From the NCBI RefSeq assembly GCF_006715225.1, contig NZ_VFMU01000001.1, positions 1,054,001-1,118,000 of the forward strand: a stretch of 64,000 bases of DNA, given 5' to 3'. Both the position numbers and the translations under genes were made by a program. This DNA comes from Arthrobacter sp. SLBN-112 (GTDB lineage Bacteria; Actinomycetota; Actinomycetes; Actinomycetales; Micrococcaceae). The notes under the pieces were generated by a model that ran no database searches, had not been told where the DNA came from, and saw nothing but the letters and a program-made list of their open reading frames with translations. This document shows positions 1 through 64,000 of the stretch, in pieces (the stretch's first letter is position 1; every line of letters starts with the position of its first letter).

Positions 1-1132
1 GCGAGGCGGAGATGACCAGCCACACGAACAGTGCGATGGCACCGGAGGTGTTGACCAGGAAGAGGAACACCGTGTCCGGGGCAATGTAGTTCAGGCCCAC
101 CGTCACAAAGCCAACCACGGTGGAGGCGAGGACGGCGGCAGCGGGGACGCCCCGGCGGGAGATGCGGGTCCACGCACGCGGTGCGTCGCCCCGCGTGGAG
201 AGGGAGAACAGCATGCGGCTGGCGGTGTAGAGGCCGGAGTTCAGGCAGGAGAGCACAGAGGTCAGCACCACGACGTCCATGATGGTTCCGGCGCCCGGGA
301 TGCCGAACAGTTCGATGACCGCTACATAGGGGCTCTTGGCCACGGAGGCCGAGTTCCATGGAAGCAGGGTGACTACCACGGCGATGGAGCCGATGTAGAA
401 GACCAGGATGCGCCACACAGTGGACTTCACGGCCTTCTTGACCGCGTCCACGGGGTTTTCGGATTCGCCGGCGGCAATGGTGGCGATCTCGGCGCCAAAG
501 AAGGAGAAGACCACCACGAGGATTCCGGCGAGGACCGCGCCCGGACCGTTGGGCATGAAGCCGCCGTTGTTGATCAGGTTGCTCAGGCCGGGGGCCGGGA
601 CGCCGGGGATGAGCCCCAGGATGGCGGCGGCGCCGAAGATCAGGAAGAGGACGATCGCCGCCACCTTGATGGAAGCGAACCAGAACTCGAACTCGCCATA
701 GGACTTCACCGAACCGAGGTTGGTGAGCGTCAGCAGCACCATGAGGACCAGGGCCCAGACCCACTGGTCAATGCCCGGCACCCACCGGTGCATGATGGCC
801 GCACCTGCGGTGGCCTCGATGCCCAGGACGATGATCCAGAACCAGGCATAGAGCCAGCCGATACTGAACCCTGCCCAGCGGCCCAGTGCCTTGTCAGCGT
901 ACGTGGAGAAGGAGCCGGTCTCCGGGTTTGCCGCGGCCATCTCACCCAGCATGCGCATGACCAGGATGACCACCAGGCCGGCGGCAGCATACGCGACGAG
1001 GATGCCGGGGCCCGCCTGCTGGATCGCGGCGCCCGAGCCGACGAAGAGGCCTGCACCGATGACGCCGGCGATGGCGATCATGGACAGGTGCCTGGGTTTC
1101 AGGGACTTTGAAAGTTGCTGGTCAGCATGCAT
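1..1132 (-). CDS. GabP-like amino acid permease (APC superfamily), C-terminus cut by window edge
   Basis: Reading the minus strand from an ATG at 1132 gives an open frame of 377 codons running off the window. It begins MHADQQLSKSLKPRHLSM and continues into the APC signature IAGVIGAGLFVGSG (about residues 20-33). The segments GSFSTYADKALGRWAG, GEFEFWFASIKV and GGFMPNGPGAVLAG closely match what I recall of the GABA permease GabP subfamily, so proton-coupled uptake of GABA or a related amino acid across the cytoplasmic membrane is likely. The substrate is inferred. Many hydrophobic helices are visible. The gene is monocistronic as seen here, with 273 bp between it and the ABC operon upstream. 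The stop codon lies outside the window. Confidence 0.85.
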   Translation of the reverse strand, partial: MHADQQLSKSLKPRHLSMIAIAGVIGAGLFVGSGAAIQQAGPGILVAYAAAGLVVILVMRMLGEMAAANPETGSFSTYADKALGRWAGFSIGWLYAWFWIIVLGIEATAGAAIMHRWVPGIDQWVWALVLMVLLTLTNLGSVKSYGEFEFWFASIKVAAIVLFLIFGAAAILGLIPGVPAPGLSNLINNGGFMPNGPGAVLAGILVVVFSFFGAEIATIAAGESENPVDAVKKAVKSTVWRILVFYIGSIAVVVTLLPWNSASVAKSPYVAVIELFGIPGAGTIMDVVVLTSVLSCLNSGLYTASRMLFSLSTRGDAPRAWTRISRRGVPAAAVLASTVVGFVTVGLNYIAPDTVFLFLVNTSGAIALFVWLVISAS

Positions 1133-1405
1133 GGAAGCGCCGTCCTGTTGGGGAAATAGCAGAGGTTGAGCGGGGTGCCGTGGCGGACCACCGGGGACCG
1201 TGTGATGCACCACATCGTCGTTTCACCCTAGGTCCGCCATTATGCGCCTTGCTTTGTGCACTCCAACAGATCTGATTGTGCCCAACAGGACGTGACTCCA
1301 AGCAGGAACCATGAGGGGCAAATAAAGTTTCCTCCCAGGCACTTTTGTAATGTGCCGGAAACCACGCGCCGTTCGTTCCTTGCGCGGCGGACGCGGGGGT
1401 TTCCC

Positions 1406-2299
1406 CTAGACGTCCCGCCGTTTCAGCAGGACTGCGGCGAGCAATACGGGGATGACCACCCAGCCGCCGAGGACCAGCGCCGCCTGCCAGGCTTCCAGTG
1501 TGTCGGGAACGTGCTGGGCGGCCGTCAGCGGCTCAACGGTGTTGCCCGGCAGGTACTTCCGGGCCTCCTTGAAGAAGTCCCCGGGGATGAGCTGGAAGGC
1601 GATGGGCGCCACAAAGAAGATGCCCACCAGGCTCATGATGCCGCCGGCGGAATTCCTGATCAGCGTGCCGAGCGCCATGCCGATGGCGGCGACGGCTGCC
1701 ACGTAGATGCTGTTGACCAACAGGAGCTTCAGGGACTGTGAACTGCCAAGATCCAGAGTGAGCCCGTAGTTGTCCAGGATGGGCACGGCCACCAGCCCCG
1801 CCACCCAGGTGGACACGGCAGTGACCACGAACGATGTCACCATGACCACCACGAGCTTTGCCGCGAACGCAGGCAGCCTCCTGGGCACGGCGGCGAAGGT
1901 GGACCGCGCCATCCCGGTGGTGAATTCCGAACTCATGAGGAGCACGCCGAGGGACCCAAGGATCAGCTGGGCGAAGGCGATGCCGGAGGTGGGCACGCTG
2001 ACGGCAAGGTCGCCGCCCTGCGATGCCATTCGGGCCGCGGCCTGCGGATCCCGCGTAGCGGCGTCGGCGAACTGGCCGGTCCCCCATGCGGACAGGGCAC
2101 CGAAACCGACCATGACCACCACGGTGGAAGCGAGCAGGACCAGCGTGGAAAGGAGGCTGCGGAACTTGATGACTTCCGAGTTCAGCACCCGGAGGAACGT
2201 GGGGCCGGGCAGGGCGCGGCCCCCGTTGCGGACGTTGCGGCCCCCGGCGGATGCTGCAGGTTCGGGCGGGGACGTGGATTCAGTGGCCATTGCGTTCAT
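1406..2299 (-). CDS. ABC-2 type transporter permease
   Basis: This 297-residue membrane protein has a charged, Pro/Ala-rich N-terminus (about 45 residues) followed by about six hydrophobic segments, including one near residues 50-72 and a final one just before the C-terminal LLKRRDV. The segments VINFxS-like FLRVLNSEVIKFRS and EFTTGMARSTFAAVPRR are typical of ABC-2 permeases that pair with DrrA/NatA-type ATPases. Its ATG overlaps the TAA of the upstream ATPase gene by one base (TAATG), so translation is probably coupled. It probably forms the membrane half of a small exporter (drug, lipid or ion); the substrate cannot be told from sequence. A start at the fourth codon (ATG at 2290) is also possible. 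Confidence 0.85.
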   Translation of the reverse strand: MNAMATESTSPPEPAASAGGRNVRNGGRALPGPTFLRVLNSEVIKFRSLLSTLVLLASTVVVMVGFGALSAWGTGQFADAATRDPQAAARMASQGGDLAVSVPTSGIAFAQLILGSLGVLLMSSEFTTGMARSTFAAVPRRLPAFAAKLVVVMVTSFVVTAVSTWVAGLVAVPILDNYGLTLDLGSSQSLKLLLVNSIYVAAVAAIGMALGTLIRNSAGGIMSLVGIFFVAPIAFQLIPGDFFKEARKYLPGNTVEPLTAAQHVPDTLEAWQAALVLGGWVVIPVLLAAVLLKRRDV

Positions 2300-3222
2300 T
2301 ACTTGCTGACCTCCGCAGCGGGAAGGGAGTGGTATTCGACGTCGTCCTTTGTCAGTTCCATGTAGGCCTCCTCGAGGCTGGCGACGAGCGGCGTGAGTTC
2401 GTAGATCATGACCTGGTTTTCCAGGGCGGCTGCCGCGATGGTTCTGGGCTCCAGGCCCGTCACTTCAAGCATTTCCCGTTCCGGGACGTCGATGGATGCT
2501 CCCCGTGCGGCAAGAAGCTGGTGGAGCCGGCCAGGCTCGTCCGTGCGGACGCGGACCCGGGCCTGGCCCTTGCCCGTGATGATGTCGCGGATGGGTGCGT
2601 CGGCAATCACGCGGCCGCGTCCAATGACGATCAGGTGGTCCGCGGTCTGCGCCATCTCGCTCATCAAGTGGCTGGAAAGGAACACCGTGCGTCCCTGCCC
2701 CGCGAGGTAGCGGACCAGGTTCCGCACCCAGACCACACCTTCCGGGTCCAGGCCGTTCACGGGTTCGTCGAGGATGAGGGTCTGCGGGTCCCCCAGCAGG
2801 GCCGCCGCAATGCCCAGCCGCTGGCCCATTCCCAGGGAGAAGCCGCCGGCCTTCTTGCGTGCCACGGCGTCCAGCCCCGTCATTTCAATGACCTCATGCA
2901 CCCGGGACTTGGGGATGCTGTGTGTGGCAGCCATGGCCAGCAGGTGGTTGTAGGCGCTGCGGCTGGTGTGCACGGCCTTGGCGTCCAGCAGTGCACCCAC
3001 TTCGCGCAGGGGTGCCTTGTGCCTGACGTAAGGGAGGCCGTTCACGGTGACAGATCCCGACGTCGGCCGGTCCAGTCCCATGATCATCCGCATGGTGGTG
3101 GACTTTCCTGCGCCGTTGGGGCCCAGGAAGCCGGTTACTTGCCCTGCCCGGACTGTAAAGCTGACACCGGCCACGGCGGTTTTGGCGCCGTATACCTTTG
3201 TCAGCCCTTTTGCCTCGATCAT
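2299..3222 (-). CDS. ABC transporter ATP-binding protein (DrrA/NatA-like)
   Basis: This is a 307-residue ATPase with Walker A GPNGAGKST (residues 34-42), signature FSLGMGQR (128-135) and Walker B TLILDEP (148-154), followed by a C-terminal extension of about 90 residues typical of DrrA/CcmA-like exporters. It energises the permease encoded immediately downstream, whose ATG overlaps this stop. The start is an ATG with AAAGGAT about 8 bases upstream. The 147 bp before the next minus-strand gene probably hold the operon promoter. The signature reads LGMGQ rather than LSGGQ, which is common in this subfamily. Confidence 0.9.
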   Translation of the reverse strand: MIEAKGLTKVYGAKTAVAGVSFTVRAGQVTGFLGPNGAGKSTTMRMIMGLDRPTSGSVTVNGLPYVRHKAPLREVGALLDAKAVHTSRSAYNHLLAMAATHSIPKSRVHEVIEMTGLDAVARKKAGGFSLGMGQRLGIAAALLGDPQTLILDEPVNGLDPEGVVWVRNLVRYLAGQGRTVFLSSHLMSEMAQTADHLIVIGRGRVIADAPIRDIITGKGQARVRVRTDEPGRLHQLLAARGASIDVPEREMLEVTGLEPRTIAAAALENQVMIYELTPLVASLEEAYMELTKDDVEYHSLPAAEVSK

Positions 3223-3369
3223 GGAGAATCCTTTGCATCGCAGCGCGCGGCTGCGGACGGTGGTTGGTGGGTGTTCACGCCCTACGCTACCGACGCCGGG
3301 CCAGGTTTTCCCCGGAATCAGGGATGATTCAGGGGAGAATCAGGGTTCGACTCCTGCCGCCGCGACTGG

Positions 3370-4866
3370 TCAGCGGCGCGGTGAGTAGTACGTCAGGGCC
3401 CGCGGCCGGATCCGGTAGGCCACACTGCGCACTCCCGCCAGCGCTTCTCCATCCACTGCCAGCGCCATGGGTGCGCCGCCGGCGTCAATCCTGACCTCCG
3501 CGGCCTCCCGCAGATGGGTGATGCGGGAACTTGCAACCGTGCCTGTCAGCACGGACCACAGCAGCCGCACCCGCGCGAAGGATTCATCGGCGGTAATCAT
3601 CCGCACATCCAGCATCCCGTCATCCATCACCGGCCGGAAAAGAGGCGCATGGTCCCGGGGGTAAAACCGGCCCCGGCCCAGATAGGCGATCCACACCTTG
3701 TGCACCACTCCGTCCACGGACAGGGTGATGGGGGTGCCCGCGGCAAAGGTCCTGAACATCGCCACGACGCCGGCCAACGGCTTCCCCAGCGCCGGCTGCA
3801 GGTGCTCCCGCCGCCGCACGAAGTTCGGATACAGGCCGATGCTTGAGGTGTTGAGCATAACCAGTTCGGATACCTCGGGGCTTCCCGCCAGGCCACGTTC
3901 CGCGGTTACGACGCCGATGTCAGCCAGGGCCGCATCACCTTTGCCCGCCGCTTCCACAGCATCCTTCAGGCTTCCCGTCCCCGCGTCGCGGGCAAAGTGG
4001 TTCAGGGTTCCCCCCGGCAGGACCAGCAGGGGAATGGAACGTTCGACAGCGGCTGCGGCCGCCGCTCCGACGGTTCCGTCCCCGCCCCACACGCCAAGGG
4101 CACGGGTGCCGGGGAAATCAGCGGTGGCGGCAATCCGCTGCAGCAGGTCCTCATCCGGCTGCACGGTGTTTATATGTGCCTTGGGAAATACTTCTTTGAG
4201 CGCGGAGGCGGTCTCCTCCTTGAACGATCCACCCAGAGTGTTGACCACGATGCTCAAGCCCTCGCCGTCCGGCAGTTCGGGTGCACTGGTCCAGGCCCTC
4301 GTGGTCTGAGGTATCGGCGGACGGACCGGCCACCAATGCCGGGTCACCAGGGCGGCGCCGGCACCAAGCGCTGAACCGAAGAGGACGTCCGAGGGCCAGT
4401 GGGCGCCGGTGTGCACTCTTGAATAGGCAACTCCCAGGGCGGCGGGAGCCAGGGCGGCACCCACGGCGGGGCGAACAAGGCCGGCGCCGACGGCAAACGC
4501 TATGGCAGACGCTGAATGCCCCGACGGCATGGACGAGCTCGTGGGCTGTGGATGCACGAAGCGGAAGACCGGCAGGTGCTCGGGGAGCGGGCGGGTCCGG
4601 GGGAGCAGGGTTTTGAACACCACGTTGGTGACCGCGGAGGCCACCCCTTGGGCAAGCAGGCCATGCAGTGCGGCCCTCCGCGTCTTGCCTGGAAAGAGCG
4701 CCAGGAGCGCCGCCGCCCCCATCCACAATTTGCCCTTGTTGGCTGAGGCTGAAAGCCGGCGGAAGAAGACGTCGTGGTTGCCGCCCGGCAGGTTGGATAC
4801 ATGCTTGAGAAGGTATCTATCGAGGCGGCTGATCCAGCTTCGTCCCCGCGGCCTTGCGCTTTGCAT
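3370..4866 (-). CDS. PAP2 phosphatase - diacylglycerol kinase fusion protein
   Basis: This is a 498-residue two-domain protein. The N-terminal half is a PAP2 (type 2 phosphatidic acid phosphatase) domain with the three signature motifs: KTLLPRTRP (85-93), PSGH (114-117) and SRVHTGAHWPSD (149-160). The C-terminal half from about residue 204 is a diacylglycerol/sphingosine kinase catalytic domain with GGDGTVG (261-267) and PGGTLNHFARD (284-294). The pairing suggests one polypeptide handling phosphorylation and dephosphorylation of lipids, perhaps undecaprenyl phosphate, phosphatidate or diacylglycerol; the substrate is inferred only. The PAP2 half contains membrane segments. Similar fusions are known in Actinobacteria. 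The stop is 147 bp from the ABC ATPase start, with no clear hairpin. Confidence 0.9.
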   Translation of the reverse strand: MQSARPRGRSWISRLDRYLLKHVSNLPGGNHDVFFRRLSASANKGKLWMGAAALLALFPGKTRRAALHGLLAQGVASAVTNVVFKTLLPRTRPLPEHLPVFRFVHPQPTSSSMPSGHSASAIAFAVGAGLVRPAVGAALAPAALGVAYSRVHTGAHWPSDVLFGSALGAGAALVTRHWWPVRPPIPQTTRAWTSAPELPDGEGLSIVVNTLGGSFKEETASALKEVFPKAHINTVQPDEDLLQRIAATADFPGTRALGVWGGDGTVGAAAAAAVERSIPLLVLPGGTLNHFARDAGTGSLKDAVEAAGKGDAALADIGVVTAERGLAGSPEVSELVMLNTSSIGLYPNFVRRREHLQPALGKPLAGVVAMFRTFAAGTPITLSVDGVVHKVWIAYLGRGRFYPRDHAPLFRPVMDDGMLDVRMITADESFARVRLLWSVLTGTVASSRITHLREAAEVRIDAGGAPMALAVDGEALAGVRSVAYRIRPRALTYYSPRR

Positions 4867-4888
4867 GTCATCACCCTAACCCCAACGG

Positions 4889-6103
4889 CTACTCCCGCTC
4901 AGCGGCTTGCTCCTCCGTCCGCAGAGGCCTGGCGGCTCCTGCCAGAAGCAGGGCCACCAGGATGGGCGCCGTGATGGCCAGCAGGGCAGTGTGGATGCCC
5001 GTCAGATCCCCGAGGTAGCCCAGCAGCGGCGGTCCGGCGAGGAAGGATATATACCCGAGAGTGGATACGACTGATACGCGGGCGGCGGAGTGCTGTGGGT
5101 CATCGGAGGCAGCGGACATGCCCATTGGGAAGGCCAGGGCGGCCCCTACGCCCCAAAGGGCCGCACCGATGCCGGCGAGCCAGATGTTGGGGGCCAGCAC
5201 AAAGAGACCCAGTCCGGCAGCTGCAGCGGCCATGCTGGCCCGCAACACGGCGACCCGTCCGTACTTGTCAATGACGCGGCCACCGAGGAACCGCATTGCC
5301 GTCATGGCCAGGACGAAGAGGGCGAACATGAGCGCCCCGGTTGACTCGGAGGCCGCGAGTCCGTCCACTGTAGCCTTGGCAATCCAGTCGTTGCCCGCGC
5401 CTTCAGTGAGGGTGGCGCCCAGGACCACCACGCCAATCAGCAGCGTCCTGCTGTCCCGCCATGCGGAGGGTCCCTTGGCCGGCTTTGGTTCCCCTTCGGC
5501 GGCCGCCGTTGAGATGTGGGGAAGGAAATAGCGCGGAACCACCAGGGCCACGAGCACCACCACGGCGGCAATCACCAGGAGATGCAGCGGGAGGTCGATG
5601 CCCAGGGTGGAAAGCCCTGCACCCACGAGGGCTCCGACGAATGCGCCGCCGCTGAAGGCCGCGTGGAACTGGGGCATGATGGTGCGGCGAAGCTTATGCT
5701 CAACGTCGGCCCCTTCGATGTTTTGTGCCACGTCCCAGAGCCCGATGCCAATGCCAAAGAAGAACAGTGACACCGCCGTCCCTGCAATGGAGGTGGCTGA
5801 GAGTGACAGGGCAATGCCCACGCCTGCCGCCGCCGCCAGCAGGCCGGCAAAGCGGACCGTGTTGGCGGTGCCAATCCTGCCGACCACCAGGCCGGCGGTG
5901 GGGAGTGCCAGCAGGGAGCCAACGGCCGTGCACAGCAGCAGCGTGCCCATTTGGCCGGACGTGATGTGCAGCGTTTGCGTGACGGCAGGGATCCTGGCCG
6001 CCCAACTGGCGAAGACCAGTCCGTTGATGCCGAAGACCACGAACGTGGCTGCGGCGGCCGCCCTCAGGCCGGCCTGCTGTTCGGTGCCGGTATTGGTGCT
6101 CAT
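4889..6103 (-). CDS. MFS transporter
   Basis: This is a 404-residue carrier with about twelve hydrophobic helices. I placed the start at the ATG at 6103 (MSTNTGTEQQAG...) because it overlaps the TGA of the DeoR gene as ATGA; the open frame extends further upstream but only as out-of-frame DeoR coding. The N-terminus VFGINGLVFASWAARIP resembles the YbjJ/fucose-permease-like MFS branch, often sugar related. Coupling to a DeoR regulator, a family that usually controls sugar catabolism, supports a carbohydrate or sugar-phosphate-linked role, but the substrate is unknown. Confidence 0.85.
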   Translation of the reverse strand: MSTNTGTEQQAGLRAAAAATFVVFGINGLVFASWAARIPAVTQTLHITSGQMGTLLLCTAVGSLLALPTAGLVVGRIGTANTVRFAGLLAAAAGVGIALSLSATSIAGTAVSLFFFGIGIGLWDVAQNIEGADVEHKLRRTIMPQFHAAFSGGAFVGALVGAGLSTLGIDLPLHLLVIAAVVVLVALVVPRYFLPHISTAAAEGEPKPAKGPSAWRDSRTLLIGVVVLGATLTEGAGNDWIAKATVDGLAASESTGALMFALFVLAMTAMRFLGGRVIDKYGRVAVLRASMAAAAAGLGLFVLAPNIWLAGIGAALWGVGAALAFPMGMSAASDDPQHSAARVSVVSTLGYISFLAGPPLLGYLGDLTGIHTALLAITAPILVALLLAGAARPLRTEEQAAERE

Positions 6104-6873
6104 ACGCTCACTACTTCCACTGAGTATTTTTCGAGTTCGGCTTTGTCCCTGGCGCTGAATTGCCGGTCCGTCACGATCACGTCCACCCGGTCCAGGCCGG
6201 CGACGAGTACCCGGGCAGTGGCGTGCCACTTTGCTGCTGAGGCGGCCACCACCACGCGCGCGGCCGATTCCAGGCCGGCTTTCTTTACCGCTGCATCGTC
6301 GAGGTCGTGGGCCAGCAGGCCGTCGTCGAAATCGAGGGCGCAGGGCGTGACCACCGCGGTGTCAAAGCGCAGCGACCTGATGTTGGACTCGGCCAGGGGC
6401 CCGCGGAAACAGAGTTCGCCGGGCACCACGCTTCCGCCGGGCAGCAGCAGGGCAGGGCGGGCGTCCCCGGCACTGTCCCCGCCGGCGGCTGCATTGAGGG
6501 CCTGCAGGGACATGGGCATCAGGGTCAGTTCCCGGCCAAGCGCTGCCCGCGCCACCTCCGTTGCCGTGCTGCCGCTGTCAAGCCAGACGTGTTCACCCTG
6601 GACCAGCAGACCCGCCACGGCAGCTGCAATGCGCTTCTTGGCGTCCCGGTCCTCCAGTTCGCGCTGTCCGTAACCTGGGTTCTGCCCGTGGCCGATCAGG
6701 CTCCTGGCACCCCCGTGGACCCTGCGGAGGACGCCATGGCCGGCCAGTACTTCAAGGTCCCGGCGGATGGTTGCACCGGAGGCGGCGCAAGCCTGCATCA
6801 GGTCTTCGACACTCACCTCAGGCTGCCGCCGGAGAATCTCGGCAATCGTTCGATGCCGCTCATCGGTCTTCAT
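6100..6873 (-). CDS. DeoR/GlpR-family transcriptional regulator
   Basis: This is a 257-residue regulator. The N-terminal winged helix-turn-helix (residues 1-60) has TIAEILRRQPEVSVEDL and ATIRRDLEVLAGHGVLRRVHGGA, the diagnostic DeoR pattern. The rest is a DeoRC sensor domain, with WLDSGSTATEVARAL matching the D-S-G-[ST]-T phosphosugar-binding segment. The frame opens at a TTG at 6879, but ATG at 6873 (MKTDERHRTIAEIL) fits the family start better; no strong Shine-Dalgarno sequence is visible. It is translationally coupled to the MFS gene and probably represses that operon until a sugar-phosphate effector binds. Confidence 0.88.
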   Translation of the reverse strand: MKTDERHRTIAEILRRQPEVSVEDLMQACAASGATIRRDLEVLAGHGVLRRVHGGARSLIGHGQNPGYGQRELEDRDAKKRIAAAVAGLLVQGEHVWLDSGSTATEVARAALGRELTLMPMSLQALNAAAGGDSAGDARPALLLPGGSVVPGELCFRGPLAESNIRSLRFDTAVVTPCALDFDDGLLAHDLDDAAVKKAGLESAARVVVAASAAKWHATARVLVAGLDRVDVIVTDRQFSARDKAELEKYSVEVVSV

Positions 6874-6992
6874 GAGCAAATGCTAACAGTTCGTGATCAT
6901 TTGCTCACTAAGAAAAAGCCATACTTTGTTTGCTCCATCAGTTACGGCTGCTAAACCATCGGTAAAACAGCCATATCTGATAGCGCATCCTC

Positions 6993-8675
6993 TCACCGTG
7001 CGCGCTGCACCCTCTGTTCGTCCCATACCGGCTCGGCAGACTCGAACACTTTGCCGTCGGAGCCGAACACCAGGAACCTGTCGAAGGTCCGCGCGAACCA
7101 GCGGTCGTGGGTTACCGCCAGGACCGTTCCTTCGAAGTGGTCAATGGCCCGTTCCAGTGCTTCAGCGGAGTGCAGGTCCAGGTTGTCCGTGGGTTCGTCG
7201 AGCAGCAGCAGGGTGGCGCCGCTGAGCTGCAGCAGCAGGATCTGGAACCGCGCCTGCTGGCCGCCGGAGAGGGACTCGTACTTCTGTTCCGACTGGCCAG
7301 CCAGGCCGTATCCGTCCAGGGCACCGGCGGCTGCCTCCCGGCCAAGGCCGGAACGGTGTTCATCGCCGCGGTGCAGGATCTCCAGCAGAGTCTTGCCCAA
7401 CAGATCGGGACGGACATGGGTCTGGGCAAAGAATCCAGGCCGGATCCTGGCCCCAAGTTTCACGGTGCCTTCGTGCGGTACCTCGGCAATCTCGACGTCT
7501 GACACGGGCAGGTGCTCGCGTTCGGGGTCGGTGCCGCCGGTGGCCAGCAGCCGCAGGAAGTGTGATTTTCCGGAGCCGTTGGAGCCCAGCACGCCCACGC
7601 GGTCGCCGAACCAGACCTCCGTGGAGAACGGCTTCATCAGGCCGGTCAGTTCCAGCTGCTCCGCCACGATGGCACGCTTCGCGGTCCGCCCGCCCTTGAG
7701 CCGCATCTGCACGTTCTGCTCAATGGGCAGTGCCTCCGGTGGCCCCACTTCAAGGAACTTGGCCAGCCGGGTCTGGGCGGCGTGGTACCGGTTGGCCATA
7801 TCGGAGCGGAACGCGGCCTTGTTCTTGTACATGTTGACGAGTTCCTTGAGCTTGATGTGCTCCTCGTCCCAGCGCTTCCGCAATTCCTCGAACCGTGCAT
7901 TCCGGTCCGCCCGCGCCTCCACATAGGATGCGAAGCCGCCGCCATGGATCCATGCGGCGGCCCCGTTGATGCCGGGCTCCAGGGTGACAATGCGCCCGGC
8001 GGCGTTGTTCAGCAGTTCCCGGTCGTGGCTAATGAAGAAGACGGTCTTCCTGGACTCATTCAGCTTCTCCTCCAGCCACCGTTTGCCGGGCACGTCAAGG
8101 TAGTTGTCCGGTTCGTCCAGGAGGAGGAGGTCGTCCGGTCCGGCGAACAGTGCTTCCAGCACCAGCCGCTTTTGCTCACCGCCGGAAAGGGTCGACGCCG
8201 GGCGGTGCTGTGCGCGGTCAAACGGCAGCCCCAGCGCGGCCATGCAGACCTCATCCCAGACAGTCTCGACGTCGTAGCCCCCGGCGTCCCCCCAGTCCAC
8301 GATGGCCTGGGCGTAGCGCATCTGGGTGGGTTCGTCGTCGTGCTCCATCATGGCCAGTTCTGCATCATCTACCTCGCGGGCAGCAGCAGCCAGCGCCGGG
8401 GGAGCGGCCGACACCAGAAGGTCCCGGACGGTGGAGCCGTCCCGCACCTGCCCCACGAACTGGCGCATGATGCCCATGTTTCCCGAGCGCCCGATCACGC
8501 CCTCGTCCGGAACCAGGTCGCCGGCGATGATCCGGAACAGCGTGGTCTTGCCCGTTCCGTTGGGCCCGATCAGGGCGGTCTTGGTACCGTCCGGAACCTT
8601 GAAGGTCACCCCGTTCAGCAGCTGGGTGCCGTCGGAGAGGAAATAGTCGATGCCGGAAACGTCAATATGGGCCAC
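6993..8675 (-). CDS. ABC-F family ATPase (ribosome-associated or resistance type)
   Basis: This 560-residue protein has two tandem ABC domains and no membrane segments, which is the ABC-F layout. The first domain has GPNGTGKTT (about 37-45) and LSGGEQKRLVLEALF with LLLDEPDNYLD. The inter-domain linker is charged and helical (FEELRKRWDEEHIKLKELV). The second domain has GSNGSGKSH, LSGGQQARFQ and LLLDEPTDNLDL. ABC-F proteins bind the ribosomal E site and modulate translation or protect against antibiotics. The subfamily cannot be fixed here. The start is GTG. It is transcribed alone, 25 bp downstream of the penicillin-binding protein gene's stop on the opposite side. Confidence 0.88.
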   Translation of the reverse strand: MAHIDVSGIDYFLSDGTQLLNGVTFKVPDGTKTALIGPNGTGKTTLFRIIAGDLVPDEGVIGRSGNMGIMRQFVGQVRDGSTVRDLLVSAAPPALAAAAREVDDAELAMMEHDDEPTQMRYAQAIVDWGDAGGYDVETVWDEVCMAALGLPFDRAQHRPASTLSGGEQKRLVLEALFAGPDDLLLLDEPDNYLDVPGKRWLEEKLNESRKTVFFISHDRELLNNAAGRIVTLEPGINGAAAWIHGGGFASYVEARADRNARFEELRKRWDEEHIKLKELVNMYKNKAAFRSDMANRYHAAQTRLAKFLEVGPPEALPIEQNVQMRLKGGRTAKRAIVAEQLELTGLMKPFSTEVWFGDRVGVLGSNGSGKSHFLRLLATGGTDPEREHLPVSDVEIAEVPHEGTVKLGARIRPGFFAQTHVRPDLLGKTLLEILHRGDEHRSGLGREAAAGALDGYGLAGQSEQKYESLSGGQQARFQILLLQLSGATLLLLDEPTDNLDLHSAEALERAIDHFEGTVLAVTHDRWFARTFDRFLVFGSDGKVFESAEPVWDEQRVQRAR

Positions 8676-8700
8676 ACCGTCAATCCTCCCACGGCCGTCC

Positions 8701-10689
8701 CTAGCCGGCTGCGGTGAGGAACTGCTTCAGCAGCGGCCCGGAGGTGGTGGCACCCAGGCCGCCCTCCTCCACGAAGACGGCCACGGCCAGGTCGCCGTGG
8801 ACCGCCACGATCCAGGCGTGGGTCTTTGGCGGATTCTCGTTGCCGAACTCGGCCGTTCCGGTCTTCGCCCCCACTGGCGCCCCGGGAACGCTGGACAGGA
8901 AGCCTGCGTGGCCCGACGTGACGACGGCACGCATCATGTCTGCCAGCGATGCCGCCTCCGCTGCCGTAATCGGTTTGTCAGAGGCCGTGGAGGGCGCCTC
9001 GGCCGTGGCGGTGGCGGATGGTGCGGCGGCGGGAGCAGTGGAGCCCGCCGTCGTTCCGGCAGCCGGCGCTCCGGCGTCGGCGTTGAGGACCAGTTGCGCG
9101 GAGACGGGGGCGCCCTTGGCCACCGAGCCTGCCATGATGGCCGCGGCCAGGGGGGAGAGCAGTACCTTGCCCTGGCCGATCATGGACGCTGCGTGTTCGG
9201 TGCCCTGGGCCTGCCCGGGAACGGAGCCGAGAAAGGCTTCCGCACCGAGTTTCGGTGCCTCGACCGCCACCCCCATGGATGTGGCGGCGGCTTCAAGCTG
9301 GCCCTGCGACACCGCGTCGCGCTGGGAAATGAAGGCCGTGTTGCAGGAGTGCGCAAAGGCGTCCCGCAGAGTCACTGCCCCCAGGGAGGTCTCCGGGTAC
9401 CCTTCGGAGTTCTTGAACGTCCGCCCGTCCACCGTGAGCGTGGGGGTGCACTGGACGGTGGAGTCCGGTGTCATCCCGTTGCGGAACATGGCCAGGGAAT
9501 CCACCATCTTGAAGATGGAACCCGGGGCGTACTGCCCCAGCATCGCCGTGTTGTAGCCGTTGCTGCCCGGCCCGGAAGCCGCTGCCAGAACGGCACCGGT
9601 GGAAGGCCGAAGGGCCACGATGGCTGACGCCGGCCCCACTCCCTCCAGGGTGCTCTCAGCCAGGGTCTGCAGCCGCGGATCAAGGGTGGTCTTCAGCGGG
9701 GTCCCCGGCTTGGGCTCCACCTGGAAGAGGACGCGGCGGGGGTCGGTGCCCGCGGATTGGATTTGTTCGCGCGTGAGGTCCGCACGCTGTGCCCGGATGA
9801 CCACGGCGTCCGATCCGCGAAGCTGTTCGTCGTATTGCTGCTGGAGCCCGCCAATGCCCGTGACATCGCCGGGAGCCAAGGCACCATCCGACGCCTCGAT
9901 CTGTTCGGCCGTGGCCTGCCCCACCGACCCGAGCACGGCACGGGCGAACGTCCTGCTCGGAGCCAGGGGGATCGATGCCGGGATGCCGCGGGCGCCCGGG
10001 ATGGCCCGGATCTGCTCATCGGAGATGGTCCGGCCTTCCTCACGGAGGGTGATGGCGGGAACAAAGGCCTGGGCACCGGCTGCCTTGACCTGCTGCACGT
10101 AGGCGGCAGGATCCACCCCTACAAGGGCAGCCAGTTTACCGGCGGAATCGGCGGGGTCCGTGGCGCCCAACTGGGGCTTATCGATGCCCACATTCACCAC
10201 GGGACGGTAGGTCACCAACGGGACGTCCCCGGCGCCAAGGATGTCGGCACGCTGGGGGGACTGGGATCCCTTGGTCACGATTTCACTGTCCCCGAGGCCG
10301 GGCGCCAGGAGGGCCGGATCCCAGACGGTGAGCCATTTGTCCCCGGACTTCTTGAAGTTTGCCGGGATGGTGTACTTCCACTCCGCGTCGCCGAACTTCC
10401 AGGCGTAGTTCAACGGTGCGGAGGCCTTGTCGCCGTCCAACGTCAGTCCGCCCGCCTGGACCTGGGGCTTTTGCGGATCCAGGGCCGCGAAAACCTGGTG
10501 CAGCTGGTCGTTGGCTGCGGCGGCCTCCTTGCCGTCAAAGGCCACCGACCCTACATCGAGGGCCGAGACTGCGCTGGCCAGCTGTTGTGCCGCGGCTTCG
10601 GCGCCGGATTTTCCGTCATCGCAGGCCACCAGCGAAGTTCCCATGATGAGCGCAGCTATGGCAAGCGAAAGTTTTGTTGATTTCCCCAT
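8701..10689 (-). CDS. Penicillin-binding transpeptidase with lipoprotein signal and MecA-N (NTF2-like) domain
   Basis: I start this at the ATG at 10689 (GGGGGAT about 7 bases upstream), giving 662 residues. The N-terminus is a lipoprotein signal with lipobox LVAC (Cys at residue 23), so the protein should be membrane-anchored by lipid rather than a transmembrane helix. An NTF2-like MecA-N region (about 30-140) and a PBP dimerisation region follow. The transpeptidase domain carries SIFK (Ser391-Lys394), SCN (448-450) and KTG (609-611). An Ala/Pro/Thr-rich insert at about 540-575 separates the last two motifs. It should cross-link peptidoglycan outside the membrane. MecA-N PBPs are often low-affinity, but reduced beta-lactam sensitivity is only inference. 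Confidence 0.9.
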   Translation of the reverse strand: MGKSTKLSLAIAALIMGTSLVACDDGKSGAEAAAQQLASAVSALDVGSVAFDGKEAAAANDQLHQVFAALDPQKPQVQAGGLTLDGDKASAPLNYAWKFGDAEWKYTIPANFKKSGDKWLTVWDPALLAPGLGDSEIVTKGSQSPQRADILGAGDVPLVTYRPVVNVGIDKPQLGATDPADSAGKLAALVGVDPAAYVQQVKAAGAQAFVPAITLREEGRTISDEQIRAIPGARGIPASIPLAPSRTFARAVLGSVGQATAEQIEASDGALAPGDVTGIGGLQQQYDEQLRGSDAVVIRAQRADLTREQIQSAGTDPRRVLFQVEPKPGTPLKTTLDPRLQTLAESTLEGVGPASAIVALRPSTGAVLAAASGPGSNGYNTAMLGQYAPGSIFKMVDSLAMFRNGMTPDSTVQCTPTLTVDGRTFKNSEGYPETSLGAVTLRDAFAHSCNTAFISQRDAVSQGQLEAAATSMGVAVEAPKLGAEAFLGSVPGQAQGTEHAASMIGQGKVLLSPLAAAIMAGSVAKGAPVSAQLVLNADAGAPAAGTTAGSTAPAAAPSATATAEAPSTASDKPITAAEAASLADMMRAVVTSGHAGFLSSVPGAPVGAKTGTAEFGNENPPKTHAWIVAVHGDLAVAVFVEEGGLGATTSGPLLKQFLTAAG

Positions 10690-10758
10690 CGCGCCATTAT
10701 CCCCCGGACCGGCTGCCAAGCACGCCACCGGCGTCTTCTGCCCTTGCCGCTTCGAAGC

Positions 10759-12198
10759 CTAGAGACCCAGGTCCGGCACCGGCAGTTTGAAGACATCCTT
10801 CAAGGCGTGCTTCGCCGCGTGCATCCCGGGCATGCCCGTTACCCCGGGACCCGGCGGTGTCGATGACGAACACAGGTAGACGCCCAGCAGCGGCGTCCGC
10901 CACGGGACCGGGGACAGTACCGGCTTCTGGACAAGGCCACGGACGTCCATGATGCCGGCGCTGAAATCGCCGCCAATGTAGTTCCGGTTGTACTCGGCCA
11001 ACTCCGCTGCGGTGATGGCGTGCGATTCCACCACCAGGTCGCGGAAGCCCGGGGCGAACCGTTCCAGCTGTGCCGCAACCTGGTTGGTCATGTCCTTTGT
11101 AGAGCCGGAGGGGACGTGGCAGTACGTCCAGAGCGTGTGCCGGCGTGCCGGCGCGCGGCCGGGGTCGAAGCGGGACGGTTGGGCCACCAGCACGTAGGGC
11201 CGTTCAGGGTGCCGTCCGGCACTGACCTCGTTCTCCGAGCGCGCCAGCTCAGCCCGCGTACCGCCCACGTGCACCGTGCCGGCGTCGGAAAGTCCACTGG
11301 CCTGCCACGGCACCGGCCCGGACAGGATGAAGTCAACCTTGCACGAGCCATTGCCGTAGCGGAAGCGTTCAAGGGCCCGCTGGTAGCGTCCGGGAAGTGA
11401 CGGCCCTGCCATGTCCAGCAAACCCCTTGGTGCCACGTCCAGCAAGGTGGCACGGGTGGCAGGAAGCTGCTCCAACCGGTCTATGGGGGTTCCGGTGTGG
11501 ATGACGCCCCCGTGGGCGCGGATGTCCTCTGCAAGTGCTGCCGCAATGGAAGCGGAACCGCCACGCGGGATGGGCCATCCGCCGGCGTGCCCCAGGGCGC
11601 CGAGCATCAGCCCGGCTCCCGAGGCTGCCAGGGACGGCAAATGGGAGACGGCGTGGGCGGCCACCCCACTCAGGAGGGCGGGCGCCAGCTCCTCCCGGAA
11701 CCGGAGGTTCCACAGCCCGGTCCCCTGTTCCAGGGTCCGCAGTCCGTAGACGCCGGCCACCAGGGGATTCCGGGGGATCCGGAGGAGCTGGTTTTGGGTG
11801 AAGTCCATGACGTCGTCAATATGGCGGACCAGCGGTTCCATGAGCCGCCGGTACGCAGGGCCGTCCTGACCCAGCCCCTCGACCGTCCGGTCCATCGATT
11901 TGTAGGCCAGGGCTGCCCGGCCGCCTTCCAGCGGTGAACCAAAGGACACGTCCGGGGTGATGAGGTCCACCCTTCGTGGCAGCTCGAATGCCCGGAAGAA
12001 CGGGGACGCCACGGCCATTGGATGCACTGCGGAGCAGACATCGTGGAAATGTCCGGGCTGCATCAACTCCGTAGTCCGCGTTCCGCCGCCAATCTTTGCT
12101 GCTGCCTCGAAGACCTCCACAGACAGCCCGGCCCGTGCCATGACCGCAGCTGCCGAGAGTCCGTTCGGGCCCGAGCCCACTACCGCTACGTCAGGCAC
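10759..12198 (-). CDS. FAD-dependent oxidoreductase of the phytoene desaturase-like family
   Basis: This is a 479-residue flavoprotein. The N-terminal dinucleotide fold VVGSGPNGLSAAAVMARAG, followed by VEVFEAAAKIGGG (about 5-43), binds FAD. The C-terminal ...TPPGPGVTGMPGMHAAKHAL matches the phytoene desaturase/CrtI-like NAD(P)/FAD oxidoreductase end motif. The substrate is unknown; isolated members of this family are common in actinobacteria and need not make carotenoids. The start is GTG and it overlaps the end of the upstream GT87-like gene by 8 bp, so the two genes are probably co-translated. Confidence 0.87.
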   Translation of the reverse strand: MPDVAVVGSGPNGLSAAAVMARAGLSVEVFEAAAKIGGGTRTTELMQPGHFHDVCSAVHPMAVASPFFRAFELPRRVDLITPDVSFGSPLEGGRAALAYKSMDRTVEGLGQDGPAYRRLMEPLVRHIDDVMDFTQNQLLRIPRNPLVAGVYGLRTLEQGTGLWNLRFREELAPALLSGVAAHAVSHLPSLAASGAGLMLGALGHAGGWPIPRGGSASIAAALAEDIRAHGGVIHTGTPIDRLEQLPATRATLLDVAPRGLLDMAGPSLPGRYQRALERFRYGNGSCKVDFILSGPVPWQASGLSDAGTVHVGGTRAELARSENEVSAGRHPERPYVLVAQPSRFDPGRAPARRHTLWTYCHVPSGSTKDMTNQVAAQLERFAPGFRDLVVESHAITAAELAEYNRNYIGGDFSAGIMDVRGLVQKPVLSPVPWRTPLLGVYLCSSSTPPGPGVTGMPGMHAAKHALKDVFKLPVPDLGL

Positions 12199-13636
12199 GG
12201 GCCCCCTCCTTCGAAGGCCGCAGTGGCTTCAGCCGGATCCGGTCCGGTGCGTTGGCGAACGGCCCCCCGTGCGGATCGTCGAGGTGGTGCCGGCGGATGG
12301 GATCGTAGGCGGGGTCGTAGATGTCCCACACGACGCGTGCCATCAGGTAGGCCACCGCGGCCATGTGCGCGGCGACAGCCAGGACGTAGTAGGGCATGTC
12401 CAGGTTGTGCTGGGAGGAACCTGCACTGGTCACCTGTCCAAGGTACATCCAGATCGCAGCCCAATGCAGGGCTTCGATGCCCTGCCAGACCAGGAAGTCG
12501 CGCCACCGTGGCCTGGCCAGGGCCAGCAGCGGGATGAGCCACACCACGTATTGGGGCGAATAGACCTTGCTGGTGAGGATGAAGGCCGCGACGATCAGGA
12601 ACACCAGCTGCGCCAGGCGGGGGCGGCGGGGAGCGGTCAGGGCAACAGCGGCGATGCCTGCGCAGGCCACCGCAAAGAACCCGGCGGACAGGATGCTGAC
12701 CGGGCCGTCTCCAAGCCCGGACCAGCCCAGCCTGTCCGCCACCAGGTTGTAGGCGAACCAGGCTGAACTGTAACCGGCGCCCCGGTCTGCGCTGTACTGG
12801 AAGAAATAGGCCCACCCGGCAGGGTTGGCGGCGGCAAAGGGGAGATTGACCAGAACCCACGTTGCGGCTGCGCTGCCCCCGGTCACCAGCAGCGGGCGCC
12901 ACCGTCCCGTGCGCACGGCCAGCAGCAGGATGGCCCCCAGCACCAGGAGCGGATACAGCTTGGTGGCGGTTGCGAGGCCGATCATGACCCCGGCGGGGAC
13001 AAGCCGCTGCCGGGCGAAAAAGTACATTCCCAGTGCCAGCAGGCACGCAGCCCACAGGTCCCAGTTGATGGTTCCGGCCAGGACGATCCCCGGGGCCACA
13101 GCTACCATGGCGGCATCCCAGGGCCTGCGGCCGGGCATGCGGGCAATCACCAGCACGGTGGCCATGGCCACCGCCGCGAGCAGCACGGCGTTGATGTCGA
13201 AGTAGGCCAGGGCCCGGGCACTGGCCTCGCCGCCGGGCACCAGCCAGGCCGTCACCCCCGCGATCAAGCCGAGGAGCACCGGGTATTCGAACTGGCTGCC
13301 TCTGCCCAGGATGGGAAAGACTCCCGCCGCCATACCGCGGTTCCGGAACAGTTCGGGGAAATCCGAGTAACAGGTGGCATAGAACTGCGTGGGCGTTTCC
13401 CAGCCGTTGACCCTGCAATACCCTTTCAGCAGGATCCCCGCCAGGGCTGCCAGCGCCGTGAGGACAATGAGCACCCGTTCCACCGAGTAGATGCCGGGGG
13501 AGACCACGCCCGGATCTGACCTCGTCCCCAGCGGCCCGCCGATCACCTCGGTGAATTTCTGCAGCAGTGCATCACTGCGGCTGGGCACCACGATTCGGGG
13601 CCGTCGTTTACCGTCCGGCGCCTGGGTCTCGTGCAT
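12191..13636 (-). CDS. GT87/DUF2029-like polytopic membrane glycosyltransferase
   Basis: This 481-residue protein has about ten hydrophobic helices. Its charged N-terminus ends at SPGIYSVERVLIVLTALAAL. The loop CYSDFPELFRNRGMA and the downstream GLATATKLYPLLVLGA (the A-x-K-x-YPL element) are typical of the GT87 / DUF2029 integral-membrane polyprenyl-phosphate mannosyltransferase group. It probably transfers a sugar from a polyprenyl-phosphate donor outside the membrane; donor and acceptor are unknown. It precedes, and overlaps by 8 bp, the FAD oxidoreductase gene. The C-terminal tail is cytoplasmic, basic and ends with KPLRPSKEGARA. Confidence 0.8.
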   Translation of the reverse strand: MHETQAPDGKRRPRIVVPSRSDALLQKFTEVIGGPLGTRSDPGVVSPGIYSVERVLIVLTALAALAGILLKGYCRVNGWETPTQFYATCYSDFPELFRNRGMAAGVFPILGRGSQFEYPVLLGLIAGVTAWLVPGGEASARALAYFDINAVLLAAVAMATVLVIARMPGRRPWDAAMVAVAPGIVLAGTINWDLWAACLLALGMYFFARQRLVPAGVMIGLATATKLYPLLVLGAILLLAVRTGRWRPLLVTGGSAAATWVLVNLPFAAANPAGWAYFFQYSADRGAGYSSAWFAYNLVADRLGWSGLGDGPVSILSAGFFAVACAGIAAVALTAPRRPRLAQLVFLIVAAFILTSKVYSPQYVVWLIPLLALARPRWRDFLVWQGIEALHWAAIWMYLGQVTSAGSSQHNLDMPYYVLAVAAHMAAVAYLMARVVWDIYDPAYDPIRRHHLDDPHGGPFANAPDRIRLKPLRPSKEGARA

Positions 13637-13652
13637 GGCATCGAGCTTACAG

Positions 13653-13681
13653 CCGGCCCCGTCCCGCGGGATCGGGGCCGG
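13653..13681 (-). terminator. GC-rich hairpin downstream of the 42-residue ORF
   Basis: CCGGCCCCG (13653-13661) pairs with CGGGGCCGG (13673-13681), and the loop itself contains CCCGCGGG. It starts 4 bp after the small ORF's stop on the minus strand. No T tract follows, so it may be a weak terminator or an mRNA end-stabilising structure. Confidence 0.5.
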
Positions 13682-13684
13682 CCG

Positions 13685-13813
13685 TCAGCGCAGGCCGCCC
13701 ATCTGCTGGTGCATGAGCACGAAAACGTCATTCCTGTACTGCTCCAGCAGGGCAGTGTTCAGGGAACTGCGGTGCTGCAGGGGGCGGGACAGGAGCCCCA
13801 TGATCATTTGCAT
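13685..13813 (-). CDS. Small ORF (42 residues), strong ribosome binding site
   Basis: The ATG at 13813 is preceded by AAGGAGGTGG about 10 bases upstream, one of the best Shine-Dalgarno matches in the window. The frame encodes 42 residues beginning MQMIMGLLSRPLQH and ending HQQMGGLR. It has an amphipathic start, several Met and Gln residues, no cysteines and no clear transmembrane helix. A longer frame opens at 13912 but would place the ribosome site inside the gene. I do not recognise the family. A GC-rich hairpin follows the stop. It sits between the small ORF at 14309 and the GT87-like gene, all on the minus strand. Confidence 0.55.
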   Translation of the reverse strand: MQMIMGLLSRPLQHRSSLNTALLEQYRNDVFVLMHQQMGGLR

Positions 13814-14174
13814 CAAGGGAGCCACCTCCTTTCTCCGGAAATAGGGCACAAAAGTGCATGGCGAATTAGCGCCAGATTTCTGCGTGCAAAAGCGGCGCGA
13901 ATTAAGGCGCAAAAAATCAATTGGAGGGGATTAGCGGGAAGTGCGTCCAAAGAGCACAATTACGGTGCCGATCACCGGGGAGACAAGGGCGAACCGTTGC
14001 CAAGCCCGGGACAGAGTTCTACGGACGCGGGATTATGCGGCCGCGAGGCGGGTGCCGGGGCAGCAGCAGTTCCGGAAAGCCAGCCGGAAACTCAGCGGGG
14101 AAGCCCGGCGGTCCTGCCAGGAAGCATTGCCGGCCTGGGCCGCGCGGAGCGGGTGTCCGGGAAGCCGGCGCCTG
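13814..14174. other. Gap between two small ORFs
   Basis: About 360 bp with no ORF I can support. It is A+T-richer near 13850-13930, where related segments GCGAATTAGCGC and GCGCGAATTAAGGCGC occur on the plus strand. It probably contains the promoter of the 42-residue ORF. Confidence 0.4.
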
Positions 14175-14309
14175 TTAGCGGCGCCGCAGCAGGCCCGGGA
14201 GGGCCGCCGTCCGGCGGTAACCGGAGTTGACCGAAGCCACGCATGCGTGATCAGCAAAGGCCGGGAATGCATTGATGGGGGCATTCCATTCGCCAGTCAA
14301 AGTCATCAT
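14175..14309 (-). CDS. Small ORF (44 residues), strong ribosome binding site
   Basis: The ATG at 14309 lies 6 bases after AAAAGGAGGTT. The 44-residue product begins MMTLTGEWNAPINAF and ends with the basic GLLRRR. There is one cysteine, no signal peptide and no transmembrane helix. I do not recognise it. Its start region closely parallels that of the neighbouring 42-residue ORF (near-perfect Shine-Dalgarno, paired start-proximal Met codons), so the two may be related in origin or regulation. It could be a leader peptide, an antimicrobial-type peptide or a spurious frame; only the ribosome site argues for it. Confidence 0.45.
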   Translation of the reverse strand: MMTLTGEWNAPINAFPAFADHACVASVNSGYRRTAALPGLLRRR

Positions 14310-14464
14310 TATCCCAACCTCCTTTTCTGCTGCGCGCTGCATGGGGTGCAATGCGGTCCATGACCCTGGCAGATGGCCGTGGGGTCAGGAATAAAGGTAC
14401 CCCAGGATTGTAAGGAATACCAGCAATTCGCGGGAAAAGGAGGAAACTTTTTGAATATGGGGGA

Positions 14465-15049
14465 TTAGAGGCCCCAGCGGACAATAGCGGGAGTCTTTTT
14501 ATCCCAGCCAAGCGTGCAGACTTTCGCCGTGCCAAGAATAAAATGCCGGCCTTCCGTGGGCGGCAATTCCAGCCAGCGCGCCGTGAGGATACGGGAGAAG
14601 TGTCCGTGCGCCACGATCAGCACGTTGTCCATCCCGGATTCCAGGATCCGCCCGATGATCTTGTCCGCCCTCGCGGCCACCTCGTCAAGCGTCTCCCCGT
14701 TGGGCACGCCATGCGTCCAGATCAGGTAGTCGGGATTGTCCTTGCGGATCAGGTCCGAACTGATCCCCTCGTAGTCCCCGTAGTTCCATTCGACGGCGAG
14801 CGGTTCATGCCGGGCATCGGGGAAGCCGGCGAGTTCGGCTGTCCGCCGTGCCCGCCGGAGCGGTGAGGTGAGCACCAGGTCGAAGTCGACGCCGTCCAGC
14901 ACTTTGCGGGCCTCCACGGCCTGCTGCTCGCCTTCCACCGTCAGGGGGAGGTCCGTAAGGCCCGTGTACTGCCCGCTCTTGGACCATTCGGTTTCGCCGT
15001 GGCGGAGGATCCATAGCTGGGGGCGCGGGGCGAAGGCGGGGTTGGTCAC
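14465..15049 (-). CDS. Histidine phosphatase family protein (phosphoglycerate mutase-like)
   Basis: This 194-residue protein has the catalytic LRHGETEW near the N-terminus (Arg16-His17), then GQYTGLTDLPLT and a second active-site histidine in VLIVAHGHFSRI. It belongs to the acid-phosphatase / phosphoglycerate-mutase-like branch; the substrate is unknown and it is not a clear glycolytic mutase. The start is GTG, overlapping the TGA of the CCA-adding enzyme gene as GTGA, so the two are probably co-translated. The stop lies close to a short A/T-rich stretch. Confidence 0.88.
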   Translation of the reverse strand: MTNPAFAPRPQLWILRHGETEWSKSGQYTGLTDLPLTVEGEQQAVEARKVLDGVDFDLVLTSPLRRARRTAELAGFPDARHEPLAVEWNYGDYEGISSDLIRKDNPDYLIWTHGVPNGETLDEVAARADKIIGRILESGMDNVLIVAHGHFSRILTARWLELPPTEGRHFILGTAKVCTLGWDKKTPAIVRWGL

Positions 15050-16554
15050 TTGGACTCCTCAACGGGGGAAGGTTCGACGACGGCGGGAGGGGCTTCGGGG
15101 CCGGGTGCGGCAGGTGCGGATTCAGGCTGTTGGGCCCACCAGCGGAGGAGGCGCGCCTCAGCTTCTTCGGTGGGCAGTGGCCCGTGCTCCATCCGTTCAT
15201 TCAGGAGGAACTTGTAGGCACGGCCCACCACCGGCCCCGGTTTGATGTCCAGCAGCGCCATGATCCGGGCTCCGTCCAGGTCCGGGCGCACCGCATCCAG
15301 GGACTCCTGTTCGCGGAGGGCTGCGATCCTGGCCTCGAGGTCGTCATAGGCGAAGGCCAGCCGCTCGGCCTTGCGCTGGTTCCGCGTGGTGACGTCGGAG
15401 CGGGTCAGGCGGTGCAGCCGCTCCAGCAGGGGACCGGCGTCGGTCACATACCGGCGGACGGCGGAATCGCTCCAGCCCGCATCGCCGTAGCCGTAGAAGC
15501 GCATATGGAGCTCCACCAGCCGTGCAACGGCCTTGATGGTGTCATTGTCGAACCGCAGCGCCTTCATCCTCTTGCTGGTGAGCTTGGCACCCACCATGTC
15601 GTGGTGGCGAAAGCTCACCGCGCCGCCCGGTTCGAAACGGCGCGTCGCCGGCTTTCCGACGTCGTGCATCAATGCTCCGAAACGCAGCACGAAGTCCGGG
15701 GCGGGCACGGGCCCCTCCGCGTCGGTTTCAAGCTCTGCTGCCTGTTCCAGGACCTGGAGCGAGTGCTGGTAGACGTCCTTGTGCCGGTGGTGCTCGTCGG
15801 ATTCGAGCCGGAGGGCGGAGACCTCGGGCAGCACATGCTCGGCCAGCCCGGTGTCCACCAGCAGGTCAATCCCCACGCGTGGCCGGGCCCCGCAGATCAG
15901 CTTGACCAGTTCGTCCCGCACGCGTTCGGCGGAAATGATCCTGATCCGGTCCGCCATGCCCGTCATGGCCTCCCGGACGTCGTCGGAGACCGAGACTCCC
16001 AGCTGCGCGGCGAACCGGGCGGCCCGCATCATCCGGAGCGGGTCATCGGAGAAGGACGCCTCCGGAGCGCCGGGCGTGGCCAGCACGGAGGCGTGGAGGT
16101 CCCGGACGCCGCCGAAAGGATCCACCAGCTCCATGGAGGGCAGCTTCAATGCCATGGCGTTAATAGTGAAGTCCCGCCGCAGCAGGTCGTCGGTCAGGGA
16201 GGAACCGAACGCCACCACCGGTTTACGGGAGTCGGGATCGTAGGCCTCTGCCCGGTAGGTGGTGATCTCGATCTGGAAGCCGGCCTTGCGCATGCCGATG
16301 GTGCCGAACGCCCGGCCGATCTCCCAGAAGTTGTCCGCCCACTTCTTGATCAGCGCCACAGTCTGGTCCGGGGTGGCGTCAGTGGTGAAGTCCAGGTCGG
16401 GGGAGGTCCGGCCAAGGAACAAATCACGCACCGGGCCGCCCACCAGGGACAACTCGTGGCCGGCGTCCACGAAGCGCTGCCCGAGCTCCAGGACCACCGG
16501 GTCCACCTTGAAGTCGACAGTGTGGGAATCAATCTTGTGATGTGCGTGCGACAT
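15046..16554 (-). CDS. cca: CCA tRNA nucleotidyltransferase
   Basis: This is a 502-residue class II polymerase-beta-like nucleotidyltransferase. GG (39-40) with Arg43 and the metal-binding D53-x-D55 (SPDLDF) form the catalytic head. RRDFTIN (126-132) and DDPLRMMRAARF (170-181) are the family's nucleotide-recognition and RNA-binding motifs. A C-terminal HD domain (ALMHDVGKP, His297-Asp298) is present, as in many bacterial enzymes. It adds or repairs the 3' CCA of tRNAs; tRNA-Ile and tRNA-Leu in this window lack an encoded CCA and so need it. The extreme C-terminus is Pro/Glu-rich. It is divergent from the NUDIX gene, sharing the 160-bp gap. Confidence 0.93.
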   Translation of the reverse strand: MSHAHHKIDSHTVDFKVDPVVLELGQRFVDAGHELSLVGGPVRDLFLGRTSPDLDFTTDATPDQTVALIKKWADNFWEIGRAFGTIGMRKAGFQIEITTYRAEAYDPDSRKPVVAFGSSLTDDLLRRDFTINAMALKLPSMELVDPFGGVRDLHASVLATPGAPEASFSDDPLRMMRAARFAAQLGVSVSDDVREAMTGMADRIRIISAERVRDELVKLICGARPRVGIDLLVDTGLAEHVLPEVSALRLESDEHHRHKDVYQHSLQVLEQAAELETDAEGPVPAPDFVLRFGALMHDVGKPATRRFEPGGAVSFRHHDMVGAKLTSKRMKALRFDNDTIKAVARLVELHMRFYGYGDAGWSDSAVRRYVTDAGPLLERLHRLTRSDVTTRNQRKAERLAFAYDDLEARIAALREQESLDAVRPDLDGARIMALLDIKPGPVVGRAYKFLLNERMEHGPLPTEEAEARLLRWWAQQPESAPAAPGPEAPPAVVEPSPVEESK

Positions 16555-16714
16555 AGTTCCTTAAGCTTGGCAGAAACCAGCGCCACGGCAGTCCAAAAAA
16601 GCGTCACGATCCGCGCGGATTGAGGTTCCCTGCCGGAAAGTCCGTCATATCCCGTCCATGTTGGTGTCATGTTCCGGTCATCACGGGAGGGCAACAGTCG
16701 TTAGAGTGGACTCC

Positions 16715-17263
16715 ATGGCCCATCCAGTACCGAGCGCTCCCGGCAGGAGGACGAACGCACCATTGCCGTCGGCAATCGGGGCGCACGTTGCCCCTGCCCA
16801 GCAATCGGCACCGGCGTCCCTGCCCACGGTGGAGGAAGTCTCCGCCGGCGGCGTCGTGGTGGATACGTCCGACGCCGAATTGAGGGTTGCGATCATCGCC
16901 CGCCTTAACAGGGGTGGACGCCTGGAGTGGTGCCTGCCCAAGGGGCATCCGGAGGGCAAGGAAAACAACGAAGAGGCCGCGGTCCGGGAAATTGCCGAGG
17001 AAACCGGCATCGAGGGCACCATCCTGGCGCCGCTTGGCAGCATCGACTACTGGTTCACCGTGAGCGGCCACCGGGTCCACAAGACCGTGCACCATTACCT
17101 CCTGCGTGCCACCGGCGGCGAACTCACCATCGAGAACGATCCCGACCAGGAAGCCGTGGATGTGGCTTGGGTGCCCATCCAGGAACTCGCCCGGAAGCTG
17201 TCGTTCCCCAACGAACGCCGCATCGCCGACCTCGCCCGTGAGGTCCTGCCCGGACACCTCTAA
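16715..17263 (+). CDS. NUDIX hydrolase
   Basis: The ATG at 16715 (MAHPVPSAPGRR...) gives 182 residues; the frame is open further upstream but the extra residues look non-coding. The Nudix box GHPEGKENNEEAAVREIAEETGI fits G-x5-E-x7-R-E-x2-E-E-x-G and marks the pyrophosphohydrolase site. The N-terminal 45 residues are Pro/Ala-rich and probably disordered. Its place between the CCA-adding enzyme and murJ is the usual actinobacterial context (MutT4-like position). The substrate is not known. Confidence 0.87.
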   Translation: MAHPVPSAPGRRTNAPLPSAIGAHVAPAQQSAPASLPTVEEVSAGGVVVDTSDAELRVAIIARLNRGGRLEWCLPKGHPEGKENNEEAAVREIAEETGIEGTILAPLGSIDYWFTVSGHRVHKTVHHYLLRATGGELTIENDPDQEAVDVAWVPIQELARKLSFPNERRIADLAREVLPGHL

Positions 17264-17296
17264 GCCCGGACGCCGCCGTCGCCATTGCGGTGTTAA

Positions 17297-19465
17297 GTGC
17301 CGGTGGGTGAGACGATGAAGTCGATGTCAGCTACCAACTTTCCTTCCGACCGGTCCGGCCGGCCCGATGATGCCGCACCCGACGGGGTGCCCCCGGAGCC
17401 GGCGGCTCCGGACATGGCCCAGCCCGCAGCAGCGGGGGCCAGCGAGACCCGTTCCAGCGCCATCATGGCTGCCGGGACCCTTGTCTCGCGTTTCCTGGGC
17501 TTCGGCAAGACGTGGATGCTCGGTACCGCCCTGGGCCTGGGCTCAACGGTCAATGACACGTTCATCAACGCCAACAACCTGCCCAACCTGATCTTCCTCC
17601 TGGTGGCCGGCGGCGTGTTCAACGCCGTCCTGGTCCCGCAGATCATCAAGGCCAGCAAAGCCCCGGACAGGGGAGCGGACTACATCAGCCGGCTGTTGAC
17701 GCTGGCTGTGCTGCTCCTGCTGGGACTGACGGCCCTGGTCACCCTGGCAGCGCCGGGCGTGATCGAACTGACCACGCAGGGTTATTCACCCCAGCAAAAA
17801 GCGCTGGCGGTGGCCTTTGCGTTCTGGTGCCTGCCACAGATCTTCTTCTACGGGCTCTATGCCCTGCTCACCCAGGTGCTGAACGCCAACGGGGCCTTTG
17901 GGCCCGCCATGTGGGCCCCCATCCTGAACAACCTGGTGGCCATCGCCGGCCTGGGCATGTTCATCTGGATCTTCGGCACCAACGAAATCAACCCCCACAC
18001 GCTGGACAACTGGGGCCCCACCCAAACGCTCCTGGTGGCCGGGTTCTCCACTATCGGCGTGCTCTCCCAGACCGCCATCCTGCTGGTGCCGGTGTTCCGG
18101 CTCAAACTCGGCCTCCGTCCCCGGTTCGGGTGGCGCGGCGTGGGACTTGGCCACGCAGCCAGGCTGAGCGTATGGACGCTGCTGACGGCCGCCGTCGGGC
18201 AGCTGGCCTTCCTGTACGTCATGCGCATCGCCACCATCCCCGGCGCCGAACGTATCCGGCTGCAGCAGGCGGAGGACCCTTCCGCTGACACCCTCCCAGG
18301 CAACGCTGTCCTTGAAGTGGCCAGCCAGCTGTACCTGCTGCCGCACTCGATCATCGCCCTGTCCCTGGCCACGGTGCTTTTCAACCGCATGACCAGGGCG
18401 TCCCAGGACGGCAACCGCGCGGAACTGCGCGATGCCCTCTCCCATGGCCTGCGGACCATGGCCGTGGCCACCGTGTTCGGCGCCCTGGCGCTGTTTGCCC
18501 TCGCCGGCCCGCTGGGCATGTTCTTCTCCGGCGGCTCGCGGCAGGACGGCGTCATGCTGGCCCAGACGCTGACCATCCTGGCCCTCAGCACGCCGTTCAT
18601 GAGTGCCAACTTCATGATGTCCCGCGTGTTCTACGCCAACGAGGACGCCCGCACACCGTTCTACGTGCAGCTGCTGCTCGCCGTGGTGTACGTGGCCGGC
18701 GCCTTTGCCATCCAGTTCCTGCCGGTGGGCCAGATCATCTACGCCATCGCCGTCCTCTACATGGTGGGCAACATCCTCTCCGTGGTCATCAGTGCGTTCT
18801 TCCTGCGGCGCATGCTGGGCCACCTGGACGGCCCGCGGATCGCCAACTCGTACATCCGGATGGGGTACGCGGCCCTTGGCTCGGCAATCGCCGCTGCGGG
18901 CGCCCTGTGGCTCATGGGCAGCTACAACCCGGACGGTTTCGCATGGCAGAACCGGCTCACCGCGCTGGTGACTGTCATCGTGGTGGGCCCCGTCATGCTG
19001 GTGGTGTATTTCTTCCTGCTCAAGCTGTTCCGGGTCTCGGAGCTCAGCGACATGCTCCGGCCCCTGCTGGGCAGGTTTGGCCGCGGCCGCCAGGCCGCTG
19101 CTCCGGACGCCGGGGACACGCCGTCGCCCACTCCTGGTGAAGGTGCCGAGGGGGAGCGCAACCACCGCCCCGAGCGGGCCACCACGTCCGTTGATACCGG
19201 GCTTATCCCCCGGATTTCAGGCGAGTTCGACGCCGTCTCCTTCCGTGCCGGCCCGGATCCGGAGCGCGGTTCCCGGCGGCAGGAAACGTACGACGACGGC
19301 GCGCGGCAAGGTGCCGAAGGCGCCTACCTGCCGGGTGAGGACCAGCCGGGCACCGCCCGGGGCGGCCTGCTCAGGGAGCAGATCCCGCTTCCCGGCCGCC
19401 GCACCTACCAAGGCAAGGCCGGCGAGAACCCGTATTTCAAGACCCGGCGCAAGCGGAAAAAGTGA
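17297..19465 (+). CDS. murJ: MurJ (MviN) lipid II flippase
   Basis: This 722-residue protein flips lipid II across the membrane for peptidoglycan synthesis. After a disordered N-terminus, the MviN motif GTLVSRFLGFGKTWMLG appears at about residues 58-74, and about fourteen hydrophobic helices follow to about residue 580. A polar tail of about 140 residues ends in KTRRKRKK. I keep GTG at 17297 as the start; ATG at 17315 is possible. In mycobacteria MurJ carries a fused pseudokinase that binds FhaA when phosphorylated. Here the kinase-like part is in the next gene, 163 bp away, so the tail is an alternative candidate for regulation. Confidence 0.93.
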   Translation: MPVGETMKSMSATNFPSDRSGRPDDAAPDGVPPEPAAPDMAQPAAAGASETRSSAIMAAGTLVSRFLGFGKTWMLGTALGLGSTVNDTFINANNLPNLIFLLVAGGVFNAVLVPQIIKASKAPDRGADYISRLLTLAVLLLLGLTALVTLAAPGVIELTTQGYSPQQKALAVAFAFWCLPQIFFYGLYALLTQVLNANGAFGPAMWAPILNNLVAIAGLGMFIWIFGTNEINPHTLDNWGPTQTLLVAGFSTIGVLSQTAILLVPVFRLKLGLRPRFGWRGVGLGHAARLSVWTLLTAAVGQLAFLYVMRIATIPGAERIRLQQAEDPSADTLPGNAVLEVASQLYLLPHSIIALSLATVLFNRMTRASQDGNRAELRDALSHGLRTMAVATVFGALALFALAGPLGMFFSGGSRQDGVMLAQTLTILALSTPFMSANFMMSRVFYANEDARTPFYVQLLLAVVYVAGAFAIQFLPVGQIIYAIAVLYMVGNILSVVISAFFLRRMLGHLDGPRIANSYIRMGYAALGSAIAAAGALWLMGSYNPDGFAWQNRLTALVTVIVVGPVMLVVYFFLLKLFRVSELSDMLRPLLGRFGRGRQAAAPDAGDTPSPTPGEGAEGERNHRPERATTSVDTGLIPRISGEFDAVSFRAGPDPERGSRRQETYDDGARQGAEGAYLPGEDQPGTARGGLLREQIPLPGRRTYQGKAGENPYFKTRRKRKK

Positions 19466-19628
19466 GTCCCGTCCGGTCCGGCGCACGTCTTCTCCACGGC
19501 CGTTTGGGGCGGATCGGCTAGGATCGAACAGGTACAGGGGTAGTTGCATTCGGGGTTCTGCCATGCGCGGCACCCGAACGGCGGTTGCGTCATCAGACCG
19601 GCAATCCCGGACAGTCTAGGAGGAACAC

Positions 19629-21275
19629 GTGTCCAACCCGATCGATGTCGGATCAGTACTGGGCGGCCGCTACAAGGTCACCGCCACAGTGTTGGCCTCG
19701 CACGACCACGATCTGGTGCTGGACGGTGTGGACCAGGTCCTCAACCGCCCCGTCAGTATCCTGGTAGCCGGACCGGAGAACACCGAACAGGTTGCGCAGA
19801 GTGCCCGCGAAGTCGCCACAGGCGAACGTCCCGGCACCGTGCAGGTACTGGACCTTGGCGTCACCGAGGACGCCACCTACCTCATCACCAACCACACTTC
19901 TGCCGCTGACCTGCTGGACCTCGCGGTAACGCCCAATCCGCCCTATGTGGAGCCGTTCTTCACGGACACCCTGGGCAGCGAAATCTTCGGCCAGCCGCGG
20001 TCACACGAGCCCGAGCCGTACGACGAGGAAGACCACGTCGACGCCGGATACATCAACTACGCCGATACGCACCCCAGCCAGGTTGATCCCTACCGTTCCG
20101 CTCCGGCCGTACCGCCCAGGCCTGCTGCCCGTCCCGCCGGGCAGCAGCCCGCTGTGCCTGGGCGCAACGGCGCAACCGCTGCGGGTTCCGTTGCCGGGGC
20201 CGCCGCTGCTGGTGGTGTGGCCGGTGCTGGTACTGCTGGTGCCGCAGCTTCGAAGGCCGGAGGCGGAGCCTCCCGGATCGATCCGGATGCCACTGCCGCA
20301 CAGCCTGTCGCCCCTCATGACCCATCCCTACAGGCGCGCGCCGGCTCCGCGGACGCAGATACGGGCCCCAACGAGACGGCTGCCACAAGCACACCCCAGC
20401 CGCGGGTCCAGCCCTCCGAAGAGGAGCGCACGCCGAAGGTTTCCCTGTGGTCCGATGACGACTATGCGCAGGCAGAGGACAAGGACCACTACGAGGACAG
20501 TCACGAATCCCCGCGGGAACAGCGTCCGGCAACGGGCAAGCCGGCCTTCTTCGCCCGTGCGGCGGCACCCGCTGCCGCCGGCGTGGCGTTCGCTGACCGT
20601 GCCGATGACGACGATGATCGTGATGAGCCCGAAAACCAGCCCCGCTCAATGCGCTGGCTGGTTGGCGGCCTCCTTGCCGTCGTACTGATCGCAGGCCTGA
20701 TCTTCGCCGTAACCAATCTCGGCAGCCTCTTCAGCTCAGAACCGCAGGCGAAGCCAACAGCTGCCCCGGCAACCACCAACTCACAGACCCCTGCAACCCA
20801 GGCAGCACCGTCTGCGCCCCCCGCCGTTCCCCCGGCCATAGAGAGTGTCAGCCGCCAGGGGAACTTCGACTTCGCCGCAACCTTCGATCGCGATCTGGTC
20901 AAGGCCTACGACGGCAACGCCGCCAGCTACTGGTCCGACATGGAATTCGCCACAGAAAACTGGGGTGGCTTGGCGCCGCAGGGCGTTCCCCTCGTAGTGA
21001 AGCTCAAGGGCACCGCCACTGTCTCTTCCATCACGCTCTCCCAGCTTGGAGGGTCGGGCGGCAACATCACCGTATACACCAATGACCGGCCTTCCGTGGA
21101 GGGAGCCAAGGCAGTGGGAACCAACAGCTTCACGTCCACAGACCTGAACATGCCGCTCCCGGAACCGGTCCAGGCACAGTACGTCATTGTCTCCATCAAT
21201 TCACTCCCCAAGCTGGCTGCCCCCAAGACCCGCTACGGCTACGGCCTCCGGTTGGCTGAAATCAAGGTCCAGTAG
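19629..21275 (+). CDS. MurJ-associated pseudokinase-like membrane protein with extracytoplasmic beta domain
   Basis: GTG start with AGGAGGA 5 bases upstream; 548 residues. The N-terminal about 95 residues (VLGGRYKVTATVLASHD, then LVLDGVDQVLNRPVSILV) resemble a protein-kinase N-lobe, but no HRD or DFG catalytic motif follows. A long low-complexity Ala/Gly/Pro and acidic region comes next, then one transmembrane helix (about 341-368), a Pro/Thr linker and a C-terminal discoidin/carbohydrate-binding-like domain (about 405-548). This matches the C-terminal half of mycobacterial MviN (Rv3910), here as a separate gene after murJ. It probably senses or scaffolds cell-wall synthesis rather than phosphorylating. 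No sigM or anti-sigma gene follows. Confidence 0.78.
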   Translation: MSNPIDVGSVLGGRYKVTATVLASHDHDLVLDGVDQVLNRPVSILVAGPENTEQVAQSAREVATGERPGTVQVLDLGVTEDATYLITNHTSAADLLDLAVTPNPPYVEPFFTDTLGSEIFGQPRSHEPEPYDEEDHVDAGYINYADTHPSQVDPYRSAPAVPPRPAARPAGQQPAVPGRNGATAAGSVAGAAAAGGVAGAGTAGAAASKAGGGASRIDPDATAAQPVAPHDPSLQARAGSADADTGPNETAATSTPQPRVQPSEEERTPKVSLWSDDDYAQAEDKDHYEDSHESPREQRPATGKPAFFARAAAPAAAGVAFADRADDDDDRDEPENQPRSMRWLVGGLLAVVLIAGLIFAVTNLGSLFSSEPQAKPTAAPATTNSQTPATQAAPSAPPAVPPAIESVSRQGNFDFAATFDRDLVKAYDGNAASYWSDMEFATENWGGLAPQGVPLVVKLKGTATVSSITLSQLGGSGGNITVYTNDRPSVEGAKAVGTNSFTSTDLNMPLPEPVQAQYVIVSINSLPKLAAPKTRYGYGLRLAEIKVQ

Positions 21276-21443
21276 CAAGGGTCCCAAGAGCAAGGGTCGG
21301 AGCACGCATCGTTACGGCTCCGGATATTACTGCCGCTATTACTGCTGCCCTCCGCGCAGCTGCAACGGGAATGTACTCTGGAAAGAGCGCCCTGTGACGG
21401 CTGGTCTCCCGTCTTCCCCGATGGTTCACCTTGCCCGGGCGCT

Positions 21444-21469
21444 GGAATATTCAGCACGCGCGCACAGTT
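21444..21469 (+). promoter_or_regulatory. SigR/SigH-type promoter upstream of trxB
   Basis: GGAAT (21444-21448), an 18-base spacer and GTT (21467-21469) match the GGAAT-N18-GTT consensus of the actinobacterial thiol-oxidative-stress sigma factors SigR/SigH, which are known to drive trxBA in Streptomyces and mycobacteria. The -10 element lies about 60 bases before the trxB GTG. Confidence 0.65.
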
Positions 21470-21529
21470 GTGCCATGTGGCCGGCCTCCACCGGGAGGCG
21501 AGTCGAACAAGGAAGAGGTTCACGGTCCA

Positions 21530-22486
21530 GTGACCATCGAAGAGAAGACGGCGTCCGACGTTCGCGACGTCATCATTGTGGGCTCAGGCCCGGCGGGCTA
21601 TACGGCAGCCGTCTATACAGCCAGGGCGAACCTCAAGCCACTGCTGCTGGCCGGATCTGTGACCGCCGGCGGCGAGTTGATGAACACCACCGACGTGGAG
21701 AACTATCCGGGCTTTCCTGACGGGATCATGGGGCCGGACCTCATGGAGAACTTCGAGAAGCAGGCAGCGCGCTTCGGGACCGAGATCCAGTTTGAGGACG
21801 TCACAGCGCTGGAGCTTGATGGTCCCGTCAAGACGGTGACCATCGGCACGGGGGAGACCTTCCAGGCGAAGGCGGTCATTCTCTCCACCGGTTCCGCCTA
21901 CAGGGAGCTCGGTCTGCCCAATGAGAAGCGCCTGTCAGGACACGGTGTTAGCTGGTGTGCAACCTGCGATGGTTTCTTTTTCAAGGACCAGGACATCGCT
22001 GTCATCGGCGGCGGTGATTCGGCCATGGAAGAGGCGCTGTTCCTCACCAAGTTCGCGAAATCAGTAACGGTTGTCCACCGCCGTGATTCGCTGAAGGCCT
22101 CCAAGATCATGGCAGACCGCGCACTCGCCCACGAGAAGATCAAGTTCGTATGGAACAGCACCGTGGACGATGTGCTGGGAACCGATAAAGTGACCGGTCT
22201 CCGGTTGAAGAACTTGCTGGACGATTCCTTGTCGGAGCTTGCAGTCACCGGTGTCTTCGTCGCTATCGGCAATGATCCCCGTACCGACCTCGTCAAAGAT
22301 GTGCTCGAGTTGACCCCGGAGGGAACCATCGCCGTGGAGGGTCGCAGCTCCAGGACCAGCGTTCCCGGTGTATTCGCTGCCGGCGATGTTGTGGACCCCA
22401 CCTACCGCCAGGCCATCACCGCTTCCGGTTCCGGCTGCGTGGCGGCGATCGACGTCGAACACTACCTGGCAGACCTGCCGGCATAA
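21530..22486 (+). CDS. trxB: Thioredoxin-disulfide reductase
   Basis: The NADPH-dependent flavoenzyme that reduces thioredoxin. I use GTG at 21530 ([14 protein letters not shown]), with AAGGAAGAGG upstream; this gives 318 residues, the usual length. FAD-binding [17 protein letters not shown] opens the protein, the redox centre is WCATC about residue 140, an NADPH-binding [15 protein letters not shown] follows, and the FAD-binding end [12 protein letters not shown] is intact. It lies 38 bp before trxA in the same operon, behind a SigR/SigH-type promoter, so both should be induced by disulfide stress. Confidence 0.95.
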
Positions 22487-22523
22487 TCTGCGCCCATTGA
22501 TATCCGAAGAGAAAGATAAGGTT

Positions 22524-22850
22524 ATGAGCAACGCTAAAGATGTAACTGACGCAAGTTTCGGCACCGACGTCCTGTCCGCCGAGAAGCCGGTAATCGTCGA
22601 TTTCTGGGCCGAATGGTGCGGCCCTTGCCGTAAGCTCGGCCCCATCCTTGACGAGATCTCCGTCGAGTACAGCGAAAAGGTGGACGTCGTCAAGGTCAAT
22701 GTCGACGACAACCCCGCCATTGCCGCAGAATATGGAATCACCTCCATCCCGGCCGTGTACCTCTTCCAGGGCGGCGAAGTGAAGAGCACTGTGATCGGTG
22801 CCAAGCCGAAGCAGTTCTTTGAGAAGGAATTCTCTGACGTTCTTTCGTAA
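22524..22850 (+). CDS. trxA: Thioredoxin
   Basis: This is a 108-residue thioredoxin with the canonical WCGPC active site (residues 31-35) and the conserved cis-proline segment GITSIPAVYLFQGG. The ATG at 22524 is chosen because the fold begins there; the frame opens earlier inside trxB. It is a general disulfide reductant for ribonucleotide reductase, peroxidases and others. It is co-transcribed with trxB and ends 40 bp before a strong terminator. Confidence 0.95.
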   Translation: MSNAKDVTDASFGTDVLSAEKPVIVDFWAEWCGPCRKLGPILDEISVEYSEKVDVVKVNVDDNPAIAAEYGITSIPAVYLFQGGEVKSTVIGAKPKQFFEKEFSDVLS

Positions 22851-22890
22851 CTGACTGCCCCAGTCACAAGCAGGGGAGTTACCGATATGA

Positions 22891-22922
22891 GAATGGCCAC
22901 CGCCTTTCAGCGGTGGCCATTC
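22891..22922 (+). terminator. Intrinsic terminator of trxBA
   Basis: GAATGGCCACCGC (22891-22903) pairs perfectly with GCGGTGGCCATTC (22910-22922) around a 6-base loop and is followed by TTGTTT. It marks the left border of the gene-free parS region. Confidence 0.88.
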
Positions 22923-22960
22923 TTGTTTAAGCCGGGCAGGGTGCGCTGGTTTCATCCTGA

Positions 22961-22976
22961 TGTTTCACGTGAAACT
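22961..22976. other. parS: parS site 1 (15/16)
   Basis: TGTTTCACGTGAAACT differs from the consensus TGTTTCACGTGAAACA only in the last base. It lies just after the trxA terminator. Confidence 0.9.
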
Positions 22977-23247
22977 CCTGCGGTACCTATCCTTTTCTAT
23001 AGTTTGAATTGTCAGCACAATAACGCCTCGATTAGGTGCCCGATAGGCGCTGCTCCGTAAGAACGATGGGAGTGTCGTCTCCGGTATCCCCCCACTACGC
23101 AGTCGAAGGATCTGCTAAGGGCGCGGGTGACTCTGATTTTCGGACTGGAACCTGATGCAGCTTCACCCCCCCTGTGCTACCAGGTGCCTTTTCCCTGGAG
23201 CTCCGAGTTTTCCAAAATAGCGAAGGGGAGGACCACAGGTCCGCCGT

Positions 23248-23263
23248 GGTTTCACGTGAAACA
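23248..23263. other. parS: parS site 2 (15/16)
   Basis: GGTTTCACGTGAAACA, one outer-base mismatch. The 14-base palindromic core GTTTCACGTGAAAC is intact. Confidence 0.9.
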
Positions 23264-24028
23264 GGATTGCTCTGAATCAAATCGGAGCCTAGCCCGCCAG
23301 CCCAGCAGCTCGTCCGCACGCACTGTATGACTCTCGCGAATGCATAGGAACACAACATGGTGGAACGCACGGCGGCGCGAGATCAGCGGTATGCACCATG
23401 CTTTCGACTGACTAGTCGCAGGTTTCCGTGCGCTTGCAGGCGGTGGCTCAACACTACAAACGAATCGTCACCGAAAGAGTAGGTGGTTGCCCTCACCGGC
23501 AGGCCCACTGTCAGGGGCAACGGGCGCGTGGTGTGGAGGATTTCGGCTGGGGCACCGCCAGAACGCCTGTACAGCTTCTATCCGCTTTGTAAGGATGCCT
23601 TGGATGTCCATGGCCTGCACCAGCGCCGCATCCTCGTCTGGGAGACGCGGGAGGATTGAAGATCTGTGACCGGGTAATTCTCCCTAGGGGCGTCTGTGCT
23701 GCTGCGCGGCGGCCTGCCGCGTAAGCACACTTCAACCTGTACCCGGCTGGATGCAGCCAGTACTTTGTCTAAGACCCACGCCACGCCACACGTCGGTTCT
23801 CCCAACGGATTTGGAGGTTGTCCTATGAGCTCCTGCGTGGCTGGAAGCCGCTACCTGGCGGGCACCAGACATGAACAATCCTTCGTGACATAAGCGGCGA
23901 AGGCATCGATTTCCGCGCACGACGGACCACACGGTTGCAGATATCCCTAGGGGAGTTTTTCCTCCCATCGTTGAATGTGTGCATCTTGACGTTTGCCCAT
24001 TCACGACGGCCCCAACGGGTACCGCTAC

Positions 24029-24044
24029 TGTTTCACGTGAAACA
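24029..24044. other. parS: parS site 3 (perfect)
   Basis: TGTTTCACGTGAAACA, identical to consensus. It forms a tight pair with the next site, 24 bp centre to centre. Confidence 0.95.
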
Positions 24045-24052
24045 GAGGGGCA

Positions 24053-24068
24053 TGTTTCACGTGAAACG
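24053..24068. other. parS: parS site 4 (15/16)
   Basis: TGTTTCACGTGAAACG, one outer mismatch. Only 8 bp separate it from site 3. Confidence 0.93.
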
Positions 24069-24623
24069 CGACTCAAGGAATCGCATTCGCCAGGCTGGAG
24101 CTGCTTTGAGGCCTCTCCTCAGCAATTCAACCCCAGACTTCTACGCCAACAGACCATCGGTCACGTGGAAAAAGGATCCGCCGTCTGAGCTGTTATGAAT
24201 CCGACGACCAAGGGTAGCGTCTGCAGCATCGGCTGGATAAGGAAGAAGTAGATTTCACCTTCTGCTATCCGTAGGAGGCGTGCACCTAGCGCCGTAGGAG
24301 CTGCGCGACTGCCACGACGATGTGCTGGCTGGGCTCAGGCTGGATCAACCCACTCCACAGCACTAGGTCGCCACAGCACTAGGCCTTCGGGAGATGCAAG
24401 CCGCGCCGGACGCCGCTTGCCCGGAAGGGGTTTGAAGTCCGGTATGAGATCGCACTCTCGGTTCAGGAGCATGGCCAGGCCTTCCCCCAATGGATGGAGC
24501 CTTGCGCTTGTCATAGTCGAGAGGACCGGTCGGCCTCCTCGCGGGCAAGAGCGCGCCAACAAGTATCCTGTAGCTGGCCGGCGACCAGTTCCTGCGGCAC
24601 CGCCTAGGGAGGAGATCGTGGCT

Positions 24624-24679
24624 TTGTCCACACTGTTATCCACACCCGGATGGATCGCCTATCCACAGACTTATCCACA
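24624..24679. promoter_or_regulatory. Group of four direct DnaA boxes in the parS region
   Basis: Boxes TTGTCCACA (24624), TTATCCACA (24636), CTATCCACA (24659) and TTATCCACA (24671) all point the same way. They form two pairs, each with a 12-bp period (3-bp gap). Two are perfect matches. The site is about 10 kb from oriC and between parS sites 4 and 5. Confidence 0.75.
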
Positions 24680-24880
24680 CCCCTCTTGGGACGCCAGGAT
24701 CGATGTCCACGTCGGAGTTTCAGAGTAAAACGCCACAGCAGGTATCGTTACGTCGCGTGTGACAAGCTGTGCGCGACAGCCGGGGACCGGGATGCGCTGT
24801 TAGCTTGCGCTGGGTCGCCGCTTTTCACACTTCTTCGGTTGCTTATCGTAGACCCACCAGCGTCATGCGCGGCCCTGACG

Positions 24881-24896
24881 TGTTTCACGTGAAACA
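24881..24896. other. parS: parS site 5 (perfect)
   Basis: TGTTTCACGTGAAACA, identical to consensus, between the two DnaA-box groups of the gene-free region. Confidence 0.95.
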
Positions 24897-25002
24897 ATGC
24901 GTGCGCAAGGGTAGCGCGAATACCTCGCGAACAAAAGTGCAGGCCCGGCGGTTTGGAACGAAGCACCGCCCCCGATTCACACATCGCTCGTTATACCCAA
25001 TC

Positions 25003-25035
25003 TTCTCCACAGCGTTATCCACAGGGATATCCACC
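25003..25035. promoter_or_regulatory. Group of direct DnaA boxes in the parS region
   Basis: TTCTCCACA (25003), perfect TTATCCACA (25015) and weak ATATCCACC (25027) repeat at an exact 12-bp spacing, the same period as the group at 24624. Confidence 0.65.
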
Positions 25036-25686
25036 GGTGAGATTGCCCACGTGCAGAGCGCCTGTTCGTTGATCCGGTAACTCAGAAGCGCAGGTCCACC
25101 GGCCTCCTCCGTCCTACGCTGACATTCCTTAGCCCATCTCAGGGCCCCCTCGGCGCGCTCGTTGCGTTCCAGTCGCGGCCTCATGAAGTCCCTGCTGGCC
25201 TTGGGTCAGCAATGAGAAGCCTACTAAATTCGCGGCCGCCGCCACTTACGGTACAAAATCCTTACCCAGCTTCTCCATGCGCTGTCAGCCTCGCAGTGCG
25301 CTACGGCGGTAAATAGGTCCCGATCGAGCGGAGTAACGCCACAACTACGCCCTCACCAATCACGTGCGCGTGTGAGCGCACCTACTTCGGAGAGGAAGGG
25401 TACGCTGCAGGGTGAGCGGAACCTCTGGCGTTGAGCGATTGTCGATCTCACAGTGGTCAGCCCGGCTGCCTGCCCTAACTCACGGGGTGTTTAGGGGGCA
25501 ACTAGATCTTGGGGGAGACGAGGGACCGGCCATAGGACGATCGAGCATTGGGATGGAAAAGAGCACGACAATCGCAGATAGCCGGCAGGCCGAACCCGTG
25601 ATGGAGCAGACAGTGCCGTTATTGCTGACGGACCCTGGCTGGTAAGCATCTGCACGGTCATGGGAAGGAGCATGCTCAGCAGGAGC

Positions 25687-25702
25687 TGTTTCACGTGAAA
25701 CA
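25687..25702. other. parS: parS site 6 (perfect)
   Basis: TGTTTCACGTGAAACA, identical to consensus; 85 bp from site 7. Confidence 0.95.
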
Positions 25703-25771
25703 CTGGACCCGGTCGCGAAGATTTTGCCGCCCCGTCGAGGATCCTACGGGCAGCGAAATCCCCGAGCACGC

Positions 25772-25787
25772 AGTTTCACGTGAAACA
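25772..25787. other. parS: parS site 7 (15/16)
   Basis: AGTTTCACGTGAAACA, first base differs from consensus. Confidence 0.9.
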
Positions 25788-26453
25788 TACGAGCTCCTCC
25801 CGATGGTTCTGCAGACTCGTGGGTTAGGGTTCAACACGAGTCACAACCTGAGCGCCGATATTGCGACCGTGTTATAGGCACCAGGACTGTGTTCGAGCCC
25901 GACAGAACGGCCTAGCAATGGCGCTGGGCATTTCGGATACAGAAGATAACGGACTGGCTAACTACTTGCAGCCGCGAGACCCAAAGTACCGGTGTTAGCG
26001 GGTCAACCAATGACTTAGGGGCTGCCCATGGGACTGCCGAAAGCCACGCCCTAGGGAACGCATGCGACTCCCATACAAGACCCCTTCCTGCTTCACGCCC
26101 TCCTCGTAAGGGTTGCGGCCCCATAGCTACCCTGTAGAGCCCTCCCATACGACCGTTACCCGCGGAGCGCGCAAGAGTCAGGTGTTGCCTCCCCGCGAGC
26201 GGATAGACCGTAGGAGCACCAGGTGCACCTAGGCGCGCTGCCGTGCGTGAGGGCGGAATCCGGGGCAGGCAGCACCTACTGTGGCACCAGATCGGGCAAT
26301 GCTCCCACCTCACCCAAACACGCGGTATCTCAGGAAGCGGATCCACTTCCGTCTATTCGCGCCTGCGCATTCTTGATAACTGAGAGTGATGGTAGGGGAC
26401 TCACCTGGCAGATCCCTTCTCGGCCCCTCCGCAGGACTGAATACCCTTGCCTT

Positions 26454-26469
26454 GGTTTCACGTGAAACG
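26454..26469. other. parS: parS site 8 (14/16)
   Basis: GGTTTCACGTGAAACG, both outer bases differ but the 14-base palindromic core is intact. It is the closest intergenic site to parB. Confidence 0.85.
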
Positions 26470-26870
26470 AAGACAGCTAGACGTTTACGGGGTTCCCCAA
26501 CTACAACAAAGCATTGGGAACATCGCAAAATGCAGCGCGGTCTGCTGCAATGGAAAAGCACTCATAACTAAATAGGGGATGCTGGCGGTCGGAACATGAA
26601 CCGGGGCAGGGGTGAAGTCAGTAGGATTGGCCGCAGGAGCGGCGCTGTATGCAGCTCCAAGGCGCTCCGCTGCAATACGACCGTTCATCCGGCCATGGCG
26701 ACGCGGCGCCACGGAAGGCTGTACGCGAACTTCAGAACGGACCCGATTCCAAATATAGGAGACATTCGCCCTTCCAAGACGGGCGCCGGCACCACGAGAC
26801 GGCACGATCCGGATGCTACAAGCAAAATCGGCTTCACCGGGATGGACGTAGAAGCTCAACAGGAAAAGAA

Positions 26871-26901
26871 AAAGGCCCGATTCGTGATGAATCGGGCCTT
26901 T
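26871..26901 (-). terminator. Intrinsic terminator of parAB
   Basis: AAAGGCCCGATTC (26871-26883) pairs with GAATCGGGCCTTT (26889-26901). On the minus strand it follows the parB stop by about 10 bp and runs into TTTTTCTTTT. It forms the right border of the gene-free region. Confidence 0.88.
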
Positions 26902-26911
26902 CGCTGCTGGA

Positions 26912-28210
26912 TCAGTTGGTCGAACCAGGGGCAAGGACATCCATGATTCGGTTCAGGTCCTCCACGCTGGCGAACTCGATGCTGACTTTGCCCTTCCTAA
27001 CCCCGAGGGAGATCTTGACATTCGTATCAAGGCGATCGGAGAGCGACGACGCAAGGTAGTCCAGGCGCTCATGCCGTGCACCGGGCCGCGGAATGTTGTT
27101 CTTTGCCGGCTTGGCAGGATCCTGATAGAGGGTCACAGCCTCCTCCGTGGCGCGGACAGACATCCCCTCAGCAACAATCTTCTGCGCAAGACGCTCCATG
27201 GCGGCAGCATCGGGAAGGGACAGCAGAGCCCTGGCGTGGCCTGCGGACAGCACACCGGCAGCAACACGCCGCTGCACCAGCGGGGGGAGCTTCAACAGGC
27301 GAAGCGTATTGGACACTTGGGGACGGGAACGCCCGATGCGGTCCGCCAACTGCTCGTGGGTGGTCCCGAAGTCCTCCAAGAGCTGCTGGTAAGCAGCAGC
27401 CTCTTCAAGCGGATTCAGCTGGCTGCGGTGGAGGTTCTCAAGCAGGGCATCCCGGAGGAGATTGTCATCCGTCGTGTCGCGGATGATGGCAGGGATGGTG
27501 TCCAGACCCGCTGCCTGCACGGCGCGCCACCGGCGCTCACCCATGACAAGCTCGTACGGCTCACTATCGTTTTCGGTTGATGTCCGAACAACAATCGGCT
27601 GGAGGACGCCGATCTCCCGCACAGAGTGGACGAGTTCAGCCATGTCGTCTTCATCGAAGACATTTCGGGGCTGTTTGCGGTTCGGATGGATGTCGGACAC
27701 CGGGATCTCCGCGAACCGCGCACCGGGAACTTCCACCAGCTCAACACCGGAGTCAGCCCGTGTGTCCGCAGGGACGGTCTTGGCTGGCTTCGGGCTGTCT
27801 ACGGCAGTAGCCTCCGTCACTTCGGTAGCAGCCGCTGTCTCCACGACAGGGGAGGGTCCAGGCTTCTCATTGGAGCCCGCGGAAGTCTTCCTGGCAGGAG
27901 TCTTCTTCGTCGGAGCCTCATCAGCTGCAGGAGCGGACTTGGTAGCGTTACTACTCTTGTCCGGATCCGAATTGGCAGAAGCTGCCTTAGCTGCAGACGG
28001 TCGCATCCCCGGGGCAGCGGCGTCCTTGTCCTGTACCCCGGCGGTGTCGGCTGCAGGTTGTTCCAACGGCTCGGTCTTTTTCCGGCCTTCCGGAAAAAAC
28101 AGATCCACGGGTCGGGATACCGCACCACCGTTGCCGGCCCCATTGGTTGCGGGGGAACTCGGAATCAGCGCGCCAAGACCGCGGCCTAGGCCCCGTCGCT
28201 TCTCGCTCAT
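26912..28210 (-). CDS. parB: ParB chromosome-partitioning CTPase
   Basis: This 432-residue protein binds parS and spreads as a CTP-dependent clamp. After a long low-complexity N-terminus (about 165 residues, Ala/Thr/Lys-rich, longer than in many ParB proteins), the ParB/Srx domain shows [19 protein letters not shown], the CTP-binding GERRWRA and the [14 protein letters not shown] motif. A helix-turn-helix follows ([19 protein letters not shown]), then a C-terminal dimerisation region with [20 protein letters not shown] start with GGAGGG upstream. It is 66 bp downstream of parA, and its targets lie in the adjacent gene-free region. Confidence 0.95.
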
Positions 28211-28276
28211 GGGTAAATCCCTCCAGTGGTAGAGCCCCGGACCAGCCTGGCTCCGTGCGTTGCGGTAATGAAGATT

Positions 28277-29359
28277 TTAGCGTTCCGCTATTTCAGCAGC
28301 GGCTTCCAGGTAGGACAGTGCACCACTCGAGGACGGATCGTATGTCATGACCGTCTGCTGGTAGCTGGGCGCCTCTGAAATGCGTACCGACCGCGGCACC
28401 ACGGCCGAAAGAACCTGATCTGGGAAGTGCTGCCGTACCTCCGCAGCGACTTGTGCCGCAAGATTGGTGCGGCCGTCATACATCGTCAGAAGGATCGTGG
28501 AAACAACGAGGTCCGCGTTGAGGTGCTTCTGGATCATCTCTATGTTCTTGAGGAGCTGGCTCAGGCCTTCCAAGGCGTAGTACTCGCACTGGATGGGAAT
28601 CAGCACTTCACTGGCCGCACAGAAAGCATTGACCGTCAGCAGGCCCAGGCTGGGCGGGCAGTCAATGAACACATAATCCAGGCGCTCTTCGCCGTTCTTC
28701 TCGCGGCTCTTCGCATAGACATCGATGGCGCGGCGCAACCGCTGTTCGCGGGCCACGAGCGACACCAGTTCGATCTCGGCACCTGCAAGGTGGATGGTGG
28801 CCGGGGCGCAGATGAGCTTGCCTATGTCCGGGCACGGGGCGACCACATCGGCCAACGGGACGTCATTGATCAAAACGTCGTAGATGCTGTCCACATCGGC
28901 ATGGTGTTCGATTCCCAGCGCAGTGGAAGCGTTGCCCTGCGGGTCGATATCGATAACCAGGACGTTCAGTCCAGCCGCCGCCAGTGCCGCAGCAATGTTC
29001 ACGGTAGTGGTGGTCTTGCCGACGCCGCCCTTTTGATTTGAAACGGTGAAGATCCGAGTCTTTTCGGGCCGGGGCAGCTGGCGGCCCATCAGGCGCTCAC
29101 GGCGCTTCGTCTCGTGCGCCAGCTCGCGCGCAATGGGGCTCGAGTCATCGATGGCATCAATAACGTTCGAACGACCAGCCGAGGTTGTTTCACGTGAAAC
29201 CGCGCCAGCGGAAGCGGCAGAACCAACCGTCTTAGGGTGATTTCCGCCCCGTCCTGGAGCCATAGCGGTGCCCGCCAACCCCGACCCAGCGACAGATCGT
29301 GCCGACCCCAAAGACACAAACGGTGGGATCCGTTGTGCGGAGGCTTCACTACTGGTCAC
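28277..29359 (-). CDS. parA: ParA chromosome-partitioning ATPase
   Basis: This 360-residue deviant Walker ATPase drives origin segregation with ParB. Walker A is KGGVGKTTT (110-118), and VLVIDIDPQGNAS, DYVFIDCPPSLG and the C-terminal VPRSVRISEAPS complete the family. It has an N-terminal extension of about 100 residues that is disordered. Residues 54-58 (VSRET) are encoded by a parS site, so the extension overlaps a centromere element. GTG start. The gap of about 90 bp to rsmG holds a small hairpin, so it may have its own promoter. Confidence 0.95.
   Translation of the reverse strand: MTSSEASAQRIPPFVSLGSARSVAGSGLAGTAMAPGRGGNHPKTVGSAASAGAVSRETTSAGRSNVIDAIDDSSPIARELAHETKRRERLMGRQLPRPEKTRIFTVSNQKGGVGKTTTTVNIAAALAAAGLNVLVIDIDPQGNASTALGIEHHADVDSIYDVLINDVPLADVVAPCPDIGKLICAPATIHLAGAEIELVSLVAREQRLRRAIDVYAKSREKNGEERLDYVFIDCPPSLGLLTVNAFCAASEVLIPIQCEYYALEGLSQLLKNIEMIQKHLNADLVVSTILLTMYDGRTNLAAQVAAEVRQHFPDQVLSAVVPRSVRISEAPSYQQTVMTYDPSSSGALSYLEAAAEIAER
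29186..29201. other. parS: parS site 9 inside parA (15/16)
   Basis: TGTTTCACGTGAAACC lies within the parA coding sequence (codons for V-S-R-E-T). It is the site closest to dnaA, about 4 kb away. Confidence 0.9.
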
Positions 29360-29420
29360 TGGGGCACACTCACTCTCGTTCAGCCAATTTTGCTGCCGTT
29401 GTCTAGCCTAACTGCTCCAG

Positions 29421-29442
29421 CCTGCTGACAGCCGTCAGCAGG
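29421..29442 (-). terminator. Hairpin after rsmG
   Basis: CCTGCTGAC (29421-29429) pairs with GTCAGCAGG (29434-29442) around a 4-base loop, 7 bp beyond the rsmG stop. No strong T tract follows, so termination may be partial and parA may be partly read through from the rpmH-rsmG operon. Confidence 0.5.
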
Positions 29443-29448
29443 CCCGCA

Positions 29449-30099
29449 TTAGGACTTCTTTTGGGACTTGTTCACCACGATGCGGACCACCGTGGTGGGC
29501 TCCTCCAGGAGATTGTCGCCGACGGTCAGCACGGAGGTTGCGATACCACCCAGTTTGCGGATGGTCTTGGCCGCCTTTTCGATCTCTTCGCCCGCACTCC
29601 GGCCCTTGATGGCCACTACTTCACCGTGGCCGCCAAGAAGCGGGATTGTCAGGCCGGCAAGGTTGGTCAAAGCGGATACCGCCCGGGCCGTTACCACGTC
29701 AGCCTCCACGTGCCCCACCGCGAGCTCAGCCCGCGTGCGCATCACCGTGACATTGTCCAGGCCGAGGTCATCGACCACTTCCTGGAGCCAGATGACGCGG
29801 CGTTCCAACGGTTCAATGAGGGTCAGCTCAAGGTCGGGACGGGCAATGGCAAGGCAGAGCCCCGGCAGTCCGGCACCGCTTCCGACGTCGGCAACGTGGC
29901 TTCCGGGGGCAATCTCGCTTTCGATGACAGCACAATTGAGCACGTGCCGGCTCCACAACCGTGGAACCTCACGCGGCCCAATCAGGCCACGCTCCGTCCC
30001 GGACGTGGCCAGGTGCTCCACGTAGCGCTTGGCCAGTTCCAGGCGGTCGCCGAAGATCTTCTCAGCAGCGCGAAGCTCTGCTGCCGTGATGTCAACCAT
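29449..30099 (-). CDS. rsmG: 16S rRNA (guanine(527)-N7)-methyltransferase
   Basis: This 216-residue SAM-dependent enzyme makes m7G527 in 16S rRNA; loss of it gives low-level streptomycin resistance in bacteria. The SAM motif HVADVGSGAGLPGLCLAIA lies at about residues 68-86, followed by LELTLIEPLERRVIWLQEV. The position between khpB/jag and parA is the conserved one. It ends with a Lys/Ser tail. Confidence 0.93.
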   Translation of the reverse strand: MVDITAAELRAAEKIFGDRLELAKRYVEHLATSGTERGLIGPREVPRLWSRHVLNCAVIESEIAPGSHVADVGSGAGLPGLCLAIARPDLELTLIEPLERRVIWLQEVVDDLGLDNVTVMRTRAELAVGHVEADVVTARAVSALTNLAGLTIPLLGGHGEVVAIKGRSAGEEIEKAAKTIRKLGGIATSVLTVGDNLLEEPTTVVRIVVNKSQKKS

Positions 30100-30119
30100 G
30101 GTTATCGGGTCAGCATTCT

Positions 30120-30683
30120 CTAGTCTGCGGAAACAACAATGTGGCGTCCGGCGCCTTCGCCCTCGGACTCGCTCACGAGGCCGAGGTCGGCTACGGCGTC
30201 GTGCACGATCTTGCGTTCGTAGGCGCTCATCGGTTCCAGCGCCACGGACTTGCCGGTTTCCTTGACAGACGCTGCCGCGTCTTCGGCGATCTTCTGCAGA
30301 TGGCCGGTGCGTTCCTGCCGGTAGCCATTGATGTCCAGGACAAGCCGGGAACGGTTCTCCGTGGCGGACAGGACAGCCAGCCGGGTGAGCTCCTGGAGGG
30401 CCTCGAGGACCTCACCGTCTTCGCCAACCAGGCCTTCGAGCCCTTCGGATTCCTCTTCGGCAACAATGGAGATGTACGTCCGGCCGTTGCGTACCTCAAT
30501 GTCGATGTCGCCGTCGATGTCGGCGATGTCCAGCAGTTCCTCCAGGTAGTCTGCGGCCACGTCCCCCTCTTCCTCGAGGCGGCTGACGGCAGAGACCTTG
30601 GGGGACGAAGCATCCTGGTTCACGGACTCGTCCTGATCTTCGATCTCTTCAGAGAAGGCGTGCTCGGTGCTCTCGGCTGACAT
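30120..30683 (-). CDS. khpB: KhpB/Jag RNA-binding protein (KH and R3H domains)
   Basis: This 187-residue protein has an acidic N-terminus, a KH domain (ADYLEELLDIADIDGDI ... GLVGEDGEVLEALQELTRLA) and a C-terminal R3H domain (MSAYERKIVHDAVAD). It usually pairs with KhpA as an RNA chaperone and is linked to cell-wall growth in Gram-positives. The ATG overlaps the yidC stop by one base (TAATG) and AGGAAGAAGAAG precedes it. No Jag-N domain is apparent, as is common in actinobacteria. Confidence 0.88.
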   Translation of the reverse strand: MSAESTEHAFSEEIEDQDESVNQDASSPKVSAVSRLEEEGDVAADYLEELLDIADIDGDIDIEVRNGRTYISIVAEEESEGLEGLVGEDGEVLEALQELTRLAVLSATENRSRLVLDINGYRQERTGHLQKIAEDAAASVKETGKSVALEPMSAYERKIVHDAVADLGLVSESEGEGAGRHIVVSAD

Positions 30684-31651
30684 TACTTCTTCTTCCTGTT
30701 CTTGCGCTGGGGCTGGACGCGCTGTCCTTTGATCTCAACTGCGGAGGAGCCGGCGGCGTCGACTGCTTCATCCCGCTTGCCGGTGAGGACGGACAAGGCC
30801 GGCAGGCCCTTGGCGGCACGGCGCTCGGCGAGGGCCTTGGCTGCGGGGGATCCCGGCGTCGGCATGCGGCGGATGACGAAGAACTGCTGGCCCATGGTCC
30901 AGAGGTTGGTGGTGGTCCAGTAAATGAGGACACCGATGGGGAAGTTGATGCCACCCACGCCAAAGACAAGCGGCAGGATGTACAGCATCATTTTCTGCTG
31001 GCGCATGAACGGGCTGGCCATGGCCTCTTCAGACATGTTCTTGGCCATGATCTGCTTCTGCGTGATGAACTGCGAGGCCGTCATGGCCAGAATCATCACA
31101 ATCGAGAGGACCCAAACAACCACCTGGTCGCCGCCGCCGCCATGCAACAGGGATGCTGAGAGTGGGGCGCCGAAAATGCTGGATTCATCGAACTGCACCA
31201 CCTGCTCGTGGCTCATGGCACCGATGCCTGCACCGGTCTGGCGCGCTGCAGTGATGCCCGACAACACCTGGAACAGGGCGAAGAAGAACGGCATCTGGAT
31301 CAGCATGGGAAGGCAGGCTGAGAACGGATTGGTCCCGTGCTTCTTGTACATGGCCATCTGTTCCTGGGCCATGGCCTGGCGGGACAGCTGGTCGGTCTTG
31401 CCCTTGTACTTGTCCTGGAGCTTCTTCAGGTCCGGCTGCAGCAGCTGCATGCCGCGCTGCGCCTTGATCTGCTTCACGAATACCGGAATCAGGGCTGCGC
31501 GGATCACCAGCACGAGTCCGATAATGGACAAAGTCCAGGTCCAGCCGTTCGCAGCAGGCATCCCGATGGCGCTCAGGCCATCGTGGAATCCGATCATGAT
31601 GATGGAAACCAGCCACTTGAACGGGGCCATGATTGTTCCAAAGAAGTCCAT
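30683..31651 (-). CDS. yidC: YidC membrane protein insertase
   Basis: This 322-residue integral membrane insertase assists Sec or acts alone. Hydrophobic segments flank KWLVSIIMIGFHDGLSAIG, the positively charged loop with KQIKAQRGMQLLQPDLKKLQDKYKGK and the conserved core FSACLPMLIQMPFFFALF. The C-terminal tail is basic (QRVQPQRKNRKKK). It is not a predicted lipoprotein. It lies between yidD and khpB in the standard rpmH-rnpA-yidD-yidC order and is translationally coupled to khpB. Confidence 0.94.
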   Translation of the reverse strand: MDFFGTIMAPFKWLVSIIMIGFHDGLSAIGMPAANGWTWTLSIIGLVLVIRAALIPVFVKQIKAQRGMQLLQPDLKKLQDKYKGKTDQLSRQAMAQEQMAMYKKHGTNPFSACLPMLIQMPFFFALFQVLSGITAARQTGAGIGAMSHEQVVQFDESSIFGAPLSASLLHGGGGDQVVVWVLSIVMILAMTASQFITQKQIMAKNMSEEAMASPFMRQQKMMLYILPLVFGVGGINFPIGVLIYWTTTNLWTMGQQFFVIRRMPTPGSPAAKALAERRAAKGLPALSVLTGKRDEAVDAAGSSAVEIKGQRVQPQRKNRKKK

Positions 31652-31666
31652 ACTTATCCCTATTCG

Positions 31667-32059
31667 TCAGGCCGCACTGCGGCCTTCTTCATCAGTCCGA
31701 GCAACCAGGTACCTGTCCGGATTGTTCAGCACAACAATTGTGGGGGTCTGGCCTGCGGGCCATTCCCTGCGGCCGGCGGGGACGTGGTCCACTCCGCCGG
31801 CGTTCCATGGATGGCAGTGGCCAAGGCGCCGGACCGCGAGCCAGCTGCCCTTGACGGCGCCATGGACGGTGACCGCTTCAAGGGCATAGGCCGAGCATGA
31901 AGGGAAGAATCGGCAGACCGGCCCGTACAAGGGAGAAACCACCTTGCGGTAGGCCATCAGCAGAAGGATGAGGATGTTCCGGGGCAGGTTCCAGAGGAAC
32001 CTCCCAACGGCGGCGGCCAGGTTGCGGAAAAGGGCGACGACGGCGGTGGCGTTAGGCAC
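31667..32059 (-). CDS. yidD: YidD membrane protein insertion efficiency factor
   Basis: This 130-residue protein has an amphipathic N-terminus and the family core YRKVVSPLYGPVCRFFPSCS, followed by YALEAVTVHGAVKG and GHCHPWNAGG with the conserved cysteines. It helps YidC-mediated insertion. The start is GTG and it overlaps the rnpA stop by 8 bp. The C-terminal tail is longer than in the E. coli protein. Confidence 0.93.
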   Translation of the reverse strand: MPNATAVVALFRNLAAAVGRFLWNLPRNILILLLMAYRKVVSPLYGPVCRFFPSCSAYALEAVTVHGAVKGSWLAVRRLGHCHPWNAGGVDHVPAGRREWPAGQTPTIVVLNNPDRYLVARTDEEGRSAA

Positions 32060-32462
32060 GCGTTGTCCCCTTCTGTGTTGTACCGGCCGAACCTGTCGCG
32101 GCAGCCCGTGAAGGGCGGCCAGCCAGCCGGTTCAGCGTAGATTCCAGTGCAGCGTTGTAGTCCGACAGCAGCTGGTCCCAACTGGCGGACGCGGACGCGG
32201 GAAGCGCCCGAACCACGATAGCCAGTCCCGTACGGTGCTCGCGCAACGAGGCAGCAGCTGCTTCTCTCAGTCTCCTCTTAACGAGGTTCCTGACCACAGC
32301 GTTCCCTACACTCTTGGAAACGATGAACCCGATCCGGCTGGGTTCGTCGGCAGCAATGGCTGCCGCATATAACACTACGTTCCGGCGCCCATTGCGGACA
32401 CCGGAACGTACAGTTGTTGAAAAATCGGTTGAGGTCCTCAAGCGGTTGCGGGCGGCCAGCAC
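32052..32462 (-). CDS. rnpA: Ribonuclease P protein component
   Basis: This 136-residue basic protein has the central RNA-binding motif VGNAVVRNLVKRRLREA. It binds RNase P RNA to mature tRNA 5' ends. Start GTG; it overlaps yidD downstream and lies 40 bp after rpmH. The C-terminus is Ala/Thr/Gly-rich and probably disordered. Confidence 0.93.
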   Translation of the reverse strand: MLAARNRLRTSTDFSTTVRSGVRNGRRNVVLYAAAIAADEPSRIGFIVSKSVGNAVVRNLVKRRLREAAAASLREHRTGLAIVVRALPASASASWDQLLSDYNAALESTLNRLAGRPSRAAATGSAGTTQKGTTRA

Positions 32463-32502
32463 CTTAAACTCGCAAAGGGATGTCTACCGACAAGCCAGTT
32501 AT

Positions 32503-32640
32503 TTAGGCCGACAGTTCGGTGCGGCCCTTGCCACGACGGGCTGCCAGGATGGCACGGCCGGCACGGGTACGCATACGAAGGCGGAAGCCGTGCTTCTTGG
32601 CTCGACGGCGGTTATTCGGCTGAAAAGTCCGCTTGCTCAC
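32503..32640 (-). CDS. rpmH: 50S ribosomal protein L34
   Basis: This 45-residue protein begins [18 protein letters not shown] after a GTG start and ends KGRTELSA; it matches L34 along its whole length. GGAG lies about 9 bases upstream of the start. It heads the minus-strand rpmH-rnpA-yidD-yidC-khpB-rsmG group and is divergent from dnaA across a 468-bp gap. Confidence 0.95.
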
Positions 32641-33108
32641 GTTAGTTACTCCAGTGGATCAAAGGTGCGCCCACCCGATCAGTATGGGGAAGAACTGGCC
32701 GACGCTAAGTTTTGTATATGCACGCTTCCCCCGGCTGCCCTGACGCACTGCGCCTGGGGAGTTCAGATGGGGCCAAAAAGCGGACACAAAGGACTTCACA
32801 ACGTTAGGGCAATTTACGGCCCCGAGTCAAACCGGAAGGGTCCTCCCGGGCTATCCCCAGCTGTGCCTAAGTATCCCCAACGGCCTGTGGATGAAGTGGC
32901 TCACAGGGGCGTTTGAAGAACCACACCGGTGTAATTATCCACAGCCGGATCCCCAGCTATCTTCTAGGCTTTTCATCCCCTAGAGTGTCCCAGTAGCCGA
33001 TTATCCACGCACTGTGCATAACCCTGTGGATTAAGTGGGGCCAGCACCCTGGTTCCGGACTTGGGCTGCAGGCAACGCAGGCAAAGCAAGTTTTGAGGGA
33101 ACCGATTG
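32641..33108. promoter_or_regulatory. rpmH-dnaA intergenic region with DnaA boxes
   Basis: Divergent promoter region. DnaA boxes: TGTGGATGA (32886), perfect TTATCCACA (32935), TTATCCACG (33001), TGTGCATAA (33013) and TGTGGATTA (33025); the last two are spaced 12 bp. They suggest autoregulation of dnaA and may contribute to the origin. Confidence 0.75.
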
Positions 33109-34530
33109 ATGACAGTAGACGAAGCCAACCACGCCAATACTGTCGGAAGTTCCTGGCGCCGGGTTGTCAGCCTGCTGGAACAGGACCACCGTGTATCCCC
33201 ACGCCAAAGGGGCTTTGTCATCCTCGCCCAGGCACAGGGCCTCATCGGTTCCACCCTCCTGGTTGCCGTCCCCAACGAACTCACCAGGGAAGTGCTGCAG
33301 ACCCAGGTCAAGGACGCCTTGGACGATGCCCTGCACAACGTCTTCTCCGAGGACATCCGCTGCGCCATCGACGTCGACACCGATCTGGTTCCCATCCACG
33401 AAGAGCCCGAGCCCGTCGTCGAACCCGCCTACGCACCCGACCAGCTGATCGAGCAAAAGCCGCAGCCCATGCTGCCCAGCACGTCACACGAATTCGGCCG
33501 GCTGAACCCCAAATACGTCTTCGATACCTTCGTGATCGGTTCCTCGAACCGCTTTGCCCACGCCGCCGCCGTCGCTGTAGCTGAGGCTCCGGCCAAGGCC
33601 TACAACCCGTTGTTCATCTACGGTGACTCCGGACTGGGCAAGACCCACCTCCTGCACGCCATCGGCCACTACGCCCGGCGGCTCTACAGCGGAATCCGCG
33701 TCCGCTACGTCAACTCCGAAGAATTCACCAACGACTTCATCAACTCCATCCGTGATGACGAGGGCGCCAGCTTCAAGACCACGTACCGGAATGTGGACGT
33801 GCTGCTCATTGATGACATCCAGTTCCTGGCCGGCAAGGACCGGACGCTGGAGGAGTTCTTCCACACGTTCAATTCGCTCCACAACAACAACAAGCAGGTG
33901 GTTATCACCTCGGACCAGCCGCCCAAGCTGCTTGCAGGGTTCGAGGACCGCATGAAGTCCCGCTTCGAGTGGGGCCTGTTGACGGACATCCAGCCGCCGG
34001 AACTCGAAACCCGTATCGCCATCCTTCGCAAGAAGGCACTGAGCGAGGGCTTGTCGGCGCCGGACGATGCCCTGGAGTACATCGCTTCCAAGATTTCCAG
34101 CAACATCCGCGAGCTTGAAGGCGCACTGATCCGGGTAACGGCCTTCGCAAGCCTGAACCGCCAGCCCGTGGATGTAGCCCTTGCGGAAATGGTCCTGAAG
34201 GACCTGATCACCGACGACGGCGCACAGGAGATCACATCCGCCCAGATCCTTCAGCAGACCGCGGACTACTTCAAGCTCAGCATGGAAGAACTGTGCAGCA
34301 AGTCCCGGACCCGGACGCTCGTTACCGCACGGCAGATCGCCATGTACCTCTGCCGGGAGCTGACTGACATGTCGCTGCCCAAGATCGGACAGGAACTTGG
34401 CGGCCGCGACCACACCACCGTGATCCACGCTGACCGCAAGATCCGCGAGCTGATGGCCGAGCGCCGTGTGATCTACAACCAGGTGACAGAGCTGACCAAC
34501 CGGATCAAACAGCAACAGCGGGACTCCTGA
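33109..34530 (+). CDS. dnaA: Chromosomal replication initiator DnaA
   Basis: The 473-residue initiator binds DnaA boxes and melts oriC. N-terminal domain I (about 1-85) and a short acidic linker precede the AAA+ domain with Walker [16 protein letters not shown], Walker [17 protein letters not shown] and the arginine-finger region [12 protein letters not shown]-terminal domain IV has the DnaA signature [15 protein letters not shown] at 33109 follows GAGGGA; a TTG three bases earlier is also in frame. It is transcribed away from rpmH. Confidence 0.97.
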
Positions 34531-35066
34531 ATCCACATCAACCCCGCTGCTCTATACCTTATTAACAGGGGCATGTGGATAAGCCTGTGGATAGTTAAGG
34601 GGACAAGCGCGGTTAATGGGCTTAAAACCCTTAAGGCGTCTGTGGATCGTTAAAAACCGGCCTTGACGTTGTCCCCATCCACACCCTGTTTAAAACCCAG
34701 TAACGCACACTTCGTGAACAGGGCTTAACCGCGGAACCGTGGGGCAGGACCGGGTTATCCACAGTTTCCACAGCAGTTATTAACACTACGAATCCCAAAA
34801 AATTGAATTCCCTCAAACAACAAGATCGATGCGGGTGTTCGACGAGGGGGCCTGCCGGCCCCAAAGCGGCCGGGCCGGATCATGGGGGATGGGTTAATCC
34901 AGGATCTTCCGGCTAAGCTGTCAGCAGCGCTCCCATCCCTGGGTTTTTGTGTGGTTACGGTCCGAACAGACCATGCACCAGCCAGGGTGCGCCCAACTTC
35001 TTCCGGAGTTTCCCCTCGAAATTCCCGGGTTTACATGGCAGCAGCAATGAAAGGCGGCACCCTTCC
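34531..35066. other. oriC: Replication origin oriC (dnaA-dnaN intergenic)
   Basis: This 536-bp region is the known location of actinobacterial oriC. It has DnaA boxes TGTGGATAA (34574) and TGTGGATAG (34586) at a 12-bp spacing, TGTGGATCG (34641), CCATCCACA (34675) and TTATCCACA (34755). A/T-rich stretches (for example around 34555-34665 and 34780-34830) could melt. The last 150 bp before the dnaN GTG hold the dnaN promoter. Confidence 0.85.
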
Positions 35067-36191
35067 GTGAAGTTCAGAGTCGATCGGGACGTCCTGGCAG
35101 AAGCCGTCACCTGGACAGCCCGTTCGTTGTCTCCGCGGCCGCCGGTGCCTGTCCTCTCCGGCCTGCTTTTGAAGGCTGAAGCAGGAACAGTCAGCCTGTC
35201 CAGCTTCGACTATGAGACCTCGGCAAGGCTTGAAATCACGGCGGATATCAGGGACGAAGGAACCATCCTGGTTTCGGGCCGGCTGCTCGCCGATATCTGC
35301 CGCAGCCTGCCTTCGGCACCGGTCGACGTCGAAACGGACGGCAACAAAGTCACGCTTACCTGCCGCCGAAGCAGCTTCCACCTGGCAACGATGCCGGAAG
35401 CCGAATACCCTCCACTCCCTGCCCTGCCGGCCATCAGCGGAACTGTTCCGGGCGACGCCTTTGCCCAGGCCGTTTCGCAGGTCATCATCGCGGCCAGCAA
35501 GGATGACACCCTTCCCATCCTCACGGGCGTGCGGATGGAGATCGAAGACGACCTGATCACCCTTCTGGCCACTGACCGCTACCGCCTCGCCATGCGGGAA
35601 GTACCGTGGAAACCGGTGACCCCCGGCATCTCCACCAGTGCGCTGGTCAAGGCAAAGACCCTCAATGAGGTCGCCAAGACCCTTGGCAACAGCGGTGACA
35701 TCAACCTGGCCCTGTCCGACGACGACAGCCGGCTCATCGGATTCGAAAGCGGTGGCCGCACCACCACATCACTTCTGGTTGACGGCGACTACCCGAAGAT
35801 CCGTTCGTTGTTCCCGGAGTCCACCCCCATCCACGCCACGGTCCAGACGCAGGAACTGGTGGAAGCCGTCCGGCGTGTGTCCCTCGTGGCCGAACGCAAT
35901 ACCCCGGTCCGGCTCGCCTTCACCTCAGGCCTCCTGAACCTGGATGCCGGCACCGGTGAAGACGCCCAGGCCTCCGAAGAGCTTGAGGCACAGCTGTCCG
36001 GGGATGACATCACGGTCGCTTTCAACCCGCATTACCTCATTGAGGGCCTGAGCGTCATTGAGACCAAGTTTGTCCGGTTCTCGTTCACCACGGCACCCAA
36101 GCCGGCCATGATCACAGCCCAGGCAGAGGCCGACGGCGAGGACCAGGATGACTACCGCTACCTGGTGATGCCGGTCCGCCTTCCCAACTAG
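35067..36191 (+). CDS. dnaN: DNA polymerase III beta sliding clamp
   Basis: A 374-residue clamp of usual length; it starts at GTG 35067 (KFRVDRDVLAEAVTWTARSL), with AAAGGCGG about 11 bases upstream. The three repeated clamp folds are visible, with DRYRLAMREVPW near the domain 2 start and the C-terminus YRYLVMPVRLPN. It confers processivity on the replicase. It sits directly downstream of oriC. Confidence 0.96.
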   Translation: MKFRVDRDVLAEAVTWTARSLSPRPPVPVLSGLLLKAEAGTVSLSSFDYETSARLEITADIRDEGTILVSGRLLADICRSLPSAPVDVETDGNKVTLTCRRSSFHLATMPEAEYPPLPALPAISGTVPGDAFAQAVSQVIIAASKDDTLPILTGVRMEIEDDLITLLATDRYRLAMREVPWKPVTPGISTSALVKAKTLNEVAKTLGNSGDINLALSDDDSRLIGFESGGRTTTSLLVDGDYPKIRSLFPESTPIHATVQTQELVEAVRRVSLVAERNTPVRLAFTSGLLNLDAGTGEDAQASEELEAQLSGDDITVAFNPHYLIEGLSVIETKFVRFSFTTAPKPAMITAQAEADGEDQDDYRYLVMPVRLPN

Positions 36192-36298
36192 TCCCCGCCG
36201 CCCCCCCTTGCCTCGCAAGCTCGGCCAGGGAACCCGGGCGGCGTGGGCCCACCCACCGCCAACCCCGTTCCTCCCACTAGCGCAGAAAAGAGTTCCAC

Positions 36299-37183
36299 AT
36301 GCACATTGGACTGATCGGCCTCGGCAAAATGGGATTCAACATGCGCGAGCGGCTGCGCAAGGGTGGCATCGAGGTCACCGGGTACGACCGGAACCCCGAC
36401 GTCACTGACGCCGCCAGCGTCGATGACCTGATAGCCGCTGTCCCGGCGCCCAGGATTATCTGGGTCATGGTCCCGTCAGGGGCAATTACGGACGCCGTTA
36501 TCATCGAACTCAGCGAAAAACTCGAGCAGGGCGACCTGGTCGTCGATGGCGGCAACTCCCGCTTCACGGAAGACCAGAAGCACGGCGAAGTGCTGGCCGC
36601 CAAGGGGATCCGTTTCGCGGACTGCGGTGTCTCGGGCGGCGTCTGGGGCCTCCAGAACGGCTACGGCCTAATGGCCGGCGGCGACGCCGCCGACATTGAA
36701 CGCGCCCTGCCGGTCTTTGACGCGCTGCGCCCCGAAGGTGAACGCGCGGACAGTTTCGTGCACGTGGGCGGCATCGGCGCAGGCCACTACGCCAAGATGG
36801 TCCACAACGGCATCGAGTACGGCCTGATGCAGGCCTATGCCGAGGGCTACGAACTGCTGGCTGCCAAGGACATCGTCACCGACCTTCCCGGAACGTTCCG
36901 GGCCTGGCAAAAGGGAACCGTGGTCCGCTCGTGGCTGCTGGACCTCATGGTCAAGGCCCTTGACGAGGATCCGGGATTGTCCTCGATCGACGATTACGTG
37001 GAGGATTCGGGTGAGGGCCGCTGGACGGTGGAGGAGGCCATAGCCAACGCAGTCCCCGCTCCGGCCATCACCGCCGCGCTGTTCGCGCGGTTCGCATCCC
37101 GGGAGGACACCTCTCCTGCCATGAAGATGGTTTCCGCGCTGCGCCACCAGTTTGGCGGCCACGCAACCCGTCCCGCCAAGTAG
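36299..37183 (+). CDS. gnd: 6-phosphogluconate dehydrogenase, decarboxylating (short form)
   Basis: This 294-residue enzyme has the dinucleotide-binding GLIGLGKMGFNM and the active-site segments DCGVSGGVWGLQNGYGLMAGG and GAGHYAKMVHNGIEYG (with the catalytic Lys and Asn). Its length fits the short, generally NAD-preferring Gnd family rather than the 470-residue NADP enzymes; cofactor is inferred. It oxidises 6-phosphogluconate to ribulose 5-phosphate. Its place between dnaN and recF is seen in several actinobacteria. Confidence 0.92.
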   Translation: MHIGLIGLGKMGFNMRERLRKGGIEVTGYDRNPDVTDAASVDDLIAAVPAPRIIWVMVPSGAITDAVIIELSEKLEQGDLVVDGGNSRFTEDQKHGEVLAAKGIRFADCGVSGGVWGLQNGYGLMAGGDAADIERALPVFDALRPEGERADSFVHVGGIGAGHYAKMVHNGIEYGLMQAYAEGYELLAAKDIVTDLPGTFRAWQKGTVVRSWLLDLMVKALDEDPGLSSIDDYVEDSGEGRWTVEEAIANAVPAPAITAALFARFASREDTSPAMKMVSALRHQFGGHATRPAK

Positions 37184-37228
37184 CACCCACCGGGAACCAG
37201 CAGGGTTCCCAGAATTGCCGAAAACCGC

Positions 37229-38434
37229 GTGTATCTGGAACACCTTTCACTGACCGACTTCCGCAGTTACGCCCAGGTTGACCTCGCGCTGGGCCCTGGC
37301 GTCACCGTCCTGGTGGGATACAACGGCATCGGCAAGACCAACCTGATGGAGGCCATCGGCTACCTGGCCACGCTCAGCTCGCACCGGGTAAGTTCCGATG
37401 CACCGCTGCTGAGGTTCGGCACCGAGCGCGCCCTGGTGCGTGCCCGGCTGGTCCGCGGCACACAGGTCACTGTGCTGGAGTTGGAAATCAACGCCGGCCG
37501 CGCCAACCGCGGCCGCATTAACCGCAGTAATCCGGTCCGTGCCCGGGATCTGCTCGGCATCTGCCAGACCGTCCTTTTTGCGCCCGAGGACCTTGCCTTG
37601 GTCAAGGGCGATCCGGCCAACCGCCGCCGGTTCCTGGATGAGCTGCTGGCAAGCCTCATCCCGCACCATGCCGCCACCCGCAGTGACTACGATCGTGTCC
37701 TGAAACAGCGCAATGCCCTGCTGAAGTCGGCGCGCGCCGGAAAGTTCACGGCCGCACATGAATCAACCCTTGACGTCTGGGACCAGCACATGGCGCGGGC
37801 CGGAGCGGAGCTGCTGCATGCCCGGCTCGAGCTGGTGGAACGTCTTCGTCCCCATCTTGCCCGGGCCTACGCCGAGCTCACGGATGCAACCAAGCCCGCT
37901 GACGCCACCTACCGTTCAACTCTCCAGAACCAGATGGACGACGACGGGGTCCCGGCCGGAGGCATGCAGGGTGCCGCAGCCGGAACTACTTCGGGCGGCC
38001 CGGATGACCTGCGCCTTCTGTCGGTGGACCAGCTCACGGAACAGTATGTCCAGGCCTTTGCGGAGTCACGGAAAAAGGAACTGGAACGGGGCATATCGCT
38101 CGTCGGCCCGCACCGTGACGAATTGGAGCTGATGCTGGGCCAGGCGCCGGCCAAGGGGTATGCCTCGCACGGGGAAACATGGTCCATGTGCCTGGCCCTC
38201 CGCCTTGCCTCGTACTATGTGATGCTTGACGATGCCCGGACCGGCGGTTCTGCTCCCATCCTCATCCTGGACGACGTTTTTGCTGAGCTGGACGTCCAGC
38301 GGCGGCGTAAACTTGCGGCAATAGTCTCCGGCGCGGAACAGGTCCTGGTGACCGCCGCCGTCGACGCCGATATTCCGGAAGAGCTGTCCGGGCGGCGGGT
38401 GAAGGTCATCCCGGGAGGTATCGATGAGCAGTGA
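37229..38434 (+). CDS. recF: DNA replication and repair protein RecF
   Basis: This 401-residue SMC-like ATPase has Walker A GYNGIGKTNLMEAI, and a C-terminal signature (SYYVMLDDARTGGSAPILILDDVFAELD) with Walker B. It loads RecA with RecO/RecR at gaps. GTG start (YLEHLSLTDFRSY). The stop overlaps the dciA-like start by 11 bp, so the genes are coupled. Confidence 0.94.
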   Translation: MYLEHLSLTDFRSYAQVDLALGPGVTVLVGYNGIGKTNLMEAIGYLATLSSHRVSSDAPLLRFGTERALVRARLVRGTQVTVLELEINAGRANRGRINRSNPVRARDLLGICQTVLFAPEDLALVKGDPANRRRFLDELLASLIPHHAATRSDYDRVLKQRNALLKSARAGKFTAAHESTLDVWDQHMARAGAELLHARLELVERLRPHLARAYAELTDATKPADATYRSTLQNQMDDDGVPAGGMQGAAAGTTSGGPDDLRLLSVDQLTEQYVQAFAESRKKELERGISLVGPHRDELELMLGQAPAKGYASHGETWSMCLALRLASYYVMLDDARTGGSAPILILDDVFAELDVQRRRKLAAIVSGAEQVLVTAAVDADIPEELSGRRVKVIPGGIDEQ

Positions 38435-38978
38435 CCAGGGCGGCGGGCCCCAGCCCGGCCGCGAGCCTGACAACATCGATGCCCCCCAGGCCGCGCTGAA
38501 CAGGATGCGCGAAGCCGCCGCTGCACGCGGCGAAGTGCGCCGCAAGGTGGCACGGCCGGGTTCCCAAAAGGCCAAGGGCAGCATCCGTGACACCCGCGGC
38601 TTCAGCCAGTTCCACGCCACGGGCCGCGATCCCCTGGGCCTGGGAAAGGTTGTTGGCCGTCTGGTGGCAGAGCGCGGCTGGACGTCACCGGTGGCTGTGG
38701 GCTCCGTGATGGCGGAGTGGGCCACGCTGGTGGGACCGGAGATCTCGGCCCACTGCACGCCCGAGAGCTTTACCGACACCACGCTCCACGTCCGGTGTGA
38801 TTCCACTGCCTGGGCCACCCAACTTCGGCTTTTGAGCAGCAGCCTCCTCGAGAAATTCCGCCGGGAACTCGGCGACGGCGTGGTGACCAGCATCCAGGTG
38901 CTTGGCCCCTCAGCGCCCAGCTGGCGCAAGGGCGGACGCAGCGTCAACGGCCGTGGGCCGCGGGACACGTACGGATAG
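38424..38978 (+). CDS. DUF721 / DciA-like protein
   Basis: This 184-residue basic protein has a disordered N-terminus and the DUF721 core from about residue 70 (LGKVVGRLVAERGWTS, VGSVMAEWATLVGPEIS, TLHVRCDSTAWATQLRLL). DUF721 proteins related to DciA act as loaders for the replicative helicase DnaB; that role for this actinobacterial member is inferred from family and location. It is translationally coupled to recF. Confidence 0.8.
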   Translation: MSSDQGGGPQPGREPDNIDAPQAALNRMREAAAARGEVRRKVARPGSQKAKGSIRDTRGFSQFHATGRDPLGLGKVVGRLVAERGWTSPVAVGSVMAEWATLVGPEISAHCTPESFTDTTLHVRCDSTAWATQLRLLSSSLLEKFRRELGDGVVTSIQVLGPSAPSWRKGGRSVNGRGPRDTYG

Positions 38979-39358
38979 CCCGGACGGCAGCTCTTGAAAC
39001 TGCGCCCGAGGGCGTGTAGGGCGCTGTAAGGACCGAAGCGTGTATAGGCACCCGGAGGGGGTACCGCTGGGCCGCCCTAGGCGGGGCCAAGTGCCTTGCA
39101 GAGCCATATTCCGCCACTGGCGAAGGCCCTGGAATGCGGGGATATGGGCCTGTTCGCGGTAGAATTGGGGCAGATAACTGGGCGCGGATGAAACGTTGAC
39201 ATCAGTCCGTTCTCCGCGCGCTCTCCGCGTGCGGAGCGTGGATCACCAACCGTCAGCAAGTCACCGGCGCCATAAGTTTGTGCCTGTTGGCGGGTGGCTT
39301 TTCCCTGGGGAAGAGAAACCGGCCGGCCATCATCGAGAACAGAGGAGTCGCAGCGCCT
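38979..39358. other. dciA-gyrB intergenic region
   Basis: A 380-bp gap without a gene. It should hold the gyrB promoter and a leader. The palindrome GGGCCGCCCTAGGCGG occurs near 39070, of unknown meaning. Confidence 0.4.
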
Positions 39359-41446
39359 GTGGCTAACGACAATACAGATATTCTGGCAGCAGATACAGCA
39401 GTCGAGGATGGCCGCACCCCTGATACCCCGGCCGCGCCAAGCACCCAAAGGGAATACGGCGCCAGCGACATCACTGTGCTGGAAGGCTTGGAAGCTGTCC
39501 GCAAGCGTCCCGGCATGTACATCGGTTCCACGGGCCCCCGCGGCCTTCACCACCTGGTCTATGAAGTGGTGGACAACTCCGTGGATGAGGCGCTGGCCGG
39601 CTACTGCAGCCACATCGAGGTGGTCCTGCAGGCTGACGGCGGCGTGAAGGTAGTGGATGACGGCCGCGGCATTCCGGTGGACATGCACCCCACCGAACAC
39701 AAACCCACGGTGGAGGTTGTCATGACCATCCTGCACGCCGGCGGCAAGTTCGGCGGCGGCGGCTATGCCGTTTCCGGTGGCCTGCACGGTGTGGGTATCT
39801 CGGTTGTCAACGCCCTTTCCAGCCGCGTGGACACGGAAGTGCGCCGTCAGGGACACGTCTGGCGGATGTCCTTTGCCGACGGCGGCAAGCCCCAGGGCGG
39901 GTTGGTCAAGGGCGAAGAGACGGACACCACCGGCACCACCCAGACCTTCTATCCGGATCCGGCGATCTTCGAAACCACGGAATTCGATTTCGAGACGCTG
40001 CGCGCCCGTTTCCAGCAGATGGCCTTCCTGAACAAGGGCCTGCGAATCACACTCACGGATGAGCGCGACGCAGCCGGTGACGACGCCGATGACGACCTGG
40101 ACCTTGACGACCTCAGCACCGAGGGTGAGGTCAAGGCTGAACACCGCACCGTGGTCTACCAATACAACGAAGGTCTGTTGGACTACGTCAAGCACCTGAA
40201 CTCGGGCAAGAAGGTGGAGGTGGTCCACGAGGACGTCATCGCCTTCGAAACCGAGGACACGGAACGCAAGATTGCCCTGGAAATGGCGATGCAGTGGACC
40301 AGCGCGTACTCCGAGAGCGTGCATACCTACGCCAACACCATCAACACCCATGAGGGCGGCACCCACGAGGAAGGCTTCCGCGCTGCCATGACGTCCCTCA
40401 TCAACCGGTACGCCCGGGAGAAGGGCATCATCAAGGAGAAGGACGACAACCTCACGGGTGACGACATCCGCGAAGGCCTCACCGCCGTTATCTCCGTCAA
40501 ACTGGCTGAGCCCCAGTTCGAAGGCCAGACCAAGACCAAGCTGGGCAACTCAGAAGTCAAGGGCTTCGTGCAGCGTGTGGTCACCGACGGCCTTGGCGAC
40601 TGGCTGGAGCGCAACCCCGGCCCCGCCCGCGACGTCATCCGCAAGGCTATCTCCGCCGCCCAGGCCAGGATGGCAGCGAGGAAGGCCCGGGACAACGCCC
40701 GGCGCAAGAGTCCGCTGGAATCCTTCGGCATGCCAGGCAAGCTTTCTGACTGTTCTTCAAAAGACCCGGAGAAATGCGAGGTCTACATCGTGGAGGGTGA
40801 CTCCGCCGGTGGCTCCGCCAAGCGCGGCCGCAACCCGGAGACGCAGGCCATCCTCCCCCTGCGCGGCAAGATCCTGAATGTGGAGCGTGCGCGCCTGGAC
40901 AAGGCCCTGGGCAACACAGAGGTCCAGTCGATGATCACCGCTTTCGGCACCGGCATTGGCGAGGACTTCGACCTCGCCAAGCTGCGCTACCACAAGATTG
41001 TCCTCATGGCAGACGCCGATGTGGATGGCCAGCACATCACCACCCTGCTGATGACGCTGCTGTTCCGTTACATGCGGCCGCTGATCGAGAACGGCTACGT
41101 GTACCTGGCACAGCCGCCGTTGTACCGGATCAAGTGGTCCAACGCTCCGCACGACTACGTCTACAGCGACCGCGAACGCGATGCCAAGCTGGTGGCGGGG
41201 CAGGCAGCCGGACGCCGTATTCCCAAGGACAACGGCATCCAGCGCTACAAGGGCCTCGGCGAGATGGACTACACCGAACTGTGGGACACCACCATGGATC
41301 CTGATCACCGCACTCTGCTGCAGGTGACCATGGACGATGCCCTTGCCGCCGACCAGATCTTCTCCGTCCTCATGGGTGAAGACGTGGAATCGCGCCGCAA
41401 CTTCATCCAGCAGAACGCCAAGGACGTCAGGTTCCTGGATATCTAA
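39359..41446 (+). CDS. gyrB: DNA gyrase subunit B
   Basis: The ATPase subunit of gyrase. I prefer GTG at 39359 ([11 protein letters not shown]), after GAGGAG, giving 695 residues; the frame is open from 39278 but that stretch has no family similarity. GHKL motifs [11 protein letters not shown] and [11 protein letters not shown], the ATP-lid [15 protein letters not shown], and the TOPRIM motifs [14 protein letters not shown] and DADVDGQHI are intact. gyrA follows after 55 bp, probably as one operon. Confidence 0.96.
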
Positions 41447-41501
41447 GGACCCGCTCCTAAGTATTCGGAACCAGATATATACCTGAAACGGAAAATAAAG
41501 A

Positions 41502-44172
<2,671 letters not shown>

Positions 44173-44180
<8 letters not shown>

Positions 44181-44844
44181 TTCCGACTCATTTCCCAAGC
44201 CGAACAGTACTGTTCCCGACGGGAACCGGCCCTCCGGGGCGCCCCGGGTGAACGCCCCCGTACGTCCGCAGCAGCGGCCAGCTGCTCCTGCCGGGGCTCC
44301 GGGCCAGCGGCCTGCCGTGCCGGGCCAACGCCCGCAGCAGGGCGACCGCCCCGCACAGCCCGGCCAGCGTCCTTTCCAGGGCCAGCAGGGGCAGCGTCCG
44401 GCGCCGGCGGGACAGCGTCCTGCGCAGGGTGCCCAGGGCCAGGGTACGCCCGGCCTGGTGAAGCCCGCGCCCAAGGCGAAGGTCCGCCGCGCCCGGCTGC
44501 TGATCAGCAAGGTTGATCCGTGGTCCGTCCTGAAGATGGCATTCCTGCTCTCCGTGGCCTTGGGAATCGTCACCGTGGTGGCCGCCATTGTCCTCTGGAC
44601 CGTTTTGGACCTGACCGGAATCTTCGACCAGGTGGACAGCCTGCTCGGTACGCTCGCCGGTTCTGAAAGCGGCGGCTTCGAACTGAAGAAGGTGGCCTCG
44701 CTGGGACAGGTGGCCTCGTTCGCCACCATTATTGCAGTGGTCAACGTTGTCCTGCTGACGGCGCTGTCCATGCTGTCTGCCGTGCTTTACAACATTTCCG
44801 CCACCCTCGTGGGCGGCATCGGCGTTACCCTTACCGACGATTAG
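44173..44844 (+). CDS. DUF3566 domain membrane protein
   Basis: This 223-residue protein has a long Pro/Gln/Gly-rich N-terminus with repeated GQRP units (about residues 30-95) and a C-terminal DUF3566 domain with two membrane segments ([16 protein letters not shown] and [15 protein letters not shown]). The family is found directly after gyrA in many actinobacteria; its function is unknown. GTG start overlaps gyrA. Two hairpins follow the stop. Confidence 0.88.
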
Positions 44845-44852
44845 GAAGCCAT

Positions 44853-44899
44853 TTCCGCCGGCCGTAAACCGGCGGAAGGGCCCGATTTGAGATCGGGCC
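44853..44899 (+). terminator. Two tandem hairpins after the DUF3566 gene
   Basis: TTCCGCCGG (44853-44861) pairs with CCGGCGGAA (44869-44877), and GGCCCGAT (44879-44886) pairs with ATCGGGCC (44892-44899). No clear T tract follows, so termination before tRNA-Ile may be partial. Confidence 0.55.
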
Positions 44900-44941
44900 G
44901 GGATGTGCTGTAAAGTCATGTCTCGGCCCGATGAGGGATCG

Positions 44942-45015
44942 GGGCGTATAGCTCAGGCGGTTAGAGCGCTTCGCTGATAACGAAGAGGTCCCAGGTTCAA
45001 GTCCTGGTACGCCCA
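44942..45015 (+). tRNA. tRNA-Ile (GAT)
   Basis: Acceptor GGGCGTA (44942-44948) pairs with TACGCCC (45008-45014), and the discriminator is A. The anticodon GAT is at 44976-44978. D, anticodon and T arms are intact (T loop GTTCAAGTC). CCA is not encoded and must be added by the CCA enzyme. Confidence 0.97.
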
Positions 45016-45085
45016 CGGAACCTGTGCAGGTTTCACAATAGGCTTGGTCCGGATTCGTCCGGAGCTTGGCTGGAATGGGGAGCAT

Positions 45086-45202
45086 GTGAAGAAGTTGCTT
45101 GTACTGGCAGCCGCGATCGCAGGCGTCCTGGTCTACCGGAAAGCACAGGAATCCGAAGCCCGGAAAACGGTCTGGAGCAAGTCAACCGATACGGTGGACT
45201 AG
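45086..45202 (+). CDS. DLW-39-like small protein
   Basis: A 38-residue product from GTG at 45086: KKLLVLAAAIAGVLVYRK, then an acidic/basic tail ending STDTVD. The hydrophobic start and position between tRNA-Ile and tRNA-Ala match the actinobacterial DLW-39 family of unknown function, although here the tryptophan context is TVW rather than DLW. Two overlapping start choices exist; ATG at 45084 is followed at once by a stop. Confidence 0.75.
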   Translation: MKKLLVLAAAIAGVLVYRKAQESEARKTVWSKSTDTVD

Positions 45203-45274
45203 CACGGACACCCACTCCGGGAGCCCGTCAGAGGCTCTGCGGTTCTAAGGTATGATGGACGGGTTGCTTCTTAT

Positions 45275-45350
45275 GGGGGCATGGCGCAATTGGTAGCGCA
45301 CCTGCTTTGCAAGCAGGGGGTTCGGGGTTCGAGTCCCCGTGCCTCCACCA
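45275..45350 (+). tRNA. tRNA-Ala (TGC), CCA encoded
   Basis: Acceptor GGGGGCA (45275-45281) pairs with TGCCTCC, followed by ACCA, so the CCA end is encoded. Anticodon TGC at 45308-45310. All arms are intact. Confidence 0.97.
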
Positions 45351-45355
45351 TAAGG

Positions 45356-45391
45356 AAGTCCCGGTCAGCGGAAACGCTGGCCGGGACTTTT
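45356..45391 (+). terminator. Intrinsic terminator after tRNA-Ala
   Basis: AAGTCCCGGTCAGCG (45356-45370), loop GAAA, and CGCTGGCCGGGACTT (45375-45389) form a nearly perfect stem with a T tract. It ends the tRNA transcript. Confidence 0.85.
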
Positions 45392-45432
45392 CGCTTTCCA
45401 TCTCCGTCACGGACGAGCTTCAGGGGTGCGCC

Positions 45433-46365
45433 ATGAACTTCTTCTTCGCCGCCTTGGGCGTCCTGGGTGTCGCCTCGTCCGGCCCCTTGATTGCGGCCAC
45501 GCTCGGTGCCACCAGCGTCAGCGCCCTGGCCATTGCCTTTTGGCGCAACGCCATCGGAGCAGCCGTCATGGCCACCCCCACCCTGGTTCGTGAACCCCGC
45601 CAGTTCGGCCGGATTACCCGCCGGGAGTTCCGCTGGTCGGCCTTGGCCGCCGTCGCCCTTGCACTGCACTTTGCCTGCTTCATTACCTCCCTGCAGCTCA
45701 CCTCCGTAGCCGCCGCCACAGCCCTGGTCTGCCTTCAGTCAGCCTGGATTGCGGTCTTCCAGCTCTTCCGCGGCACCCGCCACCGCTGGGAGGTCCTGGC
45801 CGGGCTGGGCATCGCCTTTGCCGGCGTGGTTGCCATTACCGGCTTTGACCTGGGAACCTCACCCCAGGCTCTCACGGGTGACCTGCTGGCGATGGCCGGC
45901 GGTGCACTGGCTGGCCTCTATACGCTGGCCGGGGGCAAGGCGCGGCAGAGCATGACCACGGGGACCTACACCACGCTCTGCTACGGGATGTGCGCCGCCC
46001 TGGTGGCCGTACTGGCCGCGGCGGCCGGCCAGCCGCTGGCCGGGTTCGAACCCACAGGCTGGTTTGGCATCGCTGCCATTACCGTCTGTGCGCAACTGGT
46101 GGGCCATACCGCGTTCAACCATCTGTTGGCCACCATGAGCCCGCTCGTGGTCTCCATGATCATCCTCCTGGAGATCCCGGGGGCTGCGCTGCTGGCGGCC
46201 GTGTTCCTGCACGAGACCCTGCCGGCCGGCACCTATGCCGGGCTCGGCCTGATCCTGTCCGGACTCGCCGTCGTGGTCCTTGGCCAGCGGAACGCCGGCA
46301 GGCGCGGAAGGGCACCCAAGGGTGAACCGCCGTCAGAACGCCTGGCCGAGCTCGGGGCCGACTGA
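45433..46365 (+). CDS. EamA-family (DMT) transporter
   Basis: ATG at 45433 gives 310 residues with about ten hydrophobic helices in two EamA repeats (ending MSPLVVSMIILLEIPGAALLA). It is a drug/metabolite-type carrier; the substrate is unknown. No good Shine-Dalgarno sequence is visible at this start. It is convergent with the GT2 gene, whose stop lies 3 bp beyond. Confidence 0.86.
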   Translation: MNFFFAALGVLGVASSGPLIAATLGATSVSALAIAFWRNAIGAAVMATPTLVREPRQFGRITRREFRWSALAAVALALHFACFITSLQLTSVAAATALVCLQSAWIAVFQLFRGTRHRWEVLAGLGIAFAGVVAITGFDLGTSPQALTGDLLAMAGGALAGLYTLAGGKARQSMTTGTYTTLCYGMCAALVAVLAAAAGQPLAGFEPTGWFGIAAITVCAQLVGHTAFNHLLATMSPLVVSMIILLEIPGAALLAAVFLHETLPAGTYAGLGLILSGLAVVVLGQRNAGRRGRAPKGEPPSERLAELGAD

Positions 46366-46367
46366 AG

Positions 46368-47243
46368 CTATTGCCCGCCGCGGCGGATGGGCTGGGCTGT
46401 GTTGACCGTGTGGATGGCCCTGAGGAGCTTGGCCGGGAAATACACCGAGAAGAAGACCACCATTGGGGCCTTCAAGGCCATCTTCCTGACATTGTGGGCC
46501 TTGTAGGTGCGGTCAAAACGGGTGACGTAGTAGCGGTAGTCACGGGGCGAGTCCTCCAGCCGCCGCGCGGACATCCCCGACACCATTTGCGGCCAGTAGC
46601 GCACCGGAAGCTCATGGTCGGCCAGATGCAGGGACAAATCGATGTCCTCGTGCATCTCGTCCTTCTCGTCCCGGCACGTTTCGGAGCGGATGGTCTCCCA
46701 GGCAGTGGCGCGCAGGGCCATGTTGGAACCGAACAGGAAATGGTACTGGTGCTTGGCCAGCTTGAGCATCAGCTGGCGCATCTTGTCGTCGGCCTTGAGC
46801 CCAAAGCGGCGCATGGGCATGTCGTAGTAGACAACAGGGCCGGTGGCGGCCTGGACGGACGGGTCCGCGAAGGCCTTCTGCACCTGCTCCACCCAGTCGG
46901 GTTCCACGATCGAGTCCGCGTCGATGCGCCCCAGGATGTCCCCGGTGGCACTGTCCAGCCCGAAGTTGCGGGTGGGGATGAGTCCCTGCTCCCGGTCCTG
47001 GCTCAGCAGCATGATGGGGCTTTCCGGATACTCGAGCTGCATCTGGCGGACAATGTCAGCGGTCCGGTCCTTCGAAAGGTTGTCCACCACGATGATCTCG
47101 TGGGCGGGAACAGACTGGTAGATGGCAGCGATGAGGCACTGCCTGATCACGCTCTCCTCGTTGTACGCCGGGATGACAATGGACACGCGGAGCTGTACGG
47201 CTGCGTCGTTCACGGCATCCCCAGAGGGTCGATCGGCTGACAT
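46368..47243 (-). CDS. Glycosyltransferase family 2
   Basis: From ATG at 47243 (a GTG at 47246 is also in frame) the product has about 291 residues. The GT-A fold shows VSIVIPAYNEE, EIIVVDNLSKDRT and the DxD motif GRIDADS, followed by EDIDLSLHL. A C-terminal hydrophobic segment (APMVVFFSVYFPAKLL) may attach it to the membrane. It probably transfers a sugar to a lipid or cell-wall acceptor; no partner genes are adjacent. Confidence 0.85.
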   Translation of the reverse strand: MSADRPSGDAVNDAAVQLRVSIVIPAYNEESVIRQCLIAAIYQSVPAHEIIVVDNLSKDRTADIVRQMQLEYPESPIMLLSQDREQGLIPTRNFGLDSATGDILGRIDADSIVEPDWVEQVQKAFADPSVQAATGPVVYYDMPMRRFGLKADDKMRQLMLKLAKHQYHFLFGSNMALRATAWETIRSETCRDEKDEMHEDIDLSLHLADHELPVRYWPQMVSGMSARRLEDSPRDYRYYVTRFDRTYKAHNVRKMALKAPMVVFFSVYFPAKLLRAIHTVNTAQPIRRGGQ

Positions 47244-47366
47244 CACTACAAATCTAGCATCCGGGCCATGGCCTGCCCCCAGCGGTGGCCCGCTTCTGCC
47301 GTGGGCTCCGGAGAATGTGGACGGCCTGGCAGGAAGGTTTGCGGCAAGGCGTGCAGCGGTACGCGA

Positions 47367-47396
47367 AAGGGGCCCCGTCGTGAAACGGGGCCCCTT
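47367..47396 (-). terminator. Hairpin after the 11-residue-repeat protein gene
   Basis: AAGGGGCCCCGT (47367-47378) pairs with ACGGGGCCCCTT (47385-47396), about 28 bp beyond the stop of the minus-strand gene at 47424. Confidence 0.7.
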
Positions 47397-47423
47397 CGAG
47401 TGCGGGGTGGGAACTAAGGAAAA

Positions 47424-48386
47424 TTAGGCCTGGCTGCTGCCCTTGTCGTCCCCGGTGGCCGTCTTGGCGTCGTTGGCGGCGCTCTTTGCACCCTCGGCGG
47501 CGTCGGCGGCCACGTGCTTGGCCTTTTCAGCGGCGTCCGCGGTCTTTTCCTTGACCGCATCGGCTGCGTCGCCGGCTTTGTCCGCGGCGGCAGCCGTGGC
47601 AGATCCGGCGGCAGAAGCAGCGCTGCCAGTGGTGTCCGCGTTGCTTTCCTTGAGATCGCTGACGGTGGTGGCGGGAACCGGAGCAGGAGTGGGCGTCACC
47701 GGCGAGGGAGTCTTCCAGGGATCCTCCACGGGCTTGGATGCCTTCCATGCGGCGACACCCGCGGCCACGGCGGCAGCAACAACTCCGAAGACCAGCCATC
47801 CGCGCTTCTTGGGCTTTTCCGGCTGCGCGAGCTGAACGTCTACTGCCCGGCTGGCGCCTGCTGCGGCTGCCTTCAGCTGCGTGCCGGTCGCCTGGGCCTG
47901 TTCCTGGAGGGCGTGAATGATTCCCACATCGCCCAGCTTCTGGGCCACGGCGTCCACCCGTGCCGGGGTGTTTTCCAGCGTGCGGTGAACTGCACCGGAG
48001 GCCACGCCGATCTGGTCCGAAAGCCTGGGCAGGTATTCCACCACCACCCGGTCACGGGCGTTCAGGACAACAGGAGTGGCCTTGTCCAAAGCTTCGTGAA
48101 GCCTGGGTGACGCGCCGTCGACAACGTCATTGATCCTGGGGGCCAACTGGGCCAGACCGTCCTGGATCCGGGGAGTCACGGTGGCAACACCGTCGGCCAG
48201 GCTGTGTGCAGCCGTCTTGAGGCCCTCCTGGATCTTGGGAGATGCGGTATCCAGGCCATGCTGGAGACGGGGAACAGCCCAATCAACGGCAGCTTCCACC
48301 CGGGGGGCCGCCCAATCCTTGGCGTTTTCCACCGCACTGGTGACCGACTGCTCAAGGTCACGGGCAATACGATCCGATTTCTTCAC
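47424..48386 (-). CDS. Single-pass membrane protein with eight tandem 11-residue repeats and LEA-like tail
   Basis: This 320-residue protein is unrecognised as a family. Residues 25-112 are eight exact 11-residue units with pattern x-x-x-P-R-hydrophobic-x-x-x-hydrophobic-D, for example WAAPRVEAAVD, WAVPRLQHGLD, TASPKIQEGLK and TVTPRIQDGLA. A second helical region follows, then one transmembrane helix (about 198-217) preceded by KPKKRGW, implying the repeats are cytoplasmic. A Pro/Thr linker and an Ala/Lys/Asp-rich helical tail similar to LEA proteins lie outside. Eleven-residue amphipathic repeats are known to bind lipid in apolipoproteins and synuclein. A role in membrane curvature or stress is inferred. 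Monocistronic, with a terminator. Confidence 0.8.
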   Translation of the reverse strand: MKKSDRIARDLEQSVTSAVENAKDWAAPRVEAAVDWAVPRLQHGLDTASPKIQEGLKTAAHSLADGVATVTPRIQDGLAQLAPRINDVVDGASPRLHEALDKATPVVLNARDRVVVEYLPRLSDQIGVASGAVHRTLENTPARVDAVAQKLGDVGIIHALQEQAQATGTQLKAAAAGASRAVDVQLAQPEKPKKRGWLVFGVVAAAVAAGVAAWKASKPVEDPWKTPSPVTPTPAPVPATTVSDLKESNADTTGSAASAAGSATAAAADKAGDAADAVKEKTADAAEKAKHVAADAAEGAKSAANDAKTATGDDKGSSQA

Positions 48387-48541
48387 AACTACCTCCCGAT
48401 TAATGTGACGGTTCTGTCGTTAGCCTACGTGCCCAGAACACCACGGGCTATTCACTCTGCGGATTTTAGGGCGATTTCACCCAGCGCGGAACTGTGCCTG
48501 CAGCCGTGGCCGCCCATATCCGGCGTGGAAGAATGGGGCCT

Positions 48542-49087
48542 ATGACTGCCATCGCAACTGCAAAAGCAACCATCCACACCAGCCTCGGCGACATCGTGGT
48601 TAACCTCTTCGGCAACCACGCGCCCAAGACGGTCAAGAACTTCGTTGGCCTTGCCACCGGCGAGCAGGCCTGGACCCACCCGGAAACCGGCGAGGACAAG
48701 ACCGGCACCCCGCTCTACAACGGAACCATCTTCCACCGCATCATCAAGGACTTCATGGTCCAGGCGGGCGACCCCCTGGGCCGTGGAACCGGTGGCCCCG
48801 GCTACCGGTTCGATGACGAAATCCACCCGGAACTGAGCTTCAACCAGCCCTACAAGCTGGCCATGGCCAACGCGGGCATCCAGATGGGCAAGGGCACCAA
48901 CGGTTCACAGTTCTTCATCACCACCATTCCCACCGACTGGCTCCAGGGCAAGCACACCATCTTCGGTGAAGTGGCCGACGACGAATCCAAGAAGGTTGTC
49001 GACGCCATCGAGGGCGTACGCACGGGTATGGGAGACCGCCCGGTTGAAGACGTGACCATCAACAGCATCGACATCGAACAGCTGTAA
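48542..49087 (+). CDS. Peptidyl-prolyl cis-trans isomerase (cyclophilin)
   Basis: ATG at 48542 gives 181 residues of cyclophilin fold: PKTVKNFVGLATG, FHRIIKDFMVQAGDP (catalytic Arg), GTNGSQFFITT and GKHTIFGEV. There is no signal peptide, so it is cytoplasmic. The frame is open upstream but without similarity. It is followed by the rhomboid gene after 9 bp. Confidence 0.93.
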   Translation: MTAIATAKATIHTSLGDIVVNLFGNHAPKTVKNFVGLATGEQAWTHPETGEDKTGTPLYNGTIFHRIIKDFMVQAGDPLGRGTGGPGYRFDDEIHPELSFNQPYKLAMANAGIQMGKGTNGSQFFITTIPTDWLQGKHTIFGEVADDESKKVVDAIEGVRTGMGDRPVEDVTINSIDIEQL

Positions 49088-49096
49088 CGCTCCACC

Positions 49097-49975
49097 ATGA
49101 GTTACGGAATTCCGTCGGCCGAGCCGTCCGCCCAGGTTCCGGTCTGCCCCCGGCATCCGGACCGGCCGTCCTACGTGCGCTGCCAGCGCTGCGGGCGCCC
49201 GGCGTGCCCCGAGTGCCAGCGGGCGGCCGCCGTCGGATTCCAATGCGTTGACTGCGTCAATGAGACAAAACGTACGACGCCGGAGGTACGGACCGTCTAT
49301 GGCGGTGCCGTTGCCACTGGCAGGCCATTGGTGACGTTCGGCATCATCGCAGCGTGCGCTGTGCTGTACGTGCTGCAGTGGCTGGTTCCCAATGACCTGA
49401 TTTACCAGAGCCTAGGCTTTGCGAACATATACGCGGAGCCACGCTGGGGTGAGTTTGAACCCTGGCGGATGCTCACTTCCGCCTTCCTGCACTCACAGGG
49501 CTTCATCCTGCACATCGCTCTGAACATGTACATGCTCTGGGTATTCGGACAGGCGCTCGAGCCGCTTCTGGGACGCATCCGCTTCCTGGTGCTCTACCTG
49601 GTTTCGGCATTTGGGGGCTCTGTGGGCTATTTGCTCCTGACCCCGCTCTATCTGCCCGGTCAGCCGTTGTATGGCGTCGTGGGTGCTTCCGGGGCAATCT
49701 TCGGGCTCTTTGGCGCGATGCTTCTCATTCAGCGCCACCGCGGCGGAGACACGCGCCAACTGTGGGTGCTGATCGCCATTAACGGTGTCATCGGCTTCGT
49801 GATCCCCCAGATTGCTTGGCAGGCCCACTTGGGTGGCCTCGTGGCCGGCGGCCTGTGTGCTGCGGTCTTCGCCTACACCCCACGTGGCCGCCGGCAGGGC
49901 TTGATCCAGGCGCTTGGTCTAGCCGCAGTGCTTGCGCTGCTCATAGCGGTGAGCTGGGTCCGCGTGACGCTATAG
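49097..49975 (+). CDS. Rhomboid family intramembrane serine protease
   Basis: This 292-residue protein has an N-terminal zinc-binding-like module (CPRHPDRPSYVRCQRCGRP, with CPEC and CVDC) as in many actinobacterial rhomboids, then about six membrane segments. The catalytic Ser198 is in GASG and the catalytic His244 in AHLGGL; the loop WRMLTSAFLH is typical. It cleaves membrane protein segments; the substrate is unknown. It is probably co-transcribed with the cyclophilin gene and ends in a strong terminator. Confidence 0.92.
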   Translation: MSYGIPSAEPSAQVPVCPRHPDRPSYVRCQRCGRPACPECQRAAAVGFQCVDCVNETKRTTPEVRTVYGGAVATGRPLVTFGIIAACAVLYVLQWLVPNDLIYQSLGFANIYAEPRWGEFEPWRMLTSAFLHSQGFILHIALNMYMLWVFGQALEPLLGRIRFLVLYLVSAFGGSVGYLLLTPLYLPGQPLYGVVGASGAIFGLFGAMLLIQRHRGGDTRQLWVLIAINGVIGFVIPQIAWQAHLGGLVAGGLCAAVFAYTPRGRRQGLIQALGLAAVLALLIAVSWVRVTL

Positions 49976-49996
49976 CCTGCCGCGCCAGCAGTTAGC

Positions 49997-50039
49997 GATG
50001 CCCCCGACACCAGACGGTGCCGGGGGCATCGTCGTTTTT
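49997..50039 (+). terminator. Intrinsic terminator after rhomboid gene
   Basis: GATGCCCCCG (49997-50006) pairs with CGGGGGCATC (50021-50030), with an inner CACC/GGTG stem, followed by GTCGTTTTT. Confidence 0.88.
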
Positions 50040-50442
50040 CCACAGGCATTATCCACAGTGTTGGTAACTTACACGGCTGTAGTTCCCATGCTGGTCTCCC
50101 CATTCCCAGCTTGCACCCGGCCCTTTCGGCCGGAAACCTGACCGCGTTCTCCACATCTGTGGATAACCTGTGGGGATATCGCTGTGTGAAAGTGGATAAG
50201 CAGGAGGATTTCCCGCTTTCTGTGGATAAGGGCACTCCAAACAGCCTCCGACGGCTGGTTTCCCTGTCCCGCCGGCATGTTATCGACACCCTTATGCACA
50301 GTGTTAATAACTGACAGTTGTGTAGTTTGGGCGCTGGAAATCCCGCAGGAGTAGGCTGCAGCGGCGGTAATGGAACGATTTCCACGGCTTTACCCACAGT
50401 TGTGGATAACTTGTGGGTATTGCGATGTTGGTAAGTGGATAA
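50036..50442. promoter_or_regulatory. Extra DnaA-box cluster about 16 kb from oriC
   Basis: Perfect boxes (TTATCCACA, either strand) lie at 50049, 50158, 50221 and 50401. Variants are at 50036, 50147, 50191, 50292, 50390 and 50434. Several form inverted pairs with a 2-bp gap: TTCTCCACA then TGTGGATAA (50147/50158), and TTACCCACA then TGTGGATAA (50390/50401). It is not a gene; a DnaA-titration or replication-control site is inferred. Confidence 0.7.
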
Positions 50443-50512
50443 GTGGCCGGCCAGCCCTCGACTCCTGCCTATGATGGTTGCCTGCCAAGCCTTTCAAGCG
50501 ACAAGGATCCCC

Positions 50513-50977
50513 GTGGGCGTCACCGAGCACCTGTACCTGGACAAACAGCATCCGGCCCTTTGGAAGGCGATCAGCGGCCTGGGCCTCAAGGTGCAGGAAG
50601 CCGCAGAGGAAGCCGGAATCGGCCTGGGTCTGTTGGAACTCCTCAACGTCCGGATCTCGCAGATCAACGGCTGCGCCTACTGCCTGGACCTCCATGTGCG
50701 AAAGGCGGTCGAGGCAGGGGAAAGGGCGCAGCGGCTGGCGGTCCTGCCGGCATGGCGGGACACCGCACTCTTCACCGGCAAGGAGCGGGCAGCACTGGCA
50801 CTGGTGGAGAGCATCACGGAGCTCCCGGGCCAGGAGTCACGCGAGCAGGCCGAGGCCGCGGCGCGGGAATGCCTGACGGTAGAGGAATTTTCAGCAGTGA
50901 GTTGGGTTGCGGTGACCATGAACGCGTTCAACCGGGTCTCCATCACCAGCCACCACCCCGTGAAGCGGGATCGCTGA
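50513..50977 (+). CDS. Carboxymuconolactone decarboxylase (AhpD-like) family protein
   Basis: GTG at 50513, preceded by AAGGA, gives 154 residues. The CMD/AhpD redox centre INGCAYCLDLH (Cys54, Cys57, His61) is intact, suggesting thiol peroxidase-type or alkylhydroperoxidase-like activity. An earlier ATG at 50471 is possible. It is flanked by DnaA-box clusters on both sides; a link to replication is not implied. Confidence 0.85.
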   Translation: MGVTEHLYLDKQHPALWKAISGLGLKVQEAAEEAGIGLGLLELLNVRISQINGCAYCLDLHVRKAVEAGERAQRLAVLPAWRDTALFTGKERAALALVESITELPGQESREQAEAAARECLTVEEFSAVSWVAVTMNAFNRVSITSHHPVKRDR

Positions 50978-51025
50978 CAGCGCTCCGAGTCTTCGGCAGG
51001 AGGTCACAGAGTTCGGGCCGCCTAT

Positions 51026-51151
51026 TTATCCACAGGTATTCCACACTGTTAATAACGGCATTTGCCCGGCCGGTTAACCGGATCGGCCTTGCCCGGCGGG
51101 CCAGCCGCTCCATCCGGAGACCCTTGGCGAGCTTTTCCACACTGTGGATAA
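51026..51151. promoter_or_regulatory. DnaA-box cluster between CMD gene and tag
   Basis: TTATCCACA (51026), TATTCCACA (51037), TTTTCCACA (51133) and TGTGGATAA (51143). The last two are an inverted pair separated by one base. The cluster lies in the 218-bp gap between convergent genes. Confidence 0.65.
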
Positions 51152-51195
51152 CTTTCCCAACAGTTGGGGATAACCGCGTAAGTACCGCAACGGTA

Positions 51196-51801
51196 CTATC
51201 CGGGCCAGATGCCGGACGATCCACGCCGGTGGCTGTCCACAAGGTGGGTATCCACTATCCCCACAGCCTCCATCAGGGCAAACATGGTGGTGGGTCCCAC
51301 AAAGGAGAACCCGCGCTTCCGCAGTGCCTTGGACAAGGCAACCGACTCTGCGGACTGGGTGGGGATCTCGGCGGCCACCCTGGGCCGCGGGGTGCTGCCC
51401 GGCGCAAAGCCCCACACAAAGTCCACCAACCCGCCGTCGTTCCTAAGCTCCAGCGTGGCCTGGGCATTCCTGATCGTGGCAAGGATCTTCAGCCGGTTCC
51501 TGATGATGCCCGGATCCTGCATCAGCCGCTCCACGTCCGTGCTGCCAAAGAGCGCCACAGCCTCCGGATCGAACCCTGCGAAGGCGGCACGGAACGCCGG
51601 ACGCTTACGCAGGATGGTGGCCCATGACAGTCCTGCCTGGAAGCCCTCCAGGCAGATGCGCTCGTACAGGCCCTGCTCGTCAGTGACAGGCAGGCCCCAC
51701 TCCTGGTCGTAGTAGCTCCGCATGAGCGGATCCGAGGCAGCCCACGCCGGCCGGGCCAGGCCGTCCTCGCCAATAATTACGCCGGCGGAATCGGGAGCCA
51801 G
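51196..51801 (-). CDS. tag: DNA-3-methyladenine glycosylase I (Tag-like), probable CTG start
   Basis: It should excise 3-methyladenine from DNA. The family N-terminus (here PAWAASDPLMRSYYDQEWG) is encoded upstream of the first ATG (51723). The only well-placed start is CTG at 51801, 6 bases after AAGGAGG, giving about 201 residues; no ATG, GTG or TTG fits. FQAGLSWATILRKR and FSFVGPTTMFALMEAVG fit Tag. Against E. coli Tag zinc ligands Cys4, His17, His175 and Cys179, only His175 seems kept (Pro, Tyr, Ser elsewhere). Activity without zinc is unproved. Confidence 0.8.
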   Translation of the reverse strand: MAPDSAGVIIGEDGLARPAWAASDPLMRSYYDQEWGLPVTDEQGLYERICLEGFQAGLSWATILRKRPAFRAAFAGFDPEAVALFGSTDVERLMQDPGIIRNRLKILATIRNAQATLELRNDGGLVDFVWGFAPGSTPRPRVAAEIPTQSAESVALSKALRKRGFSFVGPTTMFALMEAVGIVDTHLVDSHRRGSSGIWPG

Positions 51802-51832
51802 TGGAGTCCTCCTTGGAAGGTCCGCCGATCCG

Positions 51833-52084
51833 CTAGGAGCGCCAGCGGGTGGTCATCAGGAATCCCACGATCGCAATGCCGAAGCCGGCTACGATGTTCC
51901 ACGATTGCCAGGCCTGTACCGGGAAGCGGCCCTCACTGATGTAGAAGGTGATGATCCAGAAGAGGCCAATAATCATGAGTCCAAACATGACCGGCTTGAA
52001 CCACACGGGGTTGGGCTTGTAGGCCTGGGGGGAAGCCGGCTGGGCGGTGCTGGCGGTCTTCTTGCGAGGCTTTGACTCGGGCAC
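51833..52084 (-). CDS. crgA: Cell division protein CrgA
   Basis: An 83-residue protein with a basic N-terminus and two transmembrane helices (KPVMFGLMIIGLFWIITFYI and NIVAGFGIAIVGFLMT), separated by SEGRFPVQAW, the CrgA layout. In Streptomyces and mycobacteria it coordinates FtsZ and cell-wall synthesis. GTG start follows AAGGAGAG. Its stop is 31 bp before tag. Confidence 0.93.
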   Translation of the reverse strand: MPESKPRKKTASTAQPASPQAYKPNPVWFKPVMFGLMIIGLFWIITFYISEGRFPVQAWQSWNIVAGFGIAIVGFLMTTRWRS

Positions 52085-52259
52085 TGGCTCTCCTTGGCAG
52101 GCTGGGCAAGCTCGGCGGTCCGGGCTTGGTATCCTGCAAGAAGGAAATTGCCAGCGGTCTGCGCGATCTTGGTCAAATCTGGATTCTTACTAGCAGCCAA
52201 TTCTAGCCGCAGTTGATGGGCAGCCTGTGCCCACAGGGCGGACGCCCGGAGGAGAACGC

Positions 52260-53048
52260 GTGGTATTGCAGGAGAAGGCGGGGCCCGCCACTGCGCCCGC
52301 GTCCCGCCGTGCCCTGTTGCCTGGCATCATCCAGGTGCTGGGTGAGCTGTTGATAACCGCCGGCGTCATTCTCCTCCTCTTCGTCGCATGGCAGCTGTGG
52401 TGGACCAACGTCGAGTCCGACGCCAAGCAGAGCCAGGTCATCAAGGAATTTGCCCAGGACCTCAGCAGCGCCGCTCCCGCAGCAGCAGCCCCCTCCGCTC
52501 CACCGGCCGCAGCTGAAGATTTCGGCAAGCCCGTGGTGGGCACCGCCCCGGGCCATGCGGGAACGATCGGCATCATGTACATCCCACGGTTCGGCCCCGG
52601 CTACACCCGTCCCATTGTCCAGGGAACCAGCCAGGACGTCCTGGACACCCTGGGCCTTGGCCACTACAGCAACACGGCCATGCCCGGAGCCGTGGGCAAC
52701 TTTGCCGTCGCGGGGCACCGGCAGACGCACGGCGCGGTGCTGGACAACATCCACACACTGGTGCCCGGTGACAAAATCTACGTCCAGACCAAGGACGGCT
52801 ATTACGTCTACGTTTTCCGAAACAACCAGATTGTGATGCCGTCCCGCACGGATGTCCTGGAACCGGTCCCAACCAAGCCCGGCGCCACGCCCACCGAAAG
52901 CTACCTCACCATGACCAGCTGCAATCCCCGCTTCGGCGCGGAAGAACGCATCATCGCCTATGCCCTCCTGGACAGCTGGCGTCCGGCTGCGGCCGGGCCG
53001 CCGGCCGAGATCGCGGCGCAGGTTGCAGCAGCCACCGGAAGGAGCTGA
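52260..53048 (+). CDS. Class E sortase
   Basis: GTG at 52260, 5 bases after GGAGGA, gives 262 residues. One N-terminal helix (about residues 27-46) anchors it, with the catalytic domain outside. His153 (VAGHR), Cys221 (TMTSC) and Arg224 (NPRFG) form the sortase triad. Class E sortases attach surface proteins bearing LAxTG-type signals or assemble pili in actinobacteria. No sorting substrate is encoded nearby. It is followed by a small membrane protein after 2 bp. Confidence 0.92.
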   Translation: MVLQEKAGPATAPASRRALLPGIIQVLGELLITAGVILLLFVAWQLWWTNVESDAKQSQVIKEFAQDLSSAAPAAAAPSAPPAAAEDFGKPVVGTAPGHAGTIGIMYIPRFGPGYTRPIVQGTSQDVLDTLGLGHYSNTAMPGAVGNFAVAGHRQTHGAVLDNIHTLVPGDKIYVQTKDGYYVYVFRNNQIVMPSRTDVLEPVPTKPGATPTESYLTMTSCNPRFGAEERIIAYALLDSWRPAAAGPPAEIAAQVAAATGRS

Positions 53049-53050
53049 CC

Positions 53051-53221
53051 GTGTACGCCTGGATTTTCCGCCACCTTCCCGGACCGCTCTGGCTCAGGAT
53101 CATCATCTCGCTGGCACTGGTCTTCATCGCCCTGGTATTGATGGTCCAGTTCCTGTTCCCCTGGATGTCCCATTTCACCCAATTCACCGACTCGACGATT
53201 GGTTCCACAGACCAGCCATGA
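53051..53221 (+). CDS. Small single-pass membrane protein, 56 residues
   Basis: GTG at 53051 (YAWIFRHLPGPLWLR) with one hydrophobic helix (IIISLALVFIALVLMVQFLF). Its TGA overlaps the pabA start as ATGA, and it begins 2 bp after the sortase stop, so it is firmly embedded in an operon. Similar small proteins often sit between srtE and pabA in actinobacteria. Function unknown. Confidence 0.75.
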   Translation: MYAWIFRHLPGPLWLRIIISLALVFIALVLMVQFLFPWMSHFTQFTDSTIGSTDQP

Positions 53222-53859
53222 CCACAACCAAGATCCTTGTAGTGGATAACTACGACAGCTTTGTCTACACCCTGGTGGGCTACCTCCAGGAGCTCGGCGC
53301 CGAAACCACGGTTGTCCGCAACGACGACGTTACGCTGGCGGAGGCAATTGAACTTGCCGGTACCCGCGACGGCGTCCTCATCTCACCCGGCCCGGGCAAT
53401 CCTGCCGAGGCCGGTATCTGCATCGAGCTGATCAAATGGTGCGGTGAAAACAGCGTGCCCATGTTCGGCGTATGCCTGGGTCACCAGGCACTGGCCGAGG
53501 CCTTCGGCGGCAAGGTGACCCACGCCCCTGAACTCATGCACGGCAAAACGTCCCAGGTGGAGCACATTGGCACCAGCGTTTTCGCCGGGCTCCCCTCCCC
53601 CGTCACGGCCACCCGCTACCACTCACTGGCCGCGGTCCGGGAATCCATTCCCGATGTCCTGGAAGTCACCGCGCAAACCGCGTCGGGTGTGGTCATGGGC
53701 CTGCAGCACCGCACGGCGCCGCTCTGCGGTGTGCAGTTCCATCCCGAATCGGTCCTTACCGAAGGCGGGTACCAGATGCTGGGCAACTGGCTGGAATCGC
53801 TGGGCATGAAAGGCGCGGCGGCGCGGGCGGCGAAATTGAGCCCCCTCATCCAGCACTAG
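53218..53859 (+). CDS. pabA: Glutamine amidotransferase of anthranilate/aminodeoxychorismate synthase
   Basis: This 213-residue class I amidotransferase supplies ammonia for folate or tryptophan synthesis. LVVDNYDSFVYTLVGY opens the fold, the nucleophile is in FGVCLGHQAL, and the second catalytic element is QFHPES. The sequence alone does not separate PabA from TrpG; the pknB-adjacent location is typical of PabA in actinobacteria. It is convergent with pknB. Confidence 0.9.
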   Translation: MTTTKILVVDNYDSFVYTLVGYLQELGAETTVVRNDDVTLAEAIELAGTRDGVLISPGPGNPAEAGICIELIKWCGENSVPMFGVCLGHQALAEAFGGKVTHAPELMHGKTSQVEHIGTSVFAGLPSPVTATRYHSLAAVRESIPDVLEVTAQTASGVVMGLQHRTAPLCGVQFHPESVLTEGGYQMLGNWLESLGMKGAAARAAKLSPLIQH

Positions 53860-53904
53860 CCGTCAGTAAAGCTGGCGGGAAGGGCCCCGGCCCACCAGGG
53901 GACG

Positions 53905-55908
53905 TCAGCCTTTCTTAGTGGGCGTCGGCGTCGGCTTCGGTGTGGCCGTGGGAGTCGGGGTTTCCGTGGGAGACGGCGGTGGCGGTGGCGGTGCCTTGGC
54001 CACAACGATGGTGATGGTCTTTCCCTGGACAACGGCGGCATTGGCAGGATCGCTCTGGTCGGTGACCTTGCCCGGCTCCACCTGCGAGTTTTCCGCCTCG
54101 ACCACCGAAGGGACCAGCCCAAGCTCCTTCAGGGCCGCCTCCGCTTCTTCACGGGCCAGGCTCCGCAGCTCCGGGACCACCACCTTGCCGGTGGAAACTA
54201 TGAGTTCCACGCTGGTGCCCACGCCAACGCTCTGGCCCGGTGCCGGGTTGGAGGTGATGACGATCCCGGCCGGAACAGTGGCGCTGTTGGCCGTGCTGGT
54301 GGTCGGTGCGCCGGCCAGTCCCGCCTGGCGCAGGATGTCGCGGGCGGCGGCCTCAGTCTTGCCGGGAAGGCTGTCCGGGACCTTCACCGAACTGGGGCCT
54401 TCAGAGATATTGAGGATGACGTCCGCCCCCGGATCCAGCGAACCGCCCGCCGCTGGATCAGTCCCGATGGCGGTTCCCTTGGGCACCGTATCGTTTGCCG
54501 CACGTGCGATCCTGGGGCGCAGTCCCGCGTCGTACAGTGCCTGAAGTGCCGCGCTCTCCGTCAGGGACGCAACGGCGGGTATTGGGACCTTGGGTGCAGG
54601 GGGGGCCGGCCGGTTGACCGTTTGGTAAAGCCACAGGCCGCCGCCCGCGAGTACCAGCAGGGTGAAGATCACCAGGGTGGCAATCCAGGCACGACGGCGG
54701 GACTTCTGCCGGGTGCTCGGCTCCCGTTCCGGAGGGAAGCCAAGCGGGAGCGGCGCAGCCGCGCCGTACCCGTCTGCCCCGTACCCGTTCGGCCTGTATT
54801 CATCCGGCCCGTCCCCACCCGCAAGTTCCAGCGGAACGCCGGGTCCGCCGTCGCCATGGAGGGTGGTTGCCGCCAAGCGGCCTGTGGGTGCGTCATCAAG
54901 GAAGCTTGCCCCCGTTGCGGCGAACGCTTCGGTGGGCGGAGCCGCTTGCGGGACGTGGTCGTTGGGATCGGTTGGCGCCTCGGACGCCGGCACGGCAGGG
55001 ACAGGCACGCCGGCCTTCGCAGCCCTCAGGGCACGCCGGAAGGCTGCAGCATCCTGGAACCTGTCATCCCGGTTCTTCTGCAGGGCCTTGGCGAGGACGG
55101 TGTCCAGGGCCGGCGATACCTTCGGATTCAGGCTGCTGGCAGGCTCCGGAATCTCGCGCACGTGCTGGTAGGCGACGGACACCGGGCTGTCTCCGACGAA
55201 CGGAGGACGCGACGTCAGCATTTCGTAGAGCAGGCACGCGGCGGAGTAGAGGTCACTGCGGGCGTCGACGGACTCGCCGCGCGCCTGCTCCGGTGACAGG
55301 TATTGCGCCGTACCCACCACTGCCTGGGTCTGGGTCATGGTGGCGGAGGAATCGGCGATGGCGCGGGCGATGCCGAAGTCCATCACCTTCACCGAATTGG
55401 TGCCCGGGCAGTACATCACGTTGGCCGGCTTGATGTCCCGGTGGACGATCCCGGCCTTGTGGCTGTATTCGAGAGCCCCCAGAACTCCCAGGCAGTAATC
55501 GATGGCCTGGTCGATGCCGACCTCATTCGCGCGGATCAGGTCACGCAAGGTCCTGCCCTCGACGTACTCCATCACGATGTAGGGCACCCGGACGTCTTCG
55601 CCAGTGCCGTCGTGGACCAGGTGTTCACCGGTATCGAAAATGGCCACGATGGAGGGATGGTTCAGGGCGGCCACGGCCTGGGCTTCACGCTTGAACCGTG
55701 CCTGGAACTGCGGGTCCCGGGCCATGTCCGGCCGGAGCAGTTTGACGGCCACTGTCCTGCCCAGGCGGGTATCGGTTCCGCGGTACACATCCGCCATGCC
55801 ACCACGTCCGATGAGGCTGCCCAGCTCGTAGCGGCCGCTCAGGACACGCCGGTTATCCACCGGCAGGCTGTCCTCCCGGTGCAACGGTGTGCGTGGTGAC
55901 TCATTCAC
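53905..55908 (-). CDS. pknB: PASTA-domain Ser/Thr kinase PknB
   Basis: A 667-residue receptor-type kinase. The intracellular kinase has GRGGMADVY, the ATP-binding Lys56, HRD (156-158) and DFG (177-179). A transmembrane helix (WIATLVIFTLLVLAG...) leads to three extracellular PASTA domains that bind muropeptides or lipid II, then a Pro/Thr-rich tail. It senses cell-wall state and controls growth and division. GTG start. It is last in the fhaA-pknB operon. Confidence 0.96.
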   Translation of the reverse strand: MNESPRTPLHREDSLPVDNRRVLSGRYELGSLIGRGGMADVYRGTDTRLGRTVAVKLLRPDMARDPQFQARFKREAQAVAALNHPSIVAIFDTGEHLVHDGTGEDVRVPYIVMEYVEGRTLRDLIRANEVGIDQAIDYCLGVLGALEYSHKAGIVHRDIKPANVMYCPGTNSVKVMDFGIARAIADSSATMTQTQAVVGTAQYLSPEQARGESVDARSDLYSAACLLYEMLTSRPPFVGDSPVSVAYQHVREIPEPASSLNPKVSPALDTVLAKALQKNRDDRFQDAAAFRRALRAAKAGVPVPAVPASEAPTDPNDHVPQAAPPTEAFAATGASFLDDAPTGRLAATTLHGDGGPGVPLELAGGDGPDEYRPNGYGADGYGAAAPLPLGFPPEREPSTRQKSRRRAWIATLVIFTLLVLAGGGLWLYQTVNRPAPPAPKVPIPAVASLTESAALQALYDAGLRPRIARAANDTVPKGTAIGTDPAAGGSLDPGADVILNISEGPSSVKVPDSLPGKTEAAARDILRQAGLAGAPTTSTANSATVPAGIVITSNPAPGQSVGVGTSVELIVSTGKVVVPELRSLAREEAEAALKELGLVPSVVEAENSQVEPGKVTDQSDPANAAVVQGKTITIVVAKAPPPPPPSPTETPTPTATPKPTPTPTKKG

Positions 55909-55923
55909 TGGTGGTCCCGGTGT

Positions 55924-57648
55924 TTAGGGCGCGCAGGTTGCGGGTGTTCCGGGCGTTTGGCCGGCCGCGCAGGTTGGCAAGGGCGAAATAGGGGTGGGAC
56001 CCGCAACGGGTGAGGACGTGGTGGGGGTAGGCGTCGGCTTGGGCGCCGTGGTGGTGGTGGGGGCGGGGGATGGAGCGGTTGCGTAGATAACGGTGATAAG
56101 CGATCCCTTGGGCACCGGGCCGGTGGGATTCAGTTCCAGGACGGTGCCGGGGTCGGCGGTTGCGCTCTCCTGGGGCAGGACGGTCACTTGGAGTCCAAGG
56201 TTCGCAAGGGCAGTCTGGACCTGGCGGTAATCCTTGCCAAGGTAGGCGGCAGGTATCACGTTGACCGTGTCCTGCGTGGGCTCGGGCGTGGGTGTGGGCG
56301 TCGGGGTGCTGCGTGTCTGGGTGGGCGTGGCCGACGGGGTCCGCGTAGGTGTCGCCGAGGATGGGGCCGCGCTGCTGGTGGTGGTGCCCGTCGTCGGGTT
56401 GCCGGACGGCGAGAACAGGCCCATCTGGTTCAGCAGGAAACCCACCAGCGCAAACAGGAGCAGCAGGATCAGGGCCACCAGGGGCCATGTCCATGGACTG
56501 CGCCCCTTGCGCCGGGGCTCATCGGAGGGGACGTCGTCGTACGTTTCCTCCTCCTGGTCCCAGTTCCGTTCTGCAGCCAGCGCGTTGGCGCGGGCCAGCG
56601 GGCCCTTGGACGCGTCCCCTTCGGCGGCGGCGCCTGCGGCCATTCCGGCGGCAGCACCGGCAGCACCGGCACCGAGAACCGGCAGGGCGGACGTGGCTGT
56701 GGGGGTGGAATCGTGCTGGGCGCCAATGACGCCGGTGGGGGCAGTGGCGGTGTCAACGGGGGCCGTGATGGGCCCGGTATCGGCGTCGAAAAGAAGCATG
56801 CCCGGAACCGCGGCTCGTGCTGCGCTGATATCGCCGTTGCGGATCGCCTCGGCTGCTTCGGCCAGCTTGATGGCGTTCGCCGGGCGGTCCTTGGGGTCCT
56901 TTGAAAGCATGGACATCAGGAGGGCGCGCACCGGGGCCGGCAGGCTGTCCGAAAGGGGAGGCGGAGCGTCGTTCACCTGTGCCAGGGCAATGGCGATTTG
57001 TGATTCACCGGAGAACGGACGGTGCCCGCTGAGGCACTCGTAGCCGATGACACCCAGCGAGTAGATGTCCGAGGATCCCGTGGCGGTCTGGCCGGTGGCC
57101 TGCTCCGGTGACAGGTACTGCGCGGTTCCCATGACCTGGCCGGTCTGGGTGAGGGGCACCTGGTCAGCGAGGCGCGCGATGCCGAAGTCGGTGACCTTGA
57201 CCCGCCCGTCAGGGGTGATCAGGAGGTTGCCTGGCTTGACGTCGCGGTGGACCAGGCCCTGCGCGTGGGCAACGGCCAGCGCGCGGGCGGTCTGCGCGAT
57301 GATCGACAGCGTCCGGTCCGGTGACAGCACCTGTTCGTGCTCGATGATGCTGCTCAGCGGCTGGCCGGGGACCAGTTCCATGACCAGGTACGCCGATCCC
57401 TCTTCTTCGCCGTAGTCAAAGACGTTGGCTATCCCCACGTGGTTCAGCAGGGCAGTGTGGCGGGCCTCCGCACGGAAGCGCTGGAGGAATCCGGGGTCGC
57501 CCGTGTACTCCTCCTTTAGCACCTTGATGGCGACGATGCGGCCCAGGACGAGGTCTTTGGCTTTCCAGACTTCCCCCATGCCGCCGATCGCAATCCGCGT
57601 GGTCAGCTGGAATCTGCCGCCGAGGGTGATTCCGGTTGTAGGCCTCAC
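55924..57648 (-). CDS. pknA: Ser/Thr kinase PknA-like with one PASTA domain
   Basis: A 574-residue kinase with Lys42, HRD (134-136) and DFG (154-156). After a Ala-rich linker and a transmembrane helix ([16 protein letters not shown]) comes one PASTA-like domain and a Pro/Thr/Ser-rich tail. In mycobacteria PknA lacks PASTA domains, so the single copy here is a difference. GTG start overlaps the pbpA stop (GTGA). It precedes pknB by 15 bp. Confidence 0.93.
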
Positions 57649-59105
57649 TTATTCAACACCGCCTCAAAAATCTTCTTCGCGTTAGGACTGGTCAGCTGTG
57701 CGCCGGTGGTGATGTTCACGCCTTCCATGACGATCGTGACACTCACCTGCGGGTTGTTTGCGGGGGCGAAGCCGGTGAACCAGGAGTTGTTGGTTCCGTT
57801 CCCGAGCTCCGCGGTTCCTGTCTTGCCGGCCACCTGGACGCCGGGGACCGCTGCGCCCTTGGCAATGCCCTCGCTGACGGCGCTTGCCATCCACTCGGTG
57901 ATCTGGCTGGCGATCTGCGGGGTGGTGGAGGAGCGCAGCTGCTGCGGCTGCGGTTCGTCGATCACCCGAAGGTCCGGGGAGCGCAGGGTCTTGATGAGGT
58001 TGGGCTGCATCTGCTTTCCGCCGTTGGCAATGGCGGAGGTCATCATGTTGATCTGCAGCGGCGTGGCGCGGACATCCTTCTGGCCGATTGCAGACTGCGC
58101 CAGGCCGGGTCCGTCCAGGTTCGCAGGGAACCCATTGCCCAACGCGTGGCCCAGTTTCAGCTGGTCTCCGACGTCCTCGCCAAAGCCGAACTTCTTGGCC
58201 TGTTCGGCGATGGCATCGCGGCCAAGATCCAGCGCAATGCTGGCGAACGGAGTGTTGCAGGACTGCTGCAGTGCGAAAGCGAAGCTGGCCGTGTCCCTGG
58301 TGTAGCAGTTGCCGCCGGCGTAGTTGGGCAGCTTGTACTGGATGCCCGGGAAGGGCATTTCGGCAGGGTTGGGAAGTTGGCTGTCCTTGTTGTACTTCCC
58401 CGAGGCAAGCGCGGCGGCCGTATCCACGAGCTTGAAGACGGAGCCCGGTGCCAGCAGCTCCCCAGTGGGACCGCTGACGTTCTGGTTCAGGTTAATGCCC
58501 GGGATCTTGACCAGTTCGTTGATGTTGGCCCGTTCGGCGGCAGCGTCCTGCGTGGCCACTGAGTTGGGGTTGTAGGACGGCTTGGATGCCATGGCAAGGA
58601 TGGCACCGGTCTTGGGATTGGTCACCACAATGGACCCGCGCTGGCCGTCCGGAATCAGGCTGTAGGCCAGCTGCTGGATCTGGGGATCGATGGTGAGCTC
58701 CACTGACGCGCCCTTGGGCTGGTTGCCAAGGAAGAGCTGGCCCACCCGGTCCAGGAAGAGCTGGTCGGAGTCGCCCGCGAGTTCGGCGCCCATGGACTGC
58801 TCCAGCCCGGTGGCACCGTAGTTCTTGGAGAAGTAGCCGGTGAGGCCCGCATAGAGCTCCGGCTGGGTATAGGTGCGCTGGAACTTGCAGGTCTCCGAAC
58901 CGGTTTCCACCGACTCGGCAATGGGGGTGCCGCCAACGATGATGGCCCCGCGGTCGTTGCAGTAGTTCTGCAGGATGGCGCGCTGGTTCAGGGGGTTGGT
59001 CTTGAGGTCATCCGCCCCCACCACCTGCACATAGCTGATGGCACCGAACAGCAGTGCAAACATGGCCACAGCGGCCACCCATGAGTGCCGGATTGCCTGG
59101 TTCAC
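57645..59105 (-). CDS. pbpA: Class B penicillin-binding protein PbpA
   Basis: This 486-residue transpeptidase has an N-terminal membrane anchor ([19 protein letters not shown]), a dimerisation region and the catalytic motifs SVFK, SCN and KTG (GKTGTAELG). It partners with the RodA-like polymerase encoded just upstream to build peptidoglycan during growth or septation. GTG start overlaps the rodA stop (GTGA). Confidence 0.94.
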
Positions 59106-60490
59106 GCCTGCTTCACCGCCTCGGTTGGAGTGTCAATGCCAGTTGCAGCTGCGGCGCCGGCCGGCGGGAGCGGTGTGGTGTCCACCGGGCCGCGGGCTGC
59201 GTGGGAAATCATCAGGAGCAGTCCCACGATGATCCAGTTGGCCAGGAGGGACGATCCGCCGGCTGCGAGGAACGGCGTGGTGAGCCCTGTCAACGGAATG
59301 AGCCGGGTGACACCGCCAATGACCACGAAGCACTGAAGGGCCACCGCGAAGGACAGGCCGCAGGCGAGCAGCTTGCCGAACGCGTCGCGGGTACCCAGCG
59401 CGGCCCGGAATCCGCGGGTGACCAGTAGCAGGTACAGCAGGACGACGGCGAACAGGCCGATCAGTCCCAGTTCCTCGCCAAGGGACGCGATGATCATGTC
59501 GCTGTTGGCGAAGGGGACCAGGTCCGGGCGTCCCTGGCCAAGGCCGGTGCCCACCAGGCCGCCGTTGGCCATGCCGAACAGGCCCTCGATGACCTGCCGG
59601 CTGCCGTTCTCGTAGACGTCCGGAGAGAAGGCGTTGAGCCAGCCGTAGACGCGCTGCTGGACGTGGGAGAACACCTGGGCCGCCACAAAACCGCCGCCGA
59701 GGATCAGGGCCAGGCCGATGACCACCCAGCTGATCCGGCTGGTGGCCACGTAGATCATGACGATGAACAGCCCGAAGAACAGCAGGGAGGAGCCAAGGTC
59801 GCGCTGGAAGATCAGGACGCCGATGCTAACCAGCCAGGCCGTGATCATGGGGCCCATGTCCTTGAACCGGGGAAACTGCAGGGGGCCGATCTTGCGGCCG
59901 GCGAGCAGGATGAGGTCACGGTTGGACGAAAGATACCCGGCAAAGAATATGGCGAGGGTAATTTTGGCTACTTCACCCGGCTGGAACGTCATGGGACCGA
60001 ACCTGATCCACACCCGTGCGCCCAGGATTTCGCCGGCGCTGATCCCTGGCACAAGGGGCAGGATCAGCAGCAGGGCCGACGCAGCCAGGGAGATGAAGGT
60101 GAACCGGCGCAGGATGCGGTGGTCCTTGAGGAAGAATACGACGGCGATGGCCACTGCCATGGCGATCAGGGTCCACCGGAGCTGGTTGTTTCCCGTGTCC
60201 TCGCCGGGAGCATCGAGGCGGTGGATCATCGCCAGGCCCAGGCCGTTCAAAGCAACCACGATCGGAAGTATTACTGGATCGGCATACTTCGCACGGAAGC
60301 GAAGGACACCATGGAACACCAGGGCGGCGACCGCCAGCAGGCTGGACTGGAACCAGAAGTCCGAATCGAACGCCTTCTCCTGGTCCACGCCCACCAGCAT
60401 GTTGGCGCCGATGCCGACGGCAAGTGCCAGCAGCAGGAGCGCAAGTTCAACGTTGCGGCGAGGCTTGGGCAAAGTGCTTACCTGGCTCAT
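59102..60490 (-). CDS. rodA: FtsW/RodA/SpoVE-family peptidoglycan glycosyltransferase
   Basis: ATG at 60490 gives 462 residues with about ten helices; the frame upstream overlaps pstP and is not coding. The signature FSPDVYENGSRQVIEGLFGMANGGLVGTGLGQG and the DLGSS loop mark a SEDS polymerase that makes glycan strands with PbpA. The start overlaps the pstP stop as ATGA. RodA rather than FtsW is inferred from its pairing with pbpA and pknAB. Confidence 0.92.
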   Translation of the reverse strand: MSQVSTLPKPRRNVELALLLLALAVGIGANMLVGVDQEKAFDSDFWFQSSLLAVAALVFHGVLRFRAKYADPVILPIVVALNGLGLAMIHRLDAPGEDTGNNQLRWTLIAMAVAIAVVFFLKDHRILRRFTFISLAASALLLILPLVPGISAGEILGARVWIRFGPMTFQPGEVAKITLAIFFAGYLSSNRDLILLAGRKIGPLQFPRFKDMGPMITAWLVSIGVLIFQRDLGSSLLFFGLFIVMIYVATSRISWVVIGLALILGGGFVAAQVFSHVQQRVYGWLNAFSPDVYENGSRQVIEGLFGMANGGLVGTGLGQGRPDLVPFANSDMIIASLGEELGLIGLFAVVLLYLLLVTRGFRAALGTRDAFGKLLACGLSFAVALQCFVVIGGVTRLIPLTGLTTPFLAAGGSSLLANWIIVGLLLMISHAARGPVDTTPLPPAGAAAATGIDTPTEAVKQA

Positions 60491-62199
60491 TTCGCCGCCT
60501 CGCAGGTGATAGTCGGAGTGGGGGAAGGAGAAGCTGCGGATGGTGCGGTTGAAGGCGCAGGGGCAGGGGCATCCGATGCGGGCGGCGGAGCGGCTGCGCT
60601 GGCCGGGGGTGCTGCACTTTCTGGGGGTGCTGTGCTTCCTGAGGGGCTGGGGCTGGCTGAAGGCTTGGGGCATTCGTCCTCGGGCGAGGTGGTTCCGGTG
60701 AGCTCCAGGTTCTTGACGATCCGCTGCGCGTCGTAGAGATCGTTGGCAGGGACGGTCTGGCGGACCCGCTGCTGCGAGAACGGCGGGAGCGAGTCCAAGC
60801 GGATCTCCGTCACGGTTTCAAGCGAGGACAGCTGGATGGGGCCCAGCCTCTGGGACACTCCGTTGTAGATGGCCACGCGGGAATCGAACTCGCCCACGTA
60901 GTAGCGGGTCTGGGTCCACGCGTACCCAAGCCAAAGGCCTAGGGCCACGACAACCAGGACGGCGGCTGCCACGGACCAGGCCACCCAGCGGCGGGGACGC
61001 AGTGCCGGCAGGGTGTCCTCCGGCTCGCCGGCCGGTTCCGCCTTGTGGGTGAGGAGCGTCGCCGCCCGCCGTGCGACCGTACGCCCGGCCACGGTTGGAA
61101 TGGAGCCGGATTCGGCTGCGGCGGCCGCTGCGCCTACGAGTTCATGCGGGCGGGAGGCAAGTTCTTCCCTGAGGACTTCCGCGGAAAGATGCTCGCCAAG
61201 GTGTGGGTCGGTGCTGCCGGGGTCAGGGGAACCGGCTACCCCCTCCTTGGCGCCGCCGTCAACCGGGTCCGGCTGTTGCCGGGCATCTTCCGGGGCGGAC
61301 CCGGCTGTGGCGGCATCCTTCCCGTCCCCGGGGATGGATGCTGCAGCGGCGCCACCCGCTGCCGCGGCAGCGGACTTGCTGCCCTGCACCGGCGGAACGA
61401 TTTCGACGGCGGCGGTACTGACGTCGTCGGGCGTTTCCTCCACGATGTCCACCATGACGACGGTGACGTTGTCCGGCGAACCGGCCTCAAGGGTCAGCTG
61501 GACAAGGGTTTCGGCGCACTCGTGCAGGTTGTGCGTTTCCCGGACGGTCCGCTCCACGGCGTGGGCGGCAACGTAGTTCAGCCCGTCAGAGCACAGCAGC
61601 CAGCGGTCGCCGGGCCGGGCGTCGAGGGTATCCAGATCGAGTTCGGGGCTGGCGTCAACGTCGCCCAGGACACGCATGAGGACGTTCTTGTGCGGGTGCG
61701 TTTCCGCTTCCTCCGGCCGCAGCCGGCCTTCGTCGATAAGCCGCTGGACGAAGGTGTGGTCCACGCTGACCTGCTTGAATTCGCCGTCGCGGAGCCGGTA
61801 GGCGCGTGAATCGCCGATGTGCGCGAAGTGCAGCTTGCCGTCAGCGAGCAGGAGCGCCGTCACGGTGGTGCCCATGCCCGCCAGCTTGGGATTGATGTGC
61901 ACCAGTTCGGAGAGCAGTGAGTTGGCGGTCTGGATTTCATCGGCGAGGATCGTGCCGGCTTCGTCGCCGTGGTCCGGACTGTCCAGGTGGATCATGTCCA
62001 GGACGGTCGCGGCAGAGGCAACGTCACCGCCCGCGTGCCCTCCCATGCCGTCCGCGACGACGGCGAGGTGGCGTCCGGCGTAGGCGGAATCGTCATTCTT
62101 CGAACGGATCCGGCCGACGTCGGACCGTGCCGCGAAGCGCATGATGAGGGGCCGCTGCGCCGGGCTGGAGCCGGTTGCGGGGTTTTCGGCCTCGGCCAT
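60487..62199 (-). CDS. pstP: PP2C-type Ser/Thr protein phosphatase PstP
   Basis: A 570-residue phosphatase that reverses PknA/PknB. Motifs DGMGGHAGGDVAS, SDGLNYV and SPDNVTVVMVDI give the metal-binding PP2C site. A long Ala/Glu-rich linker precedes a transmembrane helix (WVAWSVAAAVLVVVALGLWLG) and an extracytoplasmic domain with Pro/Ser-rich end. It lies 2 bp after fhaB and overlaps rodA. Confidence 0.95.
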   Translation of the reverse strand: MAEAENPATGSSPAQRPLIMRFAARSDVGRIRSKNDDSAYAGRHLAVVADGMGGHAGGDVASAATVLDMIHLDSPDHGDEAGTILADEIQTANSLLSELVHINPKLAGMGTTVTALLLADGKLHFAHIGDSRAYRLRDGEFKQVSVDHTFVQRLIDEGRLRPEEAETHPHKNVLMRVLGDVDASPELDLDTLDARPGDRWLLCSDGLNYVAAHAVERTVRETHNLHECAETLVQLTLEAGSPDNVTVVMVDIVEETPDDVSTAAVEIVPPVQGSKSAAAAAGGAAAASIPGDGKDAATAGSAPEDARQQPDPVDGGAKEGVAGSPDPGSTDPHLGEHLSAEVLREELASRPHELVGAAAAAAESGSIPTVAGRTVARRAATLLTHKAEPAGEPEDTLPALRPRRWVAWSVAAAVLVVVALGLWLGYAWTQTRYYVGEFDSRVAIYNGVSQRLGPIQLSSLETVTEIRLDSLPPFSQQRVRQTVPANDLYDAQRIVKNLELTGTTSPEDECPKPSASPSPSGSTAPPESAAPPASAAAPPPASDAPAPAPSTAPSAASPSPTPTITCEAAK

Positions 62200-62201
62200 G
62201 G

Positions 62202-62681
62202 TTACGGCCTCAATTCAATGACCGTCTTGCCGATTCTCACGGGTACCCCTGGCTCGACGGGCAGGGCACGGGTAAGTTGCTGGTCTCCCAGGTAGGTTCC
62301 GTTGGTGGAGCCGAGATCCTCGATGAACCAGCGGCTGCCCTGGGGGAAGAGCCTGGCGTGGCGGCCGGAGGCGTAGTCATCCTCCAGCACCAAGGTGGCT
62401 TCCTGGGCGCGTCCCAGCAGGATGGGGCTGGCTGCCAGGGGCAGGGTCCTGCCCTTGAGCGGTCCTTCGACCACTACCAGTTGGCGGGCCTGCTGCTTGA
62501 CGGGCTGCTGGTTCTCTGCCAATTCCGGGTTCCGGCGGACCTGGCGGGCGGTCGGGACGCCCGAGGCGGCTTTCCGGCCCAGCATGAGGTCCCGGCGCAT
62601 GGCGGAAACGATGCTGAAGATGAGCACCCAGAGGAGCAACAGAAAGCCGAACCGCAGCGCGGTGATGGTCAGGTCGCTCAT
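62202..62681 (-). CDS. fhaB: FHA domain protein FhaB (FipA)
   Basis: This 159-residue protein has an N-terminal hydrophobic segment (FGFLLLLWVLIFSIVSAM) and a C-terminal FHA domain (GRAQEATLVLEDDYASGRHARL, IEDLGSTNGTYLG). It reads phospho-threonine on division proteins. ATG overlaps the fhaA stop (ATGA). Confidence 0.94.
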   Translation of the reverse strand: MSDLTITALRFGFLLLLWVLIFSIVSAMRRDLMLGRKAASGVPTARQVRRNPELAENQQPVKQQARQLVVVEGPLKGRTLPLAASPILLGRAQEATLVLEDDYASGRHARLFPQGSRWFIEDLGSTNGTYLGDQQLTRALPVEPGVPVRIGKTVIELRP

Positions 62682-63418
62682 GCGTGGCCACCCGGGTTGG
62701 CAGGAAGCAGGCGGAAGATGATCTTTGTCCGTCCCATCGTGATGGTGGATCCGTCTGTGAGTTCGGTGCTCCCGGAGACCTTTTGGCCGTTGACGTAGCT
62801 GCCGTTGGTGGACCCCAGGTCCACGGCGCTGGTGACGCCGTTGGCAGTGCGGATTTCCAGGTGGCGCCGTGATACGCCGGTGTCCTCAATGTGGATATCT
62901 GCTTCGGATGACCGGCCCAGGACGATGGACGGGGCGTTCAGCGAGTAGCGCTGGCCCTCGATGTCCAGGACTGGCTGCAGCCGCACGGGCGCGCGGCTTG
63001 GTGCTGCCGGGACGTTCGGCCTGGGCTGGTTCCCGCCGGGGCCCTGGGACTTCTCGGTGGAGGAGGCAATTTCGAAATCACCGGCGCGAAGTGCGCTCTC
63101 GCGGAGGAAGGAAATCCGGACGGGCCCCTGGAGGATGTAGCCCTGGCTCCGGACGTGGTTGATGACCACGTCGCAGAGTTCTTCGGCCAGCGGCGTGCCC
63201 CACTCCTGTGCGCGTCCGAAGTCGTCGTCACTGAGCTGGACGTCGAAGACGTTGGGAACCAGAGTCCGTCCGGCCGCCACGGTGATCGCTTTGTGGTCCA
63301 CCTCGCGGCGGAGCCTGCTGGCGATCTCCACGGGCTCGACCTGGGCTTTGGAACCGGTGGAGAAGACACCGCGGACGGCCTTTTCAATGCCACGTTCAAC
63401 CTTGTCCAGCAGACCCAT
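62678..63418 (-). CDS. fhaA: FHA domain protein FhaA with DUF3662 domain
   Basis: ATG at 63418 follows AAAGGAG and gives 246 residues; the frame is open upstream without similarity. The N-terminal DUF3662 domain (MGLLDKVERGIEKAVRGVF) is followed by a linker and a C-terminal FHA domain (SRRHLEIRTANG, DLGSTNGSYVNG). In mycobacteria FhaA binds phosphorylated MviN pseudokinase; the homologue here is at 19.6 kb. First gene of the operon. Confidence 0.95.
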   Translation of the reverse strand: MGLLDKVERGIEKAVRGVFSTGSKAQVEPVEIASRLRREVDHKAITVAAGRTLVPNVFDVQLSDDDFGRAQEWGTPLAEELCDVVINHVRSQGYILQGPVRISFLRESALRAGDFEIASSTEKSQGPGGNQPRPNVPAAPSRAPVRLQPVLDIEGQRYSLNAPSIVLGRSSEADIHIEDTGVSRRHLEIRTANGVTSAVDLGSTNGSYVNGQKVSGSTELTDGSTITMGRTKIIFRLLPANPGGHA

Positions 63419-63801
63419 GGTTCTTCTCCTTTCCCCCCGGCTCCGGGGCAGTAGTTGTTGCTGACCAGCACCTGCAGGGCGGTCCGGCACTGCGCGGCGT
63501 GCCCGCCGGCAGCGGCCACTCCTACACCCGATACTACTGGCCACCCCTGCGAATGACCTTAATCCACAACGGCCGGGCGCCGGCAAAAGTTCAGATCCGG
63601 CCCTGCCCGAGGCGGTCGGGCCGGGGCTCCGGCGGGCAGATTTGGGCTGGTGTTGCCGCTCATTTGAGCTGCTGTTCCGGGCGTGTGGAAGGGGCAAGGC
63701 CGGCCAATTGGTAATTTGCGGCATCTGTCCGTTATGCTTGATCTCGCTGCTTTTACGAGGCGCGGAACGGGAAACCGGTTCGGCTGAGTGGAAGAAGTTG
63801 C
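63419..63801. other. fhaA-tRNA-Leu intergenic region
   Basis: A 383-bp gap that should contain the divergent promoters of the fhaA operon and tRNA-Leu. I see no gene or clear motif in it. Confidence 0.4.
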
Positions 63802-63884
63802 GCGCGAGTGGCGGAACGGCAGACGCGCTGGCTTCAGGTGCCAGTGTCCGAAAGGGCGTGGGGGTTCAAATCCCCCCTCGCGCA
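63802..63884 (+). tRNA. tRNA-Leu (CAG)
   Basis: Acceptor GCGCGAG (63802-63808) pairs with CTCGCGC (63877-63883), discriminator A. The anticodon CAG is at 63835-63837, and there is a long class II variable arm (GTGTCCGAAAGGGC). CCA is not encoded. Confidence 0.97.
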
Positions 63885-63892
63885 CGCAATGG

Positions 63893-63924
63893 GAAGAGCC
63901 CCGGTCTTAGGACCGGGGCTCTTC
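63893..63924 (+). terminator. Intrinsic terminator after tRNA-Leu
   Basis: GAAGAGCCCCGGTC (63893-63906), loop TTAG, and GACCGGGGCTCTTC (63911-63924), followed by a T-rich stretch. Confidence 0.88.
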
Positions 63925-64000
63925 TGTTTAATTTCTGACCGCTGGTTCCAGCGCGCTTCGCCCCCCGCACGCCCCAGGTTACGGGCGCGCCGAAGCCTTG

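Follow-up and report, generated by a model that had tools for sequence, protein, structure and literature searches.

The analyzed window, 64,000 nucleotides of the Arthrobacter sp. SLBN-112 genome, contains a gene-free region (22926..26868, no strand; hereafter the gap) between the convergent genes trxA and parB, both of which read towards it. The left neighbor trxA (22524..22850, + strand; PF00085) encodes a thioredoxin, and the right neighbor parB (26912..28210, − strand; PF02195, PF17762, PF23552) encodes a protein in which Pfam recognizes the N-terminal, HTH and dimerization domains of ParB. Beyond it lie parA (28277..29359, − strand; AAA_31) and the dnaA-dnaN intergenic oriC (34531..34946), the latter identified by gene context. 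The first-pass annotation of this DNA had described the region as bounded by terminators, and hairpins fold on both sides, at 22887..22926 on the + strand, 3′ of trxA (−31.4 kcal/mol, z −7.3), and at 26870..26902 on the − strand, 3′ of parB (−24.5 kcal/mol, z −5.1). Terminator-like sites within the gap are not in excess (4, versus 3.4 by chance), and no sigma-70-like promoters were found there, versus 1.4 expected.

That annotation had also seen no credible gene between trxA and parB, and the measures of coding signal agree. Pfam searches with all 15 gap ORFs of at least 80 aa gave nothing above cut-off, the strongest match being weak (E 0.025, 15.4 bits versus a cut-off of 27), and 3-base periodicity was absent. 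The codon-usage check proposed in the annotation likewise upheld a gene-free gap: the top score, −0.3 for an ORF of 58 aa, slightly exceeds the maximum of 20 shuffles (−1.3) but is far lower than the 71 of the window's eighth-best flanking ORF. Among 43 trxA-parB gaps scored in the same way, only two contain a gene-like ORF, namely L008 (33.9), where it is an rve-type transposase, and L016 (25.3), where it has no Pfam match; the remaining 41 score at most 6.5, their eighth-best flanking ORFs scoring 34–96, and 7 of these 41, the window included, slightly exceed their own 20-shuffle maximum. Hidden genes in the gap were rejected on the basis of Pfam, periodicity and codon-usage scores. A non-coding RNA was rejected since the gap has no match in Rfam, and a mobile origin was rejected since plasmid and phage collections contain no match to it. 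The G+C content is lower than in the rest of the window, as had been claimed (0.587 vs 0.646). As to the accompanying claim of many CTAG tetranucleotides, the gap is at chance level (13 observed, 14.5 expected); depletion is seen in the remainder of the window, which is mostly coding (23 observed, 195 expected). An excess was rejected: the absence of coding explains the difference, and no special cause is needed. GC skew along the window is uneven.

Eight exact copies of the parS core lie in the gap, the number given by the first-pass annotation, whereas shuffled windows contain on average 0.13 even when two mismatches are permitted. They are located at 22962..22975, 23249..23262, 24030..24043 and 24054..24067 (a close pair), 24882..24895, 25688..25701, 25773..25786 and 26455..26468. 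The entire 4.4-Mb genome contains only nine exact parS, the ninth being within parA (29187..29200), and all nine fall within 6.2 kb. Multiple parS thus adjoin parAB close to oriC, as in a ParABS centromere. All eight gap sites are exact in the closest relative, G107, with flanking DNA that has mostly diverged.

At the center of the gap, two + strand arrays of predicted DnaA boxes flank the parS at 24882, hereafter the core parS. Array 1 (24624..24679) consists of TTGTCCACA at 24624, TTATCCACA at 24636, CTATCCACA at 24659 and TTATCCACA at 24671, with steps of 12, 23 and 12 bp, and array 2 (25003..25035) consists of TTCTCCACA at 25003, TTATCCACA at 25015 and ATATCCACC at 25027, with steps of 12 and 12 bp. 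The seven boxes in two groups with a 12-bp period therefore correspond to those noticed initially; five of them (24624, 24636, 24671, 25003, 25015) match TTnTCCACA, and CTATCCACA (24659) and ATATCCACC (25027) were identified by reading the sequence. Several boxes outside oriC, enriched versus chance, are as expected of a DnaA-box cluster or datA-type site, and a parS enclosed by predicted initiator-binding arrays is an arrangement like that of rctA in Vibrio cholerae. Outside the gap, the exact tandem box pair is absent from this genome; with one mismatch allowed, a further pair appears within the gap and another in oriC (34574-34594, − strand), some 10 kb from the gap arrays, which resemble the oriC boxes. 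In 15 genomes of the genus, taken from those with matches to the gap, tandem pairs with at most one mismatch occur at 54 sites: 37 lie in the gap, 15 were assigned to oriC by distance and opposite strand (one per genome, 9.5–10.6 kb distant), the last 2 lie ~16 kb past oriC, and there are none elsewhere.

The annotation had suggested comparing the trxA-parB gap among Arthrobacter genomes. Both parB and trxA were present in 93 of 100 loci, and 42 of these (L031 apart) had a gap longer than 3 kb with five or more exact parS and one or more TTnTCCACA, criteria that in part fix the lower limits of gap length and of parS number in advance. The 42 comprise 24 and 18 loci, the latter including the window and G107; the other 16 of the 18 were chosen by matches to the gap and are therefore biased towards arrays. 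Two pairs are duplicates (L096 = L028, L108 = L016). L031, which has a single box and lies outside the clade described below, is counted in the 43-gap analyses of 10-mers, codon usage and inter-array distance and left out of the 42-gap counts of core parS-array 2 distance and minimum GC. In a ParA+ParB tree, arrays are present in all rows of a 43-row clade; the only members failing the criteria, L013 and L026, are on contigs ending before trxA, and both carry arrays. The tandem search found only one array in L007, and the second array is weak in L020 (Sinomonas), which was omitted from the core alignment. Other Micrococcaceae have parS-rich gaps in which arrays were not found, so parS and arrays are separable.

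The comparison revealed that relatives retain the parS sites, the arrays and, in large part, their layout, whereas the intervening DNA has mostly changed and is usually unalignable. A core alignment of 39 genomes reaches 80% conservation only in columns of the boxes and of one parS, with isolated scattered columns at 60–80%. Likewise, the 25 commonest 10-mers of the 43 gaps all derive from parS or boxes; when these were masked, four 10-mers exceeded five Markov simulations, their sources being the trxA terminator or degenerate parS. The trxA-terminator 10-mers are common to up to 16 of the 43 gaps, above simulation, and parB-terminator 10-mers occur in up to 10, within the chance range (simulated maxima 7–11). 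A 'neutral clock' for the gap was rejected, as six of seven genome pairs diverge faster there than at four-fold sites. Gap and four-fold divergence are 17.3% and 17.8% between the window and G107, and 30% and 13% between L099 and L107; against L095, the window has a gap identity of 0.52 (reversed control 0.42) with a four-fold divergence of 16.3%. The mismatch may reflect constrained synonymous sites, gene recombination or fast turnover of the gap.

Spacing is restricted in the same center, with statistics inflated by shared ancestry and the choice of relatives. Of 42 gaps, 34 have a parS 109–134 bp ahead of the central array 2 box (133 bp in the window; overall s.d. 6.3 bp), after L101, L003 and L012 had been re-anchored with hand-set ranges, which left L101 weak. 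These distances cluster around ~121 bp (20/34) and ~133 bp (12/34), two modes with an s.d. of ~1.4 each whose ranges were set after viewing the data. The 11.5-bp difference between the modes is about one helical turn and also about the 12-bp box pitch, and Rayleigh R, calculated with the earlier anchors, has a broad peak at 12–12.5 bp; helical phasing of the core parS relative to array 2 is suggestive only, given the few independent lineages. An enclosed parS is not universal, since 5 of the 42 gaps have their nearest parS not between the arrays but 80–91 bp past array 2, and 3 have none within the tested distances. The inter-array distance varies less than gap length (CV 0.066, for 40 of 43 gaps in a searched range of 250–460 bp, vs 0.205). 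A fixed distance is not essential, since in L008 the transposase ORF lies between arrays that stand 1.85 kb apart.

The rctA/parS2 locus of V. cholerae chromosome II is a near-origin initiator-titration site that encloses parS, and ParB2 is reported to counteract titration there in the available part of PMC4468827; it differs in that the initiator is RctB, not DnaA, and in that what is described is a parS2 within rctA, whereas here a gene-free region of 4 kb next to a dnaA-dnaN origin carries eight parS. DnaA at a centromere is already known from Caulobacter crescentus (Mera et al. 2014), where the available text of PMC4468827 places a DnaA site inside the centromere and the centromere at most 8 kb from the origin; paired 12-bp arrays, a parS at fixed distance and a long gene-free zone are not described in that text. 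For Caulobacter, DnaA has also been proposed to start centromere movement. The datA locus of Escherichia coli, for which an IHF site is required, and the DnaA-box clusters of Bacillus subtilis and Streptomyces coelicolor are likewise non-coding, lie outside oriC and restrain initiation, but embedded parS are not described in the accessible part of PMC4585315. Of the ten parS that Corynebacterium glutamicum has near oriC, nine are intergenic, yet the cluster is spread over 35 kb at 73 kb from oriC according to the part of PMC7083940 available; the word 'DnaA' is absent from the main text of that paper. Among the papers listed in searches of open-access literature, none was on a region of parS and DnaA boxes in Arthrobacter. 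We read the gap element as most like V. cholerae rctA/parS2 and the datA-type DnaA-box clusters.

Based on these observations, we propose, with a probability of about 0.6, that the gap is the chromosomal centromere, where ParB is loaded in the absence of transcription and in which a DnaA-binding control element is embedded. Sites, spacing, conservation and the absence of recognizable genes are properties of the sequence itself; from them we infer that ParB and DnaA occupy these sites, that the gap is not transcribed and in which direction control runs. The joint design, kept clade-wide at restricted spacing, makes a role of both proteins well supported by conservation. ParB would enter DNA at the eight parS and slide along the gene-free DNA, while DnaA would fill both arrays. 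The central element would hold or inactivate DnaA, as datA and DnaA-box clusters do. This DnaA binding would in turn be altered by ParB loading at the enclosed parS, as in V. cholerae rctA, making the next initiation depend on the state of segregation. ParB-DnaA contacts are reported for V. cholerae and Deinococcus (PMC7022226, in part); against such a link, control of DnaA by ParA in B. subtilis is independent of parS location, according to the portion of PMC7614844 available.

It is possible, at about half that likelihood, that the two sets of sites only share a quiet place, the arrays being an ordinary titration site of the datA or DnaA-box-cluster type with no working ParB-DnaA contact, sited among parS by early replication and the lack of genes. 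The oriC-like character of the arrays and their distance to the oriC pair, 9.5–10.6 kb in each of the 15 genomes, fit this explanation, as do a third box group without parS (50036-51151 in the window) and the array-free, parS-rich gaps of other Micrococcaceae. The narrow range of parS-array 2 distances in 34 of 42 gaps, with no 80% column in between, is unexpected of mere neighbors. We consider it rather unlikely that control runs the other way, DnaA filaments blocking or releasing ParB clamps from the enclosed parS, or starting centromere movement: in vitro, ParB cannot slide past bound proteins (PMC9242446, in part), and the Caulobacter parS-region DnaA site is required for DnaA-dependent partitioning in the accessible part of PMC4468827, but the gap's seven other parS, being outside the arrays, would be free to load ParB, and one lineage has its nearest parS outside the arrays.

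A second, auxiliary replication origin is very improbable, although the tandem boxes are of the oriC type. The minimum-GC analysis, which rests on anchors preceding the re-anchoring of L101, L003 and L012, gave lowest values per 50 bp of 46% for the core, 36% for the whole gap, where the minimum falls close to trxA, and 30% for oriC; the core thus has no oriC-like AT-rich stretch, no AT-rich unwinding element lies beside the boxes, nothing AT-rich is conserved at 80%, and an oriC between dnaA and dnaN is already present. Of the combined segregation and initiation platform suggested by the first-pass annotation, the joint parS and DnaA-box design is real, and the initiation part is not supported; the gap more probably controls initiation, or is coupled to it, than serves as its site. 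It is barely credible that the gap is the remnant of a decaying gene, or the scar of a mobile element, with parS in it by chance: L050 has an aminotransferase and a D-Ala-D-Ala ligase and L022 an amidase in the trxA-parB interval, but protein searches of the 42 gaps with seven ORFs from such intervals found no match, nothing in the plasmid and phage collections matches, and the parS/array design is present in all members of the 43-row clade.

It is an open question how bacteria coordinate replication initiation with the segregation of copied origins. The conservation of sites amid changed DNA points to a putative built-in link between chromosome copying and chromosome separation. The targets of both proteins sit together in a single element that is compact, conserved and easy to edit, and the spacing of its boxes and parS can be altered without touching any recognizable gene. 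Beyond the proposed centromere, we tentatively suggest that selection could act on length, emptiness and site spacing, not on sequence; random DNA without genes would then be a sequence-independent track for ParB clamps, and a rotationally phased DnaA-parS-DnaA complex at its center would be a two-way gate between replication initiation and segregation. The gap is also an unusual case in which kilobases of bacterial DNA are seemingly kept though their sequence is free to change.

The complete genome (4,404,006 bases) contains nine exact GTTTCACGTGAAAC parS sites, eight of them within the gene-free gap (window 22926-26868) between trxA (22524-22850, plus strand) and parB (26912-28210, minus strand), both of which are directed into the gap and end in a strong hairpin. 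The ninth lies inside parA (29187-29200); in most large-gap relatives the parS total of the locus is also the gap count plus one, and the extra site may be this same parA site. Seven DnaA boxes form two plus-strand arrays, array 1 (24624, 24636, 24659 and 24671) and array 2 (25003, 25015 and 25027), with one parS (24882, the core parS) between them; five of the seven match TTnTCCACA and the remaining two were read from the sequence. Based on these flanking genes, hairpins, parS sites and arrays, the observation in the first-pass annotation of eight parS sites, about seven boxes with a 12-bp period and terminators on both sides is confirmed.

The same annotation saw no credible gene between trxA and parB, and this held: Pfam returned no above-cut-off match for the 15 gap ORFs of at least 80 aa, three-base periodicity was absent from the gap, and codon-usage scoring found no gene-like ORF in it. 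Among 43 gaps compared, this one included, 41 lacked a gene-like ORF by codon usage, the exceptions being L008, with a transposase ORF, and L016, whose ORF has no Pfam match. The gap matched no Rfam family and had no excess of promoter-like sites, and its k-mer use was closer to random sequence than that of every same-length stretch sampled from the rest of the window, while still above full shuffles. The reported abundance of CTAG is explained by depletion in the largely coding remainder of the window; in the gap itself CTAG is at chance level.

The tandem pair TTnTCCACA-n3-TTnTCCACA occurs twice genome-wide, both times in the gap; allowing one mismatch added two pairs, another in the gap and an opposite-strand one in the intergenic region between dnaA and dnaN (presumed oriC). 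In 15 other genus genomes, taken from those with DNA-search matches to the gap, 54 tandem pairs (at most one mismatch) were counted: the gap accounted for 37, oriC for 15 (one in each genome, recognised by lying 9.5-10.6 kb away on the opposite strand), and the other two lay about 16 kb past oriC. Such pairs were present in 203 of 204 genus genomes, with at least two in 202, and the sole genome without one is 63% complete; a reversed control pattern gave one match apiece in five of the 204. Since at least five isolated tandem sites lie elsewhere among the matches listed, specificity across the genus is high, not absolute. Nine further TTnTCCACA boxes, some head to head, lie about 16 kb beyond oriC (window 50036-50409 and 51026-51151), surrounding a carboxymuconolactone decarboxylase-family ORF (50435-50977) and adjoining a methyladenine glycosylase gene (51196-51723). 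Imperfect tandem sites about 16 kb from the oriC pair were also seen in several relatives (G012, G013, G016, G018-G022, G027), and three boxes inside 450 bp, located 22 kb to the left of the window (G000:C1:1031813-1032259), form a possible fourth cluster.

This design is conserved on a diverged background. When the gap DNA was searched against 206 genus genomes, 71 of the 205 besides its own matched; only the closest relative, G107, matched throughout (81%), the remaining 70 giving short islands mostly on arrays or parS. A core alignment of 39 genomes confined columns of at least 80% conservation to the boxes and one parS, with isolated single columns at 60-80%. The 25 commonest 10-mers shared by the 43 gaps were all parS or box sequence; once these were masked, four 10-mers exceeded five Markov simulations, representing the trxA terminator and degenerate parS. 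Those of the parB terminator and a weak box variant (10-11 gaps) fell inside the simulated maxima of 7-11, and no masked 8-mer stood out. Allowing up to one mismatch, 42 of the 43 gaps contained a tandem pair, and 40 contained both arrays, separated by 250-460 bp; the exceptions were L031, outside the clade, L007, with a single array found, and the transposase-split L008. In L008 the transposase ORF lies between the arrays, which are 1.85 kb apart (gap coordinates 2254-4117), and G030, which may be the same genome, shares this distance (1,851 bp).

Between the window and G107, gap divergence was 17.3%, with 49 indel events in 3,865 aligned bases (about 0.07 per substitution), against 17.8% at four-fold synonymous sites and 3.4% in the oriC intergenic region. 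In the six other pairs compared, including window-L095, L070/L005 and L099/L107, divergence of the gap outpaces that of four-fold sites. Whichever rate comparison is used, most of the gap shows no sequence constraint. Bacteria generally show deletion bias; that the gap persists nonetheless is the chief reason to think its length or emptiness useful.

For layout we used the 42 gaps that exceed 3 kb and carry five or more parS and one or more boxes. They span 4.0-9.1 kb (median 5.1) with 5-11 parS (median 8); longer gaps tend to hold more parS (Spearman 0.54), the parS are spaced somewhat more evenly than at random (CV 0.61 vs 0.82), and array 2 starts near mid-gap, at 0.55 of its length (s.d. 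0.05; three anchors corrected later). In close relatives parS coordinates are nearly unchanged, though blastn still matches only ~7% of the gap: 111, 398, 1179, 1203, 2031, 2837, 2922 and 3604 here, and 105, 413, 1170, 1202, 2011, 2892 and 3616 in L095. A parS lies 109-134 bp upstream of the array 2 central box in 34 of 42 gaps (mean 125, s.d. 6.3; 20 at 117-124 bp, 12 at 130-134, one at 109, one at 127), 80-91 bp downstream, instead of between the arrays, in five (L006, L012, L017, L105, L106), and at neither distance in three. The parS that flank the core on its two sides lie at far more variable distances (mean 1064 bp, s.d. 363, and mean 1139 bp, s.d. 331). With about 0.07 indels per substitution, several indels would be expected in 110 bp of saturated sequence, yet the range is narrow, which suggests selection on distance; shared ancestry and the post hoc choice of ranges weaken this argument.

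On a ParA+ParB tree of 98 rows, built by a quick method with long branches and unsure deep order, arrays occur in 44 rows and need two changes: they are present throughout the 43-row Arthrobacter/Pseudarthrobacter/Paenarthrobacter clade and in Sinomonas (L020), where the second array is weak. Arrays were not found in the four-row group beside the clade (L024, L029, whose contig ends early, L030 and L033). Several other Micrococcaceae (e.g. L034, L039, L040, L049, L052, L054) show parS-bearing gaps that lack both gene-like ORFs and arrays, as does L031 (best codon-usage score 6), and L022 and L023 carry an amidase gene within such a gap. Several Rothia, a Kocuria, a Micrococcus and others have only 66-346 bp between trxA and parB, and further lineages have genes there, of which a search of the 42 gaps found no trace. 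From the array-less parS gaps and the distribution of arrays on the tree, the gap is probably older than the arrays. In the distant Actinomyces bowdenii (L072), nine parS cluster in the corresponding 8-kb trxA-parB interval, alongside genes.

The best-supported mechanism in our analysis is a ParB sliding zone combined with DnaA-restraining arrays. ParB would load at parS and slide along the gene-free zone bounded by terminators, DnaA would occupy the two arrays, the element would restrain or tune DnaA in the vicinity of oriC, and ParB loaded at the enclosed parS may modulate that action. A related logic has been described for rctA/parS2 of V. cholerae and, in Caulobacter, for a DnaA site within the region of parS (PMC4468827); B. 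subtilis and S. coelicolor offer a further case in their clusters of DnaA boxes (PMC4585315). Direct ParB-DnaA contacts are reported for V. cholerae and Deinococcus (PMC7022226). A strict DnaA barrier against ParB sliding is uncertain, because bound proteins are reported to block sliding in vitro but recruitment in trans can bypass them (PMC9242446). Against a need for position, B. subtilis ParA is reported to control DnaA regardless of parS location (PMC7614844). An origin function is unlikely. The parS/DnaA-box element is real and conserved and, judging from the comparative evidence, probably functional. Both kinds of element, the parS centromere and the extra-oriC DnaA-box element, are already known; what is new is a variant that joins them in an unusually clear joint architecture.
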